From the NCBI GenBank assembly GCA_903945175.1, contig CAJAUM010000121.1, forward strand, positions 62,001 to 126,000: a stretch of DNA of 64,000 nt. The letters are read 5' to 3'. Below, one piece after another: positions 1 through 64,000 of this stretch. The stretch is from an uncultured Bacteroidales bacterium. GTDB lineage: Bacteria > Bacteroidota > Bacteroidia > Bacteroidales > FEN-979. The translations under genes and the position numbers were made by a program. The notes below the pieces were generated by a model. The model did not search any database and was not told where the DNA came from. It was given only the letters and a program-made list of their open reading frames with translations. Every line of letters begins with the position of its first letter. Position 1 is the first letter of the stretch.

Positions 1-351
1 ACCGCCAAGCTCGCCGATATCACTGGCCAGTTCATTCCATATTCCGATGGCAACATTCTCACTGGTGGGAACTTTCCCCTTTAAAAAATCGACCTCCAAA
101 TTCAGGTTCCGGTGATCCACTTTTTGAAGAATCTTCTCGTCAATCAATTTACTTACATGACGAAGATGAATGACCAGCCCTGTTTCAGGATCCGGAGACC
201 CCTTCACTGTAACAAACAGAATATAATTATGTCCGTGCCAGTTCGGATTGGAACATTTGCCAAAGATCTCAAAATTCTTTTCATCCGAATATTCAGGGAG
301 AAACAGGCGGTGTGCGGCACTGAAATGCTCCCGGCGAATTATGTAGACCAT
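1..351 (-). CDS. queD: 6-pyruvoyl/6-carboxytetrahydropterin synthase, 5' part (cut by window edge)
   Basis: The first 117 residues of a PTPS/QueD-family protein are visible; the C-terminus lies beyond base 1. The family acts on dihydroneopterin triphosphate in pterin or queuosine-precursor synthesis. FSAAH supplies one zinc histidine (His14), and Cys33 followed by HGHNY gives the nucleophile and two more zinc ligands (His39, His41). The five-residue spacing between Cys33 and His39 looks more like 6-pyruvoyl-tetrahydropterin synthase than the shorter E. coli QueD loop, so the product could be either. The VDHRNLN segment also fits the family. The start is the ATG at 351. It is the last gene of a minus-strand series, 32 bases beyond the AtpI-like gene. 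Family assignment is secure; the exact reaction is not. Confidence 0.87.
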   Translation of the reverse strand, partial: MVYIIRREHFSAAHRLFLPEYSDEKNFEIFGKCSNPNWHGHNYILFVTVKGSPDPETGLVIHLRHVSKLIDEKILQKVDHRNLNLEVDFLKGKVPTSENVAIGIWNELASDIGELGG

Positions 352-383
352 TTAGAATGAATTGGGAAGCAAAGGTAATGATT

Positions 384-791
384 TTATTTTTGAACCTGGC
401 TTTCCCGGTTCGACGGTTGTGTATAGGTGATGATGCTGGTTGATTCGAAAATGGTATAACAAAGATAGAGTATGAAAAAGCCCAGCATGAAAGGGATTGC
501 ATCACTGCGGTAAATGAACACATAAGCGATCATGACCCCTGCATAGACAAAGAGTTTGATGAGGATGGTTAGAAGAAAGGTGTTTACGAATTTAATAAAC
601 CTTTTTTCAGTCGATTGAAGCAGGTAATAAAAAGAGAGGAGGGATGTTGCGATAAAAAAGACAATGAGAAAAGGAAGTGCAGGTGAAATATACGCGTTCG
701 GCAGAAGGAAAGAACAAAGGAGGGTTACTGAACCGACCATGGCTGAAAAGATCAGCAGACGTCTGAGATAATTTATATAGGCTGACTTCAT
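384..791 (-). CDS. small AtpI-like integral membrane protein
   Basis: A 135-residue protein with about four hydrophobic helices (roughly 10-30, 36-58, 68-92 and 96-118) and a short polar C-terminus. Hydrophobic pattern and position match the ATP-synthase-I-like protein that in many Bacteroidota lies between an AtpZ/AtpI gene and the F-type ATP synthase a subunit. AtpI-type proteins are thought to help assemble the c-ring or carry Mg2+; that role here is inference. The odd point is context: no Fo or F1 gene follows, and the next gene is a PTPS/QueD homologue. The ATG start at 791 lies 32 bases after the AtpZ-like gene, consistent with one transcript from porW. There is no catalytic motif, so the function rests on topology and neighbourhood. 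Confidence 0.6.
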   Translation of the reverse strand: MKSAYINYLRRLLIFSAMVGSVTLLCSFLLPNAYISPALPFLIVFFIATSLLSFYYLLQSTEKRFIKFVNTFLLTILIKLFVYAGVMIAYVFIYRSDAIPFMLGFFILYLCYTIFESTSIITYTQPSNRESQVQK

Positions 792-823
792 GGTACAAAG
801 TTAAAATATTTTTGTCAGGAGGG

Positions 824-1033
824 TCACTTGCGCAAAAGGTCCTTTGTTACAAAATAGATGGAGAGTCCAACAGAAGCAAGGGAAAAAATTACGATCAGGA
901 TGGGTTTTGTGTGAAGCCACTGGTCTAATTTATAACCGGCAAATACCCCTAAAAGAATGATTGCCAGCATTTGAATGGCCATACCTGAATACCGGGCATA
1001 GTCGTTAAGATTTTTCCGGGGGTCGATTGTCAT
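824..1033 (-). CDS. AtpZ/AtpI family protein
   Basis: A 69-residue protein with two transmembrane helices, carrying the typical AtpZ/AtpI core: a short basic N-terminus with YARYSGMAIQM, a first helix, the GYKLDQWL turn, then a second helix ending in KDLLRK. Family members are encoded beside F-type ATP synthase genes and are implicated in c-ring assembly or Mg2+/Ca2+ uptake. I chose the ATG at 1033; a longer reading to 1114 would extend far into the bactofilin gene without adding family sequence. With this start it overlaps the bactofilin 3' end by 29 bases on the same strand, suggesting coupled translation. No ATP synthase genes are in view. Confidence 0.75.
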   Translation of the reverse strand: MTIDPRKNLNDYARYSGMAIQMLAIILLGVFAGYKLDQWLHTKPILIVIFSLASVGLSIYFVTKDLLRK

Positions 1034-1409
1034 GTGTGATCGAAGGAAACTGAATATCTTTTGAACCGGACTGCTCCATGCTGCAGGTGCCTGAAAATTT
1101 GGCCCCAGGCTCAATGGCCAGTTTTCCTGTAGTGATATCCCCGCTGAAACGGGCAGTTTCCTTTAATGTCAGAAGTTCAGCTACCTTCACCGTGGCCCTG
1201 ACATCGCCCGAAAAGTCTGCATTCTGGCATTGGATTTCACCATCGATTTTTCCTGTTGGGCCGACAACCATTTTTCCCTTGCACTGAATGGTGCCATTGA
1301 GCGTTCCATCGATCCGGAAATCACCATTTACCTGAATGTCTCCCTTTACAACCGCTCCCGCTCCAAGAATATTGATGGTCGGTATTTCAGGTTCTCTGTT
1401 TTTTGACAT
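1005..1409 (-). CDS. bactofilin (polymer-forming cytoskeletal protein)
   Basis: A 134-residue bactofilin (DUF583). Bactofilins polymerise without nucleotide into filaments that scaffold envelope enzymes at defined sites. The core from about residue 12 to 115 is the expected right-handed beta-helix of short repeats, visible as recurring hydrophobic-Gly patterns such as VKGDIQVNGDFRIDGTLNG and KIDGEIQC; the termini are polar and disordered. I take the ATG at 1409 rather than the TTG two codons upstream. It begins six bases after the porW stop codon and overlaps the AtpZ-like gene, so the three are probably co-transcribed. A link to localisation of the secretion apparatus is plausible but unproven. 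Confidence 0.88.
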   Translation of the reverse strand: MSKNREPEIPTINILGAGAVVKGDIQVNGDFRIDGTLNGTIQCKGKMVVGPTGKIDGEIQCQNADFSGDVRATVKVAELLTLKETARFSGDITTGKLAIEPGAKFSGTCSMEQSGSKDIQFPSITHDNRPPEKS

Positions 1410-1415
1410 AACCAA

Positions 1416-4091
1416 TTATTTTTGAATAGGGTAATTCTTTTCAAAAAAACGAAGGTACTGCGAAATATCCTTATTCTTGTAAAGAACGGGATAATTTTCA
1501 ACAGATATGACGAAATCGTAATATTGACCGGCCGTCTCAAGTTTTGTGAAGATATATTTGCTGTCACGGATCCCAATCAGGTAATTCATGGCCCGTTCGC
1601 TGTTGTCAAAGTTGTTTACAGTAATCATCTGCCTTTCGTTGTCAAGCATCAGGCTGTTAACCATTAAATTTTCAAGATCGTGAAATTTAGAATTATAGTC
1701 AGCGATCTTTATCTTTAACGCATCAACATCGACAAAGTTTTCATTCACAATCAACAAAAAGAAGTGTACTGCATTCTGATCGAAGGTGTAAAGTTTCATG
1801 GTATTATCCACCACGGTTACCGAATCTGTTTTGATGGGCTGCCCTTTTGAATCCTTTTGGGTCCCGAGGAAGGCGAGTACCTCTTCCGCCAGTTTTCTTA
1901 CTTTGCTGGTGGGATAATCCTTGATTACCTTATTCATGGCAACCACCAATGAATCCACCACTTCGATCTTGCCCAGTGCAAGTCCCCGCAAATAATCGAA
2001 TTTCGGCATCAGGGCACTATCTCCTTTAAATTGTAGCCGCGCAATATCTGCATTGTTGATGACCATGTAATATTGCTGGTTCGTGAAGGCCTTGTATGTG
2101 TCGTTGTACAATTTTGAGGCCTCCGATTGCCTGGAGCTCAGTTCCTTGTAATAATTCGGGTTCACGAGCAGTTTGGCATAATCACTCTCAGCATATTGGG
2201 AGAGGATCATGTTTTTGTACTGATCACTCTTTGGCTGATTTTGAAGGTGTTTATAAAGCTGGCACAACTCATAGGTGGTCTGGACCTTGTATTTATTGAC
2301 GGGAAACCGTTCCAATAAAGTTTCGAACGTCAGAACAGAATTCCCATAGTCACCCAACCCTTCAACATAGATGAATCCGGCCTGGTAGTATGCCTCGATG
2401 ATCATGTCGTTGGATATCTTGATTTTTTCTTCACCAACAGGGATATCCTTGAGGTAAAAAGCCCTGTCCTTGGGATCTTTGGCTTTAATCATTAGATTTT
2501 TCCCTGCATTGGCCGTATCGCCGGGCATGGGGGGCATCAATTCGGTTGTTTCCGGTTCATTGGCAAAGGAGACGACGGCTTTGTCTTTCAGAAACCAGTT
2601 ATCCTCAACCTTACGCTGACCCCATTTCCGCATGAAGGCGGTAAAACCATTCGCCATAATGGTTGGATTGTAAAAATACCACCGGCCTTCCTTTGAGCCT
2701 GATCCTGGCCGATCCATGCCCATGTTTTGGCTTTCGAAATTCAGGTTTTCACGTCGCTGCTGCTCTTCGATGTTTTTCTTCATCTCATCAACGATCTTTT
2801 TTGCAATGATCTGATCGATGATCTTATTCCGCTGATCATCCGTCATGGCCGACAGCCTTTGGAGACTGTCCTGCAGGCTGATGATCTGAAGGTTCTTTAC
2901 CAAATCGGTGAGAGAGGTGGTCCTTTTTTCAAGTTCCTTATAGGTGGGATAATCCTTCGGCAGGAATTGCATGGTACTGTCATAATAAGATTGTGCCGGG
3001 GGGTAATCGCGTGTAATAAAGAAAATATCGGCAAGTTCAAGCGAGGAGATGGCCTTTTGATAATTGTTGGTTGTACTCGTGCTGACCGATTTTTTTAAAT
3101 GACCAATGGCCGTGGCTGTGTCTGCATCTTTCAGGGCTATTTGAGCGAGCGAATAATAAATCTGATCCAGGAACTCCTTGTTTTTTTCATCTTTCAGCAT
3201 TTTTGTCAGCTTCTTGATGATATACTCCCTGTTTCCTGTTTTGGCATCATAACATTGCGCCAGGTTGATCTTGGCGTTAAATTCCATTTCATAGGTTGAA
3301 GCAGTTTTCACCACAGCCAAATACATGGCCGAAGCTTCATTCAACTCTCCGTTGCGCTGGTATATCTGCCCAAGAATGAATTGGCAGCGTGTACGCATGG
3401 ATCTTGACGGATCAAGCTCCAGGGCACGGTTCAGATAGGGAATGGCACCATCATAATTTTTCTGACGAATAAAAAACTGCCCATAGGTGAGATTTAATTC
3501 GGTCTCGTAATTATCGGATGCTTCGCCTTTACTGATCTTGCTTTGCAACATATCAAGCATCGGTTCGGCCCTGTTGAAATCGCCGATCTGAATGTTCGAC
3601 TTGGCTTGCCAGAGCATCGCCTCATATTTGATCTCATTGTCGTTGTATGTCTTTATCACGAACTCGAACGTTCGCCGTGCCATCGGGTAATCCTGCTTAT
3701 AAAAATAGCTCTTGCCAATCAGCATGTATGAATCATCAATCCATCGCACGTTCTCCTTCTTGTTAAAGTACATGGAGTGCTTGTTGATTGCTTTGGATGC
3801 TTTTTTTATAGCAATGTCAGCATATTGGGAGATCTTGGTGGCACTGGCTTTGTCCCCATAGTTGAACACAGGCAAGACGATCGCATAATTGTCTTTCAGA
3901 CTGGCCTGGTAATCTTTGAGTCCCTGACGGACGTTATCCATACCATTCCAATACACATTATAATGCGCAGTGGTGTTGTGGTAAACCCTGCGCAGATAGG
4001 TGTTTTTTTTTGTGGAACAGCCACTAAAAAGTGTAAATCCTGACAATATCAGAACCCAGGCGGCGAGGTAGTATGTCTTCGTCGATCTCAA
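1416..4091 (-). CDS. porW: T9SS-associated TPR lipoprotein PorW/SprE
   Basis: An 891-residue lipoprotein. A hydrophobic signal ends in the lipobox LFSGC (Cys25), followed by the segment STKKNTYLRRVYHNTTAHYN, which is typical of PorW/SprE. Much of the rest is tetratricopeptide repeat, for example DSYMLIGKSYFYKQDYPMARRTFE and GAIPYLNRALELDP. PorW/SprE is needed for type IX secretion and, in flavobacteria, for gliding; it is thought to connect the inner GldLM motor and the PorKN ring with the outer-membrane translocon. The C-terminal quarter ends in a domain of unknown function. It lies about 4.6 kb from porP-gldKLMN on the opposite strand and heads a minus-strand unit with the bactofilin. The start is ATG at 4091, with a TAnnTTTG element about 40 bases upstream. 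Confidence 0.88.
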   Translation of the reverse strand: MRSTKTYYLAAWVLILSGFTLFSGCSTKKNTYLRRVYHNTTAHYNVYWNGMDNVRQGLKDYQASLKDNYAIVLPVFNYGDKASATKISQYADIAIKKASKAINKHSMYFNKKENVRWIDDSYMLIGKSYFYKQDYPMARRTFEFVIKTYNDNEIKYEAMLWQAKSNIQIGDFNRAEPMLDMLQSKISKGEASDNYETELNLTYGQFFIRQKNYDGAIPYLNRALELDPSRSMRTRCQFILGQIYQRNGELNEASAMYLAVVKTASTYEMEFNAKINLAQCYDAKTGNREYIIKKLTKMLKDEKNKEFLDQIYYSLAQIALKDADTATAIGHLKKSVSTSTTNNYQKAISSLELADIFFITRDYPPAQSYYDSTMQFLPKDYPTYKELEKRTTSLTDLVKNLQIISLQDSLQRLSAMTDDQRNKIIDQIIAKKIVDEMKKNIEEQQRRENLNFESQNMGMDRPGSGSKEGRWYFYNPTIMANGFTAFMRKWGQRKVEDNWFLKDKAVVSFANEPETTELMPPMPGDTANAGKNLMIKAKDPKDRAFYLKDIPVGEEKIKISNDMIIEAYYQAGFIYVEGLGDYGNSVLTFETLLERFPVNKYKVQTTYELCQLYKHLQNQPKSDQYKNMILSQYAESDYAKLLVNPNYYKELSSRQSEASKLYNDTYKAFTNQQYYMVINNADIARLQFKGDSALMPKFDYLRGLALGKIEVVDSLVVAMNKVIKDYPTSKVRKLAEEVLAFLGTQKDSKGQPIKTDSVTVVDNTMKLYTFDQNAVHFFLLIVNENFVDVDALKIKIADYNSKFHDLENLMVNSLMLDNERQMITVNNFDNSERAMNYLIGIRDSKYIFTKLETAGQYYDFVISVENYPVLYKNKDISQYLRFFEKNYPIQK

Positions 4092-4131
4092 AACAGATAT
4101 AATAGTAAAGGAGTATAAACTATAATTTTAC

Positions 4132-4139
4132 AAAATTAT
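4132..4139 (-). promoter_or_regulatory. probable -7 element of the porW promoter
   Basis: On the minus strand this reads TAATTTTG, a full match to the Bacteroidota -7 consensus TAnnTTTG. It lies 40 bases before the porW start in the divergent gap shared with the M23 peptidase gene. No clear TTTG -33 box sits at the usual spacing. Confidence 0.45.
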
Positions 4140-4234
4140 TTTAAATTTTTGAATTTGGCCGCAATGGGGTGAAGATTTGTGAGATCATATAATTTTCCGA
4201 TATTTGCAGCGTTTTGAGGATTGGTGAGCGCGAC

Positions 4235-5125
4235 ATGGTTACGGTAAAAAGAGATAAAAAAAAAATAGGGTGGGCTGAAAAATGGCGGAATAAATATCGC
4301 CTTGTTTTCATGACAGATGATACCCTCGAAGAGCGGTTTACCTTCCGCCTTTCCCGGATGAATGTATTTATTGCACTGGGCACATTGACCATTGTACTTA
4401 TTTTTCTGACCAGTATCCTGATTGCTTTCACTCCTTTGCGGGAGTACATTCCTGGATATACCAATGTTGGATTGACCAAAAAACTTTATAAACTTCAGAT
4501 AAAGACTGATTCAATTGAACGGGATTTGGTAAAAAAAGAGCGGTTTATCCAGAATCTGAAGGATATCATCAATGGGAAAGATTTATCGGAAGACAAACCC
4601 CTGGTAAGGGATACCCTGACGCGATATGGCAACATTAAAATAAAACGATCCTCCGAGGATTCATTGTTGCGGCTGGAGGTTGAGAACCAGACAAAATACA
4701 ACCTTTACAAGATGGAAACGATGGAGCCCCCGATTCAGAAAAAGGCCTCCATCGGCGGTGTTCTCTTCTTTACCCCGCTAAAGGGTATCATTACCAACGA
4801 GTTCAACCCAGTCCAAAAGCATTTTGGCGTTGATATCGTCTCTAAACAAAATGAAGCCGTTAAGTCGGTACTTGACGGAACGGTGATATTCAACAATTGG
4901 ACACTGGAGACAGGATATGTAATCGTAGTTCAGCATGCACAGAATATCGTCTCAATTTACAAACACAACTCTGTGATCCTGAAAAAGGTAGGCGAGTATG
5001 TGCGGGCAGGCGATCCCATTGCCATTGTAGGCGAAACCGGCGAACTAATCACTGGGCCGCATCTTCATTTCGAATTGTGGAATGATGGCATTCCGGTTAA
5101 CCCAAAGGAATATATTACATTTTAA
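4235..5125 (+). CDS. membrane-anchored M23 family metallopeptidase
   Basis: A 296-residue murein hydrolase-type protein. A basic cytoplasmic N-terminus is followed by one membrane helix (about residues 43-66), a charged coiled-coil-like region, and a C-terminal M23/LytM domain. Zinc ligands are in HFGVD and HLHFELW. M23 enzymes cleave peptide cross-links in peptidoglycan or serve as inactive scaffolds; here the metal-binding residues are retained, so activity is likely. The domain faces the periplasm. The start is ATG at 4235; a TTG seven codons upstream adds nothing family-like. It is divergent from porW and 15 bases upstream of dxr. Confidence 0.88.
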   Translation: MVTVKRDKKKIGWAEKWRNKYRLVFMTDDTLEERFTFRLSRMNVFIALGTLTIVLIFLTSILIAFTPLREYIPGYTNVGLTKKLYKLQIKTDSIERDLVKKERFIQNLKDIINGKDLSEDKPLVRDTLTRYGNIKIKRSSEDSLLRLEVENQTKYNLYKMETMEPPIQKKASIGGVLFFTPLKGIITNEFNPVQKHFGVDIVSKQNEAVKSVLDGTVIFNNWTLETGYVIVVQHAQNIVSIYKHNSVILKKVGEYVRAGDPIAIVGETGELITGPHLHFELWNDGIPVNPKEYITF

Positions 5126-5140
5126 ATTCATCGACCGAGC

Positions 5141-6298
5141 TTGAAAAAGAACATTGCCATTTTAGGATCAACCGGAAGTATCGGAACCCAGGCGCTGCAG
5201 GTAGTTCGCAGTCATCCTGACCTGTTTGGCGTGGAGGTTTTAACCGCCCGGAACAACTGCGACATGCTGATTCGGCAGGCCATTGAATTCAGGCCCAATG
5301 CAGTAGTGATCGGGGATGAGCACTGTTATCAGAACGTGGCCGAGGCGCTGAAACATCTTCCCATTAAGGTTTTTGCCGGGGAGGATTCCATTTCACAAAT
5401 CGTGGAAATGGAGGAGATCGATTTGGTCCTGAGCGCATTGGTTGGTTATGCCGGGTTAAAACCGACCCTGAGTGCCATTCATGCCGGTAAGCAAATTGCA
5501 CTTGCCAATAAGGAGAGCCTGGTGATTGCCGGAGATCTTGTCATGGAGGAAGCCCGGCGAAAGAATGTCCTCATTTTACCTGTCGATTCTGAACATTCAG
5601 CCATTTTTCAATGCCTTGTGGGGGAGCGTCCCGGTACCGTGGAAAAGATTTTTCTGACCGCCAGTGGGGGCCCCTTCCGGGGAAAGCAAAGGGCACATCT
5701 TGTCAATGTGGCGAAAGAAGCTGCACTGCAGCATCCCAATTGGAAGATGGGAAATAAAATAACCATCGACTCCGCTTCCATGATGAACAAGGGACTCGAA
5801 GTAATTGAAGCCCGGTGGCTTTTTAACCTTCAGCCTGAGCAGATTGAGGTTATCATCCATCCGCAGTCGGTCATCCATTCCATCGTTCAGTTTATTGATG
5901 GCTCCATGAAGGCGCAGATGGGACTTCCTGATATGAAACTTCCCATTTTATACGCCATGACCTTTCCGGAGCGTATGAAATCGGATTTGCCCCGGTTCCG
6001 TTTTACCGATTATGCAAAATTTACCTTTGAAGAACCGGATTTAGAGTTGTTCAGAAATTTGTCGCTGGCCTATGACGCACTCAGGCAGGGAGGGAATATG
6101 CCATGCATTCTGAATGCAGCAAATGAAGTTGCCGTAAGTGCTTTCCTGGAAGACCGCATTGGTTTTCTGAGAATGCCGGAGGTGATTGAGCATTGCATGC
6201 ATACAGTTTCGTTTATTAAAAAACCGTGTTATGATGATTATGTTTCATCGCACATAGAGTCCATCGATAGGGCAAAAGAGTTTATCAGCCACATTTAA
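5141..6298 (+). CDS. dxr: 1-deoxy-D-xylulose 5-phosphate reductoisomerase
   Basis: A 385-residue Dxr (IspC), the committed step of the MEP isoprenoid pathway: it converts 1-deoxy-D-xylulose 5-phosphate to 2-C-methyl-D-erythritol 4-phosphate using NADPH and a divalent metal. The NADPH-binding loop GSTGSIGTQ is at residues 9-17, the metal and substrate region appears as PVDSEHSAIFQ, and SMMNKGLEVIEA is strongly conserved. Length is normal. The start appears to be a TTG at 5141, directly preceding KKNIAILGSTG; no ATG lies between it and the nucleotide-binding motif. It sits between the M23 peptidase and rseP, the same order of envelope and isoprenoid genes seen in many bacteria. Confidence 0.96.
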   Translation: MKKNIAILGSTGSIGTQALQVVRSHPDLFGVEVLTARNNCDMLIRQAIEFRPNAVVIGDEHCYQNVAEALKHLPIKVFAGEDSISQIVEMEEIDLVLSALVGYAGLKPTLSAIHAGKQIALANKESLVIAGDLVMEEARRKNVLILPVDSEHSAIFQCLVGERPGTVEKIFLTASGGPFRGKQRAHLVNVAKEAALQHPNWKMGNKITIDSASMMNKGLEVIEARWLFNLQPEQIEVIIHPQSVIHSIVQFIDGSMKAQMGLPDMKLPILYAMTFPERMKSDLPRFRFTDYAKFTFEEPDLELFRNLSLAYDALRQGGNMPCILNAANEVAVSAFLEDRIGFLRMPEVIEHCMHTVSFIKKPCYDDYVSSHIESIDRAKEFISHI

Positions 6299-6327
6299 CA
6301 GCAATCATTTATATATACCATCAACTC

Positions 6328-7647
6328 ATGGAAATTGTTATAAAAGTCGTTCAGTTATTGCTTAGTTTATCCATTCTTGTGATTTTTCATGAATTCGGAC
6401 ATTATATTGCTGCCAGAATATTCAAAACGAGGGTTGAAAAATTTTACCTCTTTTTTGATCCGTGGTTTTCGCTCTTTAAGATAAAAAGGGGTGACACAGA
6501 ATACGGAGTGGGTTGGGTTCCCCTTGGAGGTTATGTGAAGATTTCAGGTATGATTGATGAATCCATGGACAAGGAACAGATGAAACTCCCGCCACAGGCC
6601 TGGGAATTTCGCTCCAAACCTGCATGGCAGCGACTGATCATTATGTTGGGTGGGGTTACGGTAAATATCCTGCTCGCCATTGCAATCTATATTGCGATGC
6701 TCACTGTATGGGGCGAACAATATTTGCCAACATCGGAGGTGAAATATGGAATCACAGTCGACTCCCTTGGATATCAAATGGGTTTGCGCAACGGCGACCA
6801 CATACTTTCAATTGATCACAAGCTGGTCGAAGATTTTGCGGCCATTCCCAAGACCATCATCCTGGAGGAGGCGAAAACGGTACAGGTAATGCGCGGTGAC
6901 CAGAAATTGGATGTTCAAATCCCGAAGGATTTCATCAGCCGGCTGATCAAACAAAAATCCCCTGATTTCATCGCCATCAGGTTTCCTTTTGAAGCAGGGA
7001 AATTTACTGTCGGTTCCGCGGCCCAGGCTTCCGGGATGCAGATCAATGACAAGATCATCGGATTGAATGACTCCCTCTTTAACTTCTTTGATCAGTTCAG
7101 GGCATCCATACAAAAGTATAAAAATCAAAACGTGACGGTCGTGGTGATGCGCGGCAGGGATACGCTCCGTTTGCAGGTTCAGGTTCCTGAAGCTGGCCTG
7201 ATCGGTGTTTATCCAAAGGCGCCGGGCAATTACTTCGCATTCAAGGAAAAGAGTTACAATATCATCACAGCCATTCCGGCGGGTGTGGTTAAAACCTTTG
7301 ACGGTGCCGGGAATTACATCAAATCCATAAAGCTGTTATTTTCACAGGATAAAGCATATGAATCGGTAGGTGGGTTCATCACCATCGGCAACATCTTCCC
7401 TTCAACCTGGGATTGGTCTGCCTTCTGGTCCCTGACTGCATTTCTTTCCATCATGCTGGCCATTCTGAATATCCTACCCATTCCTGCGCTTGACGGGGGT
7501 CACGTAATGTTTCTTTTTTACGAAATCATTGTCGGGAAAAAACCCAGCGACAAATTCATGGAATATGCTCAGATTGCCGGGATGGTTATCCTTTTCGGAT
7601 TGCTGATCTTTGCAAACGGACAGGATATTATCAAATTGTTCAGGTAG
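6328..7647 (+). CDS. rseP: site-2 metalloprotease RseP
   Basis: A 439-residue intramembrane zinc protease. HEFGH at residues 21-25 in the first helix holds two zinc ligands, and the C-terminal PALDGGH supplies the third. Between them are two periplasmic PDZ-like regions (about residues 115-200 and 205-290). The family cleaves anti-sigma factors and remnant signal peptides within the membrane; the substrate in this organism is unknown. Length fits the RseP/M50B family. It follows dxr by 29 bases and probably shares its transcript. Its last eight bases overlap the convergent YitT-family gene. Confidence 0.94.
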   Translation: MEIVIKVVQLLLSLSILVIFHEFGHYIAARIFKTRVEKFYLFFDPWFSLFKIKRGDTEYGVGWVPLGGYVKISGMIDESMDKEQMKLPPQAWEFRSKPAWQRLIIMLGGVTVNILLAIAIYIAMLTVWGEQYLPTSEVKYGITVDSLGYQMGLRNGDHILSIDHKLVEDFAAIPKTIILEEAKTVQVMRGDQKLDVQIPKDFISRLIKQKSPDFIAIRFPFEAGKFTVGSAAQASGMQINDKIIGLNDSLFNFFDQFRASIQKYKNQNVTVVVMRGRDTLRLQVQVPEAGLIGVYPKAPGNYFAFKEKSYNIITAIPAGVVKTFDGAGNYIKSIKLLFSQDKAYESVGGFITIGNIFPSTWDWSAFWSLTAFLSIMLAILNILPIPALDGGHVMFLFYEIIVGKKPSDKFMEYAQIAGMVILFGLLIFANGQDIIKLFR

Positions 7648-8536
7648 TTACCTTTTCCCGGAGGGACTTGAACCCTTCTCCGAGTATTTCTGTAGCATCT
7701 GTTATGGTCAGGAATGCTTTCGGGTCGATTTCATGTATATATTCCTCCAGGATAGCCAGCTCCCGCCTGCTCACCACAGTAAATATGATTCTTTTATCGG
7801 CGTAGTTGTACATCCCTTTCCCGTCGATAAACGTTCCGCCCCGATCGAGGTTATTGATGATTTTATCACGGATCTCCTCATGCTTGTCAGAAATGATAAA
7901 AAGACTTTTATCATAGCTGACGCCCTCAAGCACAACATCGATAACCTTTCCGGTGATAAAAATCACAATCCAGGAATACAGGGGTATTTTCCAGTCCTGA
8001 AATACCAGCAATCCGACCAATACAATAACCGAATCGACATAAATCATAAGCATTCCCAGTGGCAGCCGAGTGTATTTTGCAATGATCATGGCCACAATAT
8101 CGCTGCCTCCTGAAGTGGCTTTGGATTTAAAAATAAGGCCAAGGCCCAACCCTGCCAGAACTCCGCCAAAAATGGAAGATAAAAGGGCATCCCCCTTTAC
8201 AAGAGGTTCATAACCCCATAACAGGGTCAATGTATCGTTAAATAGGGCCGTTAGGGAAAATCCCACCACTGTTTTCATCCCAAACCGCGGGCCCAAAAAC
8301 CTGATCCCTATAATTGTCAGGGGAATATCAAAGCACAGGGCTACAAGTCCAACGGGCGTGTTGAACAGATAATGTAACACAATGGAGATTCCATACACGC
8401 CACCCGGAACAATCTTGTAGGGGGTTATAAAAAGAACGAATGATGAAGCGAGAATAAATGCTCCCACGATGATCAGGCTATAGGAAATAAACCATTTACG
8501 TGTGAATGGTTTTTCTTTAATCAATAGGAATGACAT
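7640..8536 (-). CDS. YitT family membrane protein (DUF2179)
   Basis: A 298-residue protein with five or six membrane helices, then a soluble C-terminal DUF2179 domain. Family landmarks are PGGVYGISIVLHYLF early, ATSGGSDIVA in the middle and DKRIIFTVVSRRE in the C-terminal domain. The biochemical role of YitT proteins is not established; transport or signalling has been suggested. I chose ATG at 8536 because MSFLLIKEKPF directly precedes the first helix; an upstream start would add about 19 residues of unlike sequence. It converges on rseP with an 8-base overlap of coding ends. Confidence 0.85.
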   Translation of the reverse strand: MSFLLIKEKPFTRKWFISYSLIIVGAFILASSFVLFITPYKIVPGGVYGISIVLHYLFNTPVGLVALCFDIPLTIIGIRFLGPRFGMKTVVGFSLTALFNDTLTLLWGYEPLVKGDALLSSIFGGVLAGLGLGLIFKSKATSGGSDIVAMIIAKYTRLPLGMLMIYVDSVIVLVGLLVFQDWKIPLYSWIVIFITGKVIDVVLEGVSYDKSLFIISDKHEEIRDKIINNLDRGGTFIDGKGMYNYADKRIIFTVVSRRELAILEEYIHEIDPKAFLTITDATEILGEGFKSLREKVTT

Positions 8537-8569
8537 AGGCCATAATTTTAGTGATGATGAATCAAGCGG

Positions 8570-8577
8570 CAAAGATA
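8570..8577 (-). promoter_or_regulatory. probable -7 element for the YitT-family gene
   Basis: The minus strand reads TATCTTTG, a match to TAnnTTTG, 33 bases before the chosen start. No -33 TTTG is seen at standard spacing. Confidence 0.4.
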
Positions 8578-8691
8578 TTTGATTGCGGCACAATGCAGGC
8601 AGACAAAATTCGTTTATCTTCGTGTTAAAGTAGAGGCTGTAACAAAAAAAAATGTACTTTTACTCCGTTATTCATTGAACTTAACAACCGT

Positions 8692-9690
8692 TTGTTGACG
8701 CTGCCAATATCCAGATATCTGACCAAGTCGGGGATAAATTTCTTTTTTATCCTGGGTATTCTTGTTTTACAGGGAGGTGCTTCCATTTTTGCCCAGCAAC
8801 CCACGCTCATCACACATTACATGTTCACCAACATGGCCATCAATCCCGCTTTTGCGGGCAATAGTGGTGGCATATGTGCAACCGGTCTCGCCCGACAGCA
8901 ATGGATTGGGTTCCAGGACCCGGATGGATCACAAACGGCCCCTCAGGTATTTCTGCTTACGGTTGATTCGCCCATCAAAGTCTTGCATGGCGGCATCGGA
9001 GGCTCGTTGTATCAGGATAAACTTGGTTTTTTCAAGAATATCGGGTTAAAACTCGGATATGCCTATAAAATGGAAGCCGGAAACGGAGATCTTTCATTTG
9101 GCCTTCAGGTGGGATTTCAAAATGGCACCTTTGATTTTTCAAAGTTAGATCTGGGTCAGGGCGCAGGTAATTTATCTGAGGATCCTGTACTCCGGGAATT
9201 ATCAGGAAAAACCAGTGACATGACCTTCGATATGGCTGCAGGGGTATTATACAAGGTTCCCGAAAAGTTTTATATCGGACTCTCTGCCGACAATCTGCTG
9301 CAGTCGTCTGCAAAAAAAATTGCGTATCAATTGCGTCGCACCTTTTACCTCAGCGGAGGATATGAGTGGATATTGCCGAACAATCCTGCTTTTGAATTGC
9401 AGCCATCGGTGTTGTTCATGTATGATGGGGCGGCATTTCAATTCAACCTGAGTGCACTGGTATTGTATAATAAGAAATTTTATGGTGGCCTTGGTTACAG
9501 GCTGCAGGATGCGGTTTCGATACTGGCAGGCGTGAATATTAAAAATCTTCGCATTGGACTCTCTTATGATATCAGTACCTCGGCGCTGAGTAAGTATAAC
9601 AGCGGGGGAGTAGAAATCATGGTAAGTTACTGCTTTAAAATTGACGTTGATAAATTCAGGAAAAGTTACAGAAACACACGTTTCTTATAA
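8692..9690 (+). CDS. porP: type IX secretion outer-membrane protein PorP/SprF
   Basis: A 332-residue outer-membrane beta-barrel protein of the PorP/SprF family. A signal peptide ends near FAQQ (residue 36), then comes the family hallmark TLITHYMFTNMAINPAFAG. The remainder alternates short amphipathic strands and ends with a hydrophobic strand near the C-terminus. PorP binds the GldJ/PorK-PorN ring and is required for type IX secretion; SprF paralogues serve adhesins. Being directly upstream of gldK points to PorP proper. The start seems to be TTG at 8692 (two TTG codons in tandem), since no ATG precedes the hydrophobic signal. Confidence 0.88.
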   Translation: MLTLPISRYLTKSGINFFFILGILVLQGGASIFAQQPTLITHYMFTNMAINPAFAGNSGGICATGLARQQWIGFQDPDGSQTAPQVFLLTVDSPIKVLHGGIGGSLYQDKLGFFKNIGLKLGYAYKMEAGNGDLSFGLQVGFQNGTFDFSKLDLGQGAGNLSEDPVLRELSGKTSDMTFDMAAGVLYKVPEKFYIGLSADNLLQSSAKKIAYQLRRTFYLSGGYEWILPNNPAFELQPSVLFMYDGAAFQFNLSALVLYNKKFYGGLGYRLQDAVSILAGVNIKNLRIGLSYDISTSALSKYNSGGVEIMVSYCFKIDVDKFRKSYRNTRFL

Positions 9691-9701
9691 AATAAAAAGT
9701 G

Positions 9702-9709
9702 TATTTTTG
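9702..9709 (+). promoter_or_regulatory. possible -7 element of a gldK promoter
   Basis: TATTTTTG matches TAnnTTTG and lies about 80 bases before the gldK ATG, 11 bases past the porP stop codon. It could give gldKLMN a transcript independent of porP. No good -33 element is present. Confidence 0.35.
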
Positions 9710-9791
9710 CCCCTTTGATTTGGAAAACAGTTGTTATATCATAATAAATCTCAATACATCGCGTTATTTTTCTTCCATTAATTGGACAAAA

Positions 9792-11159
9792 ATGAAAAAA
9801 CTGCTTATTTATTCCGCCTTGCTCATATTTCTGGGAAGCTGCGGTAACTCAGGAAGTGGTGAGCTTACGGGAGTAAAAAATCGAAAGCGATATTATTCTC
9901 CGGATCCATTTGGTATGGTTTACGTTCCCATGGGAGCGTATACAATGGGTGTAAGCGATGAAGATATGCCATATGCCCAGCTTAACAACCCGAAAACTGT
10001 GACAGTCCAGGCTTTTTATATGGACCAGACTGAAATTACAAACAATGAATACCGCCAGTTTGTTTATTGGGTGAGAGATTCGATTGCACGAAGGATTCTG
10101 GGAGAAACAAAACCGGAACTTTACTTTATTTCAGAAAACAAGAAGACCGGTGAACAATTTGATCCTCCCTTCCTGAACTGGGAAAGCAAATTGGAATGGA
10201 ACTCCGATCAGCAGGATGTCCGCGATGCCCTCGCTCAATTATATCTTCCTGAAAATGAGCGTTATTTCAGAAGAAAAGAGATTGATACCCGCAAACTTTA
10301 CTTCGAGTATTATTTTGTTGACCTGAAAGCCGCATCCCGGAAAGATTATGCAGCCCAGCCCGAACCGAAGGAGGCTGGTTTGGCCAATCGGCCGCAAGGA
10401 TTGAAAGACCGCTCAGTTTATGTGCGTAAGGAGGTTATTAATGTTTATCCTGATACCTTGTGCTGGATCCATGATTATGCATACTCCTTTAATGATCCGA
10501 GTACTGAAAAATATTTCTGGCATCCTGCGTATGACAACTACCCTGTGGTTGGTGTAAACTGGCGCCAGGCTAACGCTTTTTGCATCTGGCGTACCCAATT
10601 TAAAAACAGTTTCCTTTTTGGTAAAAAAGGTGAAACGTTTATCAGCGATTTCCGCTTGCCTACTGAAGGTGAATGGGAATGGGCCGCACGTGGCGGATAT
10701 GATGGCAACCCTTATCCCTGGGGCGGTCCATATACAAGAAATGATAAAGGATGTTTCCTGGCCAACTTTAAACCCATGCGCGGTGATTACATTGCAGATG
10801 GTGGTGCTACCACCGTCATTGTGGGTCATTACCCCGCCAATGACTACGGACTTTACGATATGGCTGGCAATGTGGCCGAATGGACTGTTACGGCCTTTCA
10901 TCCATCTTCCTACAATTTTTCATGGGACCTGAATCCTGATTATAAATACAATGCCAAGGATGCTGATCCGCCAGCACTGAAACGTAAGGTTACCCGTGGA
11001 GGTTCGTGGAAGGATGTTGCCTATTTCCTTCGTGTTTCCACACGTTCCTATGAATACCAGGATACCGCCAAATGTTACGTTGGATTCCGCTGTGTCCAGA
11101 ATTTCCTTGGCCGTCAACGTGATGACAACCCGGCAAGGGCTTCCAAAGTGTACAGATAA
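9792..11159 (+). CDS. gldK: gliding motility/T9SS lipoprotein GldK (PorK)
   Basis: A 455-residue lipoprotein: MKKLLIYSALLIFLGSC is a signal with lipobox Cys17. The rest is an FGE-sulfatase (formylglycine-generating enzyme-like) fold, recognised by FGMVYVPMGAYTMG, GVNWRQANAFC, RLPTEGEWEWAARGG, YDMAGNVAEW and RKVTRGGSWKD. In T9SS, PorK/GldK and PorN/GldN form the large periplasmic ring attached to the outer membrane; it is structural rather than catalytic. The start is ATG at 9792, because it directly precedes the signal peptide. gldL follows after 45 bases. Confidence 0.96.
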   Translation: MKKLLIYSALLIFLGSCGNSGSGELTGVKNRKRYYSPDPFGMVYVPMGAYTMGVSDEDMPYAQLNNPKTVTVQAFYMDQTEITNNEYRQFVYWVRDSIARRILGETKPELYFISENKKTGEQFDPPFLNWESKLEWNSDQQDVRDALAQLYLPENERYFRRKEIDTRKLYFEYYFVDLKAASRKDYAAQPEPKEAGLANRPQGLKDRSVYVRKEVINVYPDTLCWIHDYAYSFNDPSTEKYFWHPAYDNYPVVGVNWRQANAFCIWRTQFKNSFLFGKKGETFISDFRLPTEGEWEWAARGGYDGNPYPWGGPYTRNDKGCFLANFKPMRGDYIADGGATTVIVGHYPANDYGLYDMAGNVAEWTVTAFHPSSYNFSWDLNPDYKYNAKDADPPALKRKVTRGGSWKDVAYFLRVSTRSYEYQDTAKCYVGFRCVQNFLGRQRDDNPARASKVYR

Positions 11160-11204
11160 ATTTTAAAACCACTCCTCTTCATTAACATCTAATTCTTTCT
11201 AACC

Positions 11205-12239
11205 ATGGCTTTACTCGATTTTGTCAAAACAAAGCATTATAAGAACTTCATGGCCAAGCTCTATGGCTGGGGGGCTGCTGTTGTTATTATTGGTGCATTG
11301 TTTAAAATCAACCATTACACCGGTGCTGACATCATGCTCATCATTGGATTGGGGACTGAATCACTCATTTTTTTCTTTTCTGCTTTTGAGCCACCCCATG
11401 TTGAGCCTGACTGGAGCCTTGTTTATCCTCAGCTGGCAGGTATTTATCATGACGATGAAATTGATCCTACCAGAGCGTTTAATTCAAAGGATACTGTAAC
11501 CCAGGAATTGGATAAGATGCTTGAAAAGGCAAAAATCGGCCCTGAATTGATTGCCAGCCTTGGCTCCGGATTAAGCAAGCTGTCGGAAACCGCTTCGAAA
11601 TTGTCGAATGTTGCAGATGCTTCCCTGACCAACGACAAATATATCAGCACCATGAAAAATGCGACAGAATCTGCTTCACACTTGAACGATTCCTACCGCA
11701 AAGTGTCCTATACATTGGAGCAAAACGTAAGCGCATCGGAGGAGCAGTTGGCTCACATCAAATCAACCTCCAAAAGCGCCTCCAACCTCACTTCGGTATT
11801 TAATGAAGTGGGAGAATCCCTTAAAGAAGATCTTACTGCCAATAAAGCGTATGCCGTAAGCATTGCAAAAGTCAACTCAGCAGCGAACCAGTTTGTTGAA
11901 AAATACAATGAATCGGCTGAATTATTATCAAAAACAGCTGAAACCCTGAATGCATCTGCAACCGGTGGCGCAAGCTATAACAAAGAACTCCAGCGTGTTT
12001 CCAGCAACCTTTCAGCGCTGAATGCCTTGTATGAACTGCATCTGCAGGGTTCCACCCAACAAATGGAAGACACCAAACATCTTAATTCGCTGATGAATAA
12101 ATTCGCAGTTAACCTGAATGATTCCCTGTCCAATACGGAAAAATTCAAAGTTGAGGTTGACAACCTGACCAAAAACATCGTCGCCCTCAATAAAGTTTAT
12201 GGGAATATGCTTTCGGCCATGAGTGTTGGAGGAAAATAA
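11205..12239 (+). CDS. gldL: T9SS inner-membrane motor protein GldL (PorL)
   Basis: A 344-residue protein. Two membrane helices at about residues 18-38 and 43-62 are separated by a short loop with HYTGAD and followed by FEPPHVEPDWS, the conserved GldL signature. The long C-terminal part is Ser/Ala/Asn-rich helical cytoplasmic sequence. GldL with GldM forms a proton-driven 5:2 rotary motor powering secretion and gliding; a membrane glutamate in helix 2 (LGTESLIFF) is the candidate proton-carrying residue. It lies between gldK and gldM on one transcript. Confidence 0.96.
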   Translation: MALLDFVKTKHYKNFMAKLYGWGAAVVIIGALFKINHYTGADIMLIIGLGTESLIFFFSAFEPPHVEPDWSLVYPQLAGIYHDDEIDPTRAFNSKDTVTQELDKMLEKAKIGPELIASLGSGLSKLSETASKLSNVADASLTNDKYISTMKNATESASHLNDSYRKVSYTLEQNVSASEEQLAHIKSTSKSASNLTSVFNEVGESLKEDLTANKAYAVSIAKVNSAANQFVEKYNESAELLSKTAETLNASATGGASYNKELQRVSSNLSALNALYELHLQGSTQQMEDTKHLNSLMNKFAVNLNDSLSNTEKFKVEVDNLTKNIVALNKVYGNMLSAMSVGGK

Positions 12240-12275
12240 TCAGGATTAACTTACTTGTTTAAAATATATAACTAG

Positions 12276-13886
12276 ATGGCTGGATATAAGGAGACACCGA
12301 GGCAAAAGATGATCGGGATGATGTATCTCGTTCTTACGGCATTGCTCGCATTGAATGTCTCAAAAGAGATCCTGGATGCTTTTCTTGTGGTCAACGAAAG
12401 CATGGAGACCACGAACGAAAACTTCACAAAAAAACTGGATAATACCTATTCAAAATTCAAGATTCAATACCAGTTAAACCCGAATAAAGTTGGTCCCTAT
12501 TGGGATAAAGCCCAACAGGCACATATACTTTCTGATAAACTCGCCAGGTATATCGACAGCATCAAATTTGTGGTAATCATGCGTACCGATAAACTTGCCA
12601 CATACGAAGATGCCAAAAAGCTGAATTTGCGAAATGCCAAAAGAAAGGACAATTATGATACGCCTACCAGGTATTTTATAGGAAGTTCAACTGACGGTTC
12701 ATCCGGTGAGTCAAGGATTCTGAAGACGAAGATTGAAGCGTACAAAAAACAGATGATAGAACTGGTTGATCCTAAATTCAGGAGTACCATCAAGTTGGGA
12801 ATGGATACAGAGGGCCCGTTTTATGATAAGGATGGAAATAAGCAAAATTGGGAAATGCATAATTTCTATAGGACCATCCTGGCTGCCACCGTTACCATCC
12901 TGAATAAAACGAAGGCGGAAGTGTATAATGCCGAGTTTGATGTGGTCAACAATCTCTTCAGTTCCATCGATGCTTTGAACTTTAAATTCGATAAAATTCA
13001 GGCCAAGGTCATCCCGAGAAGCAGTTATATATTCCTGGGTGAAGAATATCAGGCTGAAATTCTGGTCGGAGCCTATGACACAAAACAAAACCCAAATGTC
13101 CGCTATATATTGGGATCAGACACCCTGACCCCTGGAAATTATCGGAATGCTACGCCGATCGAAGGTTCAAACGGACTGGTTGTATTGAAACTGAGCGGAT
13201 CTTCGGAAGGATTAAAGAAATTCGCCGGCCTTATTAAGGTGGTCAGCCCGCTTGGAGATACGATGACATTCCATTTTAAAGATGAATATATCGTTGCCAG
13301 GCCTGCCATTACCATCTCACCGAGTAAAATGAATGTTTTCTATATTGGGGTTGATAATCCTGTAGATATCAGTGTCCCTGGAGGGCCAGAGCGCATCACT
13401 CCTACGATCTCTGTCGGATCAATCCGGGCTGAGGGCAAAGAGTGGATCGTCTCAAATTTGACCGCAACCGGCACCCGCGAAGCAATCATCAGTGTGAATG
13501 CCGTATTTTCAGGGAAGACCAAAAGCATGGGTTCCTACAAATTCAGGCTGAAAACAGTGCCAGACCCGATCATCAAAATTGCCGGCAAGAATGAAGGATT
13601 CATTTCAAAATCCTTGCTGCTTGCCAGTCCGATGCTGATTCCTGAAATGCCGGCCGGATTTGATTTTGACCTTCGCTACAATGTGACATCTTTTATCTTT
13701 TCCACCTCGACATCGGCCGGTGAAGGCAGTGATGTCAAGGTTCAGGGAAACCGGCTTACACCTGAAATCCTGAAAACAATTACCAATGCACGCAGGGGAC
13801 AAAGAATCTGGTTTGACGATATTTATGTCAAGGGTCCCGACGGAGGCAGGAAAATAAATGCCAGTCTTAGTTTGAAATTGAACTGA
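12276..13886 (+). CDS. gldM: T9SS motor protein GldM (PorM)
   Basis: A 536-residue GldM. The N-terminus MAGYKETPRQKMIGMMYLV leads straight into its single membrane helix (about residues 12-32), which includes the conserved LTALLALNVSKEILDAF. The periplasmic part is a helical domain followed by Ig-like beta domains, matching the D1-D4 architecture known for GldM. It spans the periplasm from the GldL motor to the PorK-PorN ring. Length is normal for the family. The start is ATG at 12276, 36 bases after gldL. Confidence 0.96.
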   Translation: MAGYKETPRQKMIGMMYLVLTALLALNVSKEILDAFLVVNESMETTNENFTKKLDNTYSKFKIQYQLNPNKVGPYWDKAQQAHILSDKLARYIDSIKFVVIMRTDKLATYEDAKKLNLRNAKRKDNYDTPTRYFIGSSTDGSSGESRILKTKIEAYKKQMIELVDPKFRSTIKLGMDTEGPFYDKDGNKQNWEMHNFYRTILAATVTILNKTKAEVYNAEFDVVNNLFSSIDALNFKFDKIQAKVIPRSSYIFLGEEYQAEILVGAYDTKQNPNVRYILGSDTLTPGNYRNATPIEGSNGLVVLKLSGSSEGLKKFAGLIKVVSPLGDTMTFHFKDEYIVARPAITISPSKMNVFYIGVDNPVDISVPGGPERITPTISVGSIRAEGKEWIVSNLTATGTREAIISVNAVFSGKTKSMGSYKFRLKTVPDPIIKIAGKNEGFISKSLLLASPMLIPEMPAGFDFDLRYNVTSFIFSTSTSAGEGSDVKVQGNRLTPEILKTITNARRGQRIWFDDIYVKGPDGGRKINASLSLKLN

Positions 13887-13907
13887 TAATATCCATAAGG
13901 AGGTAAT

Positions 13908-14765
13908 ATGAAAAAAGCATTTTTCCTGGTTTTATTCACCCTTGTTTTAGGGGGATTAAGCCTTACATCCTATGCACAGGTGCTGGAAGGCCCTCCCAGG
14001 GATGGGGTGTACGATAAAACGGCCATAACGCAGGTTCAGCCCATTCCTTACCCATATCTCAGGGAAGCAGATATCGTTTGGACCCGGAGAGAATGGAGGA
14101 TCCTGGATCTACGCGAGAAGATGAATCAGCCATTTTACTTTCCTGAAAAGCCCCAGAATAACTGGCGCAGCTTTGTAACTATCATCATGGATGGATTGAG
14201 GGAGGGAACCATCACGGCCTATTCCAGTGAATCGGATCAGTTCCTTGTACCTCTGACTTTTAAGGAGTTGCTTGATAAATTGGAGCGAAGTGATTCTGTC
14301 CGTCTGCCACGTCCCGAAAATCCTGATATTTTATTTGATACGGTTATCAAAACGGAATTTGATCCGGCCAATGTAAAAAAACTGAAAATCAAAGAAGATT
14401 TCTATTTCGACCGGCAAAGATCGGTCATGGAGGTAAGGATTTTGGGTATCTGCCCGGTGGTTGATGAAATTGACAGAAATACGGGTGAAAAACGATTCGA
14501 AAAAAATCTCTTCTGGATCTATTTTCCGGAATGCCGTAACCTGTTTGCTAAAAATGAAATGTTTAACACGAAAAACGGATCTGCCGGCAGAATGACCTAT
14601 GATGATGTGTTCATGAAACGCATGTTCTCAAGTTATATTTATAAAGAAGAGAATGTGTATGACCGTGCCATCAACGAATATGCTACAGGGATTGATGCGC
14701 TGCTTGAGGCTGAAAAAGCCAAGAAAAACCTGTTTGAATTTGAATCAAATCTCTGGGAATACTAG
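13908..14765 (+). CDS. gldN: T9SS ring protein GldN (PorN)
   Basis: A 285-residue periplasmic protein: a signal peptide ends near LTSYAQ (residues 20-24), followed by the GldN core with the segments REWRILDLREKMNQPFYFP and KIKEDFYFDRQRSVMEVRI, and FEKNLFWIYFPECR near the C-terminal third. PorN/GldN pairs with PorK/GldK in the periplasmic ring. It starts 21 bases after gldM; AGGAGG lies shortly before the ATG, one of few good Shine-Dalgarno matches in this window. It ends the gld block and is followed by a hairpin terminator. Confidence 0.95.
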   Translation: MKKAFFLVLFTLVLGGLSLTSYAQVLEGPPRDGVYDKTAITQVQPIPYPYLREADIVWTRREWRILDLREKMNQPFYFPEKPQNNWRSFVTIIMDGLREGTITAYSSESDQFLVPLTFKELLDKLERSDSVRLPRPENPDILFDTVIKTEFDPANVKKLKIKEDFYFDRQRSVMEVRILGICPVVDEIDRNTGEKRFEKNLFWIYFPECRNLFAKNEMFNTKNGSAGRMTYDDVFMKRMFSSYIYKEENVYDRAINEYATGIDALLEAEKAKKNLFEFESNLWEY

Positions 14766-14808
14766 TCCGGAACAAACCCGGCGTTAAAATAAACGTAAAA
14801 GATAACGG

Positions 14809-14842
14809 GAGGCTGTCTCAAGTAACGGAGACGGCCTCTTTT
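14809..14842 (+). terminator. intrinsic terminator after gldN
   Basis: GAGGCTGTCTC and GAGACGGCCTC form an 11-bp stem with one G-U pair and an 8-base loop, followed by TTTTC. It lies 43 bases past the gldN stop codon and would close the porP-gldKLMN transcript. Confidence 0.8.
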
Positions 14843-14877
14843 CATTTCTTTCTTCAGGATCTTTGGGCCAAATTTCC

Positions 14878-14885
14878 TATTTTTG
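14878..14885 (+). promoter_or_regulatory. probable -7 element of the recG promoter
   Basis: TATTTTTG matches TAnnTTTG, 23 bases before the chosen recG ATG and just after the gldN terminator. A TTTG at 14862 is closer than the usual spacing. Confidence 0.45.
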
Positions 14886-14907
14886 TCTTGAGCTGATGAT
14901 TAGCCAT

Positions 14908-17013
14908 ATGACAAACGCATTTGCTGAAACACCGATTGAATATCTGAAGGGCGTTGGACCGGCCAGGGCAGAGCTGCTTAAAAGCGAGCTGAAGATATTC
15001 ACCTTTGGTGAGCTTTTGACCTTCTTTCCATTTCGATATCTCGACCGTAGTAAGTATTACCGCATTGCCGACATCACCGCCGATTCGTCCTATATCCAGT
15101 TAAAGGCGAAAATGGTCAGGATTCAAACCATCGGGGCACAAAGGCAACAGCGATTGGTTGCAACAGTAAGGGATGAAAGCGGTGAAATGGACCTTATCTG
15201 GTTTCAGGGAATAAAGTGGGTATCGGAAATGCTGACCGCGCAGCAAGAGTATGTCGTGTTTGGAAAACCTACGCTGTTTAACGGCCGATGGAATATTTCC
15301 CATCCCGAGTTGGAAATTCTTTCTGCAGAACCGGTGCCGTTAAATGAAATTATCAGACCGGTTTATAATTCTACCGAAAAATTGAAATCGAAGGGACTCG
15401 ACTCCCGGGGAATGGCAAAGCTTATTAAGGGGTTGATTCTTAATGACAAATTTTTCCTGACCGAAAATCTCACGCATGGTATCCTTCAGACGCTGCGATT
15501 AATGAACCGGCAAGAGGCATTTTTAAACATCCATTTTCCCCGCTCTCCTGAATTGTTGAAGAAGGCGCAAACCAGACTTAAATTTGAGGAACTTTTTTTC
15601 ATTCAGTTACGCCTGGCCAGGCAGCGCTCGTTGCGGCTTAAAAAGCATGAAGGTCACCGGTTTTTGAAGGTCGGAGATTACCTGAACCAGTTTTACCACC
15701 ATCACCTTACATTTGAGTTGACCAATGCTCAAAAACGGGTCATCAAGGAGATAAGAGCCGATTTGGGATCCGGAAACCAGATGAACCGGTTGCTTCAGGG
15801 CGATGTTGGCAGCGGGAAGACCCTTGTTGCCTTGATGACGATGCTCATCGCGCTGGATAATAATTACCAGAGTTGCCTGATGGCACCAACTGAAATTCTC
15901 GCCAACCAGCATTTCAGCACCATCACAAAGATGCTTGCCGGGTTGAATGTAACAGTGCAATTGCTTACGGGATCCACGAAACCTGCTGTACGGAGGGAAA
16001 TACTCGAACAGCTGTCGCAGGGTAATGTACAAATACTTATCGGAACACATGCATTGCTGGAGGAGAAGGTGCAGTTTAAACACCTTGGCTTTGTTGTCAT
16101 CGATGAACAGCATCGCTTCGGCGTGGCACAGCGTGCCAAACTCTGGGATAAGAATATCATTACCCCGCATGTGCTGGTTATGACCGCCACACCCATTCCC
16201 CGTACGCTTGCCATGACGTTGTACGGAGACCTGGACACCTCTGTCATAGATGAAATGCCCCCTGGCCGGAAAGCAATTGTGACCAGGCATGTTTATGAGA
16301 AGGATCAGGCCGGGGTTTTTAATTTTATCCTGACCAAGATCCGGGAAGGCCGTCAGATATATATTGTTTTTCCGCTTATCCAGGAATCTGAAACGCTGGA
16401 TCTGAAAAACCTCATTGACGGATATCAGCATATCGTTACGGCGTTTCCTCCTCCTGACTTTGCCGTGGGTATGGTTCATGGAAAGATGAAACAGCAGGAA
16501 AAGGATGCCGAGATGAAACGTTTTCTTAGCAATGAAACTCAAATCCTGGTAGCTACTACGGTCATCGAAGTGGGGGTCGATGTTCCCAACGCTTCAGTTA
16601 TGCTGATTGAAAATGCAGAACGGTTCGGCCTTTCACAACTTCACCAATTACGCGGTCGTGTTGGAAGAGGAGGTGACCAGTCCTATTGCATCCTGATGAG
16701 CAGGTATGAGCTTTCGGCTGAAGCGCGCAAACGCATATCAACCATGGTGCGTACATCGGATGGCTTTGAGATTGCAGAAACTGATTTACAACTTCGCGGA
16801 CCCGGCGATTTGCAGGGAACCCAGCAAAGCGGGATCCTCGACCTGCGTATTGCAGATATCGTTAAAGATGAAAAAATATTAAAATATGCCAGGAATGTAG
16901 CTTCAGAAATCATCCTGCACGATCCTTCCCTCAGTAAAAAGGAAAATGACATTCTGGCACAACATCTGATCCAGATGGACCGCAATCAGCAAAATTGGGG
17001 ATTGATTTCATAA
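14908..17013 (+). CDS. recG: ATP-dependent DNA helicase RecG
   Basis: A 701-residue RecG, which remodels stalled replication forks and Holliday junctions. The N-terminal wedge begins with TPIEYLKGVGPARAELL and contains an OB-fold (about residues 60-150). The helicase core has Walker A GDVGSGKT near residue 298, the DEQH box in VVIDEQHRFG, TATPIPRTLAM (motif III), and motif VI QLRGRVGRG. Length is standard. Two ATGs, at 14896 and 14908, are possible; the second directly precedes TNAFAETPIEYL and is preferred, though the choice is weak. Confidence 0.96.
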   Translation: MTNAFAETPIEYLKGVGPARAELLKSELKIFTFGELLTFFPFRYLDRSKYYRIADITADSSYIQLKAKMVRIQTIGAQRQQRLVATVRDESGEMDLIWFQGIKWVSEMLTAQQEYVVFGKPTLFNGRWNISHPELEILSAEPVPLNEIIRPVYNSTEKLKSKGLDSRGMAKLIKGLILNDKFFLTENLTHGILQTLRLMNRQEAFLNIHFPRSPELLKKAQTRLKFEELFFIQLRLARQRSLRLKKHEGHRFLKVGDYLNQFYHHHLTFELTNAQKRVIKEIRADLGSGNQMNRLLQGDVGSGKTLVALMTMLIALDNNYQSCLMAPTEILANQHFSTITKMLAGLNVTVQLLTGSTKPAVRREILEQLSQGNVQILIGTHALLEEKVQFKHLGFVVIDEQHRFGVAQRAKLWDKNIITPHVLVMTATPIPRTLAMTLYGDLDTSVIDEMPPGRKAIVTRHVYEKDQAGVFNFILTKIREGRQIYIVFPLIQESETLDLKNLIDGYQHIVTAFPPPDFAVGMVHGKMKQQEKDAEMKRFLSNETQILVATTVIEVGVDVPNASVMLIENAERFGLSQLHQLRGRVGRGGDQSYCILMSRYELSAEARKRISTMVRTSDGFEIAETDLQLRGPGDLQGTQQSGILDLRIADIVKDEKILKYARNVASEIILHDPSLSKKENDILAQHLIQMDRNQQNWGLIS

Positions 17014-17032
17014 AATTCATTGTTTTTATTCT

Positions 17033-17040
17033 TAATTTTG
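17033..17040 (+). promoter_or_regulatory. probable -7 element of the pheT promoter
   Basis: TAATTTTG matches TAnnTTTG and lies 21 bases before the pheT ATG, in the gap after recG. Confidence 0.45.
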
Positions 17041-17061
17041 CTCCCTTAATCCGTAAGACGC

Positions 17062-19536
17062 ATGAAAATTTCCTATAACTGGCTGAAGCAATATCATAAT
17101 GCCGATCTTTCACCTGACAAGGTGGCGGAACTATTAACCGGGTGTGGACTCGAGGTGGAGAGCCTCGATCTGTTTCAATCTGTGAAAGGGGGACTGAAAG
17201 GGGTGGTTATCGGCGAGGTGTTGACATGCGAAAAACATCCAAACTCCGACCATCTTAGTCTCACTGTGGTGAATGTAGGAACCGGTGACCCGCTGAAAAT
17301 CGTTTGTGGCGCTTCAAATGTGGCAAAAGGACAAAAGGTGGCTGTGGCAACCATTGGAACTACTTTATACATCAATGACGCTGAACTAAAGCTTCAACGC
17401 ACCAAAATCAGGGGAGAGGTTTCAGAAGGCATGATTTGCGCCGAGGATGAGCTTGGACTTGGTTCGTCTCATGCCGGAATCATGGTTCTCGATACGGAAG
17501 CAACGGTTGGCATGCCGGCCAGTGAATATTTTAAAATTGAGGAAGATGTTGTTTTTACGATTGGACTGACTCCGAACCGGGTCGATGCAGCTTCACATCT
17601 TGGTGTAGCGCGCGATCTGGTGGCAGTGATAAATAATTTCGGCCATAGCCAAAACGATCCTTCACAGCATAAAAACATCCTGCTCCCCGATCTGTCTGGG
17701 TTCCGCGTCGATAATCACAAAAAGCCCGTTGAGGTGATTATTGAGGATGCAATAGCTTGTCCCCGCTATTCAGGAATTACAGTTTCAGGAATTACAGTCG
17801 GAGAATCCCCCGGCTGGCTTAAAAACAGGTTGATGGCCATTGGGTTGCGTCCCATCAACAACATTGTGGATATTACCAATTTTGTCCTGATGGAGCTGGG
17901 TCAGCCACTCCATGCCTTTGATTGCGACTTCATCACCGGGAACAAGGTCATCATAAAAAAATATCCGAAAGGAACGAAATTTATCACCCTTGATCATGCT
18001 GAACGTGAACTCGCAGAGAGCGATCTTATGATTTGCAATGCCGCTGAACCCATGTGTATTGCCGGCGTTTTTGGCGGAATAAAATCGGGTGTAACCACGA
18101 CGACAACCAGCGTTTTTCTGGAGAGCGCCTATTTTGATCCGGTTCATGTTCGCAAAACATCGCGGCATCATGGATTGCAGACTGATGCCTCCTTCCGTTT
18201 TGAACGGGGCGCCAATGTCGACATCACGGTAACGGCCCTGAAACGGGCTGCGATGATGATCAGGGAAATAGCGGGTGGAGAAATTTCATCTGAGATTGTC
18301 GACGTTTATCCCAACCCGATTTTGCCTGGCCGGGTTGACCTTTCGTATTGCAATCTGGACCGCCTGATCGGCAAGGTCATCACCCGCGATGTTGTGAAAA
18401 ATATTTTGACCGATCTTGAAATTGAGGTCCTGGAAGAGTTGAAACCGGAATCCGGGCTTCGCCTTCAGATACCTGCCTTTAAAGTGGATGTTACCCGCGA
18501 AGCGGATGTGATTGAGGAAATTTTGCGCATATACGGATACAATAACATTGAAATTCACGATGAGGTGAGAGCCTCGCTCTCTTACACCATCAGCCCTGAT
18601 CCGGAGAAAACCCAGAACATGGTTGCTGAATGGCTTGCGGCCAATGGTTTTAATGAGATCATGAATAATTCCCTTACCAGATCGACCTATTATACTGACA
18701 ATCCCGATTTCCCGGTTCAAAATTGTGTCAGGATGTTGAATCCGACCAGCCGCGATCTCGATGTTATGAGGCAGACCCTGCTTTATGGTGCATTGGAAAG
18801 CCTGGTTTTTAATCAGAACAGGAAGAATGCCGATCTCAAAATGTTTGAATTTGGAAGGGTTTATTCAACGGTAAATGATAAAAATGAGCCTGTGACGGGA
18901 TATCATGAGGAGAACCATCTTTCGATGCTGATAACCGGCCTTTCACATCCTGAAAACTGGAATATTGAGAGCAAACAGGTTGATTTTTATGAGTTGAAGG
19001 GATTCCTTGAAATCCTGTTTAAAAAACTTGCGCTCCAAAGGGATAAATGGGACATTGCCTCTTTTAATTCCCACCAAATTACCGATGGGTTAGCCTATTC
19101 ACTCAATAAAAAGATCATCCTGACCCTCGGTCATATCAGCAAACAGGTATTGTCGGCGTTTGACTGCAAGCAGCCGGTTCTTTATGCCGAGCTGAACTGG
19201 GATTTGCTGTTTTCGCTTATACCTGCAAAAGAGACCCAATATAAAGGGATCCCGAAATTCCCGGAGGTCAGACGTGATCTGGCCTTGCTCGTTGATCAGG
19301 GAATTACATTCAATCAGATAGAGGAACTGGTGTACCAGACCGAAAAAAAATTATTGAAAAAGGTCGGCTTGTTTGATGTATATGAAGGAGATAACATTGC
19401 CCCCGGCAAAAAGTCATATGCTGTCAGTTTTATTTTACAGGATAATGACAAAACACTGACGGACAAGGAGATCGAAAAGACAATAGAACGGCTTATCAAA
19501 GCCCTGAATTTACAGCTCAACGCCCAGATCAGATAA
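17062..19536 (+). CDS. pheT: phenylalanine-tRNA ligase beta subunit
   Basis: An 824-residue beta chain of the alpha2-beta2 phenylalanyl-tRNA synthetase. The N-terminal tRNA-binding OB domain shows [18 protein letters not shown], then the B3/B4 editing domain ([12 protein letters not shown] and [15 protein letters not shown]), the B5 domain ([17 protein letters not shown]), a catalytic-like core, and the C-terminal FDX-ACB anticodon-binding domain ([16 protein letters not shown]). Length is typical. pheS is not in the window. It has its own -7 element and is followed nine bases later by the sigma-54 activator gene. Confidence 0.97.
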
Positions 19537-19544
19537 TTTTCAGT

Positions 19545-20774
19545 ATGGAAATCCAGTCAATCAAACATCGCTTCGGAATTATTGGAAACTCTCCTTTACT
19601 TGACCGTGCCATCGACATTGCCCGTCAGGTGGCAGCAACTGACATCACGGTACTGATCAGCGGAGAGAGCGGAACCGGGAAAGAATTTTTTCCGAAAATC
19701 ATCCACCAGCTAAGTGCCAGGAAACATGGCCCATATATTGCGGTAAACTGCGGGGCTATTCCGGAGGGAACGATTGATTCCGAGCTTTTTGGACATGAGA
19801 AGGGATCTTTTACCGGTGCCCACGAGGCCCGTAAGGGCTATTTTGAAGTTGTAGATGGCGGTACTATTTTCCTCGATGAAGTAGCAGAGCTGCCGCTTGG
19901 CACACAGGTTCGTCTTTTGCGTGTGCTCGAATCCGGTGAATTCATGCGGGTTGGTTCATCCAAGGTGCTGAAAACAAATGTCAGGGTGGTAGGGGCAACC
20001 AATGTCAATATCCCTGATGCCATCAACAATGGGAAGTTCAGGCAGGATCTCTACTATCGTTTGAATACGGTTCCCATTCTGGTCCCTGCATTGCGTGAAC
20101 GAAAAGAAGATATATACCTGCTTTTCAGGAAATTTGCTTCGGATGCTGCCGAAAAATACCGGATGCCGGCAATCCAGGTTGATGATGAAGGTCAACAGGT
20201 GCTTAAGAACTATAGATGGCCGGGGAATATTCGCCAGCTTAAAAACCTGACAGAGCAAATCTCCATCATTGAAAAAACCAGGATCATCGATGCCGCAAAC
20301 CTGATTAAATACATGCCTAATGCACAATCCAGCGAACTTCCGGTTTTGTATAAGGGAGAAGACAGTTCAAAATTCAATGAGCGTGAGTTGCTTTACAAGG
20401 TGCTTTTTGATATGAAAAAAGATGTGAACGACCTGAAGGAGCTTGTAATGAACCTTATGCAAAACGAGGATGAAATCAGTAACAACCTGGGGGAGAATAC
20501 CCATCTGATCAAACGTCTGTACAAGGACTTTGAAGACGGGAAGGAGCCTGTGCAGCCAATCATCGTACACCGTCCCGACAACCGGTTTTCTCATCATGAT
20601 CCCATTCAGGAGCCGGTTGAGGTGGAAGAATCTCTCTCTCTTCAAAAAAAGGAGATCGATTTTATCAAACGGGCCCTGACCCGACATGAAGGAAAGCGTA
20701 AAGATGCGGCCAAGGAGCTTGGTATTTCAGAACGAACCCTTTACCGTAAGATCAAGGAATATAACATCGAGTAA
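19545..20774 (+). CDS. sigma-54-dependent transcriptional activator without a receiver domain
   Basis: A 409-residue bacterial enhancer-binding protein. The AAA+ domain begins almost at the N-terminus: Walker A GESGTGKE at residues 40-47, the sigma-54-contact loop GSFTGA at 87-92 (usual form GAFTGA), Walker B IFLDE at 108-112, and an R-finger region ending in [13 protein letters not shown] 100-residue low-complexity linker follows, then a Fis-type helix-turn-helix ([21 protein letters not shown]). No receiver, GAF or PAS domain is present, so activity is probably set by expression or a partner. It directly follows pheT and precedes lptE. The sigma-54 gene itself is not in the window. Confidence 0.9.
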
Positions 20775-20780
20775 TATCTC

Positions 20781-20808
20781 GTAACGCTTCACGCGTCACG
20801 TGTCACGG
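20781..20808 (+). repeat. degenerate GTCACGC heptamer tandem, copy 1
   Basis: Four consecutive 7-base units read GTAACGC, TTCACGC, GTCACGT and GTCACGG. The same heptamer recurs at 53745-53784 (as reverse complement) and 62122-62184. It lies between the stop codon of the sigma-54 activator gene and the lptE promoter. Confidence 0.75.
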
Positions 20809-20815
20809 TTTTCCC

Positions 20816-20823
20816 TATCTTTG
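20816..20823 (+). promoter_or_regulatory. probable -7 element of the lptE promoter
   Basis: TATCTTTG matches TAnnTTTG and begins eight bases after the heptamer array. Transcription would start within a few bases of the ATG at 20831, giving a very short leader or favouring the ATG at 20840. Confidence 0.45.
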
Positions 20824-20830
20824 TTGATCA

Positions 20831-21385
20831 ATGGAAGAAATGCTGACCCCTCAAATTCTCCGGAAACCATTTTATATCCCCGTGCGATGGATATTGACCC
20901 TGGCACTTCCGGCTCTGTTTTTTCTGCCTTCATGCAGAGTAAGTTATTCATTTACAGGAGCTTCTATCTCGCCGATGGTGAAAACAGTTTCCATTACCTA
21001 TCTCCAGAATAATGCCTCATTGGTAGTTCCAACATTGTCACGAACCATCACAGATGCGTTAAGGGATTACTTTACATCACAAACAAACCTTGTGCTTGTG
21101 GACCGGGGAGGAGATCTGATGCTCGATGGAAGCATTACCCAATATGTGGTTCAGCCAGTGGCTATCCAGGGAAATGAAACTGCAGCAATGAATCGGTTAA
21201 CCATTGTTGTGAGCGTAAAGTTTGTGAATAAAACAGACACAAAGCAATTTTGGGAGACCACATTTTCCCGTTACCAGGACTATGCCAGTTCGTATAACCT
21301 ATCTTCAGTGCAGGATGGTCTGATAAAAGATATCACGGATCAATTGGTGCAGGATATTTTCAATAAAGCAGTTGTTAACTGGTAA
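20831..21385 (+). CDS. lptE: LptE-family LPS-assembly lipoprotein
   Basis: A 184-residue lipoprotein. A hydrophobic signal ends in the lipobox FLPSC (Cys35), followed by RVSYSFTGASI, typical of Bacteroidota LptE. The body matches the LptE fold: an initial strand, TITDALRDYFTSQTNLVLVD, then strands such as GSITQYVV and a C-terminal helix. LptE plugs the LptD barrel and assists final LPS export at the outer membrane. Two start codons are possible (20831 and 20840); the signal peptide is intact with either. It follows the sigma-54 activator gene and precedes the hypothetical gene and secG. Confidence 0.85.
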   Translation: MEEMLTPQILRKPFYIPVRWILTLALPALFFLPSCRVSYSFTGASISPMVKTVSITYLQNNASLVVPTLSRTITDALRDYFTSQTNLVLVDRGGDLMLDGSITQYVVQPVAIQGNETAAMNRLTIVVSVKFVNKTDTKQFWETTFSRYQDYASSYNLSSVQDGLIKDITDQLVQDIFNKAVVNW

Positions 21386-21410
21386 CCATTTCTAAGAGGT
21401 GTAAACCCGT

Positions 21411-22145
21411 ATGAACCGCCAGCAATTTTCCGATTTTGTTAAAAACCCCGGGAAGACCAATGCCCAGAGTTTAAAGATGCTGGAAGATCTTGTCAGGCGG
21501 TATCCCTATTGCCAGTCGGGACAATTGTTATATACCTATAACCTTTTCAGGGAGGAAAACCTTCAGTATCCATTGCAACTCAAGAAGGCTGCGGCTTATG
21601 CCAGTGATCGCAAGATTCTTAAGGAACTGATCGATTCTGCCAAAAATATAGTAACACGGCCCGCTCTTCCCGATTCTATAACCACGGAACCTCTGGTAGC
21701 TGAAGCTCCCGAAGCCAGCGAGGACCATATTGCTCCCACGCCGGTGCCAATGACCATGCCCGCAATTGAAGTGTTTTCATTGCCTTCAACCCGCGATCGC
21801 CTTACCCCGGAAGAGCTGCTTCTTATCGTAAAGAGGAGGCTTGCCGAAATCAATGCCCAAAAAGAGCCGACAGCTTTATCCATCAAAACGAAAGAATCGA
21901 TTATTGAGAAGTTCATTTTGGAAGAACCAAAAATTTCAAGGCCGAAAGCTGCTTTCTTCAATCCGACCGACAGTGCCATACAAAGCAACTTTGATGATGA
22001 GGAGATCGTAAGTGAAACCCTTGCTAAATTATATGCTTCACAAGGCAATATTCCAAAGGCCATTCATATTTATCAGAAATTATCCTTGCTTAATCAAGAA
22101 AAAAGTCGTTACTTTGCGGCCCGAATTGCAAATCTGAAATCGTAA
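21411..22145 (+). CDS. hypothetical protein with a TPR-like C-terminus
   Basis: A 244-residue protein I cannot place in a named family. The N-terminus (MNRQQFSDFVKNPGK through a helical segment with RRYPYCQSGQLLYTYNL) is soluble; there is no signal peptide or membrane helix. The middle (residues 85-140) is Pro/Ala/Glu-rich and looks disordered. The end, EEIVSETLAKLYASQGNIPKAIHIYQKLS, resembles one TPR unit. The position between lptE and secG suggests a link with envelope biogenesis or secretion, but that is inference. Confidence 0.8.
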   Translation: MNRQQFSDFVKNPGKTNAQSLKMLEDLVRRYPYCQSGQLLYTYNLFREENLQYPLQLKKAAAYASDRKILKELIDSAKNIVTRPALPDSITTEPLVAEAPEASEDHIAPTPVPMTMPAIEVFSLPSTRDRLTPEELLLIVKRRLAEINAQKEPTALSIKTKESIIEKFILEEPKISRPKAAFFNPTDSAIQSNFDDEEIVSETLAKLYASQGNIPKAIHIYQKLSLLNQEKSRYFAARIANLKS

Positions 22146-22158
22146 ATACTTATCCGTT

Positions 22159-22488
22159 ATGTACATTTTAATTTCCGTGCTTATCCTGATCGTCTGTGTT
22201 TTGATGGTATTGGTCGTCCTGGTCCAGAATTCAAAAGGAGGAGGACTTGCTTCGAATTTTGCTTCGTCCAATCAGTTCATGGGCGTAAGAAAAACTGCTG
22301 ATTTTCTTGAAAAAGCGACATGGACACTTGCTGTTACCTTGCTTTTGCTAAGCCTTTTTTCTGTTTTTGTAATTCCAAAAAACCAGGTCGCAACTGATTC
22401 CATGCAGAGCGAAATCCAGAAACAGATCGATGAAAGCAAAACTGCCCCGATCAAGGATTTTCAAGCACCACCCGCACAAAAGAAATAA
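22159..22488 (+). CDS. secG: preprotein translocase subunit SecG
   Basis: A 109-residue SecG, the small accessory subunit of the SecYEG channel. Two membrane helices (about residues 2-22 and 52-72) flank the conserved cytoplasmic loop NSKGGGLASNF followed by FMGVRKTADFLEKATW. A hydrophilic C-terminal tail of about 35 residues is common in this phylum. The gene starts 13 bases after the hypothetical protein and is followed by a hairpin terminator. Confidence 0.94.
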   Translation: MYILISVLILIVCVLMVLVVLVQNSKGGGLASNFASSNQFMGVRKTADFLEKATWTLAVTLLLLSLFSVFVIPKNQVATDSMQSEIQKQIDESKTAPIKDFQAPPAQKK

Positions 22489-22512
22489 TACAACGAATTT
22501 TTCGATAAAAGG

Positions 22513-22546
22513 ATGTCAGATTGTCAGCACAGTCTGACATTTTTAT
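22513..22546 (+). terminator. intrinsic terminator after secG
   Basis: ATGTCAGA and TCTGACAT form an 8-bp perfect stem around a 12-base loop, followed by TTTTATTTTTATT. It lies about 25 bases past the secG stop codon. Confidence 0.75.
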
Positions 22547-22678
22547 TTTTATTGGCCAGGTGACTGAAAAAATGTCCAGATTTTTTACACGGAATTCCTT
22601 TGGCATACAATGTGACTTATCTGGGTAGCCTGTTCAAAAGGTGAATTTCGTAATGTTTAACTTTAAAATATACGTAAA

Positions 22679-22957
22679 ATGGCAAAAGTGAAGATTAAAC
22701 CATTGGCCGACCGCGTTTTGGTTGAAGCAGCAGCTGCTGAAGACAAAACAGCCGGAGGAATTATCATTCCTGACACTGCAAAGGAAAAACCGCAGAAAGG
22801 GACTGTTGTTGCTGTAGGTCCTGGTAAAAAGGATGAACCCATGACTGTAAAAGTTGGTGACAGCGTGCTTTATGGCAAATATGCCGGAACTGAAATCACC
22901 ATTGATGGCGAGAATTACCTCATCATGCGCGAATCTGATATCGTTGCTGTGATCTGA
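22679..22957 (+). CDS. groS: co-chaperonin GroES
   Basis: A 92-residue GroES, the heptameric lid of the GroEL folding chamber. Typical landmarks are [10 protein letters not shown] at the start, the mobile loop region [19 protein letters not shown], and [10 protein letters not shown]. The ATG at 22679 is the only sensible start. The 190-base upstream gap holds the secG terminator; I found no CIRCE inverted repeat in it, so HrcA control of the usual type is not supported. groEL follows after 52 bases. Confidence 0.97.
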
Positions 22958-23009
22958 TCATCTGAAAACATTTATAAATAAAGTACAATCATTTTAAAAA
23001 CGAAAAACC

Positions 23010-24647
23010 ATGGCAAAAGATATTATCTTTAGCATAAAAGCAAGAGAAGCGTTGAAGAAAGGCGTTGATGAACTTTCAAACGCTGTGAAGGTGACCCTTG
23101 GCCCCAAAGGTCGCAATGTGATCATTGATAAATCGTATGGATCCCCCATCGTTACCAAGGACGGTGTTACCGTTGCAAAAGAGGTGGAACTGAGAGACCC
23201 GGTTGAAAACATGGGTGCCCAGATGGTGAAGGAAGTGGCTTCCAAAACAAGTGATTTGGCCGGTGACGGAACAACCACTGCCACTGTTCTGGCCCAGGCT
23301 ATTTTTACGACCGGTTTGAAGAATGTTACGGCAGGCGCCAATCCGATGGATTTGAAACGCGGGATTGACAAAGCAGTTGCAGAAGTTATCAAATCGCTGA
23401 AAGCACAAACCAAGCAGGTTGGTGACAGCATGGAGAAAATCGAGCAGGTTGCTTCGATCTCTGCCAACAATGACAGCTTCATTGGCAAGATGATTGCCGA
23501 AGCAATGGGAAAGGTGAAGAAAGAGGGTGTAATTACCATCGAAGAGGCCAAAGGAATTGAGACAACCGTAAAAGTTGTAGAAGGTATGCAATTCGATCGT
23601 GGCTATATCAGCCCCTATTTCGTAACAGATACAGACAAGATGGAGGTCGTTTATGAAACTCCATATATTCTGATTTATGATAAGAAAGTAAGTGTAATGA
23701 AGGACCTGCTTCCTGTTTTGGAAAAGGTTGTTCAGACCGGCCGTCCACTGATCATTGTGAGTGAGGATGTTGAAGGTGAGGCACTTGCAACACTTGTTGT
23801 GAACAAAATCCGTGGCACACTGAAAGTGGCTGCTGTGAAGGCTCCGGGATTCGGCGACCGCCGCAAGGAGATGCTTGAGGATATCGCAGTTTTAACCGGT
23901 GGTACCGTTATCAGCGAAGAAAAGGGTTTCAAATTAGAAGATGCTACATTACAGTATCTCGGACAGGCTGAAAAAATTACCATTGACAAGGAAAATACCA
24001 CCATCATCAATGGCAGTGGCAAGAAGGCCGACATCACAGCCCGTATCAACCAGATCAAGACCCAGATCGGGACAACTACCTCCGATTATGATAAGGAAAA
24101 ACTCCAGGAACGCCTTGCCAAACTGGCCGGTGGTGTTGCAGTGATTTATGTTGGAGCTGCTTCCGAAGTTGAAATGAAGGAGAAAAAGGACCGCTTTGAT
24201 GATGCACTCCATGCAACCCGTGCCGCCATTGAAGAGGGGATCATCCCCGGTGGTGGCGTTGCATATCTGCGCGCTCAGAAAGCCATTGAAAATTTAAAAG
24301 GTGAGAACGAAGATGAAACTACAGGAATCGCGATCATTAAGCGCGCCCTCGAAGAACCTCTCCGCCAGATTGTGGAAAATGCAGGCCTTGAAGGTTCTGT
24401 TGTGATCCAGAGGGTAAAAGAGGGAAAAGATGACTTTGGTTTCAACGCCCGCACTGATCAATATGAAAACCTTTACAAGGCAGGTGTTATCGACCCGACC
24501 AAGGTAGCCCGCGTAGCTCTTGAAAACGCTGCATCAATTGCCAGCATGCTTTTGACAACTGAATGCGTACTTGCAACCCATAAAGAAGAAAAACCTTCCA
24601 TGCCCCCGATGAATCCGGGAATGGGTGGTATGGGTGACATGTATTAA
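23010..24647 (+). CDS. groL: chaperonin GroEL
   Basis: A 545-residue GroEL (Hsp60). The ATP-binding signature [16 protein letters not shown] and [14 protein letters not shown] are near the N-terminus; the apical domain and the [12 protein letters not shown]-like motif (here [13 protein letters not shown]) are present, and the C-terminus ends in the Gly/Met-rich tail [12 protein letters not shown]. It folds proteins together with GroES in an ATP-dependent cycle. Length is normal and it is the only copy in the window. It ends with a strong hairpin terminator. Confidence 0.98.
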
Positions 24648-24664
24648 TCGTTCACAAACCTGTT

Positions 24665-24700
24665 AATAAAAAAGCCCTGAATTTTCAGGGCTTTTTTATT
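24665..24700. terminator. perfect 16-bp hairpin terminator after groEL
   Basis: AATAAAAAAGCCCTGA and its exact complement enclose the loop ATTT, with A-rich and T-rich flanks. It lies 18 bases after the groEL stop codon. The symmetric A/T flanks would work in both directions. Confidence 0.9.
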
Positions 24701-24739
24701 AGAATTTCGCTAATATTGTATGTATCAAAATATTTTTAT

Positions 24740-25300
24740 ATGAGACAGTGCCCTATACTTCTAAGTTTAATATGTATCCTTTTGGCCTTGGATGTTCATG
24801 TAGTTGCTCAGCAACAGGTTGCTGCACCAAATTTTCCGATCGATCCCGATTCTAAGAAAATTATGTACCGGGCCGTGGTTGAGCAGGAGGGAACCCCCGC
24901 TTATCTGTATGATAAAGCCATAGAATGGTATGGGTATTACTATCTTAATCCCCAATCGGTTTATACGGTACAGGATAAAGTAAACGGGAAGGTTGACGGA
25001 CTCGGACGATTGAAGATATCTTACATGGATGAGAAGGCCGGTGTTAGGAGGGATGCGGGTTTGGTAGTTTATCAAATCAAAATGGAGTTTAAAGACAATA
25101 AATACCGCTACACCCTGACTGACTTCAACCTGAAAGGCCCCTCTCGTTTCCCGATTGAAAAATGGATGAATAAAACCGATCCGGCCTATAATCCGAATTG
25201 GGATGTATATCTCTACCAGGTAGATACCACCATGCAGAGATTGATCTCCTCCCTGAAAGAAAAAATGAAACCCATAGTTGTAAAAAAAGATGAGTGGTGA
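24740..25300 (+). CDS. exported DUF4468 domain-containing protein
   Basis: A 186-residue protein beginning with a signal peptide (MRQCPILLSLICILLALDVHVVA, cleavage near AQQQ). The remainder matches the DUF4468 (TBP-like fold) pattern common in Bacteroidota: IMYRAVVEQEGTP, DKAIEWYGYYY, a GRLKISY strand, and KYRYTLTDFNLKG. Function is unknown; the family is found in exported or lipid-anchored proteins. I chose ATG at 24740 because it directly precedes the signal; an upstream TTG at 24716 is less likely. It overlaps rlmN by 11 bases. Confidence 0.8.
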   Translation: MRQCPILLSLICILLALDVHVVAQQQVAAPNFPIDPDSKKIMYRAVVEQEGTPAYLYDKAIEWYGYYYLNPQSVYTVQDKVNGKVDGLGRLKISYMDEKAGVRRDAGLVVYQIKMEFKDNKYRYTLTDFNLKGPSRFPIEKWMNKTDPAYNPNWDVYLYQVDTTMQRLISSLKEKMKPIVVKKDEW

Positions 25301-26348
25301 TGTAAGCCTGGATATCAGGACCTTAACGAAAGAGAATCTGGAGCATTTTTTTATTTCTCAGGGAGAAAAAAAATTCCGTGCCGGGCAGGTATACGATTGG
25401 TTGTGGCAGAAATCATGCCGGTCATTCGATGAAATGACCAACCTGAATAAAGATACCCGACAGTTTTTAAAGAACCACTTTTTATTTCATACAGCAGCAC
25501 CCGACACACATCAGGTAAGCGCTGATGGCACCATCAAAATCGGTTTTCGTTTGCATGACGGACTTCTGGTTGAGGGCGTATTGATCCCCTCTGAAGGTCG
25601 TATAACAGCCTGCATCTCGTCACAGGTCGGCTGCGCACTTGGATGTAAATTTTGTGCAACAGGGTTATTGGGTTTCAGGCGGAATCTGACTGCCGGCGAA
25701 ATAGTAGATCAGGTAACCAGTATTCGAAATCCGTTATTCAGCGGTGATAACCATCTTTCAAATATCGTTTTCATGGGGATGGGAGAACCTTTTCTGAATT
25801 ATGAGAACGTAACTGCTGCGATTGGAAAGATTACATCAGCAGAAGGTTTGGGCATGTCACCCCAGCGAATTACGGTTTCGAGCGTGGGAATTCCAAAGAT
25901 GATTAAAAAGATGGCCGATGATAATCCAAAATATCATTTCGCCCTTTCATTACATGCCGCTACAGATGTAAAGCGGAATGAGATCATTCCGTTTAACATG
26001 AAGCACCCGCTCAGGGAGGTGGCTGAATCCCTGAAATATTATCATCAGAAATCCGGCAAGCGGATTACCATTGAATATATCTTATTTGGTGACTTCAATG
26101 ATTCAGTTGCCGATGCCAAAGATCTTGCGGCATTCTGCAGGAGTTTCCCTGTAAAGATTAACATTATTGAATACAACGCCGTGAAGGAGACCGCGTTTAA
26201 TAAATCTAAACCTGAAAAGACAAAGGCCTTTGTCGGCTATCTTGAAAAGTGTAATCTGGTGGTCAATATAAGGAAAAGCAGGGGTAAAGACATTGAGGCT
26301 GCCTGTGGACAGCTCGCCGGGAATCAATTAAAGCTAAAAAGCCAATAA
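25290..26348 (+). CDS. rlmN: 23S rRNA/tRNA adenine-C2 methyltransferase RlmN
   Basis: A 352-residue radical SAM enzyme that methylates A2503 of 23S rRNA and A37 of some tRNAs. The cluster-binding cysteines are Cys115, Cys119 and Cys122 in CALGCKFC. GMGEPFLNYENV is the conserved SAM-binding region. Cys339 near the C-terminus (EAACGQLAG) is the likely methyl-carrying cysteine. Length is typical. The start ATG at 25290 overlaps the preceding gene by 11 bases, indicating shared transcription. Confidence 0.96.
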   Translation: MSGDVSLDIRTLTKENLEHFFISQGEKKFRAGQVYDWLWQKSCRSFDEMTNLNKDTRQFLKNHFLFHTAAPDTHQVSADGTIKIGFRLHDGLLVEGVLIPSEGRITACISSQVGCALGCKFCATGLLGFRRNLTAGEIVDQVTSIRNPLFSGDNHLSNIVFMGMGEPFLNYENVTAAIGKITSAEGLGMSPQRITVSSVGIPKMIKKMADDNPKYHFALSLHAATDVKRNEIIPFNMKHPLREVAESLKYYHQKSGKRITIEYILFGDFNDSVADAKDLAAFCRSFPVKINIIEYNAVKETAFNKSKPEKTKAFVGYLEKCNLVVNIRKSRGKDIEAACGQLAGNQLKLKSQ

Positions 26349-26371
26349 CAAACATTTTAATATAATCCATT

Positions 26372-28009
26372 ATGAATCGTTCTTCATTTGAAATTCAGGG
26401 AAATATTGTTGACGTAGTAGGTAAGAGAATTTTTCAGGGAACTGTGGTCGTCCGAGATGGTAGAATAGATACCATCCGTGAGGAACCTGTCAGTTCGACC
26501 GAGTTTATCCTCCCGGGACTGGTAGATGCCCACATCCACATTGAGAGTTCCATGCTGATTCCCTCAGAATTTGCAAGGCTGGCCGTCATCCACGGGACAG
26601 TTGGAACGGTGTCGGATCCGCATGAAATTGCCAATGTACTGGGCGTGCCGGGCGTGAAATTCATGATCGACAATGGGAAGAAGGTTCCTTTCAAATTTAA
26701 CTTTGGGGCACCCTCGTGTGTCCCCGCTACCCCATTTGAAACGGCAGGCGCTGCTCTTGGGGTTGTTGAGGTGGGGGAACTGCTCAACATGGCTGAAATA
26801 AAATACCTGTCTGAAATGATGAATTTCCCGGGAGTGCTGTTCAATGATCCGGAGGTTATGGCAAAGCTTGCATTGGCAAAGCAAGCCGGGAAACCGGTCG
26901 ATGGTCATGCCCCCGGTGTTACCGGTGAAAACGCAGAGAAATATATCCAGGCTGGAATTACAACTGATCACGAGTGTTTTACCATTGAAGAGGCCTATGA
27001 AAAGATTAAATATGGAATGCACATATTGATCAGGGAGGGCAGCGCTGCCAAAAATTTTGAAACACTCTACCCATTGATTGATGAATTCCCTGATCAGGTT
27101 ATGCTCTGTTCAGATGATAAGCACCCCAACGATCTCGTGGTTGGGCACCTCAATCTGGAAGTGAAAAGAGCCATTGCAAAAGGGTTGAATATCCTGAATG
27201 TAATTCGGTGTTGCACCTATAACCCAGTGAAACACTACAACCTGGATATAGGATTATTGCAGGTGGGAGACGATGCAGATCTTATACGGGTTGACAATCT
27301 CAATGATTTTAATCTCCTTGCTACCTATGTCAATGGCCAAAAAGTGGCTGAAAATGGTAAAACATTGATTGTCAGCGTTCATGAAACTCCCATAAATAAA
27401 TTTGAAATAGGAAAAATCCAAACCTCCGAGATCAGGGTCAAACCTGAGGGCAACCACATTCGTGTTATAGGAGCTTTCGACGGACAGCTCATCACCGAAC
27501 AGATGATTGTCGAACCGACCATTGACGGAAATAATGTGGTGAGTGATCCAACCCATGATATTCTGAAAATGGTCGTTAAAAATCGGTACAATGAATCTAC
27601 TGCAGCCGTAGGGTTTATACATAATATCGGTTTGAAAAGAGGAGCGCTTGCCTCAAGTGTCGCTCATGACAGCCATAATATTGTCGCTGTGGGTGTGAAC
27701 GATGAGGATATTGCAGCCGCCATTAACCTCATCATCGAGGCAAAGGGAGGGATATCGCTGGTAGACGCTGTTACAAAAATAACACTACCCCTTCCATTTG
27801 CAGGGATAATGACGGGAGTTGAAGGATTTGAGGTTGCCCGGCTGTATGATGAAATGGATAAAAAGGCAAAAGCGATGGGAAGTACCCTGACAGCTCCATT
27901 CATGACCTTATCATTTATGGCCTTGCTGGTCATCCCGGAGCTGAAACTGAGTGATAAGGGGTTATTTGATGGTTCACGTTTTGCCTTTACAGAGCTCTGC
28001 AGGAAATAA
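26372..28009 (+). CDS. ade: adenine deaminase
   Basis: A 545-residue adenine deaminase of the amidohydrolase superfamily, converting adenine to hypoxanthine and ammonia. Metal-binding and catalytic motifs are PGLVDAHIHIESSM, TVSDPHEIANVLG, DGHAPGVTG, and CSDDKHPNDL. The C-terminal region with LKRGALASSVAHDSHNIVAVG is family-specific. It provides hypoxanthine, which the Hpt enzyme encoded about 24 kb away could salvage. It starts 23 bases after rlmN and probably shares its transcript. Confidence 0.95.
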   Translation: MNRSSFEIQGNIVDVVGKRIFQGTVVVRDGRIDTIREEPVSSTEFILPGLVDAHIHIESSMLIPSEFARLAVIHGTVGTVSDPHEIANVLGVPGVKFMIDNGKKVPFKFNFGAPSCVPATPFETAGAALGVVEVGELLNMAEIKYLSEMMNFPGVLFNDPEVMAKLALAKQAGKPVDGHAPGVTGENAEKYIQAGITTDHECFTIEEAYEKIKYGMHILIREGSAAKNFETLYPLIDEFPDQVMLCSDDKHPNDLVVGHLNLEVKRAIAKGLNILNVIRCCTYNPVKHYNLDIGLLQVGDDADLIRVDNLNDFNLLATYVNGQKVAENGKTLIVSVHETPINKFEIGKIQTSEIRVKPEGNHIRVIGAFDGQLITEQMIVEPTIDGNNVVSDPTHDILKMVVKNRYNESTAAVGFIHNIGLKRGALASSVAHDSHNIVAVGVNDEDIAAAINLIIEAKGGISLVDAVTKITLPLPFAGIMTGVEGFEVARLYDEMDKKAKAMGSTLTAPFMTLSFMALLVIPELKLSDKGLFDGSRFAFTELCRK

Positions 28010-28044
28010 ATTCACATATGTACATGTATTTGAATAGTTATTGT

Positions 28045-28052
28045 TATCTTTG
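28045..28052 (+). promoter_or_regulatory. probable -7 element of the arsR-type gene
   Basis: TATCTTTG matches TAnnTTTG, 24 bases before the ATG. The partly symmetric sequence ACATATGTACATGT just upstream could be an operator for autoregulation; that is speculative. Confidence 0.45.
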
Positions 28053-28076
28053 TAACAGAAACTTACTTTACATGCT

Positions 28077-28379
28077 ATGAATAATAAAACTACCCTCGAC
28101 TTACAAAAACTTGAACTGGCTGCCAGTAAACTGCGTGCAATGGCTCATCCAATGCGTATTGCCATCATCGATCTTCTGACGGCGAATCCTGAACTCACAG
28201 TTACGGAAATTTATGAGCGGCTTAACATTGAACAAGCTTCCGCCTCCCATCATCTCAATATATTGAAAAACAAGGGGTTGCTGAATTCAAAACGGAATGG
28301 AAAGATGATTTTATATTCGTTAAAAACAAATGCCCTTGCGAATGTAATTGCATGCATCAATCAGTGTGCAAATCACTAA
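28077..28379 (+). CDS. ArsR-type winged-helix regulator with a C-terminal Cys pair
   Basis: A 100-residue ArsR/SmtB-like repressor. The winged helix includes KLRAMAHPMRIAIIDLL, the recognition helix QASASHHLNILKNKGLL and a beta wing RNGKMILYSL. The usual metal-binding CxC in helix 3 is absent (TVTEIYERL at the same place). Instead two cysteines and a histidine lie at the C-terminus (Cys93, Cys97, His100). It may sense a metal, thiol or redox signal through these, or act without a ligand. The upstream gene encodes adenine deaminase; the downstream gene is convergent and overlaps by four bases. Confidence 0.85.
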   Translation: MNNKTTLDLQKLELAASKLRAMAHPMRIAIIDLLTANPELTVTEIYERLNIEQASASHHLNILKNKGLLNSKRNGKMILYSLKTNALANVIACINQCANH

Positions 28380-30169
28380 TCCCAAGACTCTTCGACATCC
28401 CAGTTGGCCCGTATCTCGACCGTTTTCGGTAAATACAAAACCGTTTCCGGCTGAAGATTCTTTTTATAATTCCCGGTATCCCATCGCCTGTTGTTGTTCC
28501 GGTCATGGATTGCTTTGATCTTATATTTTCCCGGGGTCATGAAATTAAAGTGAATTTTTTCAGATTGCGAAATCACCCGCTCTTCAAACAACATGGCCTC
28601 TTTCTCGTCCAGCAATTGAATGATGTATTGCCCCGGACGCTTGTCAATATTCATCGACAGGATCAGGTTTCCAAAATCTCGTTCAGCCCTCGTTCTGAAG
28701 TCAATCGTAACGGAGTCGTGGCTGATGTCGTTAATCCCATAAAACACCGAATCGGGTATGATGATTTTATAAGCCGTTTCTTCCAGCCATTTATTTTGAA
28801 TTTCAATCTTTCGTTTCAGACTGTCGCTGAATGCGATCTTCGGATGAAGGGTGTCTTTGTTTTCGATCAGTAAAATCCCGGAAAAATCCCAACGGATCAG
28901 TGGATATGAAAAAGACAACAAGAGTTTGTTTTTAAACTGATTCAGTCCGCTTCCTTTTGATAAATTGGTAATAACAAGTTGGGCGGGTTTCTCCTTTTTA
29001 TCAGATTTCTTTTGACTCCTCTTTTTTGTTATGTCCATCATAATCGTATCAACTACGTCGTTGTCAGTCAATACTTTCATGATCAACGAGTCGGTTTTTG
29101 GACGTGTAATCCAGAGAATAACGGAGTCTTTTTTTCCTGAATACTCCACTTTGTGCCAGGGGGTGATGGAATCGAAATTCAATGGAACAAACCGGATATT
29201 CTTTGCAGGAAAGCGGAATGTGATTACAGCAATCCCCTCGTCGGGCGAGTTGGTTTTAACAACCCGCTGAATGGAATCGGTCTCTTCGAACAGAAAGAGG
29301 GGATAGGAGGGATAGATCGACTGGGCAAGTTTGACAGAGTCAGCCTTTCGTGTCGAATCAGCCTTTCTGACCAAAACGGGATTTTCTGCCTTTGACTTGG
29401 AATTTTTTTGAGGTGTGATCGTGGATGAATCCTTACGCGCAGTATCTGCTTTTTCCCTGACGATATAATAGGGCTTGACCATGCTGTCGGAGAATGCAAT
29501 TTTTTCAGTGGATTGGTTGAAGATCAGGTCGCCATTCTGATCAAATAAAGCAACCAGTTTAAACCGTTTGTCCTGTAAGTTGTTAAAAATGAAATAACCC
29601 GTTGCATCGGTTTTTGTCAGGTAATAGGGCGGTACATGAAGGGGCAGTGAGTCGAGCGGGAGGGTGTCGTTGTTGTTGAGATACAACTCGACAAAGGCAT
29701 CTTTCTGAGGTTTATGATCAAATGCATTGACAAGTGTTCCCTGAAGCGAAAGGGTATCGACATAGGAGCCTGTTGAAAATACATAATTAAATCCCTTGAG
29801 GAGATTGCTTTCAGTGAAATCGGCAATGGCATTTCCAAATGTGACGGAATAGGTAAGATTTTGAACCAGGCTGTCTTCAAATTTCAATAGCAACGATTTT
29901 CCACGTAATCTTGGGTCCAGGGGCTTTTTAAGCGGGGGTGAGATAAAAACTTCGGTTGCCGGGCTCTTCAGATTGATGAATTCGTCGAAATCAATCCGGA
30001 AGCTGTTTCCTTTGAAATTAACAGCAAAGTTAGGTGGATCGCAGGCAAGAACTTTTGGAGGTTCAGCATCTTTCGGTCCTCCTGTTGGGGTAACCGGGTT
30101 TGCACACCGGTAGAGGGTCAATGTTGTTGCGATAAGAAAAATGAAAAATAAACTTGTCTTTCTTTGCAC
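28376..30169 (-). CDS. Ig-like domain lipoprotein
   Basis: A long exported protein (597 residues from the chosen start). A hydrophobic signal ends at LYRCANPV, a lipobox-like site, followed by TPTGGPKDAEPPKVL, typical of the Bacteroidota Ig-like (Big_5-type) lipoproteins. A central stretch of Ser/Lys/Asp-rich sequence follows, and beta-rich Ig-like and carboxypeptidase-regulatory-like regions are spread through the rest. The role is unknown; surface or periplasmic binding is likely. The start is unclear: GTG at 30169 gives a short signal peptide, while a TTG at 30265 adds 32 residues. The stop codon overlaps that of the arsR-type gene. Confidence 0.75.
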   Translation of the reverse strand: MQRKTSLFFIFLIATTLTLYRCANPVTPTGGPKDAEPPKVLACDPPNFAVNFKGNSFRIDFDEFINLKSPATEVFISPPLKKPLDPRLRGKSLLLKFEDSLVQNLTYSVTFGNAIADFTESNLLKGFNYVFSTGSYVDTLSLQGTLVNAFDHKPQKDAFVELYLNNNDTLPLDSLPLHVPPYYLTKTDATGYFIFNNLQDKRFKLVALFDQNGDLIFNQSTEKIAFSDSMVKPYYIVREKADTARKDSSTITPQKNSKSKAENPVLVRKADSTRKADSVKLAQSIYPSYPLFLFEETDSIQRVVKTNSPDEGIAVITFRFPAKNIRFVPLNFDSITPWHKVEYSGKKDSVILWITRPKTDSLIMKVLTDNDVVDTIMMDITKKRSQKKSDKKEKPAQLVITNLSKGSGLNQFKNKLLLSFSYPLIRWDFSGILLIENKDTLHPKIAFSDSLKRKIEIQNKWLEETAYKIIIPDSVFYGINDISHDSVTIDFRTRAERDFGNLILSMNIDKRPGQYIIQLLDEKEAMLFEERVISQSEKIHFNFMTPGKYKIKAIHDRNNNRRWDTGNYKKNLQPETVLYLPKTVEIRANWDVEESWD

Positions 30170-30276
30170 TGGAGCAGAGGATTTTCGTAAGTTTGCGACC
30201 CCAAATTTACCAATCGTTTTGATAAGAGAACCTTTTTTTATTAATTTTACATTGTTAATCAGCAAACAATCCTCCT

Positions 30277-31017
30277 ATGTCAGGTCACAATAAATGGTCA
30301 ACCATCAAGCGTAAAAAAGGCGCACTGGATGCCAAGAGATCAAAAATTTTCTCCAAAATCATTAAAGATATTACCATTGCCGTTAAGGAAGGCGGAGCCG
30401 ATCCCGATGGGAATCCGCGTTTGAGGCTGGCCATTGCCAATGCCAAGGGGGCCTCTATGCCCAAGGATAATATTCAGCGGGCGATCAGCAAGGGTGCCGA
30501 TAAGGATGCTGCGGCCCTTCTTGAAACCACCTACGAAGGAAAAGGACCTCATGGCGTTGCCATATTTGTGGAGTGTACCACCGATAACCTCCAGCGAACG
30601 GTATCAAATGTCCGTGCTTATTTCAACAAGCATGGTGGTGAACTTGGTCAGAACGGGATGTTGAATTATCTGTTCGACCGGAAAGGTGTCTTTGTTGTAC
30701 CACAAGGCGATTTGAACCGGGATGATTTTGAAATGGAAATGATTGATGCTGGAGCAGAGGATATCACCCTTGAAGAAGATTTCTTCACCATTACCACTGC
30801 CATGGAAGATTTTGGCAGCATGATCAAGAAGCTGGAGCAATTGAAGATTGAACCTGAAAGTGCTTCTCTCCAGCGTATTCCGAAAACCACGGTATCACTT
30901 GATGAAGATGCCACGCGGAAGGTTCTCAAACTGGTCGATATCATCGAAGAGGATGACGACGTGCAAAATGTCTTTCATACCCTTGCGATCAGTGATGAGA
31001 TGGCAGATAGGTTATAA
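30277..31017 (+). CDS. YebC/PmpR family DNA-binding protein
   Basis: A 246-residue YebC-family protein. The start MSGHNKWSTIKRKKGALDAKRSKIFSK is the family signature, followed by GNPRLRLAIANAKGASMPKDNI and FVECTTDNLQRTVSNVR. Some members repress transcription; others help ribosomes pass proline stretches. Which role applies here cannot be told from sequence. It is full length and followed immediately by a bidirectional hairpin terminator. Confidence 0.93.
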   Translation: MSGHNKWSTIKRKKGALDAKRSKIFSKIIKDITIAVKEGGADPDGNPRLRLAIANAKGASMPKDNIQRAISKGADKDAAALLETTYEGKGPHGVAIFVECTTDNLQRTVSNVRAYFNKHGGELGQNGMLNYLFDRKGVFVVPQGDLNRDDFEMEMIDAGAEDITLEEDFFTITTAMEDFGSMIKKLEQLKIEPESASLQRIPKTTVSLDEDATRKVLKLVDIIEEDDDVQNVFHTLAISDEMADRL

Positions 31018-31047
31018 AAAAAAAAGCGGCTGAAGCCGCTTTTTTTT
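31018..31047. terminator. bidirectional terminator between yebC and the response regulator gene
   Basis: AGCGGC-TGAA-GCCGCT forms a 6-bp GC-rich stem with a tetraloop; A-run on the left and T-run on the right extend the pairing and make it usable from both sides. It separates two convergent genes. Confidence 0.88.
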
Positions 31048-31048
31048 A

Positions 31049-32020
31049 TCACACTTCGCAAATATATTGCGTCAGGTTTATTCCTTTGGGCAAGTCCAGT
31101 TTTTTCCTCAACCTGATCCTTGAAATTTCGGTGCTCGGTGCGGTGATTTTCAGGATGTGGGAAATTTCCTTGGTATTCAGGTTCATACGCAACAAGGCAC
31201 ACAATTTATGATCGTTGGGTGTAAGTTGCGGGAATTTTTTTCTCAGCCGGTCGAAGAAACCCGGATGTATTTTTTCAAAGTGCGCCTTGATACGGTACCA
31301 GTCATTATCAAATTTGATGTTTTCATCAATTGTTTTAAGCACCTTGGCAATTTCAACCTTTGTAACACTTTTTTCTGTTTTCAGGAGGCGGTTGATATCC
31401 TTCTTGATCAATCCGATGATCTTGTTCTTTTGAGAAATGAAAATGGATGATGTGGCCAGTTCACGGTTGATCAGATCAATTTCCATGTTATGTTTCTGTT
31501 TAAGCAGCTGATTTACTTTCTGCTCGGCCCGGATGCGTTCCTGCAGGCGCAGGTTACGTTCTTTCTCAACCCTTTTGCGCTGTTCAATTTCACTTTTCAG
31601 CTCTGAAATAATGCGTTCATTTGTTATTTCCAGGTTACGCTGGTAATTTGCTACCTCAATGGCCGCACGGATCTGATCAATGTCAACCGGTTTAAACAGA
31701 TAGGCATACGGCTTCAGGGAGAAAGATTTGGTAAACACCTCACTTTTATTCATGGAGGTGAGAAAGATGATCCCGCAATTATAATTTTCAGTCAGAATGC
31801 GGGCTGCCTCAATGCCATCCATTTTCCCCGCAAGCCTCACATCCATGATGACAATGTCGGGTTCCATGTTGGTTTCCTGCAGATTTGCAATATTTTCGAT
31901 TGCATTTTCTCCTTTGGTATCAATGCCCAGCACGTCATAACCAAGGGTAGTTAGTTTACTTTTAAGATCATGAGCAATGATAAGCTCATCTTCAACGATA
32001 TACAAACTTATTGGGGCCAT
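31049..32020 (-). CDS. response regulator with coiled coil and LuxR-type output
   Basis: A 323-residue protein. Receiver domain at residues 1-125 with acidic pocket EDE (10-12), phospho-acceptor Asp60 and Lys110 (FKP). A long heptad coiled coil follows (about 130-200), then a C-terminal helix-turn-helix resembling LuxR/GerE: PQLTPNDHKLCALLRMNLNTKEISHILKI. No histidine kinase is next to it. It lies 11 bases after ackA on the same strand, so the two are probably co-transcribed; acetyl phosphate made by AckA could act as phosphodonor, which is inference. Confidence 0.9.
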   Translation of the reverse strand: MAPISLYIVEDELIIAHDLKSKLTTLGYDVLGIDTKGENAIENIANLQETNMEPDIVIMDVRLAGKMDGIEAARILTENYNCGIIFLTSMNKSEVFTKSFSLKPYAYLFKPVDIDQIRAAIEVANYQRNLEITNERIISELKSEIEQRKRVEKERNLRLQERIRAEQKVNQLLKQKHNMEIDLINRELATSSIFISQKNKIIGLIKKDINRLLKTEKSVTKVEIAKVLKTIDENIKFDNDWYRIKAHFEKIHPGFFDRLRKKFPQLTPNDHKLCALLRMNLNTKEISHILKITAPSTEISRIRLRKKLDLPKGINLTQYICEV

Positions 32021-32031
32021 AGATTAATGAA

Positions 32032-33246
32032 TTAAATTTTAAAATCAGCGTTGGTAACAATATTAAAGGTGTCGATGGCAATAACCAGTTCTTCATTGGT
32101 TGGCATGACCATGGATACAACAGGGGAGCCTGGGCGCGTCAGAATGGCCTCCCTTCCTCTTGTTGTGTTTCGTTCTGGATCAAATTGAACCCCGAGGAAT
32201 TCCATCCCTTGCAAAATACGACGGCGTGTATCCAAATCATTTTCTCCGATTCCACCGGCAAAAACAATCAGGTCAACTCCACCCATGGCAACTGCATACG
32301 CGCCTATATATTTTTTCACACGGTAGGCATACATTTCAAGGGCCAATAAGGCACGTTGATTGCCATTTTCAGCTGCTTGTTCCACATCGCGCATGTCGAA
32401 CGAAATCCCCGAAATTCCACAAACACCGCTTTTCTTGTTAAACATGGCATTGGTATCGGCAATACTGAGATTTTCCTTTTCGGCCATAAACAATAAAACG
32501 CCCAGGTCAACATCACCGCTTCGGGTTCCCATCATTAATCCTTCAAGCGGTGTAAAACCCATCGAGGTGTCCATCGATTTTCCATTTTGAATGGCTGCTA
32601 CAGAGGACCCGTTGCCAAGATGACACGTTATGATATTGATATTGTTAAAATCTTTACCAAGGTAACGGCATGCTTTCATCGCCACATATTTGTGGGATGT
32701 GCCATGAAATCCATATCTGCGGATTTTGTATTTTTCATAATATTCGTAGGGAATGGCATAGAGATACGAATATTTCGGCATGGTCTGGTGAAATGATGTA
32801 TCAAATACAGCAACCTGCGGCACGTTGGGGAGGATAGCCTCAATGGAAAGGATTCCTTTCAGGTTGGCAGGATTATGCAGTGGGGCCAATTCAATGCACT
32901 TTTCAATATTTTTTTTAACATCATCGGTAATCAGTGCACTGGTTTTGAAATTTTCACCTCCGTGCGCTACACGATGACCAACGGCAACAATTTCATTGTC
33001 ATCTTCAATTACTCCGTAAACAGGATCTTTTAGAATGTTAAGGATGAGGTTAATTCCAATCTGGTGATCCGGGACCTCCTGTAAGAGTTTATATTTTTCT
33101 TTTCCGGTTACCTGATGGGTGAGTTCACTGGTAGGCAACCCGATACGGTCGAGTAACCCTTTCGCTTTGAGATCAGCCTCAGCATTAATTTCTATCAGTT
33201 GATACTTGATTGACGAACTGCCACAATTTAATACAAGTATTTTCAT
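32032..33246 (-). CDS. ackA: acetate kinase
   Basis: A 404-residue acetate kinase that interconverts acetate plus ATP and acetyl phosphate plus ADP, the substrate-level ATP step of acetate fermentation. Conserved motifs: VLNCGSSSIKYQL at the N-terminus, GHRVAHGGE, FDTSFHQTMP, HLGNGSS, and TRSGDVDLG, and GGIGEN in the second half. Length is normal. The usual partner pta is not adjacent. A textbook promoter lies upstream, and the orphan response regulator gene follows. Confidence 0.97.
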   Translation of the reverse strand: MKILVLNCGSSSIKYQLIEINAEADLKAKGLLDRIGLPTSELTHQVTGKEKYKLLQEVPDHQIGINLILNILKDPVYGVIEDDNEIVAVGHRVAHGGENFKTSALITDDVKKNIEKCIELAPLHNPANLKGILSIEAILPNVPQVAVFDTSFHQTMPKYSYLYAIPYEYYEKYKIRRYGFHGTSHKYVAMKACRYLGKDFNNINIITCHLGNGSSVAAIQNGKSMDTSMGFTPLEGLMMGTRSGDVDLGVLLFMAEKENLSIADTNAMFNKKSGVCGISGISFDMRDVEQAAENGNQRALLALEMYAYRVKKYIGAYAVAMGGVDLIVFAGGIGENDLDTRRRILQGMEFLGVQFDPERNTTRGREAILTRPGSPVVSMVMPTNEELVIAIDTFNIVTNADFKI

Positions 33247-33330
33247 CGCATTGGTAGGTTATTGAGTGCTTTTCAGTAGTGTTTAGCTCCTTTTGCAAAC
33301 CAAGCATCGAGGAGTAAATGTTAGGTTGTG

Positions 33331-33361
33331 CAAACATACAACATAAATATCCTTTGGCAAA
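33331..33361 (-). promoter_or_regulatory. ackA promoter (TTTG, 19 bases, TATGTTTG)
   Basis: On the minus strand TTTG at 33361-33358 is followed after exactly 19 bases by TATGTTTG at 33338-33331. This is the full Bacteroidota vegetative promoter layout. It predicts an mRNA leader of about 80 bases before the ackA ATG. Confidence 0.7.
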
Positions 33362-33402
33362 GGAAAAATCCAAAAATAAACGTAACAAATCCTTTTTAAT
33401 CG

Positions 33403-33410
33403 TAATTTTG
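33403..33410 (+). promoter_or_regulatory. probable -7 element of the GH3 gene
   Basis: TAATTTTG matches TAnnTTTG, 24 bases before the GH3-family ATG and divergent to the ackA promoter. Confidence 0.45.
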
Positions 33411-33434
33411 TTCACCCTTATCCAACGTTGAACA

Positions 33435-34955
33435 ATGGCTTTTATCAATTCGGTTGTTTCCTGGCTGATGAAAAAACGCATTCATCAGATTGAACTTTTC
33501 ATGAAGTACCCTCATGAGGTTCAAACGGAATGGCTGCGTAAGCTCCTGGCAACGGCACGAAATACGGAGTGGGGGAGGAATTATGACTTTAAATCGATCA
33601 CCACACCCAGCCAGTTTAAAGAACGACTTCCGCTCTATGACTATGATTCAATGAAAGAAGCCATTGAACGATTGCGCAAGGGTGAACAAAATATTCTTTG
33701 GCCGTCGGAAATAAAATGGTTTGCGAAGTCGTCAGGCACTACAAGCGATAAAAGTAAATTCATCCCGGTAAGCCAGGAGGCACTTGAAGAATGTCATTTT
33801 AAGGGAGGGAAGGATCTTCTTTCAATTTATTGCAATAACCATACAGATACGAGGCTTTTCGACGGAAAGGCCATTGCGATGGGCGGTTCACATCAGATTA
33901 TGGAAATAAATAATGAATCCTATTACCAGGGAGATCTTTCCGCAATTCTTATCCAGAACCTCCCTGGATGGGTGGAATTCATGCGCACGCCAAATTTGGC
34001 AATTGCCCTGATGGATGAATGGGAGAGTAAAATTGAAATGATGGCTGAAGCTACGATTCAGCATGATGTGACCAATATTTCAGGGGTTCCTTCCTGGACC
34101 CTGCTGCTGTTTAAACGGGTACTGGAGTTGACTGGAAAATCAAACATCCTTGAGGTTTGGCCAAATTTCGAACTCTTTATTCATGGCGGCGTAAATTTTT
34201 CTCCCTATCGCGAACAATTCCAGCAAATCATGCCTTCAGAAAAGGTGAATTATCTCGAAACCTACAATGCGTCGGAGGGCTTTTTCGGGATCCAGGATCG
34301 GGTTAAGGCAGATGACATGTTGCTGATGCTCGATTATGGCATTTATTATGAATTCATACCACTCGAACAGGTAGGGCTGCCACATCCTGATGTGTATAGC
34401 CTCGACCAGGTATCGCTCTTTACAAACTACGCAATGGTGATTACGACCAATGCAGGCTTGTGGCGCTATCAGATCGGAGATACCGTGCAATTTACCTCGG
34501 TGGAACCCTTTCGTATTAGAATTTCAGGCAGAACCCGTAATTTTATCAACGCCTTTGGGGAGGAGCTGATCATCGATAATGCAGAAAAGGCCATGTCCAT
34601 TGCCTGCGCTCGCAGTCATGCCATCGTGGCTGAATATACGGCAGCTCCAATCTATCTTTCAAACAACAAGAAGGGTGCACATGAATGGCTTATAGAATTT
34701 GAAAAGAGACCGGATGACCTGGCTTTTTTTACAAGTTCTCTTGACACCGCGCTGAAATCGCTTAATTCTGATTATGAAGCCAAACGGTACAACGGATTAT
34801 TGCTGGAAGAACCGCACATAAGAATCGTTCCACCACATACTTTTTATCGATGGCTTAAAATGAAAGGAAAGCTGGGAGGACAACATAAGGTTCCCCGCCT
34901 ATCAAATGACCGGAAATATGTGGATGAAATACTGCAATTATTAGCGCAGAATTGA
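33435..34955 (+). CDS. GH3 family acyl-adenylate/amidosynthetase-like protein
   Basis: A 506-residue member of the GH3 superfamily. In plants GH3 enzymes conjugate amino acids to auxin or jasmonate through an adenylated intermediate; bacterial members have unknown substrates. The adenylation P-loop region is visible as AKSSGTTSDKSKFIPVS, followed by WPNFELFIHGGVNFSPYR, TYNASEGFFGIQ (ATP-contacting YxASEG), and LWRYQIGDTVQF. Length fits bacterial GH3 proteins. Its closest downstream neighbour is a deoxynucleoside kinase gene with its own promoter element, so no pathway is implied by context. Confidence 0.9.
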   Translation: MAFINSVVSWLMKKRIHQIELFMKYPHEVQTEWLRKLLATARNTEWGRNYDFKSITTPSQFKERLPLYDYDSMKEAIERLRKGEQNILWPSEIKWFAKSSGTTSDKSKFIPVSQEALEECHFKGGKDLLSIYCNNHTDTRLFDGKAIAMGGSHQIMEINNESYYQGDLSAILIQNLPGWVEFMRTPNLAIALMDEWESKIEMMAEATIQHDVTNISGVPSWTLLLFKRVLELTGKSNILEVWPNFELFIHGGVNFSPYREQFQQIMPSEKVNYLETYNASEGFFGIQDRVKADDMLLMLDYGIYYEFIPLEQVGLPHPDVYSLDQVSLFTNYAMVITTNAGLWRYQIGDTVQFTSVEPFRIRISGRTRNFINAFGEELIIDNAEKAMSIACARSHAIVAEYTAAPIYLSNNKKGAHEWLIEFEKRPDDLAFFTSSLDTALKSLNSDYEAKRYNGLLLEEPHIRIVPPHTFYRWLKMKGKLGGQHKVPRLSNDRKYVDEILQLLAQN

Positions 34956-34965
34956 ATCCTTTTTA

Positions 34966-34973
34966 TAATTTTG
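34966..34973 (+). promoter_or_regulatory. probable -7 element of the deoxynucleoside kinase gene
   Basis: TAATTTTG matches TAnnTTTG, 17 bases before the ATG at 34991, implying a leader of about ten bases. Confidence 0.45.
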
Positions 34974-34990
34974 ACCTCAAAATAAAACGT

Positions 34991-35605
34991 ATGCACATTG
35001 CGATCGCAGGAAACATCGGATCCGGAAAAACTACACTGACTGGCTTGTTGGCCAAACATTTCGGATGGGATCCGCATTATGAAGATGTGGATACAAATCC
35101 ATACCTCAACAGTTTTTATGAGGATATGCAGCGCTGGTCATTTAACCTGCAGATTTATTTCCTTAACAGCCGTTTCAGGCAGGTGGTTGATATCCGGAAT
35201 TCGGGAAAAACTGTGATTCAGGATCGTACGATATACGAGGATGCCTACATTTTTGCCCCCAACCTGCATTCCATGAATTTAATGAGTACGCGTGACTTTG
35301 AAAATTACCGTTCACTCTTCGATCTCATGGGTACCTTCATACAACCTCCCGACCTCTTGATTTATCTGCGGGCAAGTGTTCCTACCCTGGTAAACCAGAT
35401 TCAAAAGCGTGGAAGGGATTACGAATCCTCGATCCGCCTCGACTATCTGAAAAACCTCAATGAAATTTATGAGGATTGGATTGAAAATTACAAACTGGGC
35501 AAGCTGCTTATCATAGATGCAGATACACTGAAGGTTAGTGAAAACCCTGAAGACCTGGGTGCGGTGATCGACAAGATCAATGCGCAGTTACACGGACTTT
35601 TTTAA
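34991..35605 (+). CDS. deoxynucleoside kinase
   Basis: A 204-residue deoxynucleoside kinase of the dCK/dGK family, which phosphorylates deoxynucleosides for salvage. P-loop GNIGSGKTT (residues 7-15), substrate region EDVDTNPYLNSFYED, and the DRT motif (QDRTIYEDAY) replacing the common DRS. A LID-like Arg-rich section QKRGRDYESS follows. The start ATG at 34991 sits directly before the P-loop strand; an earlier in-frame ATG would extend into the GH3 stop codon and across the -7 element. Which nucleoside is used cannot be told. Confidence 0.92.
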   Translation: MHIAIAGNIGSGKTTLTGLLAKHFGWDPHYEDVDTNPYLNSFYEDMQRWSFNLQIYFLNSRFRQVVDIRNSGKTVIQDRTIYEDAYIFAPNLHSMNLMSTRDFENYRSLFDLMGTFIQPPDLLIYLRASVPTLVNQIQKRGRDYESSIRLDYLKNLNEIYEDWIENYKLGKLLIIDADTLKVSENPEDLGAVIDKINAQLHGLF

Positions 35606-35683
35606 TCAGGAATATACCGGAAGTTGTTGGCTTGACAAACGCGGATTCCAGGCGTAACAAGGGCTGCTAATAGAGATTGTCAG

Positions 35684-36430
35684 ATGAAGATTTTAGGAAT
35701 AATTCCTGCACGATATGCCTCCACAAGATTTCCCGGGAAACCACTGGTGGTGATCGATGGCAAGACCATGATCCAGCGTGTATATGAACAGGCGCTTAAA
35801 TGTGACAAGCTTACCAGCGTTGTTGTGGCAACGGAGAATGAAGCCATTTTCAACCATGTCAGGTTATGCGGGGGCCATGTACTCATGACAAGTAACCGCC
35901 ACCGCAGCGGTACAGAACGTTGCAATGAAGTGGTTCAGATGCTCCGTAAAGGGGGGAAGGAATATGATTATGTCATTAACATTCAGGGGGATGAACCATT
36001 TATTAATCCTGAGCAGATCACACAGGTGGCCGATTGTTTTGTTGACGCGCAAACCAGGTTGGCCACACTGATTAAAAAGATTACCTGTACAGAAGATCTA
36101 TCCAATCCCAATGTCGTTAAAGTTGCCATCGACCATAACGGCATGGCATTGCTGTTCAGCCGTTCACCCATTCCCTATACGCGCGGGAAGGATCAGCCAT
36201 CCTGGTTGTCGGTTACCACCTACTACAGGCACATAGGCATTTATGGCTATCAGTCTTCGGTGTTGGAAGATCTTGTATCGCTTCCGGAAACACCCCTCGA
36301 AACAGCTGAATCGCTGGAACAGCTTCGATGGCTCGAACATGGATTTAGAATCAAAACACACATTACAGAATATGAAAGTGTTGCGATTGATGCCCCGGCT
36401 GATTTATTACGAATTACTAACAGAGGCTGA
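35684..36430 (+). CDS. kdsB: 3-deoxy-manno-octulosonate cytidylyltransferase
   Basis: A 248-residue KdsB, which activates Kdo with CTP to CMP-Kdo for lipid A inner core synthesis. Characteristic segments: IIPARYASTRFPGKPL at the N-terminus, SNRHRSGTERCNEV, NIQGDEPFINPEQI and the substrate region YYRHIGIYGYQ. Length matches the family. This supports an LPS or lipooligosaccharide-bearing outer membrane. It stands 78 bases after the kinase gene with no obvious regulatory motif between them. Confidence 0.96.
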   Translation: MKILGIIPARYASTRFPGKPLVVIDGKTMIQRVYEQALKCDKLTSVVVATENEAIFNHVRLCGGHVLMTSNRHRSGTERCNEVVQMLRKGGKEYDYVINIQGDEPFINPEQITQVADCFVDAQTRLATLIKKITCTEDLSNPNVVKVAIDHNGMALLFSRSPIPYTRGKDQPSWLSVTTYYRHIGIYGYQSSVLEDLVSLPETPLETAESLEQLRWLEHGFRIKTHITEYESVAIDAPADLLRITNRG

Positions 36431-36482
36431 AGGGTTCAGCAATAATCTCCTATCTTAGCACTTTAGTTTAAAGACAAGGTAT

Positions 36483-37595
36483 ATGGACATCCGTAATTGT
36501 ATTGCAGAATTGTTGTCGTTGCACGACTGTGTGATCATTCCGGGGTTTGGAGGCTTCATCGGCAATTATTCACCGGCGCGCATCGACCCGGTGCATCACA
36601 CCTTTCAGCCACCATCAAAAAAACTTTTGTTCAATATCAATCTGAAACAGAATGATGGTCTTTTAGCCAATACGGTTGCTGCCTCCTTTGGTACTTCTTA
36701 CCTGGACGCCTGCAAAATGATCGATGACTTTGCCGAGGAGTGTCGCCAATCATTAAAAGAAGGGAAGTCTTTTGTCATCCCTGAAGTGGGGCGTCTCTTC
36801 TCAGGCAGGGAGGGAAACATTCAGTTTGAACAGGATAAAAAAGCCAATTTACTTTCGGAGGCGTTTGGTCTTACCCAGTTCATCTCACCGCCCATAGGCA
36901 GGAACGCTTCTGTAATAAGCCGTGACCGGAATCTGGCTTCTGCCGGAACCATTCAATCCCCGAAACGGGTTTCCCTGCCATCCTCACTTAAATGGGCTGC
37001 CATACTGGCGCTGCCCATTGGGATTGCTACCCTGGTGGGGGTCACCCAATACGATAAAAAACTCTCTGGTTCTTCCAATGATGCAGGCATCCTCAGTTCT
37101 GTCTTTTCCAGGTTTTCCTCCGCTTCACTGGTAGAAAAAAGGGAGGCTCCTCAGACACCTCCTGAGCCCCATTTTCAATATGATGCTGCTCCATCCGCTT
37201 TTGAACAACAGGAATCAGTCGAAGAGGTCAACTCCTTAAGTGAAGATCTGCCAGTAACCCAGCCCGTCGAACAAAAGGCCGCTGAACCAGCCCAGGTTGA
37301 AAACAATACCCCCAATAGTCCTTCAGGAGATGGGCGCTCTTTTGAAAATACGACCCCGGTTGGTTCCGACGACTCTTTTGTGATCATTGTCGGAGCTTTC
37401 AGGTCGAAAGAGAATGCAAGGAATTACATTGCTGAACTGAAGGAAAATGGCACACAGGCAACGCTTTATGACCGATCGAAGACCGGGCTGTACAGGGTCA
37501 CCATCGGAACATTTTCACAGCGTGAAGAGGCCATGCAGTTGCTCAATTCTGCAAAATCAGGTGATTTCAGTGGTGCCTGGTTACTTAAAAAATAG
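36483..37595 (+). CDS. HU-CCDC81 and SPOR domain protein
   Basis: A 370-residue protein. The N-terminal 130 residues have the Bacteroidota HU-like CCDC81 pair (IPGFGGFIGNYSPARID and FVIPEVGRLFSGREG). A membrane helix follows (about residues 165-185, LKWAAILALPIGIATLVGVT), then a Pro/Glu/Gln-rich spacer and a C-terminal SPOR domain (about 295-368: FVIIVGAFRSKENARNYIAELKENG). SPOR domains bind denuded peptidoglycan at division sites. The protein therefore seems to couple a cytoplasmic HU-like part to septal murein. It is eight bases upstream of trmB. Confidence 0.88.
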   Translation: MDIRNCIAELLSLHDCVIIPGFGGFIGNYSPARIDPVHHTFQPPSKKLLFNINLKQNDGLLANTVAASFGTSYLDACKMIDDFAEECRQSLKEGKSFVIPEVGRLFSGREGNIQFEQDKKANLLSEAFGLTQFISPPIGRNASVISRDRNLASAGTIQSPKRVSLPSSLKWAAILALPIGIATLVGVTQYDKKLSGSSNDAGILSSVFSRFSSASLVEKREAPQTPPEPHFQYDAAPSAFEQQESVEEVNSLSEDLPVTQPVEQKAAEPAQVENNTPNSPSGDGRSFENTTPVGSDDSFVIIVGAFRSKENARNYIAELKENGTQATLYDRSKTGLYRVTIGTFSQREEAMQLLNSAKSGDFSGAWLLKK

Positions 37596-37602
37596 TTGAT
37601 TT

Positions 37603-38268
37603 GTGGCGAAAAAGAAATTGATTCACTTCCAGGAAAACCTTTCCTTTCCTTACCTTTTCCAACCAACATACAAAGATCTGTATCCGGCGTATTCCCTCCG
37701 GTCGAATTGGCATGAACGTTTTTTTGGAAATCCCGGACCCATCGTTCTTGAGCTGGGTTGTGGCAAAGGGGAATATACGGTCGGCCTTGCTGCAAAATAT
37801 CCGGAAAAGAATTTTATCGGAATTGATTGGAAAGGGGCCAGGCTCTGGCGGGGGTGTAAAACAGTTTCAGAACAACGGTTAAATAATGTTGGTTTTATCC
37901 GGACCCAGGTGGATCACATTGAACAGGTTTTCGCACCGGGGGAGATTTCGGAAATCTGGATCACATTTCCCGATCCACAGGTTAGAAAAGAGCGCCGCCG
38001 GCTCACCTCTCCCTTCTTTCTTGAAAAATATAAAACCATTCTGGCACATCATGGGATCGTTCATCTTAAAACCGATGATCTCTTTTTTTATACCTACACG
38101 CTTGACGTCATCCGGGAGTTTAACCACTCCGTGCTTTGGGCCACCGATGATCTCTATCATTCGGGCAGCAACGATGTAGTCACCACCATTCAGACCTATT
38201 ATGAACACCGATGGCTGGAAATGGGAAAAAAAATTTGTTATCTTAAATTCCAATTAAACCTGGCATGA
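37603..38268 (+). CDS. trmB: tRNA (guanine-N7-)-methyltransferase
   Basis: A 221-residue TrmB that forms m7G46 in tRNA using S-adenosylmethionine. The SAM site is LELGCGKGEYTVGLA, followed by FIGIDWKGARLWRG; the catalytic and tRNA-binding part shows WITFPDPQVRKERRRLTSPFFL. A GTG start at 37603 is used; no ATG occurs upstream in frame within a reasonable distance. Its end overlaps the DPP11 start in ATGA, giving tight translational coupling. Confidence 0.95.
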   Translation: MAKKKLIHFQENLSFPYLFQPTYKDLYPAYSLRSNWHERFFGNPGPIVLELGCGKGEYTVGLAAKYPEKNFIGIDWKGARLWRGCKTVSEQRLNNVGFIRTQVDHIEQVFAPGEISEIWITFPDPQVRKERRRLTSPFFLEKYKTILAHHGIVHLKTDDLFFYTYTLDVIREFNHSVLWATDDLYHSGSNDVVTTIQTYYEHRWLEMGKKICYLKFQLNLA

Positions 38269-40430
38269 AAAAGATCAGTCTGCTTACCTTTATTTTAATC
38301 TTATCCCGCATGATCGCTGTTGCTGAGGAGGGGATGTGGATTCCGATGTTGCTGGAGCAATTGAATATTAAGCGAATGCAGGATATTGGACTAAAGCTGT
38401 CCGCTGAGGATATCTACAGTGTGAACAAATCGAGCCTGAAGGATGCAATTGTTCAGTTTGGCGGCGGGTGTACAGCTGAAATAGTCTCTCCCCAGGGCCT
38501 TATTTTAACCAACCACCATTGCGGCCTTGGCGCAATTCAGCGCCTGAGCTCCCTGGAAAATGATTATTTAACCAACGGATTCTGGGCCGGTTCATATGCA
38601 GAAGAACTTCCCGCCAAAGGCATTTCAGTTACCCTGCTTGTCAGGATGGAAGATGTGACATCCAGCGTACTGGAGGGGGTGAAGCTGACCATGAATCAGC
38701 TGCAGCGGTCACAGATCATCAAACAGAACATTGACAAGCTGGAGAAGGCCGCGACCGAGGGAACGCGTTATGAAGCCCGGATCAGGCCTTTTTATTATGG
38801 CAATGAATATTATATGGCTGTGAATGAGGTGTTCAAAGATGTCCGGCTTGTGGGAGCTCCTCCATCAACCATTGGAAAATTCGGGGGAGATACCGACAAC
38901 TGGATGTGGCCGCGACACACTGGTGATTTTTCAATTTTCAGGATATATGCCAATAAAGCCAATGAGCCGGCTGAGTACTCCGGGGAAAATATTCCCTATA
39001 CCCCGAAAAACTATCTCCCGATCTCATTGAAGGGGTATCAGAAAAACGATTTTACCTTTGTTTTTGGTTATCCGGGAACAACCAGGGAATATCTTACATC
39101 TCAGGGGGTCGATCTGATCGTCCATCATGAAAATCCACTTCGGATCGGCTTGCGCAAACAGCGCCTCGATATCATGAATGCTGCCATGAACGAGAGCCGT
39201 CAGGTACGTCTTCAGTACACTTCAAAAGCCAACGGAATTGCAAATTTCTGGAAGAAAATGATCGGGGAATCACTCGGCATCGGACGTGTTGATGCAGTGC
39301 AGATCAAGGAGCAGAATGAAAGGAATTTCCAGGTCTGGGCCGATTCAGCCCCGGATCGTAAATCGCGATATGGAGGGTTGCTGGAAACATTCAGGTTGAC
39401 CTATCAGGAATACCTGCCGGTGGACATGTCTTCAATATACATCAATGAGGCCGGGCAGGGCATCGAGTTGGTGCGTTTCGTTTCAGGTTTCAGACAACTC
39501 CTCAAACTGAGTAAAAACAAGGAGACCCCCATTGCGGATATCCAAAAAACAGTGGCAAATCTGAAGAGCTCCTCCCGTGACTTTTATAAAAATTACGAGG
39601 TTTCAATTGACAAAAAAGTCATGAAGGAGATGCTCCAGGCTATGGAGAGAGGCATGGATAAAAAATATCTGCCAGTGGTTTTTTCTGAAATTGCAGCGGA
39701 TTATCACAACGATTATGCTGCTTATGCCGACGAACTTTTTAATCGATCCATCTTCGCCGATTCAGCGAGGATTCTTGCCTTCCTGAATTCTTATAAGGTA
39801 TCGCAGTTTAAGAAACTCGAAAAAGATCCGGCCTTCCGTTTGATGAGCAGCATCTATGACCGGAACGAAAAGGAGATTCAGCCTGTTGCGGCATCCTATT
39901 CCTCGCGGCTCGACAGCTTATACCGGATTTATATGGCCGGGCTGATGGAAAGGCAGAAGGATAAGAAGTTTTACGCCGATGCAAACGCTACCCTGCGCGT
40001 GGCATATGGCAAAGTAGATGATTATCAGCCTGCTGATGCCGTCAATTACAGCTATTTCACGACCCTGGCTGGCGTGATGCAAAAAGAGGATTCGACAATT
40101 TTTGATTACCGGGTTGATCCACGGTTGAAAAAGCTTTTCCTTAGCAAGGATTATGGCCAATATGCGGATAAAGATGGAACCATGCATGTTGCCTTTACTG
40201 CCAGCAATCATACCACCGGTGGAAATTCAGGGAGCCCGGTATTGAATGCCAATGGAGAGCTTATCGGCATCAACTTTGACCGCAACTGGGAGGGAACACT
40301 CAGCGATTTGGTTTATGATCCGGCGCAATGCCGCAATATATCCATTGATATCCGGTATTGTCTTTTCATCATTGACAAGTTGGCGGGTGCAGACCGGCTG
40401 ATCAGGGAGATGAAAATTGTTTACCCGTAA
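38265..40430 (+). CDS. dpp11: S46 family dipeptidyl peptidase, DPP11 type
   Basis: A 721-residue exported S46 peptidase. Signal peptide at residues 1-20. The catalytic triad is His85 (LTNHHCG), Asp221 (RHTGDFS) and Ser655 (GGNSGSP). Arg673 in INFDRNWEG corresponds in place and context to the arginine that makes Porphyromonas DPP11 specific for Asp/Glu at P1, whereas DPP7 has Gly; acidic specificity is therefore expected. The enzyme removes dipeptides from peptides in the periplasm for amino-acid use. It overlaps trmB by four bases and converges with the TIGR01777 gene with a 10-base overlap. Confidence 0.93.
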   Translation: MKKISLLTFILILSRMIAVAEEGMWIPMLLEQLNIKRMQDIGLKLSAEDIYSVNKSSLKDAIVQFGGGCTAEIVSPQGLILTNHHCGLGAIQRLSSLENDYLTNGFWAGSYAEELPAKGISVTLLVRMEDVTSSVLEGVKLTMNQLQRSQIIKQNIDKLEKAATEGTRYEARIRPFYYGNEYYMAVNEVFKDVRLVGAPPSTIGKFGGDTDNWMWPRHTGDFSIFRIYANKANEPAEYSGENIPYTPKNYLPISLKGYQKNDFTFVFGYPGTTREYLTSQGVDLIVHHENPLRIGLRKQRLDIMNAAMNESRQVRLQYTSKANGIANFWKKMIGESLGIGRVDAVQIKEQNERNFQVWADSAPDRKSRYGGLLETFRLTYQEYLPVDMSSIYINEAGQGIELVRFVSGFRQLLKLSKNKETPIADIQKTVANLKSSSRDFYKNYEVSIDKKVMKEMLQAMERGMDKKYLPVVFSEIAADYHNDYAAYADELFNRSIFADSARILAFLNSYKVSQFKKLEKDPAFRLMSSIYDRNEKEIQPVAASYSSRLDSLYRIYMAGLMERQKDKKFYADANATLRVAYGKVDDYQPADAVNYSYFTTLAGVMQKEDSTIFDYRVDPRLKKLFLSKDYGQYADKDGTMHVAFTASNHTTGGNSGSPVLNANGELIGINFDRNWEGTLSDLVYDPAQCRNISIDIRYCLFIIDKLAGADRLIREMKIVYP

Positions 40431-41278
40431 ATCTGTACCAGGGCATTCTGAATGGAGGGGTATTTAAACAGGTAGCCTGCATTCAATAGTTTTTCAGGCA
40501 GTACGTTCTGTCCTTCAAGTAAAATCTGAGCGCCTTCACCATACATCATTTTCATTACGAAGGCAGGAATTGTAAACCACGCAGGCTGCCCGAGCACCTT
40601 CCCCAATTTATCGGAAAATTCAGCATTATAAGAAGGGTAGGGGGCAACGGCATTGACTATGCCTTCGACGGATGGGTTTTCCAATGTAAAAATGATGGCA
40701 TCGATCAAATCATGCAGGTGAATGAAGGAGACCGGTTGATTCCCATGCCCGATTTTTCCTCCGAGTCCGATGCTGAAAGGCCCGTGCATCTTAGCCAGGG
40801 CTCCACCGCCGGCGCCAAGTACCACGCCATTCCTGAAAATTACCATGCGCGTGGAAGATGCAGCGTGCATCGCCTCCTTTTCCCATAAGGTGCATACCTT
40901 TGCCAGGAATGAATCTGCATAGGCAGTGCTGGTCTCAGCATGGGTATTTACAGAATCATAGATCCCGATGGCGGAAGCAGAAAGAAACACAGCGGGTTTT
41001 TGACTGGCCAGGTTGATGGCAGAAGCAATTTTCCGGGTAGTCTTCACACGGCTGTCAAGAATTTCCTGCTTATAGGCCGGAGTCCATCTTTTTGCTACAG
41101 CTGCCCCTGCGAAATTGATGACCGCATCGGTTCCTTCAATTTTTTCTTCGAGAAAATTCTCATCCGACATCGAAAAGGAATTCCGGTCGATTAACCGAAC
41201 AGTCCAACCCTTTTCGCTTATCTTTTGAATAAGGGCACGCCCGATAAAACCGGAAGCGCCGCTGAGTGCAAGGATCAT
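40421..41278 (-). CDS. TIGR01777 family epimerase-like protein
   Basis: A 285-residue NAD(P)-binding protein of the extended SDR type. The Rossmann motif GASGFIGRAL is at residues 7-16 and is followed by TDAVINFAGAAVAKRWTP, a family signature. The C-terminal DUF1731 region shows PAFVMKMMYGEGAQILLEGQNVLPEKLLNAGYLF-like sequence, typical of the group. Bacterial and plant homologues have been linked with cell division, but the reaction is unknown. Start ATG at 41278. Confidence 0.9.
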   Translation of the reverse strand: MILALSGASGFIGRALIQKISEKGWTVRLIDRNSFSMSDENFLEEKIEGTDAVINFAGAAVAKRWTPAYKQEILDSRVKTTRKIASAINLASQKPAVFLSASAIGIYDSVNTHAETSTAYADSFLAKVCTLWEKEAMHAASSTRMVIFRNGVVLGAGGGALAKMHGPFSIGLGGKIGHGNQPVSFIHLHDLIDAIIFTLENPSVEGIVNAVAPYPSYNAEFSDKLGKVLGQPAWFTIPAFVMKMMYGEGAQILLEGQNVLPEKLLNAGYLFKYPSIQNALVQIYG

Positions 41279-41390
41279 AGGTTTTTTTTCGTAAAGTTAT
41301 GGAATTCCTAAAATTTGCGTTACTTTTATGCTCTAAAAATCTGTCAGATCCTGAAATACACTACATAACCGCTAATTTAGAAGACAAAGC

Positions 41391-43274
41391 ATGGAGCATC
41401 ACGAATCGACAAAATTATTTTCCGGGTTTCCTCCGATTTCGACGGATAAATGGGAGGAAAAGATCATTGAAGACCTCAAGGGCGCCGATTATGACAAAAA
41501 ACTGCTCTGGAAAACCGATGAAGGATTCAATGTCAAACCCTACTATCGTGCTGAAGATCTCGACGGTCTGGAATACCTCGATGCCCTCCCTGGTGAATCT
41601 CCATACATACGCGGTTTGCGGAAAGAGAGCAATGAATGGGTCATCCGTCAGGATTTTTATACGTCAGAAATTGAACAGGCCAATTTACGCGCAAGGGAGG
41701 CCATTTCCAGGGGTGCAAAGGCAGTCGGCCTAAACGCAACTGAAATATCGACGCACAAACAAATGAGCCGGTTGCTTGCCGGGATCGATTTGAGTTCTGC
41801 AGGAATTAACTTTATCTCATCGTCCGTATATCCACAGACCCTTGAACTTTTCCTCAACGAAGTCAGTAACCAGGGTTGTGACGGAGAAAAGCTTCAGGGT
41901 TCCATTAATTTTGATCCGATCAGCTACCTTTTGCTTCATGGGAATTTTTATGCGAACTGGAGTCAGAATTTAGCTGAGGCAGAAAATCTTCTGTTTGCCG
42001 TTCAGGCAAAACTCCCGCATTTCAAGGTGATAACCATCAACGGCCATTATTTTCAAAATGCCGGCTCATCCCTGGTGCAGGAGTTGGCATTCAGCCTCGC
42101 ATCGGCCAATGAATACCTGGCAGGGTTGACTTCAGCAAAACTAACAGTGGATGACGTTGCTCCCTTTATGCAGTTCTCTCTGGCCATCGGATCGAACTAC
42201 TTCATGGAAATTGCCAAACTGAGGGCTGCCCGATTGTTGTGGACGAGGATGGTTGAGCAATATCATCCCAGCAATAGGGCCTCACTGCAGATATACATTC
42301 ATTCCACCACTGCTTTGTGGAATAAATCGATCTATGACCCCTATATCAACATTTTAAGAACGACAACCGAAGGGATGTCGGCTGCGATTGGAAATGCCGA
42401 TTCCATTTCGATATTGCCGTTTGATGTGGCTTTTAAAGATCCGGATGAAATTTCAACCAGGATAGCGCGGAACCAACAATTCGTATTAAAAGAGGAGTCA
42501 TATCTTGACAAAATTATTGATCCTGCCGGAGGGTCCTATTACATTGAAAATTTAACACACGCCCTTGCCCAGCATGCCTGGAAACTTTTTAAGGAGGTTG
42601 AGTCGCGGGGAGGAATGATCGAAAGCATTAAAACCGGATTTATCCAGGATGAAGTTGAACGAAGCCGCCAGCAGAAAGAGCGGGATATTGAACAACGCCG
42701 GATCGTTATTCTGGGTACCAACCAATATCCCAACCTTCAGGAATCCATGGCAGAAAAGGTTCAAAAACCTGATGAATGGCCCATAGATGCCACGTCACCT
42801 TTTAAAAAATTAAACGCTTTCCGGGGTGCACGGGCTTTCGAGGAGGTCAGGCTGGCCACTGAGCGCTATGTCATCAAAGGCAACAAACGTCCCGGCGTTT
42901 TTCTCTTCAACATGGGCAACCTGGCCATGCTGAGGGCACGCGCAGGTTTTATCACGAATTTTTTCGGTTGTGCCGGATACGACATTTTCGATAACCAGGG
43001 ATTTTCAACTATTGATGAAGGTGTTGATGCTGCATTGGCATCTGGAGCTGAAATCGTCGTAATCTGCAGCTCCGATGAGGAGTATGGCGCCATTGTTCCT
43101 GAAATTGCACAAAAAATGAACAATGCCAGCGATACAACCCGAATCCTGGTGGCAGGATATCCAAAAGATCTGATTGAAATTCTGAAAGCGGCGGGGGTGG
43201 ATGATTTTATTCATCTCAGAAGCAACTTGCTGGAGACCCTGAGAAATTCACAGGGTAAACTGGGAATTAAATAA
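41391..43274 (+). CDS. mutA: methylmalonyl-CoA mutase small subunit
   Basis: A 627-residue beta subunit of adenosylcobalamin-dependent methylmalonyl-CoA mutase. The TIM-barrel part shows DKIIDPAGGSYYIENLTHALA and FSLAIGSNYFMEIAKLRAARLLW, shared with MutB. The C-terminal B12-binding-like domain is degenerate and lacks DxHxxG, as expected for the non-catalytic subunit. With MutB it interconverts succinyl-CoA and methylmalonyl-CoA on the way to or from propionate. Unusually, three unrelated genes lie between it and mutB. The ATG at 41391 starts a string of same-strand genes running to 50981. Confidence 0.95.
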   Translation: MEHHESTKLFSGFPPISTDKWEEKIIEDLKGADYDKKLLWKTDEGFNVKPYYRAEDLDGLEYLDALPGESPYIRGLRKESNEWVIRQDFYTSEIEQANLRAREAISRGAKAVGLNATEISTHKQMSRLLAGIDLSSAGINFISSSVYPQTLELFLNEVSNQGCDGEKLQGSINFDPISYLLLHGNFYANWSQNLAEAENLLFAVQAKLPHFKVITINGHYFQNAGSSLVQELAFSLASANEYLAGLTSAKLTVDDVAPFMQFSLAIGSNYFMEIAKLRAARLLWTRMVEQYHPSNRASLQIYIHSTTALWNKSIYDPYINILRTTTEGMSAAIGNADSISILPFDVAFKDPDEISTRIARNQQFVLKEESYLDKIIDPAGGSYYIENLTHALAQHAWKLFKEVESRGGMIESIKTGFIQDEVERSRQQKERDIEQRRIVILGTNQYPNLQESMAEKVQKPDEWPIDATSPFKKLNAFRGARAFEEVRLATERYVIKGNKRPGVFLFNMGNLAMLRARAGFITNFFGCAGYDIFDNQGFSTIDEGVDAALASGAEIVVICSSDEEYGAIVPEIAQKMNNASDTTRILVAGYPKDLIEILKAAGVDDFIHLRSNLLETLRNSQGKLGIK

Positions 43275-43301
43275 TAGTACGCATTCATTGATCCGTAACG
43301 C

Positions 43302-43721
43302 ATGGAGGATACAAATTTGAACACAAACGCAGCAAAAGCACCCAAAGGATCCTTGAAAATTCTGGTCGCGGAGGACAATACGATAAATCTCAGGTTGATC
43401 ACTGCAGCCCTATTGCGCGCCGGCCATCAGGTCGATGCCGCAGAGGATGGCGAAAAAGCCGTTATGCTGTTCACAAAAAATTCCTATGATGCAATTTTAA
43501 TGGATATCATGATGCCAGTCATGGATGGCATAGCAGCGACACGTGAAATCCGTAAAATCGAAGCGGAACGTAACACCGGAAACAATGGCCGGATTAAGAT
43601 CATTGCAATTACCGCCAATGCTTTTGATGATGACCGAACCAAGTTTTTTGAAGCCGGGATGGATTTTTATATGAATAAACCCTTGGAAATTGATGAGTTG
43701 CACAGACTTCTGAATATTTAA
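43302..43721 (+). CDS. stand-alone response regulator receiver protein
   Basis: A 139-residue single-domain receiver. Acidic pair in LVAEDN (residues 21-26), phospho-acceptor Asp68 (LMDIMMP) and Lys126 (MNKPLE). The first 17 residues are polar and there is no output domain. Such proteins act as phosphate carriers or bind a target directly. It begins 27 bases after mutA and ends three bases before the hybrid histidine kinase, which is its likely partner. Sequence is similar in style to the kinase receiver domains. Confidence 0.93.
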   Translation: MEDTNLNTNAAKAPKGSLKILVAEDNTINLRLITAALLRAGHQVDAAEDGEKAVMLFTKNSYDAILMDIMMPVMDGIAATREIRKIEAERNTGNNGRIKIIAITANAFDDDRTKFFEAGMDFYMNKPLEIDELHRLLNI

Positions 43722-43724
43722 TTC

Positions 43725-46091
43725 ATGGGAAATACCAAGAAACCATCATCGCTACGCCCATTCTTGACGCCCATAATTATCTATCTGGTCGGGGTGGTTA
43801 TTTATTCATTGGTGGTAAGTTACATTGACCGGCAAGAGATCATCAATAACATTGATGCAAGACTTTTGTATGTTGCCAAAAACATCAAATATGTTTTACC
43901 GCACGATTTTCATGACCGTGCTGTCAATCAGGGTGCAATCAGCGATTCGGAGAATGCACAGAATACTGCAGTATTGACAAAGTTTGCAAAAATTTCTAAT
44001 TTATCATACCTGTATACTGCGGTAGTCCATGATGGAAAGGTGTATTTCACCTCATCCAGCGCCAGCGAGCAGGAGATTCTGAAAAAGGAGCTCCCGGTAT
44101 ATTGGCAAGATTATCCTGAGGCTACAGCAGAATTTAAAGCAGCAATCCACTCGACCAAACCAACCTTTGAATCATCCGACGACCGTTGGGGTTCCTTCAG
44201 AAGCGTCATCATCTGTGAAATATCACCCGGAGGGGAGAAATATTTGATTGGAGCGGACATGAATACAACCTTTGTGCAACACGAAATATTCATTGGGATC
44301 ATGTTTATTTTAATCGGGGCTTTTGTCTTCCTGATTCTCCTGATTCCGTTTTTTTTCGTGCTAAAGGGTTTTTTTAAAAGCCATACGTTTCACCTCGAAA
44401 AGGAAATTCTGGATCGCAAGCAGTTGGAAGCAAAACTGGAGCAATACAAGATACACCTTGAAGAGATTGTTCGCAGACGAACAGAACAGCTCAACAAGGA
44501 AATCGCCGACCGCCATTTGATTGAAATTGAGTTGGAAAAGGCAAAGGAGGTAGCCATCCGTGAAAGCAGGGCCAAGTCCATTTTTCTGGCCAACATGAGC
44601 CATGAAATCAGAACCCCGATGAATGGGGTAATCGGAATGGCCAATATTCTCAAAGATACTGAACTGAACGATCAGCAGCGCGAGTACCTTGATATTATCG
44701 AAATCTCAGGGAATAATCTGTTGGCCATCATCAATGATATTCTTGATTTTTCAAAAATTGAAGCCGGGCAGATCGACCTTGAGAATATCCCGTTCAATCT
44801 GATGCAACAAGTTGAAGAGGTGATCAAGATCCAGCATGTGAGAGCACAGGGAAAAGGGCTTAAACTTTTTTCAATGATCTCTCCCGAGCTCCCCGAGCAG
44901 GTTAAGGGTGACCCGGTCCGTTTTAAGCAGATTATTTCAAACCTCACCTCCAATGCCATCAAATTCACACCGGAAGGCAGCATAACCATCTCGCTGGAGC
45001 CGGTTTCTCAGAAATCAGAAAAACTCATGATTCGTTGTAATGTCAAGGATACTGGAATCGGGATCTCAGAAGCTGGCCGGGAAAAATTGTTCAAGGAGTT
45101 TTCACAAACAGATGCGTATACAGCCCGCAAATATGGCGGAACAGGATTGGGACTAAAAATTTCAAAAGATCTTTCATCCCTTATGGGGGGAGAGATTGGC
45201 GTTGAAAGCGAAGAGGGGAAAGGATCCACTTTTTGGTTTACCGTTGAATTCGGCAAGGTTGATAAGTCGGATATTGAACTGATGAATGAAACGGCGAAGA
45301 ATAATTCAGCAAAATCACTGTCCATCTTGATGGTTGAAGATAATTACATCAGCCAGAAAGTTGCGAAATCAGCCCTGTTACGTGAAGGTTATCGGGATAT
45401 TGAAATAGCTGAAAACGGAAAGATTGCCGTGAAAATGTTCAGTGAAAAAAACTACCACATCGTGTTGATGGATATTCGGATGCCGGTGATGGATGGCCTT
45501 GAAGCCACAGAAAAATTCCGGGAAATTGAGCAGAATGATCTGACCCGGACCCCCACTACCATTGTTGCATTTACAGCGTATGCCATTGAGGGGGATCGTG
45601 AACGCTTCATTTCAGCAGGTATGGATGATTATATAGCCAAACCATTTCAACCGGAAGAGTTGATACGTGTCATTGAAAAGTATGCCCTTAGGCACCGTTT
45701 CCGTACCCAGCGCCGCCTGAAAATTCTACTGGCCGAAGATAACAAGATAAACCAGAAGGTCGCCTCGAAAACGCTTGAATCATTTGGACATCAGGTTGAT
45801 GTGGTTGAAAACGGTCTTGAAGCGGTAGATAAAGTCAAACAGAATCAGTATGATTTGATCATGATGGATCTGGAAATGCCAGAAATGGATGGAATTGAGG
45901 CGACACGCGTGATCCGGAAACTGGAATCAGAAAATTTGCGTGAGGGCCCCAACCGGAAGCACATAAAAATTGTTGCACTTACCGCGCATTCCACGACAGA
46001 GGACAAAGTAAGGTGCCAGGAGGCGGGAATGGACGATTACATAAGCAAGCCATTCCGGCAAAGTGAAATAGCCAGGGCCTTGCAAATTTAA
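43725..46091 (+). CDS. hybrid sensor histidine kinase with two receiver domains
   Basis: A 788-residue membrane kinase. Helices at about 13-33 and 187-213 bracket a 150-residue periplasmic sensor region of no recognised type. A coiled coil (225-282) leads to HisKA with His293 ([11 protein letters not shown]), then HATPase_c with N406/N410, DTGIG and GTGLGL. Two receivers follow: Asp583 with Lys639 and Asp715 with Lys775. There is no HPt domain. Together with the receiver protein upstream it forms a phosphorelay without a visible output. Position between mutA and mutB suggests, without proving, a role in propionate or succinate metabolism. Confidence 0.94.
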
Positions 46092-46100
46092 TGTTACTCC

Positions 46101-46928
46101 ATGACAAAGGGTTATTTAGCATTCATATATTTCTTGCTAGCCGGGCTTATCAGTCCACTTCTTGCACAGGATGTAAAGGTTCGTTCTGATATCGAGGTAG
46201 AAAAGGAATCTGACGATGTCGTATTGGAATTCGGAGCCGATATTTTCAGCCGCTATATATGGAGGGGAAATGATTTCGGAAATTCACCTGCCATTCAGCC
46301 AAACATTTGCTTTTCCTGGAAAGGATTAAAAATAGGTTCGTGGGGATCGTATGCCTTTTCAAAACACAGCATTGAATTCAATGATTCGACCATTGTTGAT
46401 GCAGGAAATTATGCAGAAGTTGATTTTTATATTTCCTATACATACAAGTGGTTTACCCTGATGGTGTTTGACTATTTTACCATGAACGGGCTGAATGCCA
46501 ATCAGGGGAACAGGTATTTTGATTACCGCAATGAAACCACCGGACATACCTTTGAGGGCTGTCTGTCATTTGATGGTCCAGAAAAGTTTCCATTGCAAGT
46601 CATGGTCAGTACCCTCTTTTACGGATATGATAAGGATCAGGATTCATCGGGGGTTTATGGACTTGGTGAAAAGAATAATTTTTCAACCTATATTGAACTG
46701 GGCTATAGGATTCAATTCAAGAAAATAGATCTCGAGCTTCGGCCATTTATCGGGGGAATTCCATTTGGGAGCGCCTGGTACGGGCCAAAGGCAGGGATTG
46801 TTAATCTTGGTCTGACAGCAAAGAAATCAATTCCGATAACGCCCAAATATGCACTGCCGGTTCAGGTATCGGTTATTGCTGACCCCATGGATCAAAACCT
46901 ATATCTTGTATTTGGGATATCCATGTAA
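46101..46928 (+). CDS. putative outer-membrane beta-barrel protein (TorF/Gcw_chp-like)
   Basis: A 275-residue exported protein: signal peptide ending near LLAQ (residue 22), then a strand-rich body. The segment FGADIFSRYIWRGNDFGNSPAIQP resembles the start of TorF/Gcw_chp putative porins (SrYvWRG...PaiQ). Many alternating aromatic strands (EVDFYISYTYKWFTLMVFDYF) and a final hydrophobic strand YLVFGISM fit a barrel. Substrate is unknown. It lies nine bases after the kinase gene and 28 before mutB, so it may supply or sense a solute tied to that pathway; this is inference. Confidence 0.75.
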   Translation: MTKGYLAFIYFLLAGLISPLLAQDVKVRSDIEVEKESDDVVLEFGADIFSRYIWRGNDFGNSPAIQPNICFSWKGLKIGSWGSYAFSKHSIEFNDSTIVDAGNYAEVDFYISYTYKWFTLMVFDYFTMNGLNANQGNRYFDYRNETTGHTFEGCLSFDGPEKFPLQVMVSTLFYGYDKDQDSSGVYGLGEKNNFSTYIELGYRIQFKKIDLELRPFIGGIPFGSAWYGPKAGIVNLGLTAKKSIPITPKYALPVQVSVIADPMDQNLYLVFGISM

Positions 46929-46956
46929 AACTTCCACCAAAACTATGTAACGAACG

Positions 46957-49107
46957 ATGAGACCAGATTTTAAAAATGTTGAATTAACGCAATCCCCGGA
47001 AGGGCAAACCTTTTCCGAATGGGAGAGAGAGGCCGGGATTCAAAAGAATTGGAAAACGCCGGAACAGATCCCGGTGAAACCGGTTTACGGAGACAGTGAT
47101 TTACGCGAGATGGAACATCTCAACTATGCTGCCGGACTGCCGCCATTTCTTCGCGGGCCATATTCCACCATGTATGTAATGAGCCCCTGGACCATACGCC
47201 AGTATGCCGGGTTTTCGACTGCTGAAGAATCCAATGCCTTCTATCGCCGAAACCTGAAAGCAGGGCAGAAAGGTTTGTCTGTTGCATTTGATCTCGCCAC
47301 CCACCGAGGGTATGACTCTGACCATGAACGTGTGGTAGGTGATGTTGGCAAAGCGGGCGTGGCCATTGATTCCATACTTGACATGAAGATCCTGTTTGAT
47401 CAGATTCCAATGGACATCATGTCGGTTTCCATGACCATGAATGGGGCTGTATTGCCCATACTCGCCTTTTATATTGTTGCGGCGGAGGAGCAGGGGGTGC
47501 CCATGGCCAAGCTCACAGGAACCATTCAAAATGACATCCTGAAGGAGTTTATGGTGCGTAATACCTATATATATCCTCCAAGTCCCTCCATGAAGATTAT
47601 TGCGGATATCTTTGGGTTTACTTCGAAGAACATGCCGAAATTCAACTCAATTTCTATCAGTGGATATCATATGCAGGAGGCGGGTGCCACTGCAGATATC
47701 GAACTGGCCTATACCCTTGCTGACGGACTTGAATATCTGCGTGCCGGTATCAATGCCGGGATGGATATCGATACGTTTGCACCCCGGTTATCATTCTTTT
47801 GGGGCGCCGGGATGAATCATTTTATGGAGATCGCCAAGATGCGCGCCGCACGGTTGTTATGGGCAAAGATCGTGAAGCAATTCAACCCGAAGAACCCGAA
47901 ATCAATGGCGCTGAGAACCCACACGCAGACTTCAGGCTGGAGCCTTACCGAACAGGATCCATTCAACAATGTTACCCGCACCTGTGTGGAAGCGCTGGCA
48001 GCAGCCCTGGGTCACACACAGTCGTTGCACACCAATGCGCTGGATGAGGCCATCGCGCTGCCCACTGATTTTTCTGCACGAATTGCCCGCAACACACAAA
48101 TATACCTGCAGGAGGAGACACAAATTTGCAGGTCGGTCGACCCCTGGGCCGGATCATATTATGTTGAAATGCTGACCCATGAAATCGCGCATAAGGCCTG
48201 GGCACTGATCGAAGAGGTTGAGCTTCTGGGCGGCATGGCAAAGGCCATTGAAACAGGAATTCCCAAAATGCGCATTGAGGAGGCTTCGGCCCGGAAGCAG
48301 GCAAGGATCGACTCAGGCAAGGATAAAATTGTGGGTGTTAATCTGAATAGACTTGAAAAAGAGGATCCGATCGAAATTCTTAATGTGGATAATGCCGCCG
48401 TTCGCGAATCGCAGGTGCTGAGGTTACAGCATTTAAAAGCCAATCGCGACAATGCATCGGTTCAGGCCGCATTGGAGGCCCTGACATCATCGGCAGCGTC
48501 AGGTGAAGGCAATTTACTGGCCCTGGCCATTGATGCTGCCCGAAAAAGAGCCTCGCTCGGTGAAATTTCATTCGCACTTGAAAAAATTTACGGGAGGTAC
48601 AAAGCTGTGATACGAAGCATCTCAGGAATTTATTCCTCGGAATCAAAGGACAATAAAGTTTTTGCCAGGGCACGTGAACTGGCCGACAATTTTGCTGACA
48701 TGGAGGGCCGCCGGCCACGCATCATGATTGCCAAAATGGGGCAGGATGGCCATGACCGCGGCGCCAAAGTGGTTGCTACAGGGTATGCCGACATTGGATT
48801 TGATGTCGATATCGGGCCATTGTTTCAAACTCCCGCAGAATCTGCCAAGCAGGCAGTTGAAAATGATGTTCATATTCTAGGCGTATCGAGCCTGGCTGCT
48901 GGCCATAAGACGCTGGTTCCCCAGGTGATTGAAGAGCTGAAAAAATTAGGACGCGAAGATATCATGGTTATCGTGGGGGGGGTGATCCCAACACAGGATT
49001 ATGAATTTCTTTACAAGGCAGGTGCTGCTGCCATTTTTGGGCCCGGCACTGTGATTCCCGAAGCGGGCATCAAACTGCTTGAAATCCTGATCGAAAGCCG
49101 GAAATAG
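46957..49107 (+). CDS. mutB: methylmalonyl-CoA mutase large (catalytic) subunit
   Basis: A 716-residue catalytic subunit. The substrate-binding barrel includes [20 protein letters not shown] and [19 protein letters not shown]. The C-terminal cobalamin-binding domain has DxHxxG (Asp597, His599, Gly602), where His599 is the lower cobalt ligand, followed by [13 protein letters not shown]. It performs the adenosylcobalamin radical rearrangement of succinyl-CoA and (R)-methylmalonyl-CoA. Full length. The G-protein chaperone MeaB and methylmalonyl-CoA epimerase are not in the window. An M16 peptidase gene follows after three bases. Confidence 0.97.
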
Positions 49108-49110
49108 TTC

Positions 49111-50343
49111 ATGGAACTGCAAACTTTTACGCTGCCCAACGGTATCCGCCTGGTGCATTCCCCCATCCCTGATCCGGTTGCGCATTGCGGGATGTTTATT
49201 CATGCCGGTTCGCGCGATGAAACCGATGCCGAACATGGAATGGCCCATTTTATTGAACATACCATTTTCAAAGGTACGGTCAAACGCAATGTTTTTCAGG
49301 TTCTGAACCGCCTCGAAAATGTCGGGGCAGATCTGAACGCATACACAGCCAAGGAGGAGACCTGTATTTATGCCTCCTTTCTCAGCGAATATTACGACCG
49401 TACCCTCGAATTGTTTCAGGATATTTTTTTCCATTCGATCTTTCCTGAAAAAGAATTGGAACGGGAAAAGCAGGTCGTGATGGACGAGATCACATCGTAC
49501 CAGGATACCCCGGCTGAACAGATATTCGATGATTTTGAGGATCATGTTTTTGCTGGACACCCGCTTGGGAAAAACATTCTGGGTTCGGCCAAGAGTTTGA
49601 AAAAGTTTAAACGGCAGAACATTCTGGACTTTATTCACCATAATTACCGGCTCGATGAAGTGGTGATTGTTTCGGTTGGCAACATTGAGTTTAAAAAGCT
49701 GTTAAAAATTGTCAATAAATATTTCAGTGATCATCCCGGTCGTGGAACAAGTCAGCCCAGAATTCCATTTCAGGATTACCACCCTTTTACGAAGATCCAA
49801 AAGAAAAAGACATTTCAGGTGCATTGCCTGGTGGGAGCCCCTGCCTATGCCTTCGGTCATGCACAGCGGATTTCACTGGCACTGCTAAACAACATGCTTG
49901 GAGGGCCCATTATGAACTCGCGATTGTCCTTGGCCTTGCGCGAACGTAACGGGTTAACCTACCAAAGCGAATCAAATTATTCAGCCTATTCCGATGCCGG
50001 CATTATACATATCTATTTCGGCACCGACCCGGCCAATTATGAAAAGGCTCTGGGAATTGTGCATAAGGAGCTGAGACGGCTTCGCGAGGAGAAGCTGACC
50101 AAAGTTCAGTTGCATACAATTAAAAAGCAGCTCATCGGGCAACTGGCCATTGCGCAGGAATCAAACCTGGCAGCCATGCTGGCGATCGGGAAGAGCTACC
50201 TGCTTCAAAACAAATTTGATCCGATAGAGACCATCATTGAACATATCCAGGGAACAAAAGTGGAGGAGCTGACCGACATTGCCAATGAAATTTTTGACGA
50301 ACAAAAACTGAGCATGTTGACCTTTAAAACACATCCATCATGA
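49111..50343 (+). CDS. M16 family zinc peptidase
   Basis: A 410-residue M16 (pitrilysin/insulinase-like) peptidase. The inverted zinc motif HFIEH is at residues 46-50, with the third ligand Glu126 in VVMDE at the standard spacing. The C-terminal half carries the arginine/tyrosine-type region RNGLTYQSESNYSAYSD. No signal peptide is seen, so it is probably cytoplasmic; homologues process peptides or small proteins. It follows mutB by three bases and its end overlaps the methyltransferase start by four bases (ATGA). Confidence 0.93.
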   Translation: MELQTFTLPNGIRLVHSPIPDPVAHCGMFIHAGSRDETDAEHGMAHFIEHTIFKGTVKRNVFQVLNRLENVGADLNAYTAKEETCIYASFLSEYYDRTLELFQDIFFHSIFPEKELEREKQVVMDEITSYQDTPAEQIFDDFEDHVFAGHPLGKNILGSAKSLKKFKRQNILDFIHHNYRLDEVVIVSVGNIEFKKLLKIVNKYFSDHPGRGTSQPRIPFQDYHPFTKIQKKKTFQVHCLVGAPAYAFGHAQRISLALLNNMLGGPIMNSRLSLALRERNGLTYQSESNYSAYSDAGIIHIYFGTDPANYEKALGIVHKELRRLREEKLTKVQLHTIKKQLIGQLAIAQESNLAAMLAIGKSYLLQNKFDPIETIIEHIQGTKVEELTDIANEIFDEQKLSMLTFKTHPS

Positions 50344-50981
50344 TCGAATCACCACTTCAGGCGTATGCTGAAGCCCATACCACGCCCGAAATTCCCATTC
50401 TGGCCAGGCTTAATCGTGAAACCAACCTTACCCAGATCCATCCGCAAATGTTATCGGGCCATTTGCAGGGAACCCTGCTGCGGATGTTTTGCCAGATGAT
50501 ACGACCTGAGCGAATCCTCGAAATCGGTACTTTTACTGGCTATTCAGCCATCAGTCTGGCATTGGGCCTGGGCCATGCGCCATCCGGGATCGTTCACACC
50601 ATTGAAATCAATCCTGAACAGGAACAAGGCATTCGGCAATTCATCCGGGAGGCCGGGCTTGAGGAACAAGTTATACTGCACATCGGGAAGGCGATTGAAA
50701 TTATTCCTGCCCTAACGGAATCATGGGACCTGGTTTTTATCGATGCCGACAAGCCCAACTATCTGAATTATTACAAAATGGTTCTACCACATGTGCGCCA
50801 GGGCGGCTTCATCATGGCCGATAATGTACTTTGGGATGGGAAAGTGATTGGTGATCCTGCAAAAATGGATAAAGATACCCTCGGGATCATCGAATTCAAT
50901 GATTTCGTGCACCAGGACGACCATGTCGAAAATGCAGTATTGCCTTTCAGGGATGGGTTGATGATTATCCGGAAGAAATAA
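50340..50981 (+). CDS. class I SAM-dependent O-methyltransferase
   Basis: A 213-residue O-methyltransferase of the caffeoyl-CoA/catechol type (methyltransf_3). SAM-binding motif EIGTFTGYSAISLALGL, then TIEINPEQ, and the metal-binding segment LVFIDADKPNYLNYYKMV with DNVLWDGKV. Substrates for bacterial members are usually unknown catechols. It ends the gene string that starts at mutA and is convergent with purE, 17 bases apart. Confidence 0.92.
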   Translation: MIESPLQAYAEAHTTPEIPILARLNRETNLTQIHPQMLSGHLQGTLLRMFCQMIRPERILEIGTFTGYSAISLALGLGHAPSGIVHTIEINPEQEQGIRQFIREAGLEEQVILHIGKAIEIIPALTESWDLVFIDADKPNYLNYYKMVLPHVRQGGFIMADNVLWDGKVIGDPAKMDKDTLGIIEFNDFVHQDDHVENAVLPFRDGLMIIRKK

Positions 50982-50998
50982 TCACGCACCTTGTAAGC

Positions 50999-51505
50999 CT
51001 ATTCCACCCTGTACTTGAATTTCACCAGGGCCAGTTCTTCATTGGCTTTGATGATTTTCTTTTTCAGATCCTCTTTAAACGCAACCATCTTCAAATGCAA
51101 CTTCTGGTCGCCTACTGCCAGAATTTCAGCAGCCAGAATCGCAGCGTTCTGAGCACCATTTATGCCCACTGTGGCGACAGGAATTCCCGGGGGCATCTGA
51201 ACAATGGATAACAAAGCATCCAATCCATCAAGGGAGCTTTTGATCGGGACCCCAATCACGGGCAAGGTAGTCATGGCCGCAATAACGCCCGGAAGATGTG
51301 CCGCCATCCCTGCAGCGGCAATGATTACACGAACCCCCCGCCGGTAGGCATTTTTTGCAAACTCCTCAACTTTTTCAGGAGTCCGGTGAGCCGAGAGGGC
51401 ATTCATTTCAAAAGGGATGTGCATTTCATCCAGAAATTTAGCTGCCGCTTCCATGACCGGCAGATCGGAAGTGCTGCCCATGATAATGCTTACTTTGGGA
51501 TCCAT
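50999..51505 (-). CDS. purE: N5-carboxyaminoimidazole ribonucleotide mutase
   Basis: A 168-residue PurE, which converts N5-CAIR to CAIR in purine synthesis. The N-terminal GSTSDLP loop (residues 10-16), SAHRTPE and AAAGMAAHLPGV are conserved substrate-binding features. Length is normal for class I PurE. purK is not adjacent. The promoter element lies between it and the divergent hpt gene. Confidence 0.96.
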   Translation of the reverse strand: MDPKVSIIMGSTSDLPVMEAAAKFLDEMHIPFEMNALSAHRTPEKVEEFAKNAYRRGVRVIIAAAGMAAHLPGVIAAMTTLPVIGVPIKSSLDGLDALLSIVQMPPGIPVATVGINGAQNAAILAAEILAVGDQKLHLKMVAFKEDLKKKIIKANEELALVKFKYRVE

Positions 51506-51531
51506 AGGATGTTAGAATTCATGTTATGTGA

Positions 51532-51539
51532 CAAAAGTA
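51532..51539 (-). promoter_or_regulatory. probable -7 element of the purE promoter
   Basis: The minus strand reads TACTTTTG, matching TAnnTTTG, 27 bases before the purE ATG. It faces the hpt element across 13 bases, so the two purine promoters overlap. Confidence 0.45.
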
Positions 51540-51552
51540 GCGATATTTTCAC

Positions 51553-51560
51553 TATTTTTG
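51553..51560 (+). promoter_or_regulatory. probable -7 element of the hpt promoter
   Basis: TATTTTTG matches TAnnTTTG, 24 bases before the hpt ATG. Confidence 0.45.
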
Positions 51561-51584
51561 CATACAACAAACAATTGATTGGTT

Positions 51585-52121
51585 ATGACAAAGATAAAGG
51601 TAAGAGAGTTGGTTTTCGAGAAGTTTATAACCAGTGAAGAGATTGATGCTGCAGTTACGAAGGTGGCTGATAGAATTAACCGTGATTATGTGGGAAAGAA
51701 TCCTTTGCTGTTGGCGATCCTAAACGGTGCATTTATCTTTGCTTCCGATCTCATGCGCAAAATCACCATTCCGTGCGAAATCTCTTTTGTCAAATATGCC
51801 TCCTATTCAGGCACCCTGACCACTTCGAAGGTAAAGGAACTGATCGGGGTGAATGAAGATATTGAGGGCCGGCATATTATTGTTGTTGAGGATATTGTGG
51901 ATACTGGCATTACGATGGATAAGCTGCTGACTGATATCCATGGGAAAAATCCACTGGATGTAAAGGTCGCCTGCTTTTGTTTCAAAGCGGAAGCTTTTCA
52001 GAAGAAGTTCAAGATTGATTACCTTGGATTGGTCATTCCCAATGATTTTATTGTGGGTTATGGTCTTGATTATGATGGGTATGGACGAAATTTTCCGGAA
52101 ATTTACAAATTGGTGAAATAA
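51585..52121 (+). CDS. hpt: hypoxanthine phosphoribosyltransferase
   Basis: A 178-residue purine salvage enzyme that makes IMP (and likely GMP) from the free base and PRPP. The PRPP-binding motif is VVEDIVDTGITMD; LLAILNGAFIFASDLMRKI and VPND-like VIPNDFIVGYGLDYDGYGRN near the C-terminus are typical of HGPRT. I chose ATG at 51585. It is followed 23 bases later by adk and is divergent to purE, giving a small purine cluster. Confidence 0.95.
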   Translation: MTKIKVRELVFEKFITSEEIDAAVTKVADRINRDYVGKNPLLLAILNGAFIFASDLMRKITIPCEISFVKYASYSGTLTTSKVKELIGVNEDIEGRHIIVVEDIVDTGITMDKLLTDIHGKNPLDVKVACFCFKAEAFQKKFKIDYLGLVIPNDFIVGYGLDYDGYGRNFPEIYKLVK

Positions 52122-52144
52122 TTATTTATCGATAATCTTGCTGT

Positions 52145-52711
52145 ATGTTTAATCTGATTCTCTTTGGACCTCCGGGTGCCGGTAAAGGAACGCAGGCCGT
52201 TAAAATTGCTGAAAAATTCGGTTGGAAACATGTGTCAACAGGTGATATTCTCCGGGCTGAGGTGAGCCAGGGAACCCCTTTGGGGTTGAAGGTAAAAGCT
52301 GTGATGGAAGCGGGACATCTTGTCTCTGATGCATTGCTGATTGAAATCATGGAGTCCGTTTTCGTGAATAACAGTGATGTCAAAGGATTTGTACTGGACG
52401 GTTTTCCCCGGACGCTAAAACAGGCACAGGAACTTGATCAGATGCTGTTGACGCATGGCCGGAACGTTTCGCTCGTGCTCGCACTTGAGGTGAATGAGGA
52501 GGAACTTGTTAAACGGCTGCTCAAACGTGCCCAGGATCAGGGTCGTAAAGATGACACGGAAGAGGTGGTCAAGAACCGCCTGGTTCAGTATCATCATCAT
52601 ACAAAACCATTGATTGATTACTACAAAACCAAAAATCTGTATAAGGAGGTTTTTGGAGAGGGGTCGATTGAACAGATATTCGATCAGCTTTGTACAGTGA
52701 TTAAACCCTGA
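52145..52711 (+). CDS. adk: adenylate kinase
   Basis: A 188-residue adenylate kinase (ATP + AMP to 2 ADP). P-loop GPPGAGKGTQ at residues 8-17, AMP site STGDILR, DGFPRTLKQA, and a short LID (DQGRKDDTEEVVKNRL). The short form, lacking the zinc-finger LID insert, is usual for this phylum. It follows hpt and precedes obg, an order common in Bacteroidota. Confidence 0.97.
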   Translation: MFNLILFGPPGAGKGTQAVKIAEKFGWKHVSTGDILRAEVSQGTPLGLKVKAVMEAGHLVSDALLIEIMESVFVNNSDVKGFVLDGFPRTLKQAQELDQMLLTHGRNVSLVLALEVNEEELVKRLLKRAQDQGRKDDTEEVVKNRLVQYHHHTKPLIDYYKTKNLYKEVFGEGSIEQIFDQLCTVIKP

Positions 52712-52761
52712 TCTGTTTTTTACACAGATCCATATATATATAATTTCAAATCCCAATTCAA

Positions 52762-53769
52762 TTGTCTGACTCGAACTTCGTTGATTATGTAAAAATTCAT
52801 TGTGCCTCCGGCAACGGAGGAGCAGGGTCACGGCATTTTATGCGTACACGCACCAATGCACACGGAGGCCCCGACGGAGGCGACGGGGGGCGTGGCGGCC
52901 ATATCATTCTTAAAGGGAACAGTCAGTTCTGGACCTTGCTTCACCTGAAATTTACAAAACATCTCAAAGCAGAGCATGGAGGTGCAGGCTCTAAACAATT
53001 GATGCACGGCGCCAATGGCAAGGATGTTTTCATCGATGTTCCTCTGGGGACCTTGGCCCGTGATGCGGAAACCGGTGAATTTATATGTGAGATCACAGAG
53101 GATGGCCAAACATTTATCCTGGTGCCCGGTGGTCGCGGTGGTCTAGGCAATGATCACTTCAAGACTCCGACACGTCAGGCTCCCAAATTCGCGCAACCCG
53201 GAGAACCCGGACTGGAGTTCTGGAAGGTACTGGAATTAAAGCTTTTGGCCGATGTCGGATTGGTTGGATTTCCCAATGCCGGCAAATCGACCCTGTTGTC
53301 GGTTATATCAGCAGCCAAACCGCAGATCGCAGACTATCCATTCACCACCCTGGTGCCCAATCTGGGTATCGTGCGGTATCATGACAATAAATCGTTTGTC
53401 ATGGCCGATATTCCTGGAATCATTGAGGGCGCCCACGAAGGAAAAGGACTTGGGCTGCGTTTTTTACGTCATATTGAACGAAATTCCACCCTGCTTTTCA
53501 TGGTGCCGGTTGATGCGAAGGATATCCGTAAAGAGTACCTTATTTTATTGAATGAACTTGAACAATACAATCCCGAATTGCTTGATAAAACCCGTGTCCT
53601 GGCAATTACCAAATCTGATCTCGCCGACGATGAGATTATCCGGGAGCTGAAAAAGGATTTACCAGAACTCCCGACAGTTTTTATCTCCTCACATAAACAA
53701 ACCGGTCTTGAAAAACTGAAGCAAATGTTGTGGCAGGAGTTAACGCGTGACGAAACGCGTGACGCGTGA
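52762..53769 (+). CDS. obg: GTPase Obg
   Basis: A 335-residue Obg/CgtA GTPase involved in ribosome assembly and stress control. The glycine-rich Obg fold (residues 1-160, e.g. [13 protein letters not shown]) precedes the G domain: G1 GFPNAGKST (169-177), switch I DYPFTT, G3 [17 protein letters not shown]4 ITKSDL. The start is TTG at 52762. The last eight codons (TRDETRDA) and the stop codon fall within a 7-base tandem repeat, so the C-terminal tail is repeat-derived. The core is unaffected. Confidence 0.95.
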
Positions 53770-53784
53770 CGCGTGACATGTGAC
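53745..53784 (+). repeat. GCGTGAC heptamer tandem, copy 2, spanning the obg stop codon
   Basis: One GCGTGAC (53745-53751), a 5-base spacer, then three perfect tandem GCGTGAC units (53757-53777) and one variant ATGTGAC (53778-53784). The array encodes the obg tail, contains its TGA stop and reaches the region before the PAP2 gene. It is the reverse complement of the arrays at 20781 and 62122. Confidence 0.9.
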
Positions 53785-53797
53785 GAAATTTTTCAAG

Positions 53798-54361
53798 ATG
53801 CTGGACACTTTAAATTCCATTGACCGGAGCCTCTTTTTTTTTCTGAACGGATTGCATTGTTCGTTTTTTGATCCGATCATGTTCTGGGGAACCAAAACGT
53901 TGACATGGTTGCCGCTCTATATTCTTTTGGTTTATCTTGTCTTTAGAAAGTATAAATGGCAGACCTTGTGGATACTGGTTTTCGCATCGGTCATGATTAT
54001 TTTAAGCGACCAACTCTCCAATGTTTTCAAAGATTGGGTGGGACGTCCTCGTCCGACACATGAACCTGGTCTGACAGGAATACACACGGTGAACGGATAC
54101 CTGGGTGGTCAGTATGGGTTCTATTCGGCCCATGCTTCTACCAACATGGCCGTTGCAATCTTCCTGATCCTCATCTTGAAAAACAGCTACAGCTATTTTT
54201 CCCCGCTCATTCTTTTATGGGCTGTATTTATGGCCTACACCCGCATATATCTGGGGTTGCATTATCCGGGTGATATTTTTGCAGGGTGGCTGGCTGGAGG
54301 TCTGATTGGCTTTTGTTCCGGTCTGTTTTGCATGCGTTTCGTTCGAACGCAACCGGATTAA
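53798..54361 (+). CDS. PAP2 family membrane phosphatase
   Basis: A 187-residue lipid phosphatase-like protein with five or six membrane helices. The three PAP2 motifs are present: KDWVGRPRP, SAHAST (with Ala-His replacing the usual PSGH form) and YTRIYLGLHYPGDI with the catalytic His and Asp. Members dephosphorylate undecaprenyl diphosphate or phosphatidic-acid-type lipids; lipid substrate is unknown. I chose ATG at 53798. A GTG at 53780, inside the heptamer array, would add six residues (VTKFFK), so the repeat could influence its start. Confidence 0.88.
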   Translation: MLDTLNSIDRSLFFFLNGLHCSFFDPIMFWGTKTLTWLPLYILLVYLVFRKYKWQTLWILVFASVMIILSDQLSNVFKDWVGRPRPTHEPGLTGIHTVNGYLGGQYGFYSAHASTNMAVAIFLILILKNSYSYFSPLILLWAVFMAYTRIYLGLHYPGDIFAGWLAGGLIGFCSGLFCMRFVRTQPD

Positions 54362-54418
54362 TTTCTATTCAACTTTATACCATTTTAGGGAAAACATGCG
54401 TTTATTGAGGGTATAAAA

Positions 54419-54991
54419 ATGCTAAAAATGAGAAAGATATTGAAAATCATAGTGTTAATAGTCATTGCCTTTTTTTGCAGTACAGCCAATACCTATTCAA
54501 AGGGGCCGTTGGATCCCGTGAAACTGGGAACCTGGACTGTGAATGCTGGAATTGGCCCGGGAACGCATGTGTTTGGCAATGGGGTTGGTTTTGGTCCGGC
54601 CTTTAAGGGATCCTTTGAAAAGGGGATGTTCGATCTTGGCCCGGGAGTGATTACACTGGGTGGAGAGGCGGCCGTCTCTTTTTTTAGTCAACATTACGGT
54701 GAAGACTGGAATGAAACCTGGGTTAACTTTATGTTTGGAGCACGAGCTGCCTACCATTACGGATGGGATGTTGAGGGGCTTGATACCTATGGCGGAGTTC
54801 CGCTGGGAATAGGGTTTTGTGCTCATTTCATGGATGAAAATCCTGGCAGTTGGGGATCTACTCCTGTATATCCTTACGTTGGGGTCTTCTTCGGCGCCTC
54901 TTACTTTTTTACAAAGTCTTTTGGTATCAATGGGGAGGTTGGATATAATTCAACCTATGCCAATATCGGGGTGATATTCAAGCTGAATTAA
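54419..54991 (+). CDS. small outer-membrane beta-barrel protein
   Basis: A 190-residue exported protein. Signal peptide (about residues 1-27, ending near TYSKG) followed by roughly eight strands rich in Gly and aromatic residues, for example WTVNAGIGPGTHVFG, ITLGGEAAVSFF, VNFMFGARAAYHYG, VYPYVGVFFGASYFF and the closing ANIGVIFKLN. This fits an OmpX/OmpA-type 8-stranded barrel. No family name or function can be assigned. Two ATGs, at 54419 and 54428, are possible starts. Confidence 0.72.
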   Translation: MLKMRKILKIIVLIVIAFFCSTANTYSKGPLDPVKLGTWTVNAGIGPGTHVFGNGVGFGPAFKGSFEKGMFDLGPGVITLGGEAAVSFFSQHYGEDWNETWVNFMFGARAAYHYGWDVEGLDTYGGVPLGIGFCAHFMDENPGSWGSTPVYPYVGVFFGASYFFTKSFGINGEVGYNSTYANIGVIFKLN

Positions 54992-54998
54992 TTGGAAA

Positions 54999-55460
54999 TC
55001 AATAGCCGTAAGCCCGTCCTTCGAATTTCGTAACCTTCACTTTCCATACATTGACCTCCCTGATGGCAGGGGGATTGAATTTGAAGTCACCTTTTGTGTA
55101 CTGGGCCATCACAATATGGAAAACCGCCATCTTTTCCTCGGGTTCTTTAATGAATTCAACCTCTCCGTAGCAAAGAACACTTCTGTATTTCATGCTCCAC
55201 GAGCAGGCGACCTGCTCATTTTGGTATCGCAAAAGGTGATCCGCAGTGAAATTGATGCACACCTCCGGATGTTCCTTCAGGATATCTATTTTCTTGCCAT
55301 GTTGTGCCCCATGCAGATAGATCACATCATCCTTAAAGCCAAAATTCATCGGGATCACATAGGGCTTGCCATGCAGATCGGTCATGGCGAGATGACACCA
55401 CTGGCTGCGCTGAATGACATCAAGGATCTCCCGTTTCTCAGAAATTACGCGTGTTCTCAT
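54999..55460 (-). CDS. pyridoxamine 5'-phosphate oxidase family protein (NimA-like)
   Basis: A 153-residue flavin-binding split-barrel protein. QRSQWCHLAMTDLHGKPYVIPMNFGFKDDVIYLHGA is typical of the NimA/PNPOx-like group, which bind FMN or heme and may reduce nitro compounds or other small molecules. It is not the biosynthetic PdxH enzyme, lacking its C-terminal motif. The start overlaps the end of the upstream holin-like gene by 23 bases on the same strand. Substrate is unknown. Confidence 0.85.
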   Translation of the reverse strand: MRTRVISEKREILDVIQRSQWCHLAMTDLHGKPYVIPMNFGFKDDVIYLHGAQHGKKIDILKEHPEVCINFTADHLLRYQNEQVACSWSMKYRSVLCYGEVEFIKEPEEKMAVFHIVMAQYTKGDFKFNPPAIREVNVWKVKVTKFEGRAYGY

Positions 55461-55797
55461 CGTGTTTGACTAAACGTTCCAACAAAGAAGATATAACCGA
55501 AAGGATAAAACTGAATATCAATGCCCACCAGAAACCATCTACTTTAAAACCATCTACCCATGCACCTGCGATCATGATGATGAATGCATTGATGACCAGC
55601 AGGAACAATCCGAAGGTGACAATGGTAAAAGGCAATGTCAAAAGAATCATCAATGGCTTCAGGAACACATTCAGCAGGCTGAGCACCAGCGCCACCAGCA
55701 GGGCGGTAAAGAATGAATTTACATGAATTCCAGGCAGCAGGTAGCTCCCCAACATGATGGCCACCGATGATATAATAAGTCTGAGAATAAAGGGCAT
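55438..55797 (-). CDS. phage-holin-family (YvlD-type) membrane protein
   Basis: A 119-residue protein with three or four membrane helices (about residues 4-22, 28-48, 56-78 and 88-108). It matches the Phage_holin_4_2/YvlD family: LPGIHVNSFFTALLVALVLSLLNVFLKP and ITLPFTIVTFGLF-like turn. Despite the name, the family is mostly chromosomal and of unknown role; nothing nearby is phage-derived. Start ATG at 55797. Confidence 0.85.
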   Translation of the reverse strand: MPFILRLIISSVAIMLGSYLLPGIHVNSFFTALLVALVLSLLNVFLKPLMILLTLPFTIVTFGLFLLVINAFIIMIAGAWVDGFKVDGFWWALIFSFILSVISSLLERLVKHDENTRNF

Positions 55798-55824
55798 ATG
55801 ATTTATGTTTTACGTTTTCACTGA

Positions 55825-55832
55825 CAAAGGTA
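55825..55832 (-). promoter_or_regulatory. probable -7 element for the holin-like/PNPOx pair
   Basis: The minus strand reads TACCTTTG, a match to TAnnTTTG, 28 bases before the holin-like ATG. Confidence 0.45.
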
Positions 55833-55914
55833 CATAAATTGGTTTTATTATGAATTGAAGTGATGAACCAGCTACTTCATCAGAGAGTCTGTATGAAATG
55901 TGAAAAATGTCATG

Positions 55915-55922
55915 TACATTTG
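55915..55922 (+). promoter_or_regulatory. probable -7 element of the xseA promoter
   Basis: TACATTTG matches TAnnTTTG, 37 bases before the chosen xseA ATG. Confidence 0.42.
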
Positions 55923-55959
55923 ATTGTTACAAACTGACGCTTCACTCCCCAACGCAATC

Positions 55960-57303
55960 ATGCCGGTAAAAGTAAATGAACGGACTATTTTTTCTCTTCT
56001 TGAGGTTACGCTCAGTATTCAAAAGACATTGGCGGAAAGATATACAAGCTCATTTTGGATAAAGGCGGAGATGAATAAACTGAACCTCTATCCTCAGTCC
56101 GGCCATTGTTATCCAGACCTGGTCGAAAAAACTGACGGCAAGATTGTGGCAGAAATACGATCAACCATCTGGAAAGATGATTTCCAGAGAATCAATGATA
56201 GTTTTCTGAATATTCTGCACGAACCGCTGAAAAACGGGATCAATATTCTTTTCTGCGCAAAAATCTCCTTCCACCCGGTGCATGGCCTGAGCCTGAGGAT
56301 CATTGACATTGATCCGTCATGGTCGCTTGGTGAACTTGAAAAGGAAAAGCAACTGACCATTGAAAAAATAAAAAAGGATGGGTTGTTTGATGCCAATAGA
56401 TCACTTCTGTTGCCTTTGCTGCCAAAACGGATCGCTGTTATTTCCGTAGAAACAAGTAAAGGGTACGCCGATTTTCGCAAGGTCATCGATGACAATGGGT
56501 GGGGATACCGGTTCTTTCATATGCTTTTTCCGGCTTTGCTTCAAGGTGAAAACGCAGTAGAGTCGATCATCAGCGCACTCGAAAAAATCAGGAAGGTGAT
56601 GCAACACTTCGATGTTGTGGCCATTATCCGTGGAGGCGGGGGTGATGTCGGGTTGACATGTTACAATAATTACGCGCTTTCGAAGGCCATCGCCATGTTC
56701 CCGCTACCGGTCATCACGGGTATCGGGCATTCGACCAATGAGACGGTTACTGAAATGGTAGCCTTCAGAAATGCCATCACCCCGACCGACCTGGCAGATT
56801 ATCTTCTCCAGAAATTTCATAATTTTTCAGTTCCTGTGCAAAAGGCCCACGAAACGATCATCCAAAATTTTACAAGGAGGATAATGGATGAAAAATCAAA
56901 GATGTTGAATTCGGTACGCTATTTTAAATCCATCGCCATATCAGGGATTGCGCGGCGAAAAAATGAGGTGAAACATGTCACCATGAAGCTTCAGCAGCAG
57001 TCAAAATATTATGTGAACCAAAAGCGGGAAAGAGATATTCATCAGCAGGTTATCCGCCTCATCTCTGAAGTAAGAAACTTTTTCCGGCGGAAATTACAAA
57101 CCGTGACCGGAATTGAAAAGAACATTGATTTATTGAACCCGCTCAATATTTTAAAACGGGGTTACAGCATCACCCTGATCGATGGCAAGGTTTTGAAAAC
57201 AGTGGAGGATGTTCATGAAGGAACAACCCTGAGGACCATGCTCGCAGATGGAGATATTTTAAGCACAACCAAATCGGTTAATAAAACAGAAAGCCATGAA
57301 TAA
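55960..57303 (+). CDS. xseA: exodeoxyribonuclease VII large subunit
   Basis: A 447-residue XseA. The N-terminal OB domain is visible as FWIKAEMNKLNLYPQSGHCYPDLVEK; the catalytic domain follows with ISVETSKGYADF, VAIIRGGGGDVGLTCYNNY and PVITGIGHSTNETVTEM, then a long helical arm and the C-terminal segment ILKRGYSITLIDGKVL. With XseB it degrades single-stranded DNA to oligonucleotides. I chose ATG at 55960, which directly precedes PVKVNERTIFSL. Its end overlaps xseB by eight bases. Confidence 0.94.
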   Translation: MPVKVNERTIFSLLEVTLSIQKTLAERYTSSFWIKAEMNKLNLYPQSGHCYPDLVEKTDGKIVAEIRSTIWKDDFQRINDSFLNILHEPLKNGINILFCAKISFHPVHGLSLRIIDIDPSWSLGELEKEKQLTIEKIKKDGLFDANRSLLLPLLPKRIAVISVETSKGYADFRKVIDDNGWGYRFFHMLFPALLQGENAVESIISALEKIRKVMQHFDVVAIIRGGGGDVGLTCYNNYALSKAIAMFPLPVITGIGHSTNETVTEMVAFRNAITPTDLADYLLQKFHNFSVPVQKAHETIIQNFTRRIMDEKSKMLNSVRYFKSIAISGIARRKNEVKHVTMKLQQQSKYYVNQKRERDIHQQVIRLISEVRNFFRRKLQTVTGIEKNIDLLNPLNILKRGYSITLIDGKVLKTVEDVHEGTTLRTMLADGDILSTTKSVNKTESHE

Positions 57304-57490
57304 GGAGCCAAATTACACTGAAGCATACGATGAATTGATGCGCATCATAACCGAAATTGAAGGGGGAGATATCTCGGTGGATGAATTGTCTGAAAAGGTA
57401 AAAAGGGCGGCGCTGCTGATCAGGATCTGCAAAAATAAACTCACTTCAACAGAGGAAGAGGTCAACAGGATATTAAAAGAACTAGAATAA
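57296..57490 (+). CDS. xseB: exodeoxyribonuclease VII small subunit
   Basis: A 64-residue XseB: NYTEAYDELMRIITEIEGGDISVDELSEKV is the family core, two helices forming a coil that binds the XseA arm. It overlaps xseA by eight bases, and its 3' end overlaps the convergent radA by nine bases. Confidence 0.92.
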   Translation: MNKEPNYTEAYDELMRIITEIEGGDISVDELSEKVKRAALLIRICKNKLTSTEEEVNRILKELE

Positions 57491-58843
57491 CATCCTGTAA
57501 ACCTCCTCTATCTTTGCCACTGTAATTATTTGAATGGAATACCGCTTGAAATCCAGCCCTTTGGTATTGTACCTGGAGATAAAAATGCGTTCGAATCCCA
57601 GCTTGTCTGCTTCAGAGATTCGTTGTTCTACCCGGTTGATGGGCCTGATCTCCCCGCTTAGTCCGACTTCGGCTGCAAAGCATGTTTTTGAATCAACAGG
57701 CATATCCTGGTTTGACGAAAGTACGGCTGCAACCACCGCCAGGTCAATGGCCGGGTCTTCCACCTTAATTCCCCCGGCAATGTTGAGAAATACATCTTTG
57801 TGACCCAATCTGAAGCCGGAGCGTTTTTCAAGTACGGCCAGCAGCATGTTAAGTCGTCTTGCATCAAAGCCGGTGGTTGATCGCTGCGGAGTTCCGTAAA
57901 CGGCTGTGCTTACAAGGGCCTGGGTTTCAATAAGCATGGGGCGCTGGCCCTCCATCATGGCCGCAATCGCAATGCCGCTCACCGCCTCATCGCGCTGGCT
58001 GAGCAGTATTTCCGAAGGATTGGAAACTTCGCGCAATCCGGCATCATTCATCTCATAGATTCCAAGCTCGGAGGTAGATCCGAAACGGTTTTTCAGGGAG
58101 CGGAGGATCCGGTAGCCATAATTCCGGTCGCCTTCAAATTGCAGCACGGTGTCCACCATGTGTTCCAGGATTTTTGGTCCCGCAAGGCTGCCGTCCTTGG
58201 TGATGTGCCCGATCAGGAATACCGGGGTATTGGTGAGTTTTGAATATTTCTGCATCTCTGCAGCACACTCTTTAATCTGGGATACACTTCCTGCGGAAGA
58301 TTCAATAAGGTCGGTCTGAAGGGTTTGAATTGAATCGGCAATGATGATGCCGGGTTTCAGTGATTCAAGATGCTGAAAAATTGACTGGGTGTTTGTCTCG
58401 GTAAGGATGAAGCAGTTTTCGTTCGCAATGCCCAGCCGCTCGGCCCGCATCCGTATCTGCTGGTCGCTTTCCTCTCCGGTTATGTAAAGGATTTTCTGAT
58501 CGGAACATTTGAGGGCCACCTGCAACATCAGGGTTGATTTGCCAATGCCCGGTTCACCCCCGATCAATGTCAGGGAACCTGGCACAAGGCCCCCGCCCAG
58601 TACCCTGTTCAGCTCCTGATCATGCGTATTCATGCGTGCTTCGTGGCTGAAGGTAACGTCAGAAATTTTCACAGGAACTACCGACCTGCGATCGCCAAAT
58701 GCCGACTTCACCGATCCCTTTTCCTCGCGTTGAATTACCTCTTCCACAAAGGTGTTCCATTCACCACATGCATTGCACTTGCCCATCCATTTTGAGGACT
58801 GGGCGCCACAGTTTTGACAGAAAAAGGCGGTTTTGAGTTTCAT
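57482..58843 (-). CDS. radA: DNA repair protein RadA
   Basis: A 453-residue RadA (Sms), a RecA-like helicase that promotes branch migration in recombination. The N-terminal zinc finger has Cys9, Cys12, Cys23 and Cys26. Walker A GEPGIGKST lies at residues 96-104, the RadA-specific KNRFGSTSELG motif is present, and a Lon-like C-terminal domain ends the protein (DLAVVAAVLSS and FAAEVGLSGEIRP). Length is standard. It is the last gene of the panC unit; its start overlaps the end of rfaE2 by four bases. Confidence 0.97.
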   Translation of the reverse strand: MKLKTAFFCQNCGAQSSKWMGKCNACGEWNTFVEEVIQREEKGSVKSAFGDRRSVVPVKISDVTFSHEARMNTHDQELNRVLGGGLVPGSLTLIGGEPGIGKSTLMLQVALKCSDQKILYITGEESDQQIRMRAERLGIANENCFILTETNTQSIFQHLESLKPGIIIADSIQTLQTDLIESSAGSVSQIKECAAEMQKYSKLTNTPVFLIGHITKDGSLAGPKILEHMVDTVLQFEGDRNYGYRILRSLKNRFGSTSELGIYEMNDAGLREVSNPSEILLSQRDEAVSGIAIAAMMEGQRPMLIETQALVSTAVYGTPQRSTTGFDARRLNMLLAVLEKRSGFRLGHKDVFLNIAGGIKVEDPAIDLAVVAAVLSSNQDMPVDSKTCFAAEVGLSGEIRPINRVEQRISEADKLGFERIFISRYNTKGLDFKRYSIQIITVAKIEEVYRMLF

Positions 58844-59337
58844 AGGTGCACCTTATGCGCCAACTCAATAATATGGGTGGTTGAATACCCCTTGGTCAGT
58901 TCGATGGTCACCACCTTGCCCCCGCGGGCTTTTACAACATCGCTGCCTACGATCTCCTTGCCATCATAATCTTTTCCCTTCACCAGAATATCCGGTTGAA
59001 CGAGTTTGATCAGCTCTTGTGGCGTATCTTCACCAAACAGGATGATGCAATCAACAAAGGATAAGGCTGCCAGCGTGACGGCGCGTGCCTGTTCGTTGTT
59101 CACAGGCCTGTGGGCGCCCTTAATCCGGCGAACCGACTCATCGGAATTGAGGCCGACAATGAGAATATTTCCCAGATCGCGTGCTTTGGAAAGATATTCC
59201 ACGTGGCCAAGGTGCAACACATCAAAACAACCATTGCTGAAGACGATTTTTTTATCCTTAAAACGCCAGATGGCGATCTGTTTCTGAAGATGATCCCAGG
59301 TGAATATTTTTGACTCTATTAAGCTAAGACTTTCCAT
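58840..59337 (-). CDS. rfaE2: D-glycero-beta-D-manno-heptose 1-phosphate adenylyltransferase
   Basis: A 165-residue nucleotidyltransferase corresponding to the C-terminal half of E. coli HldE. FSNGCFDVLHLGHVEYL contains the HxGH nucleotide-binding motif, and the C-terminal KGYSTTHIIE matches the ISSTxxI-type motif. It makes ADP-heptose for the LPS inner core. The kinase half is not in the window and is presumably a separate gene. Its start overlaps the upstream membrane protein gene by 14 bases. Confidence 0.93.
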   Translation of the reverse strand: MESLSLIESKIFTWDHLQKQIAIWRFKDKKIVFSNGCFDVLHLGHVEYLSKARDLGNILIVGLNSDESVRRIKGAHRPVNNEQARAVTLAALSFVDCIILFGEDTPQELIKLVQPDILVKGKDYDGKEIVGSDVVKARGGKVVTIELTKGYSTTHIIELAHKVHL

Positions 59338-60367
59338 TTGTTTGTTTATTAAATGAAAGTAAGATCAATGAAATTCCACCCACCAGCAGGATCATGCCGG
59401 TTTGTGCAGTCCAGGCAATCCAGCCCAGGGCCATTCCTGTCGGGCGTAAAATGCCATACAGGGAAAGTGTCTCCTGAATAATCGCAGGATAGAGTCCGAT
59501 ACCTCCCGGAGTAACCATGATCCCGACGCTCCCCAAAACAAGGGAAGAGAGCCCGGCACCGGGTGTAAGTAAACTGGTCTCTGCAAAACAGAAGAAGCAG
59601 ACATAGAGCATAAGAAAGTAAAGGACCCAGATGGCCAGGGAATAAAAAATAAAAAGTCCCGGTTTTTTCATTTGGCTGAGCGATTTCAATCCTTCCCAGA
59701 AGCCGAGGATCAACCGTTTTATCTTGAGAAAAAAGCCTGAAGCTGCAATCTTTTTTCGCATCAGGAATAACAGGGAGAGGAGGATAAGGGCGAATGCCAC
59801 TGCTGAAACAATGAAAAGCTTGTTGAAAATCGGATTCTGGAACTTTTCAGCGAGTTTCGGATAGATATAGGTATTCAGGTAATGGCCTATGGTCCCTGCC
59901 TGTGTTACGATCATCAGCACAAAGAGCAGGATGAAAACGATCATGTCGATCGCCCTTTCTGTGATGACCGTGCCAAACGATTTGTTGAACGGGATGTTTT
60001 CATAACGGGCAAGGATTCCGCACCTGGTAACTTCGCCCAACCTCGGAAAGGCGAGGTTCGCAAAGTATCCAACCATCACGGCAAAAAAGGTGTTTTTCAG
60101 CGAAGGCTTATAACCCATGGGTTCGAAAAAGAGCATCCAGCGAAGTGAACGGAGTATATGACTGAGTATCCCCAAAACAATGGTAAGAATCACCCAGGAA
60201 TAATTTGCAATGCGGAACGAATAGAGAATCTGGCTTCGCTCCTGGGGAGTCAGGCCACGCAATGAGAGCCATATGATAAAGATTCCGAGTCCTAAAAACA
60301 GGATAAATTTTATGAATGTGACGGCCCGGTTATTTTTGGATATCTCTTCGGCTGGTATGATCGTCAT
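59324..60367 (-). CDS. lysylphosphatidylglycerol synthase TM region family protein (UPF0104)
   Basis: A 347-residue membrane protein with about seven or eight helices. Family landmarks are SHILRSLRWMLFFEPMGYKPS, FFAVMVGYFANLAFPRLGEVTRCGIL, and VTERAIDMIV, followed by LGSVGIMVTPGGIGLYPAIIQE near the end. Related proteins (AglD/MprF membrane domains) flip or modify lipids; the substrate here is unknown. Genes for pantothenate synthesis precede it and rfaE2 follows with an overlap. Start ATG at 60367. Confidence 0.88.
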   Translation of the reverse strand: MTIIPAEEISKNNRAVTFIKFILFLGLGIFIIWLSLRGLTPQERSQILYSFRIANYSWVILTIVLGILSHILRSLRWMLFFEPMGYKPSLKNTFFAVMVGYFANLAFPRLGEVTRCGILARYENIPFNKSFGTVITERAIDMIVFILLFVLMIVTQAGTIGHYLNTYIYPKLAEKFQNPIFNKLFIVSAVAFALILLSLLFLMRKKIAASGFFLKIKRLILGFWEGLKSLSQMKKPGLFIFYSLAIWVLYFLMLYVCFFCFAETSLLTPGAGLSSLVLGSVGIMVTPGGIGLYPAIIQETLSLYGILRPTGMALGWIAWTAQTGMILLVGGISLILLSFNKQTNGKS

Positions 60368-60369
60368 TG

Positions 60370-60732
60370 CTATTTTGTTTTACCCTTGGCAACCTTATTG
60401 TTTGAATCGACAAATGCAATGGATGGTTTGAATTTCTTTGCTGCTTCAAAATCCATGGTAGCGTAAGATACAATGATCACCAGGTCGTTGGGTAAAAACT
60501 TACGTGCAGCGGCTCCATTAAGACAAATAATGCCGCTTCCTTTCTCTCCTTTGATTACATATGTTTCAATCCGCTCGCCGTTGTTGATGTTCAAAACCTG
60601 AACTTTCTCAAATTCGATGAGGTTCGAGGCCTTCATCAGTGCTTCATCAATCGTTATACTACCCACATAATTGATGTCGGCGCCCGTGACAGTAGCACGA
60701 TGGATCTTCGATTTTAATACTTGAATTTGCAT
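60370..60732 (-). CDS. panD: aspartate 1-decarboxylase proenzyme
   Basis: A 120-residue PanD, which makes beta-alanine for pantothenate. The self-cleavage site YVGS gives Gly24-Ser25 when the second of two adjacent Met codons is used (60732), matching the canonical numbering; the first ATG at 60735 is also possible. VNINNGER-like [15 protein letters not shown] and NGAAARKF are conserved substrate-site features. It sits nine to twelve bases after panC and two bases before the UPF0104 gene. Confidence 0.95.
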
Positions 60733-60744
60733 CATGCTGCAAAA

Positions 60745-61596
60745 TTACGAAAAAAGTTCAACATTGTCGATCAGGCGAACGTTGCCCAGTAAAACCGCAG
60801 TAAAGGCCATGGCCTGTTGTTTGTGATTCCAATGCACGATCGGCATGAGGCTATCCTTGTCGCCGATTTCGAAATATTCGACCTTCAATGCAGGATCTTC
60901 CTCGATTTTTTTAATGGCCCACTCCCTTAACTCGGGCACAGGGATCTTCCCCACGCTATTCTTTACGTTTAACAAAATTTCATAGATTTTCGGAGCGAGA
61001 TTTCGCTCGGTGATGGTAAGGCGCATATTTCGCGAACTCATGGCCAATCCGTCAGGCTCCCTTACCGTGTCGCAGGGAATGATCTCGACAGGGATGGAAA
61101 GCGATTTTACCATATGGTTTATGATGGCGAGTTGCTGAAAATCTTTTTTTCCGAAGTAGGCCCGCGAGGGTTGGACGATATCGAACAACCTCTTTACAAC
61201 AATGGCAACCCCCCTGAAATGGCCAGGTCTGAATTTCCCCTCCATCACTTTATCAAGCATCCCGAATTCAATATCCAGGAAGGGGGTTTCATTTTCCGGA
61301 TACATCTCAGCAGCTTCCGGCGCAAAAAGTACATCACATCCATGCGCTTCAAGCAATTTTGCATCCGAATTCAGGGTTCTCGGATATTTTTCAAGGTCCT
61401 CCCTGTTGTTAAACTGAATGGGATTGACAAAAATGCTGCACGCCGTAAGATCATTCTCCGTATGCGATCGGTTCACGAGGGTCAGATGGCCTTGGTGCAG
61501 TGCACCCATGGTTGGTACAAACCCGATGCTTTTTCCTTCAGCTCTTTGACTGAGAAGGTAATTCTGCATTTCTGAGATGGTGGTAAACAGCTTCAT
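60745..61596 (-). CDS. panC: pantothenate synthetase
   Basis: A 283-residue PanC, condensing pantoate with beta-alanine using ATP. The nucleotide-binding motif is VPTMGALHQGHLTLV; other landmarks are SIFVNPIQFNNREDLEKYPRT, FRGVAIVVKRLFDIVQP and the KMSKS-like MSSRNMRL. I chose ATG at 61596 because MKLFTTISEM matches family starts; an upstream start would add six lysine-rich residues. It is the first gene of the pan-UPF0104-rfaE2-radA unit and divergent from the M1 peptidase. Confidence 0.95.
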   Translation of the reverse strand: MKLFTTISEMQNYLLSQRAEGKSIGFVPTMGALHQGHLTLVNRSHTENDLTACSIFVNPIQFNNREDLEKYPRTLNSDAKLLEAHGCDVLFAPEAAEMYPENETPFLDIEFGMLDKVMEGKFRPGHFRGVAIVVKRLFDIVQPSRAYFGKKDFQQLAIINHMVKSLSIPVEIIPCDTVREPDGLAMSSRNMRLTITERNLAPKIYEILLNVKNSVGKIPVPELREWAIKKIEEDPALKVEYFEIGDKDSLMPIVHWNHKQQAMAFTAVLLGNVRLIDNVELFS

Positions 61597-61687
61597 TTTA
61601 TTTTTTTTATCCACTGCAAAGGTGCAAAAAAAAACACTTTTGAAAAAAGGAATGGTTTTTCGGGCTTCGATTCTTATAGTTTTTTAA

Positions 61688-61695
61688 TACTTTTG
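61688..61695 (+). promoter_or_regulatory. probable -7 element of the M1 peptidase promoter
   Basis: TACTTTTG matches TAnnTTTG, 34 bases before the ATG at 61729. Confidence 0.45.
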
Positions 61696-61728
61696 ATCCT
61701 GATGTGAACATGCTAATATCCTGACATT

Positions 61729-64000
61729 ATGTCCCAGTTAATTGTAAGAGAAAAACGTACAACCATTGGTCATCTGGCGCTTGCCTTCCTTTTGACGGTA
61801 TTTTGCGGAGTACCCTGGAGGACGATAGCGCAGGAGAAAACCGTAACCTATTATGCTGATCCGGCATCGGTACCACCCGATATGCCCATTGCCATCAAGC
61901 ATCTGACCGCCCATGTCAGCTTTCAGCCTGAACAGAACAAGGTCATCGGAACCGCTGAATTCTCCTTTATCCCAAACTGGTATCAAACCGATTCCATTGT
62001 GTTCTATCTCCCTGACGCCCATGTGTTTTCTGTGAAGATAAACAATGAGCCGGTGAATTACCATCAAACAGGGAGCAACCTGATAATCAATCCAGATTCT
62101 GATTCACAACAATCGTTACCTGTCACGCGTCACGCGTCACGCGTCACCTCAGATACGTCACGCGTCATGTCAGATACGTCACGCATCCTGATCAATTACA
62201 CCGCCACCCCCCTTGCCGGCCCGATCTACTTTATCGGCTGGACTCCAGGCGAGGCAGGCAAACGCAAGCAGATTTGGGCGCACCGTCCGCATGGCTGGCT
62301 TCCTTACATGGATGGCCGCATCACGGTGGACATGTTTATCACCTTCGATAGCAGATACAAGGTGTTTTCAAATGGTGAGCGGCTGGACATTGCGGAGAAT
62401 CCTGACGGAACAAGAACCTGGCATTATGCCATGAAAAAGGATCATCCGTTTTTCTCCACGGCCCTGGTGATTGGCGATTATGACTTTCACAGCAGCGAGA
62501 CTTCACAGGGGGTGCCGCTCGAATACTGGTTTTATAGCGAAATGGCCGACCGGGTTGCCACAACCTATAAATATACCGAGCAGATGTTCGATTTTTTTGA
62601 GAAGGAGATGGGCGTTCCCTATCCCTATCCGGTGTACCGCGAAGCGCCGGTGATCGATTACATGTATGGGGCCATGGAGACCACCACCAGTACCGTGTTT
62701 GGCGATTATATGCAAATTGATCCGCGGGCCTGGTGGCAGCGCAATTATGTGAATGTAAATGCCCATGAACTCGCCCACCAATGGTTTGGAAATTATGTGG
62801 CCCACTTTGTCAACCGCGACGTATGGCTCACCGAGAGTTTTGGAACCTATTATGCCAAGATGTTTGAAAAGAGTATCTATGGGGAGGATTATTACCAGAA
62901 TCTCCGCAATGAGGAGATGCTCCTGACCTTTGATGCGGCATCAAAAAACAGTTACCCGGTTGGAGGGTCGCAGGGCGGCGTACAGCGGATTTACCAGAAA
63001 GGTTCACTGGTATTGGATATGCTTCGGGATGTGATGGGCCCGCAGGAATTTAGGGATGCGATCAGGCGCTATCTGGAGCAATATGGATTCAGCTATGCCG
63101 AAACCAGCGATTTCTTCCGTTGTGTTTATGATGCGACAGGCAAATCCTACCATTGGTTTTTCGATCAATGGATTTTAAGGGGAGGCGAACCGGAGTACAA
63201 ACTATCAGATACGGTTGTCACCGATTCTCTCGGGAACCTCTCCACACTTTGTAAAGTCTGGCAGGTTCAGGAGGTGAATGAATTGAAAGGCCTGTTTAAA
63301 ATGCCCATCGTTTTTATGGTGTATTACAAGGATGGGTCCTGCGACAGTGTGAAGGCATGGATTGAAAGAGCCTACACCGAGGTCAGGATCCCCAACCCGG
63401 GGAAGAGGCCGGTTGAATTTGTTTTGTTCGATCCCAGCCGGAAAATCCTGAAAAAGGCCACCTTCGACCGAACCTTTGACCAGCTTGCCGCCCAGGCAGT
63501 GAAGGCAAAAAACATGATTGACCGGTATGATGCCTGGCTGGCCTTGCGTCCGATCGCGGTCGATCGAAAAGTAAAGCTCCTGATCCCGGCATTTCACAAG
63601 GAAAGTTTTTGGCTGATCAGGTCAGAAATTCTCGGGCAATTGGCCGCAGATCATTCGCCGGAGGTCATTGAGCTTTTCAGGCAGGCGCTGCATGACAAAG
63701 ACGCCAATGTCCGCAAAGCCGCGCTGAAAAATCTGAATCCCCTGCCCGATCTGTTGCAATCGACGGCAGAGGGCATGCTGTATGATTCGAGTTACCTCAA
63801 TGTGGAGCTGGCGCTTGGCGCACTGTGTAGCTCATTTCCCAAATTCACCGATCAGTATCTTGAACTGACCGTTGGAATGGAGGGGTGGCGTGGAAAAAAT
63901 ATCCGGATGAAATGGCTCGAAGTGGCGATCAACAGCGGGAAAAATCAATGTATGCCCGAATTGATCAAATATTGTGGTCCAAAATTCGAATTCGAAACAC
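61729..64000 (+). CDS. M1 family aminopeptidase with an in-frame repeat insert, 3' end beyond the window
   Basis: At least 757 residues are in view and the frame is still open at base 64000. A signal peptide (MSQLIVREK... to TIAQEK near residue 34) precedes the N-terminal domain. The exopeptidase motif is GAMET (314-318, usual form GAMEN), and the zinc motif is HELAH (346-350) with Glu369 exactly 18 residues further. The C-terminal part looks like helical HEAT-type repeats (VIELFRQALHDKDANVRKAAL). Residues 131-152 ([15 protein letters not shown] and following) are encoded by a 7-base tandem repeat and appear inserted between a short strand and LINYTATP. The enzyme would trim peptides in the periplasm. 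Confidence 0.93.
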   Translation, partial: MSQLIVREKRTTIGHLALAFLLTVFCGVPWRTIAQEKTVTYYADPASVPPDMPIAIKHLTAHVSFQPEQNKVIGTAEFSFIPNWYQTDSIVFYLPDAHVFSVKINNEPVNYHQTGSNLIINPDSDSQQSLPVTRHASRVTSDTSRVMSDTSRILINYTATPLAGPIYFIGWTPGEAGKRKQIWAHRPHGWLPYMDGRITVDMFITFDSRYKVFSNGERLDIAENPDGTRTWHYAMKKDHPFFSTALVIGDYDFHSSETSQGVPLEYWFYSEMADRVATTYKYTEQMFDFFEKEMGVPYPYPVYREAPVIDYMYGAMETTTSTVFGDYMQIDPRAWWQRNYVNVNAHELAHQWFGNYVAHFVNRDVWLTESFGTYYAKMFEKSIYGEDYYQNLRNEEMLLTFDAASKNSYPVGGSQGGVQRIYQKGSLVLDMLRDVMGPQEFRDAIRRYLEQYGFSYAETSDFFRCVYDATGKSYHWFFDQWILRGGEPEYKLSDTVVTDSLGNLSTLCKVWQVQEVNELKGLFKMPIVFMVYYKDGSCDSVKAWIERAYTEVRIPNPGKRPVEFVLFDPSRKILKKATFDRTFDQLAAQAVKAKNMIDRYDAWLALRPIAVDRKVKLLIPAFHKESFWLIRSEILGQLAADHSPEVIELFRQALHDKDANVRKAALKNLNPLPDLLQSTAEGMLYDSSYLNVELALGALCSSFPKFTDQYLELTVGMEGWRGKNIRMKWLEVAINSGKNQCMPELIKYCGPKFEFET
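62122..62184 (+). repeat. GTCACGC heptamer tandem, copy 3, inside the M1 peptidase gene
   Basis: Three perfect GTCACGC units (62122-62142) and a variant GTCACCT, then two further blocks in which CAGATAC separates GTCACGC-type units (62157-62170 and 62178-62184). The stretch is in frame with the peptidase and contains no stop codon in that frame. Confidence 0.92.

Follow-up and report, generated by a model that had tools for sequence, protein, structure and literature searches.

Heptamer arrays recur at gene ends and in frame in conserved enzymes of a Bacteroidales genus, and the copy in an M1 aminopeptidase is probably a tolerated loop

The window, a 64,000-nucleotide stretch of DNA from an uncultured Bacteroidales bacterium, closes within a gene for an M1 aminopeptidase that carries a tandem array of heptamers in its coding sequence (Table 1). 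In the whole contig the open frame of this gene spans 803 codons from stop to stop. Membership of the M1 family is indicated by the Pfam match to PF01433 (4.6e-31), which covers residues 281–481, and by the catalytic motifs HELAH (HExxH) and WLTES (downstream Glu), which are invariant in a 10-row alignment. The array consists of nine heptamers in the order GTCACGC (three times), GTCACCT, CAGATAC, GTCACGC, GTCATGT, CAGATAC and GTCACGC, and its 63 bp form 21 codons in frame. TRF assigned a period of 7 with 3.7 copies and 100 percent matches to positions 62122–62147, and described the remainder by a 21-bp period at 62135–62184. The doublet GTCACGCGTCACGC, with at most one mismatch, matches the window four times compared to 0.01 expected from shuffles. 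The preliminary description of this DNA had reported three perfect GTCACGC units plus variants in the M1 gene, and the nine heptamers bear this out. It had also held that a change of one unit would shift the frame, which the reading frame confirms; with one unit less a stop appears at codon 152 and with one unit more at codon 210.

Table 1 Features of the window that bear on the heptamer arrays.
Feature	Position	Strand	Context	Evidence
Heptamer array, nine units	62122–62184	+	In frame, residues 132–152 of the M1 protein	Sequence and TRF, above shuffles
M1 aminopeptidase gene	61729–63999	+	Passes window end	ORF, PF01433 4.6e-31
Second array (GTCACGC)	53742–53785	−	Carries stop codon of the obg-like gene	TRF, sequence
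obg-like GTPase gene (assumed from sequence)	52840–53769	+	3' end overlapped by second array	Homologues in 41 of 41 genomes
Third array, more degenerate	20780–20807	+	Directly past the stop codon of a gene	TRF, sequence

The heptamer was also said to occur at two other loci of the window, and both were found by TRF and in the sequence. The second array overlaps a gene that we take, from its sequence, to encode an obg-like GTPase. Among the obg-like orthologues, the stop codon lies in an array in four of the 18 with a readable 3' end (G000, the genome that contains the window, and G016, G001 and G013). The tail of the protein after LWEELNR differs among species (L180–L197) and in several it is encoded by the adjoining short repeat.

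We collected 30 orthologues of the M1 protein from 61 genomes, 12 from outside the genus and 18 from inside; none was found in G009. The array occupies a loop, defined as the stretch bounded by two conserved strands, which is 21–23 residues long in the 12 orthologues outside the genus, 26–55 in the 18 genus members and 39 in G000; the array thus sits in a segment of variable length. An AlphaFold2 model, weak overall (mean pLDDT 57.7, pTM 0.44; 10-row alignment, protein cut at the window end), predicts residues 122–150 to be without secondary structure, between strands 117–121 and 151–159. GTCAC-type arrays occupy the loop in G000, G001, G003 and G004, that of G001 being degenerate, and in G015 the loop contains another heptamer, CCCTCGT, in about 13 copies that are translated as SLVPRPS repeats. 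Net insertion is not universal; the array-bearing loop of G003 has 28 residues, similar to array-free relatives.

The preliminary description had proposed phase variation, in which slipped-strand mispairing of the heptamer toggles the M1 gene on and off. In favor of such a switch, the unit length is not divisible by three, gain or loss of a single unit truncates the protein, and H. influenzae has strain-variable heptamer tracts, one with only 1–7 units, in a survey that counted tracts from three units (PMC2651432). H. influenzae is thus similar in having heptamer tracts whose unit number varies, there between strains; however, as that source describes them, the three tracts named as potential switches lie upstream of genes and two are long, and the hmw tracts, also upstream, hold 13–38 units (PMC2651432). 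The M1 array has only 3.7 perfect units, all five array-bearing M1 orthologues of the genus have open frames, and the unit is also present in ordinary metabolic and in repair genes. On these grounds we consider an on/off switch very improbable.

The wider set of array-bearing genes points the same way. We scanned 20 array-bearing proteins, 12 of G000 and eight of G003, and 19 matched a Pfam family. The genes include those for IspG (GcpE), a MurF-Alr fusion, an M17 aminopeptidase, FGAR-AT (PurL), a UvrA-type protein, an aminotransferase-AIRS fusion, an amino acid permease, an NAD-dependent epimerase and a DnaE-type polymerase, and the arrays thus show no link with genes for surface or variable traits. 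Most bacteria cannot do without some of these functions, which makes a switch a poor fit. We do not call the DnaE-type protein essential because G000 has a second DnaE in a frame of 1181 codons.

Six proteins (M1, M17, epimerase, MurF-Alr, IspG and DnaE-type), chosen because each has a GTCACGC array in G000, were compared across species, with orthologues taken from 61 genomes for M1 and from 31 for the others; site and frame counts refer to genus rows, second copies excluded. Orthologues were not found for M17 and MurF-Alr in G001, for the DnaE-type protein in G004 and for the epimerase in G004, G005, G011 and G014, and six of the 15 genus epimerase rows (G002 and G006–G010) match over about 193 residues only and are paralogue-like. 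A freely varying unit number would leave about two thirds of states out of frame. No frameshift-broken copy was demonstrated among the 106 genus orthologues of the six proteins, a count from which consensus assembly would hide minority states and in which orthologues that were not found could in principle conceal broken copies. Two of the 106 ORFs, both in G008, are incomplete and unreadable as ON or OFF: IspG extends to a contig end, and MurF-Alr lies next to arrays, its start 143 bp short of a contig end and its MurF half absent from that contig. In G008, contig C110 at its end (L267) and contig C311 at its start (L287) stop in or beside heptamer arrays, and longer arrays may therefore be places where assemblies break.

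A genome-wide search bore out the suggestion that the M1 tract belongs to a family of repeats rather than standing alone. The 4.4-Mb genome G000 contains 73 exact copies of the doublet and none of the reversed-pattern control; with two mismatches allowed, the numbers are 378 and 13. We scored 62 arrays in 426 kb of G000, made up of the window and of stretches nearly all chosen around arrays, and placed them by our own gene calling, trained per genome, in which single placements may err: 35 are intergenic, 13 lie inside genes, 13 over 3' ends and one over a 5' end. The arrays of G000 measure 14–56 bp of direct heptamers, except for one of 93 bp. In G003, 11 of the 23 scored arrays lie inside genes and two over 3' ends; in G016 the 34 scored comprise none inside genes, six over 3' ends and one over a 5' end, in a sample (L140–L159, L114) that covers part of the 137 doublets of that genome. 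In-frame GTCACGC-type arrays nevertheless exist in G016, in M17, the epimerase, MurF-Alr and IspG. Other repeats accompany the arrays of G000: octamer arrays of the CCTTGTCA/CCTTGTTA type and other heptamers, TTGGTAA/ATGACCA, GTCATTC and ATTTACG, are found near GTCACGC arrays (L086, L123, L126, L127, L138 and others).

Orientation follows a rule across three species. Internal GTCACGC arrays read in the stop-free orientation on the coding strand in 24 of 24 cases, arrays over gene 3' ends have the opposite orientation (GCGTGAC) in 21 of 21, and the two over 5' ends are likewise GCGTGAC. When repeated, GCGTGAC yields TGA in all three frames. The preference for gene ends might also reflect a function, with the arrays serving as binding sites or RNA elements that regulate at gene ends and the copies in genes being by-products. 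Consistent with this, 35 of the 62 G000 arrays are wholly intergenic compared to 9.6 percent noncoding sequence in the surveyed DNA, 21 of these 35 are nearest to a 3' end and 16 of the 21 lie within 10 bp of it, and many arrays have T-runs beside them, with heptamer blocks flanking a T-run in many of the intergenic ones. However, arrays would also come to lie past stop codons if the stop-free strand were the only one that genes tolerate, the GTCACGC doublet is missing from nine of the 18 other genus genomes, and the unit differs between the sister genomes G000 and G008. We regard a regulatory role as quite unlikely.

Within genes, period 7 prevails. Among 147 ORFs of the six proteins, from which L226, L251 and L321–L326 were omitted (second hits, partial genes and the other DnaE), a single threshold gave 77 segments of period 7, 18 of period 8 and none at periods 4–6 and 9–12. 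All 77 fall in 46 of the 106 genus rows and none in the 41 other rows. In the window and 20 stretches from relatives, mostly M1-bearing contigs with two picked at known arrays, period 7 accounts for 17 segments, period 8 for 11 and the other seven periods together for three.

Arrays of different species meet at the same sites. The shared sites comprise one in M1 (five genomes, three consensus units), one in M17 (seven, six), two in the epimerase (four, three; four, two), three in MurF-Alr (two, two; nine, eight; six, five), three in the DnaE-type protein (nine, six; seven, five; six, seven) and one in IspG (three, one) with an additional G008 case at a contig end; several of these "different" units are one substitution apart or are the consensus of mixed arrays. 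The arrays occupy fewer sites than random placement gives: one versus a random mean of 4.7 in M1, one versus 6.0 in M17, three versus 13.3 in MurF-Alr and three versus 16.9 in the DnaE-type protein. For the epimerase the number was two versus a mean of 6.0, with a random minimum that is also two. IspG has two versus 3.6, and clustering there is not unusual because the random minimum is one. Co-location across species can also reflect one ancestral array. The units form a network, with 39 neighbor pairs among 28 units versus a random mean of 7.2 and a random maximum of 14, the observed number being inflated by the consensus of mixed arrays.

Dispersal of this kind could also stem from a small mobile, selfish element that transposes between genes and in frame into them. 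The precedent is the Rickettsia palindromic elements, described as 105–146 bp long and as in-frame fusions in conserved proteins, which apparently tolerate them (Ogata 2000, reviewed in PMC2229807). The GTCACGC unit is likewise dispersed over many loci of the genome and in frame in conserved proteins, and T-rich spacers recur between heptamer blocks. In contrast to the Rickettsia elements, the arrays are direct heptamers, and inspection by eye of 62 G000 arrays with 60-bp flanks revealed neither constant flanking or end sequence nor inverted repeats at the termini, such as would bound an element of ~100–150 bp. Moreover, unit number and sequence vary among the G000 arrays and one site often holds different units in different species. 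We therefore consider a mobile element unlikely.

The GTCACGC doublet is present in 18 of the 61 genomes around that of the window, and nine genomes of a phylum-wide set of 296 have it, the window's own genome included in both counts. A distant genus (f42, g85) has 14, 5 and 6 doublets in G092, G253 and G293 (L329–L343), mixed with GTCACGG, GTTACGC and similar units, and chance, descent or transfer may account for these. Candidate sources outside the chromosome gave little: the 21-mer GTCACGCGTCACGCGTCACGC occurs in just two stretches of IMG/VR, by which a phage origin was rejected, and a 74-bp array stretch had no plasmid match at E 1e-5, a search in which the low-complexity filter may hide one. 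With the doublet in 18 of 61 genomes, an assembly artefact is unlikely, though the length given for long arrays may be wrong.

Sister species are informative on how the arrays may turn over. G000 and G008 are sisters (FastTree support 0.999), and in both the MurF-Alr gene contains heptamers in three blocks of four, set apart by 8-base spacers with a period of 36 bp; the blocks are written with GTCAC in G000 and with GTCCC in G008. GTCCCGC doublets number 83 in G008 and zero or one in each of the 18 other genus genomes, and G008 has 42 GTCACGC doublets as well. Units of 36 bp, i.e. four heptamers and an 8-base spacer and hence a multiple of three, are found inside genes at L135:3443–3535 (G000 MurF-Alr) and in L313 (G008 DnaE-type). 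It is conceivable, though we hold it only tentatively, that many arrays of one species, in-frame ones at orthologous loops included, shift to a new unit in concert while site and higher-order layout are kept, as the GTCACGC and GTCCCGC arrays of these two genomes suggest. In MurF-Alr, the two genomes could instead have expanded one ancestral block in parallel. Two unit families also meet in one 7-bp register, GTTGGCA passing into GTCACGC in G016 and TCAAATG into TCACCCG in G013.

IspG may link an array to ordinary peptide. Among 11 hand-picked genus species with a 30-residue loop, seven have a peptide at most two changes from RVTRHAS, encoded by non-repetitive DNA in five and by perfect heptamers in G016 and G017; G000 has a longer array and the remaining seven genus loops are of another kind. 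Over eight codons and 55 pairs of the 11 species, the mean pairwise differences at codon positions 1, 2 and 3 are 3.27, 2.11 and 5.25, and change is thus greatest at third positions without being confined to them. In G016 and G017 the loops that hold an array are as long, at 30 residues, as those that lack one, so pure insertion does not account for IspG. The peptide could predate the array, which then formed on it. The preliminary description had named, as evidence against its proposal, orthologues in which the same residues come from non-repetitive DNA; IspG provides such orthologues and M1 does not.

Taken together, sites recur, units differ, orientation follows a rule and the readable frames are open. 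We think it likely that these short tandem arrays form a genus-wide population of period 7, more rarely 8, that occupies intergenic DNA, the 3' ends of genes and, in frame, permissive loops in ordinary enzymes. The M1 array is probably one of its members and as such would encode a tolerated loop, not a switch. Arrays may arise or grow through replication slippage in 7-bp steps, may be homogenized or replaced by related units and may decay via point mutation, and purifying selection would retain only the frame-preserving states.

Other dispersed heptamers share part of this behavior. TAACTGA direct repeats are described from Beggiatoaceae, some Cyanobacteria and five Bacteroidetes and are, like GTCACGC, 7-bp tandem arrays that are dispersed, mostly intergenic and patchy across lineages, with a mechanism of spreading given in that account as not known (MacGregor 2015, PMC4679880). 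One TAACTGA orientation gives stops in all frames and the longer in-gene copies have the other, and two close Cyanothece strains differ mostly by 7-nt indels (PMC4679880). As described there, TAACTGA repeats lie mostly just upstream of start codons, whereas GTCACGC arrays often adjoin stop codons, and their in-gene copies mostly fall at the termini of proteins or in small hypothetical ones (PMC4679880), whereas those of GTCACGC occupy internal loops of conserved enzymes at sites common to several species with differing units. The G-rich heptamers of Xanthomonas and Nostoc are similarly dispersed with a noncoding bias and near gene ends, they vary in length between related strains, and their authors too doubt phase variation (Rehm 2015, PMC4692102). 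Unlike the units studied here, they are reported to form G-quadruplexes, to prefer four copies and to be under-represented in coding regions (PMC4692102). GTCACGC differs from both described units with which we compared it, TAACTGA and GGGNATC. Cyanobacterial STRR, short tandem repeats that include heptamers, were reportedly found by Vioque in 1997 also inside a functional RNase P RNA gene, i.e. in an RNA gene of another lineage, in contrast to the protein loops here. Among the matches listed in our literature search, in which subscription journals are thinly covered, none dealt with heptamers that lie in frame at loop sites common to several species.

The usual expectation for repeats with a unit length not divisible by three is that they are kept outside coding sequence or act as switches. 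In this genus, the repeats inside conserved enzymes are mainly of period 7, and several species carry them at the same loops in units that differ. One could thus track here how protein segments derived from repeats are born, replaced and fixed, and put to a direct test why the step measures seven bases and by what route the units spread. Concerted rewriting, if true, would point to conversion between arrays or to templated copying with a 7-base step, and would mean that core enzymes are supplied with new segments, some of which are later kept as ordinary peptide, such as RVTRHAS in IspG. For the annotation of such genomes, heptamer-bearing ORFs should not be labeled phase variable by default.
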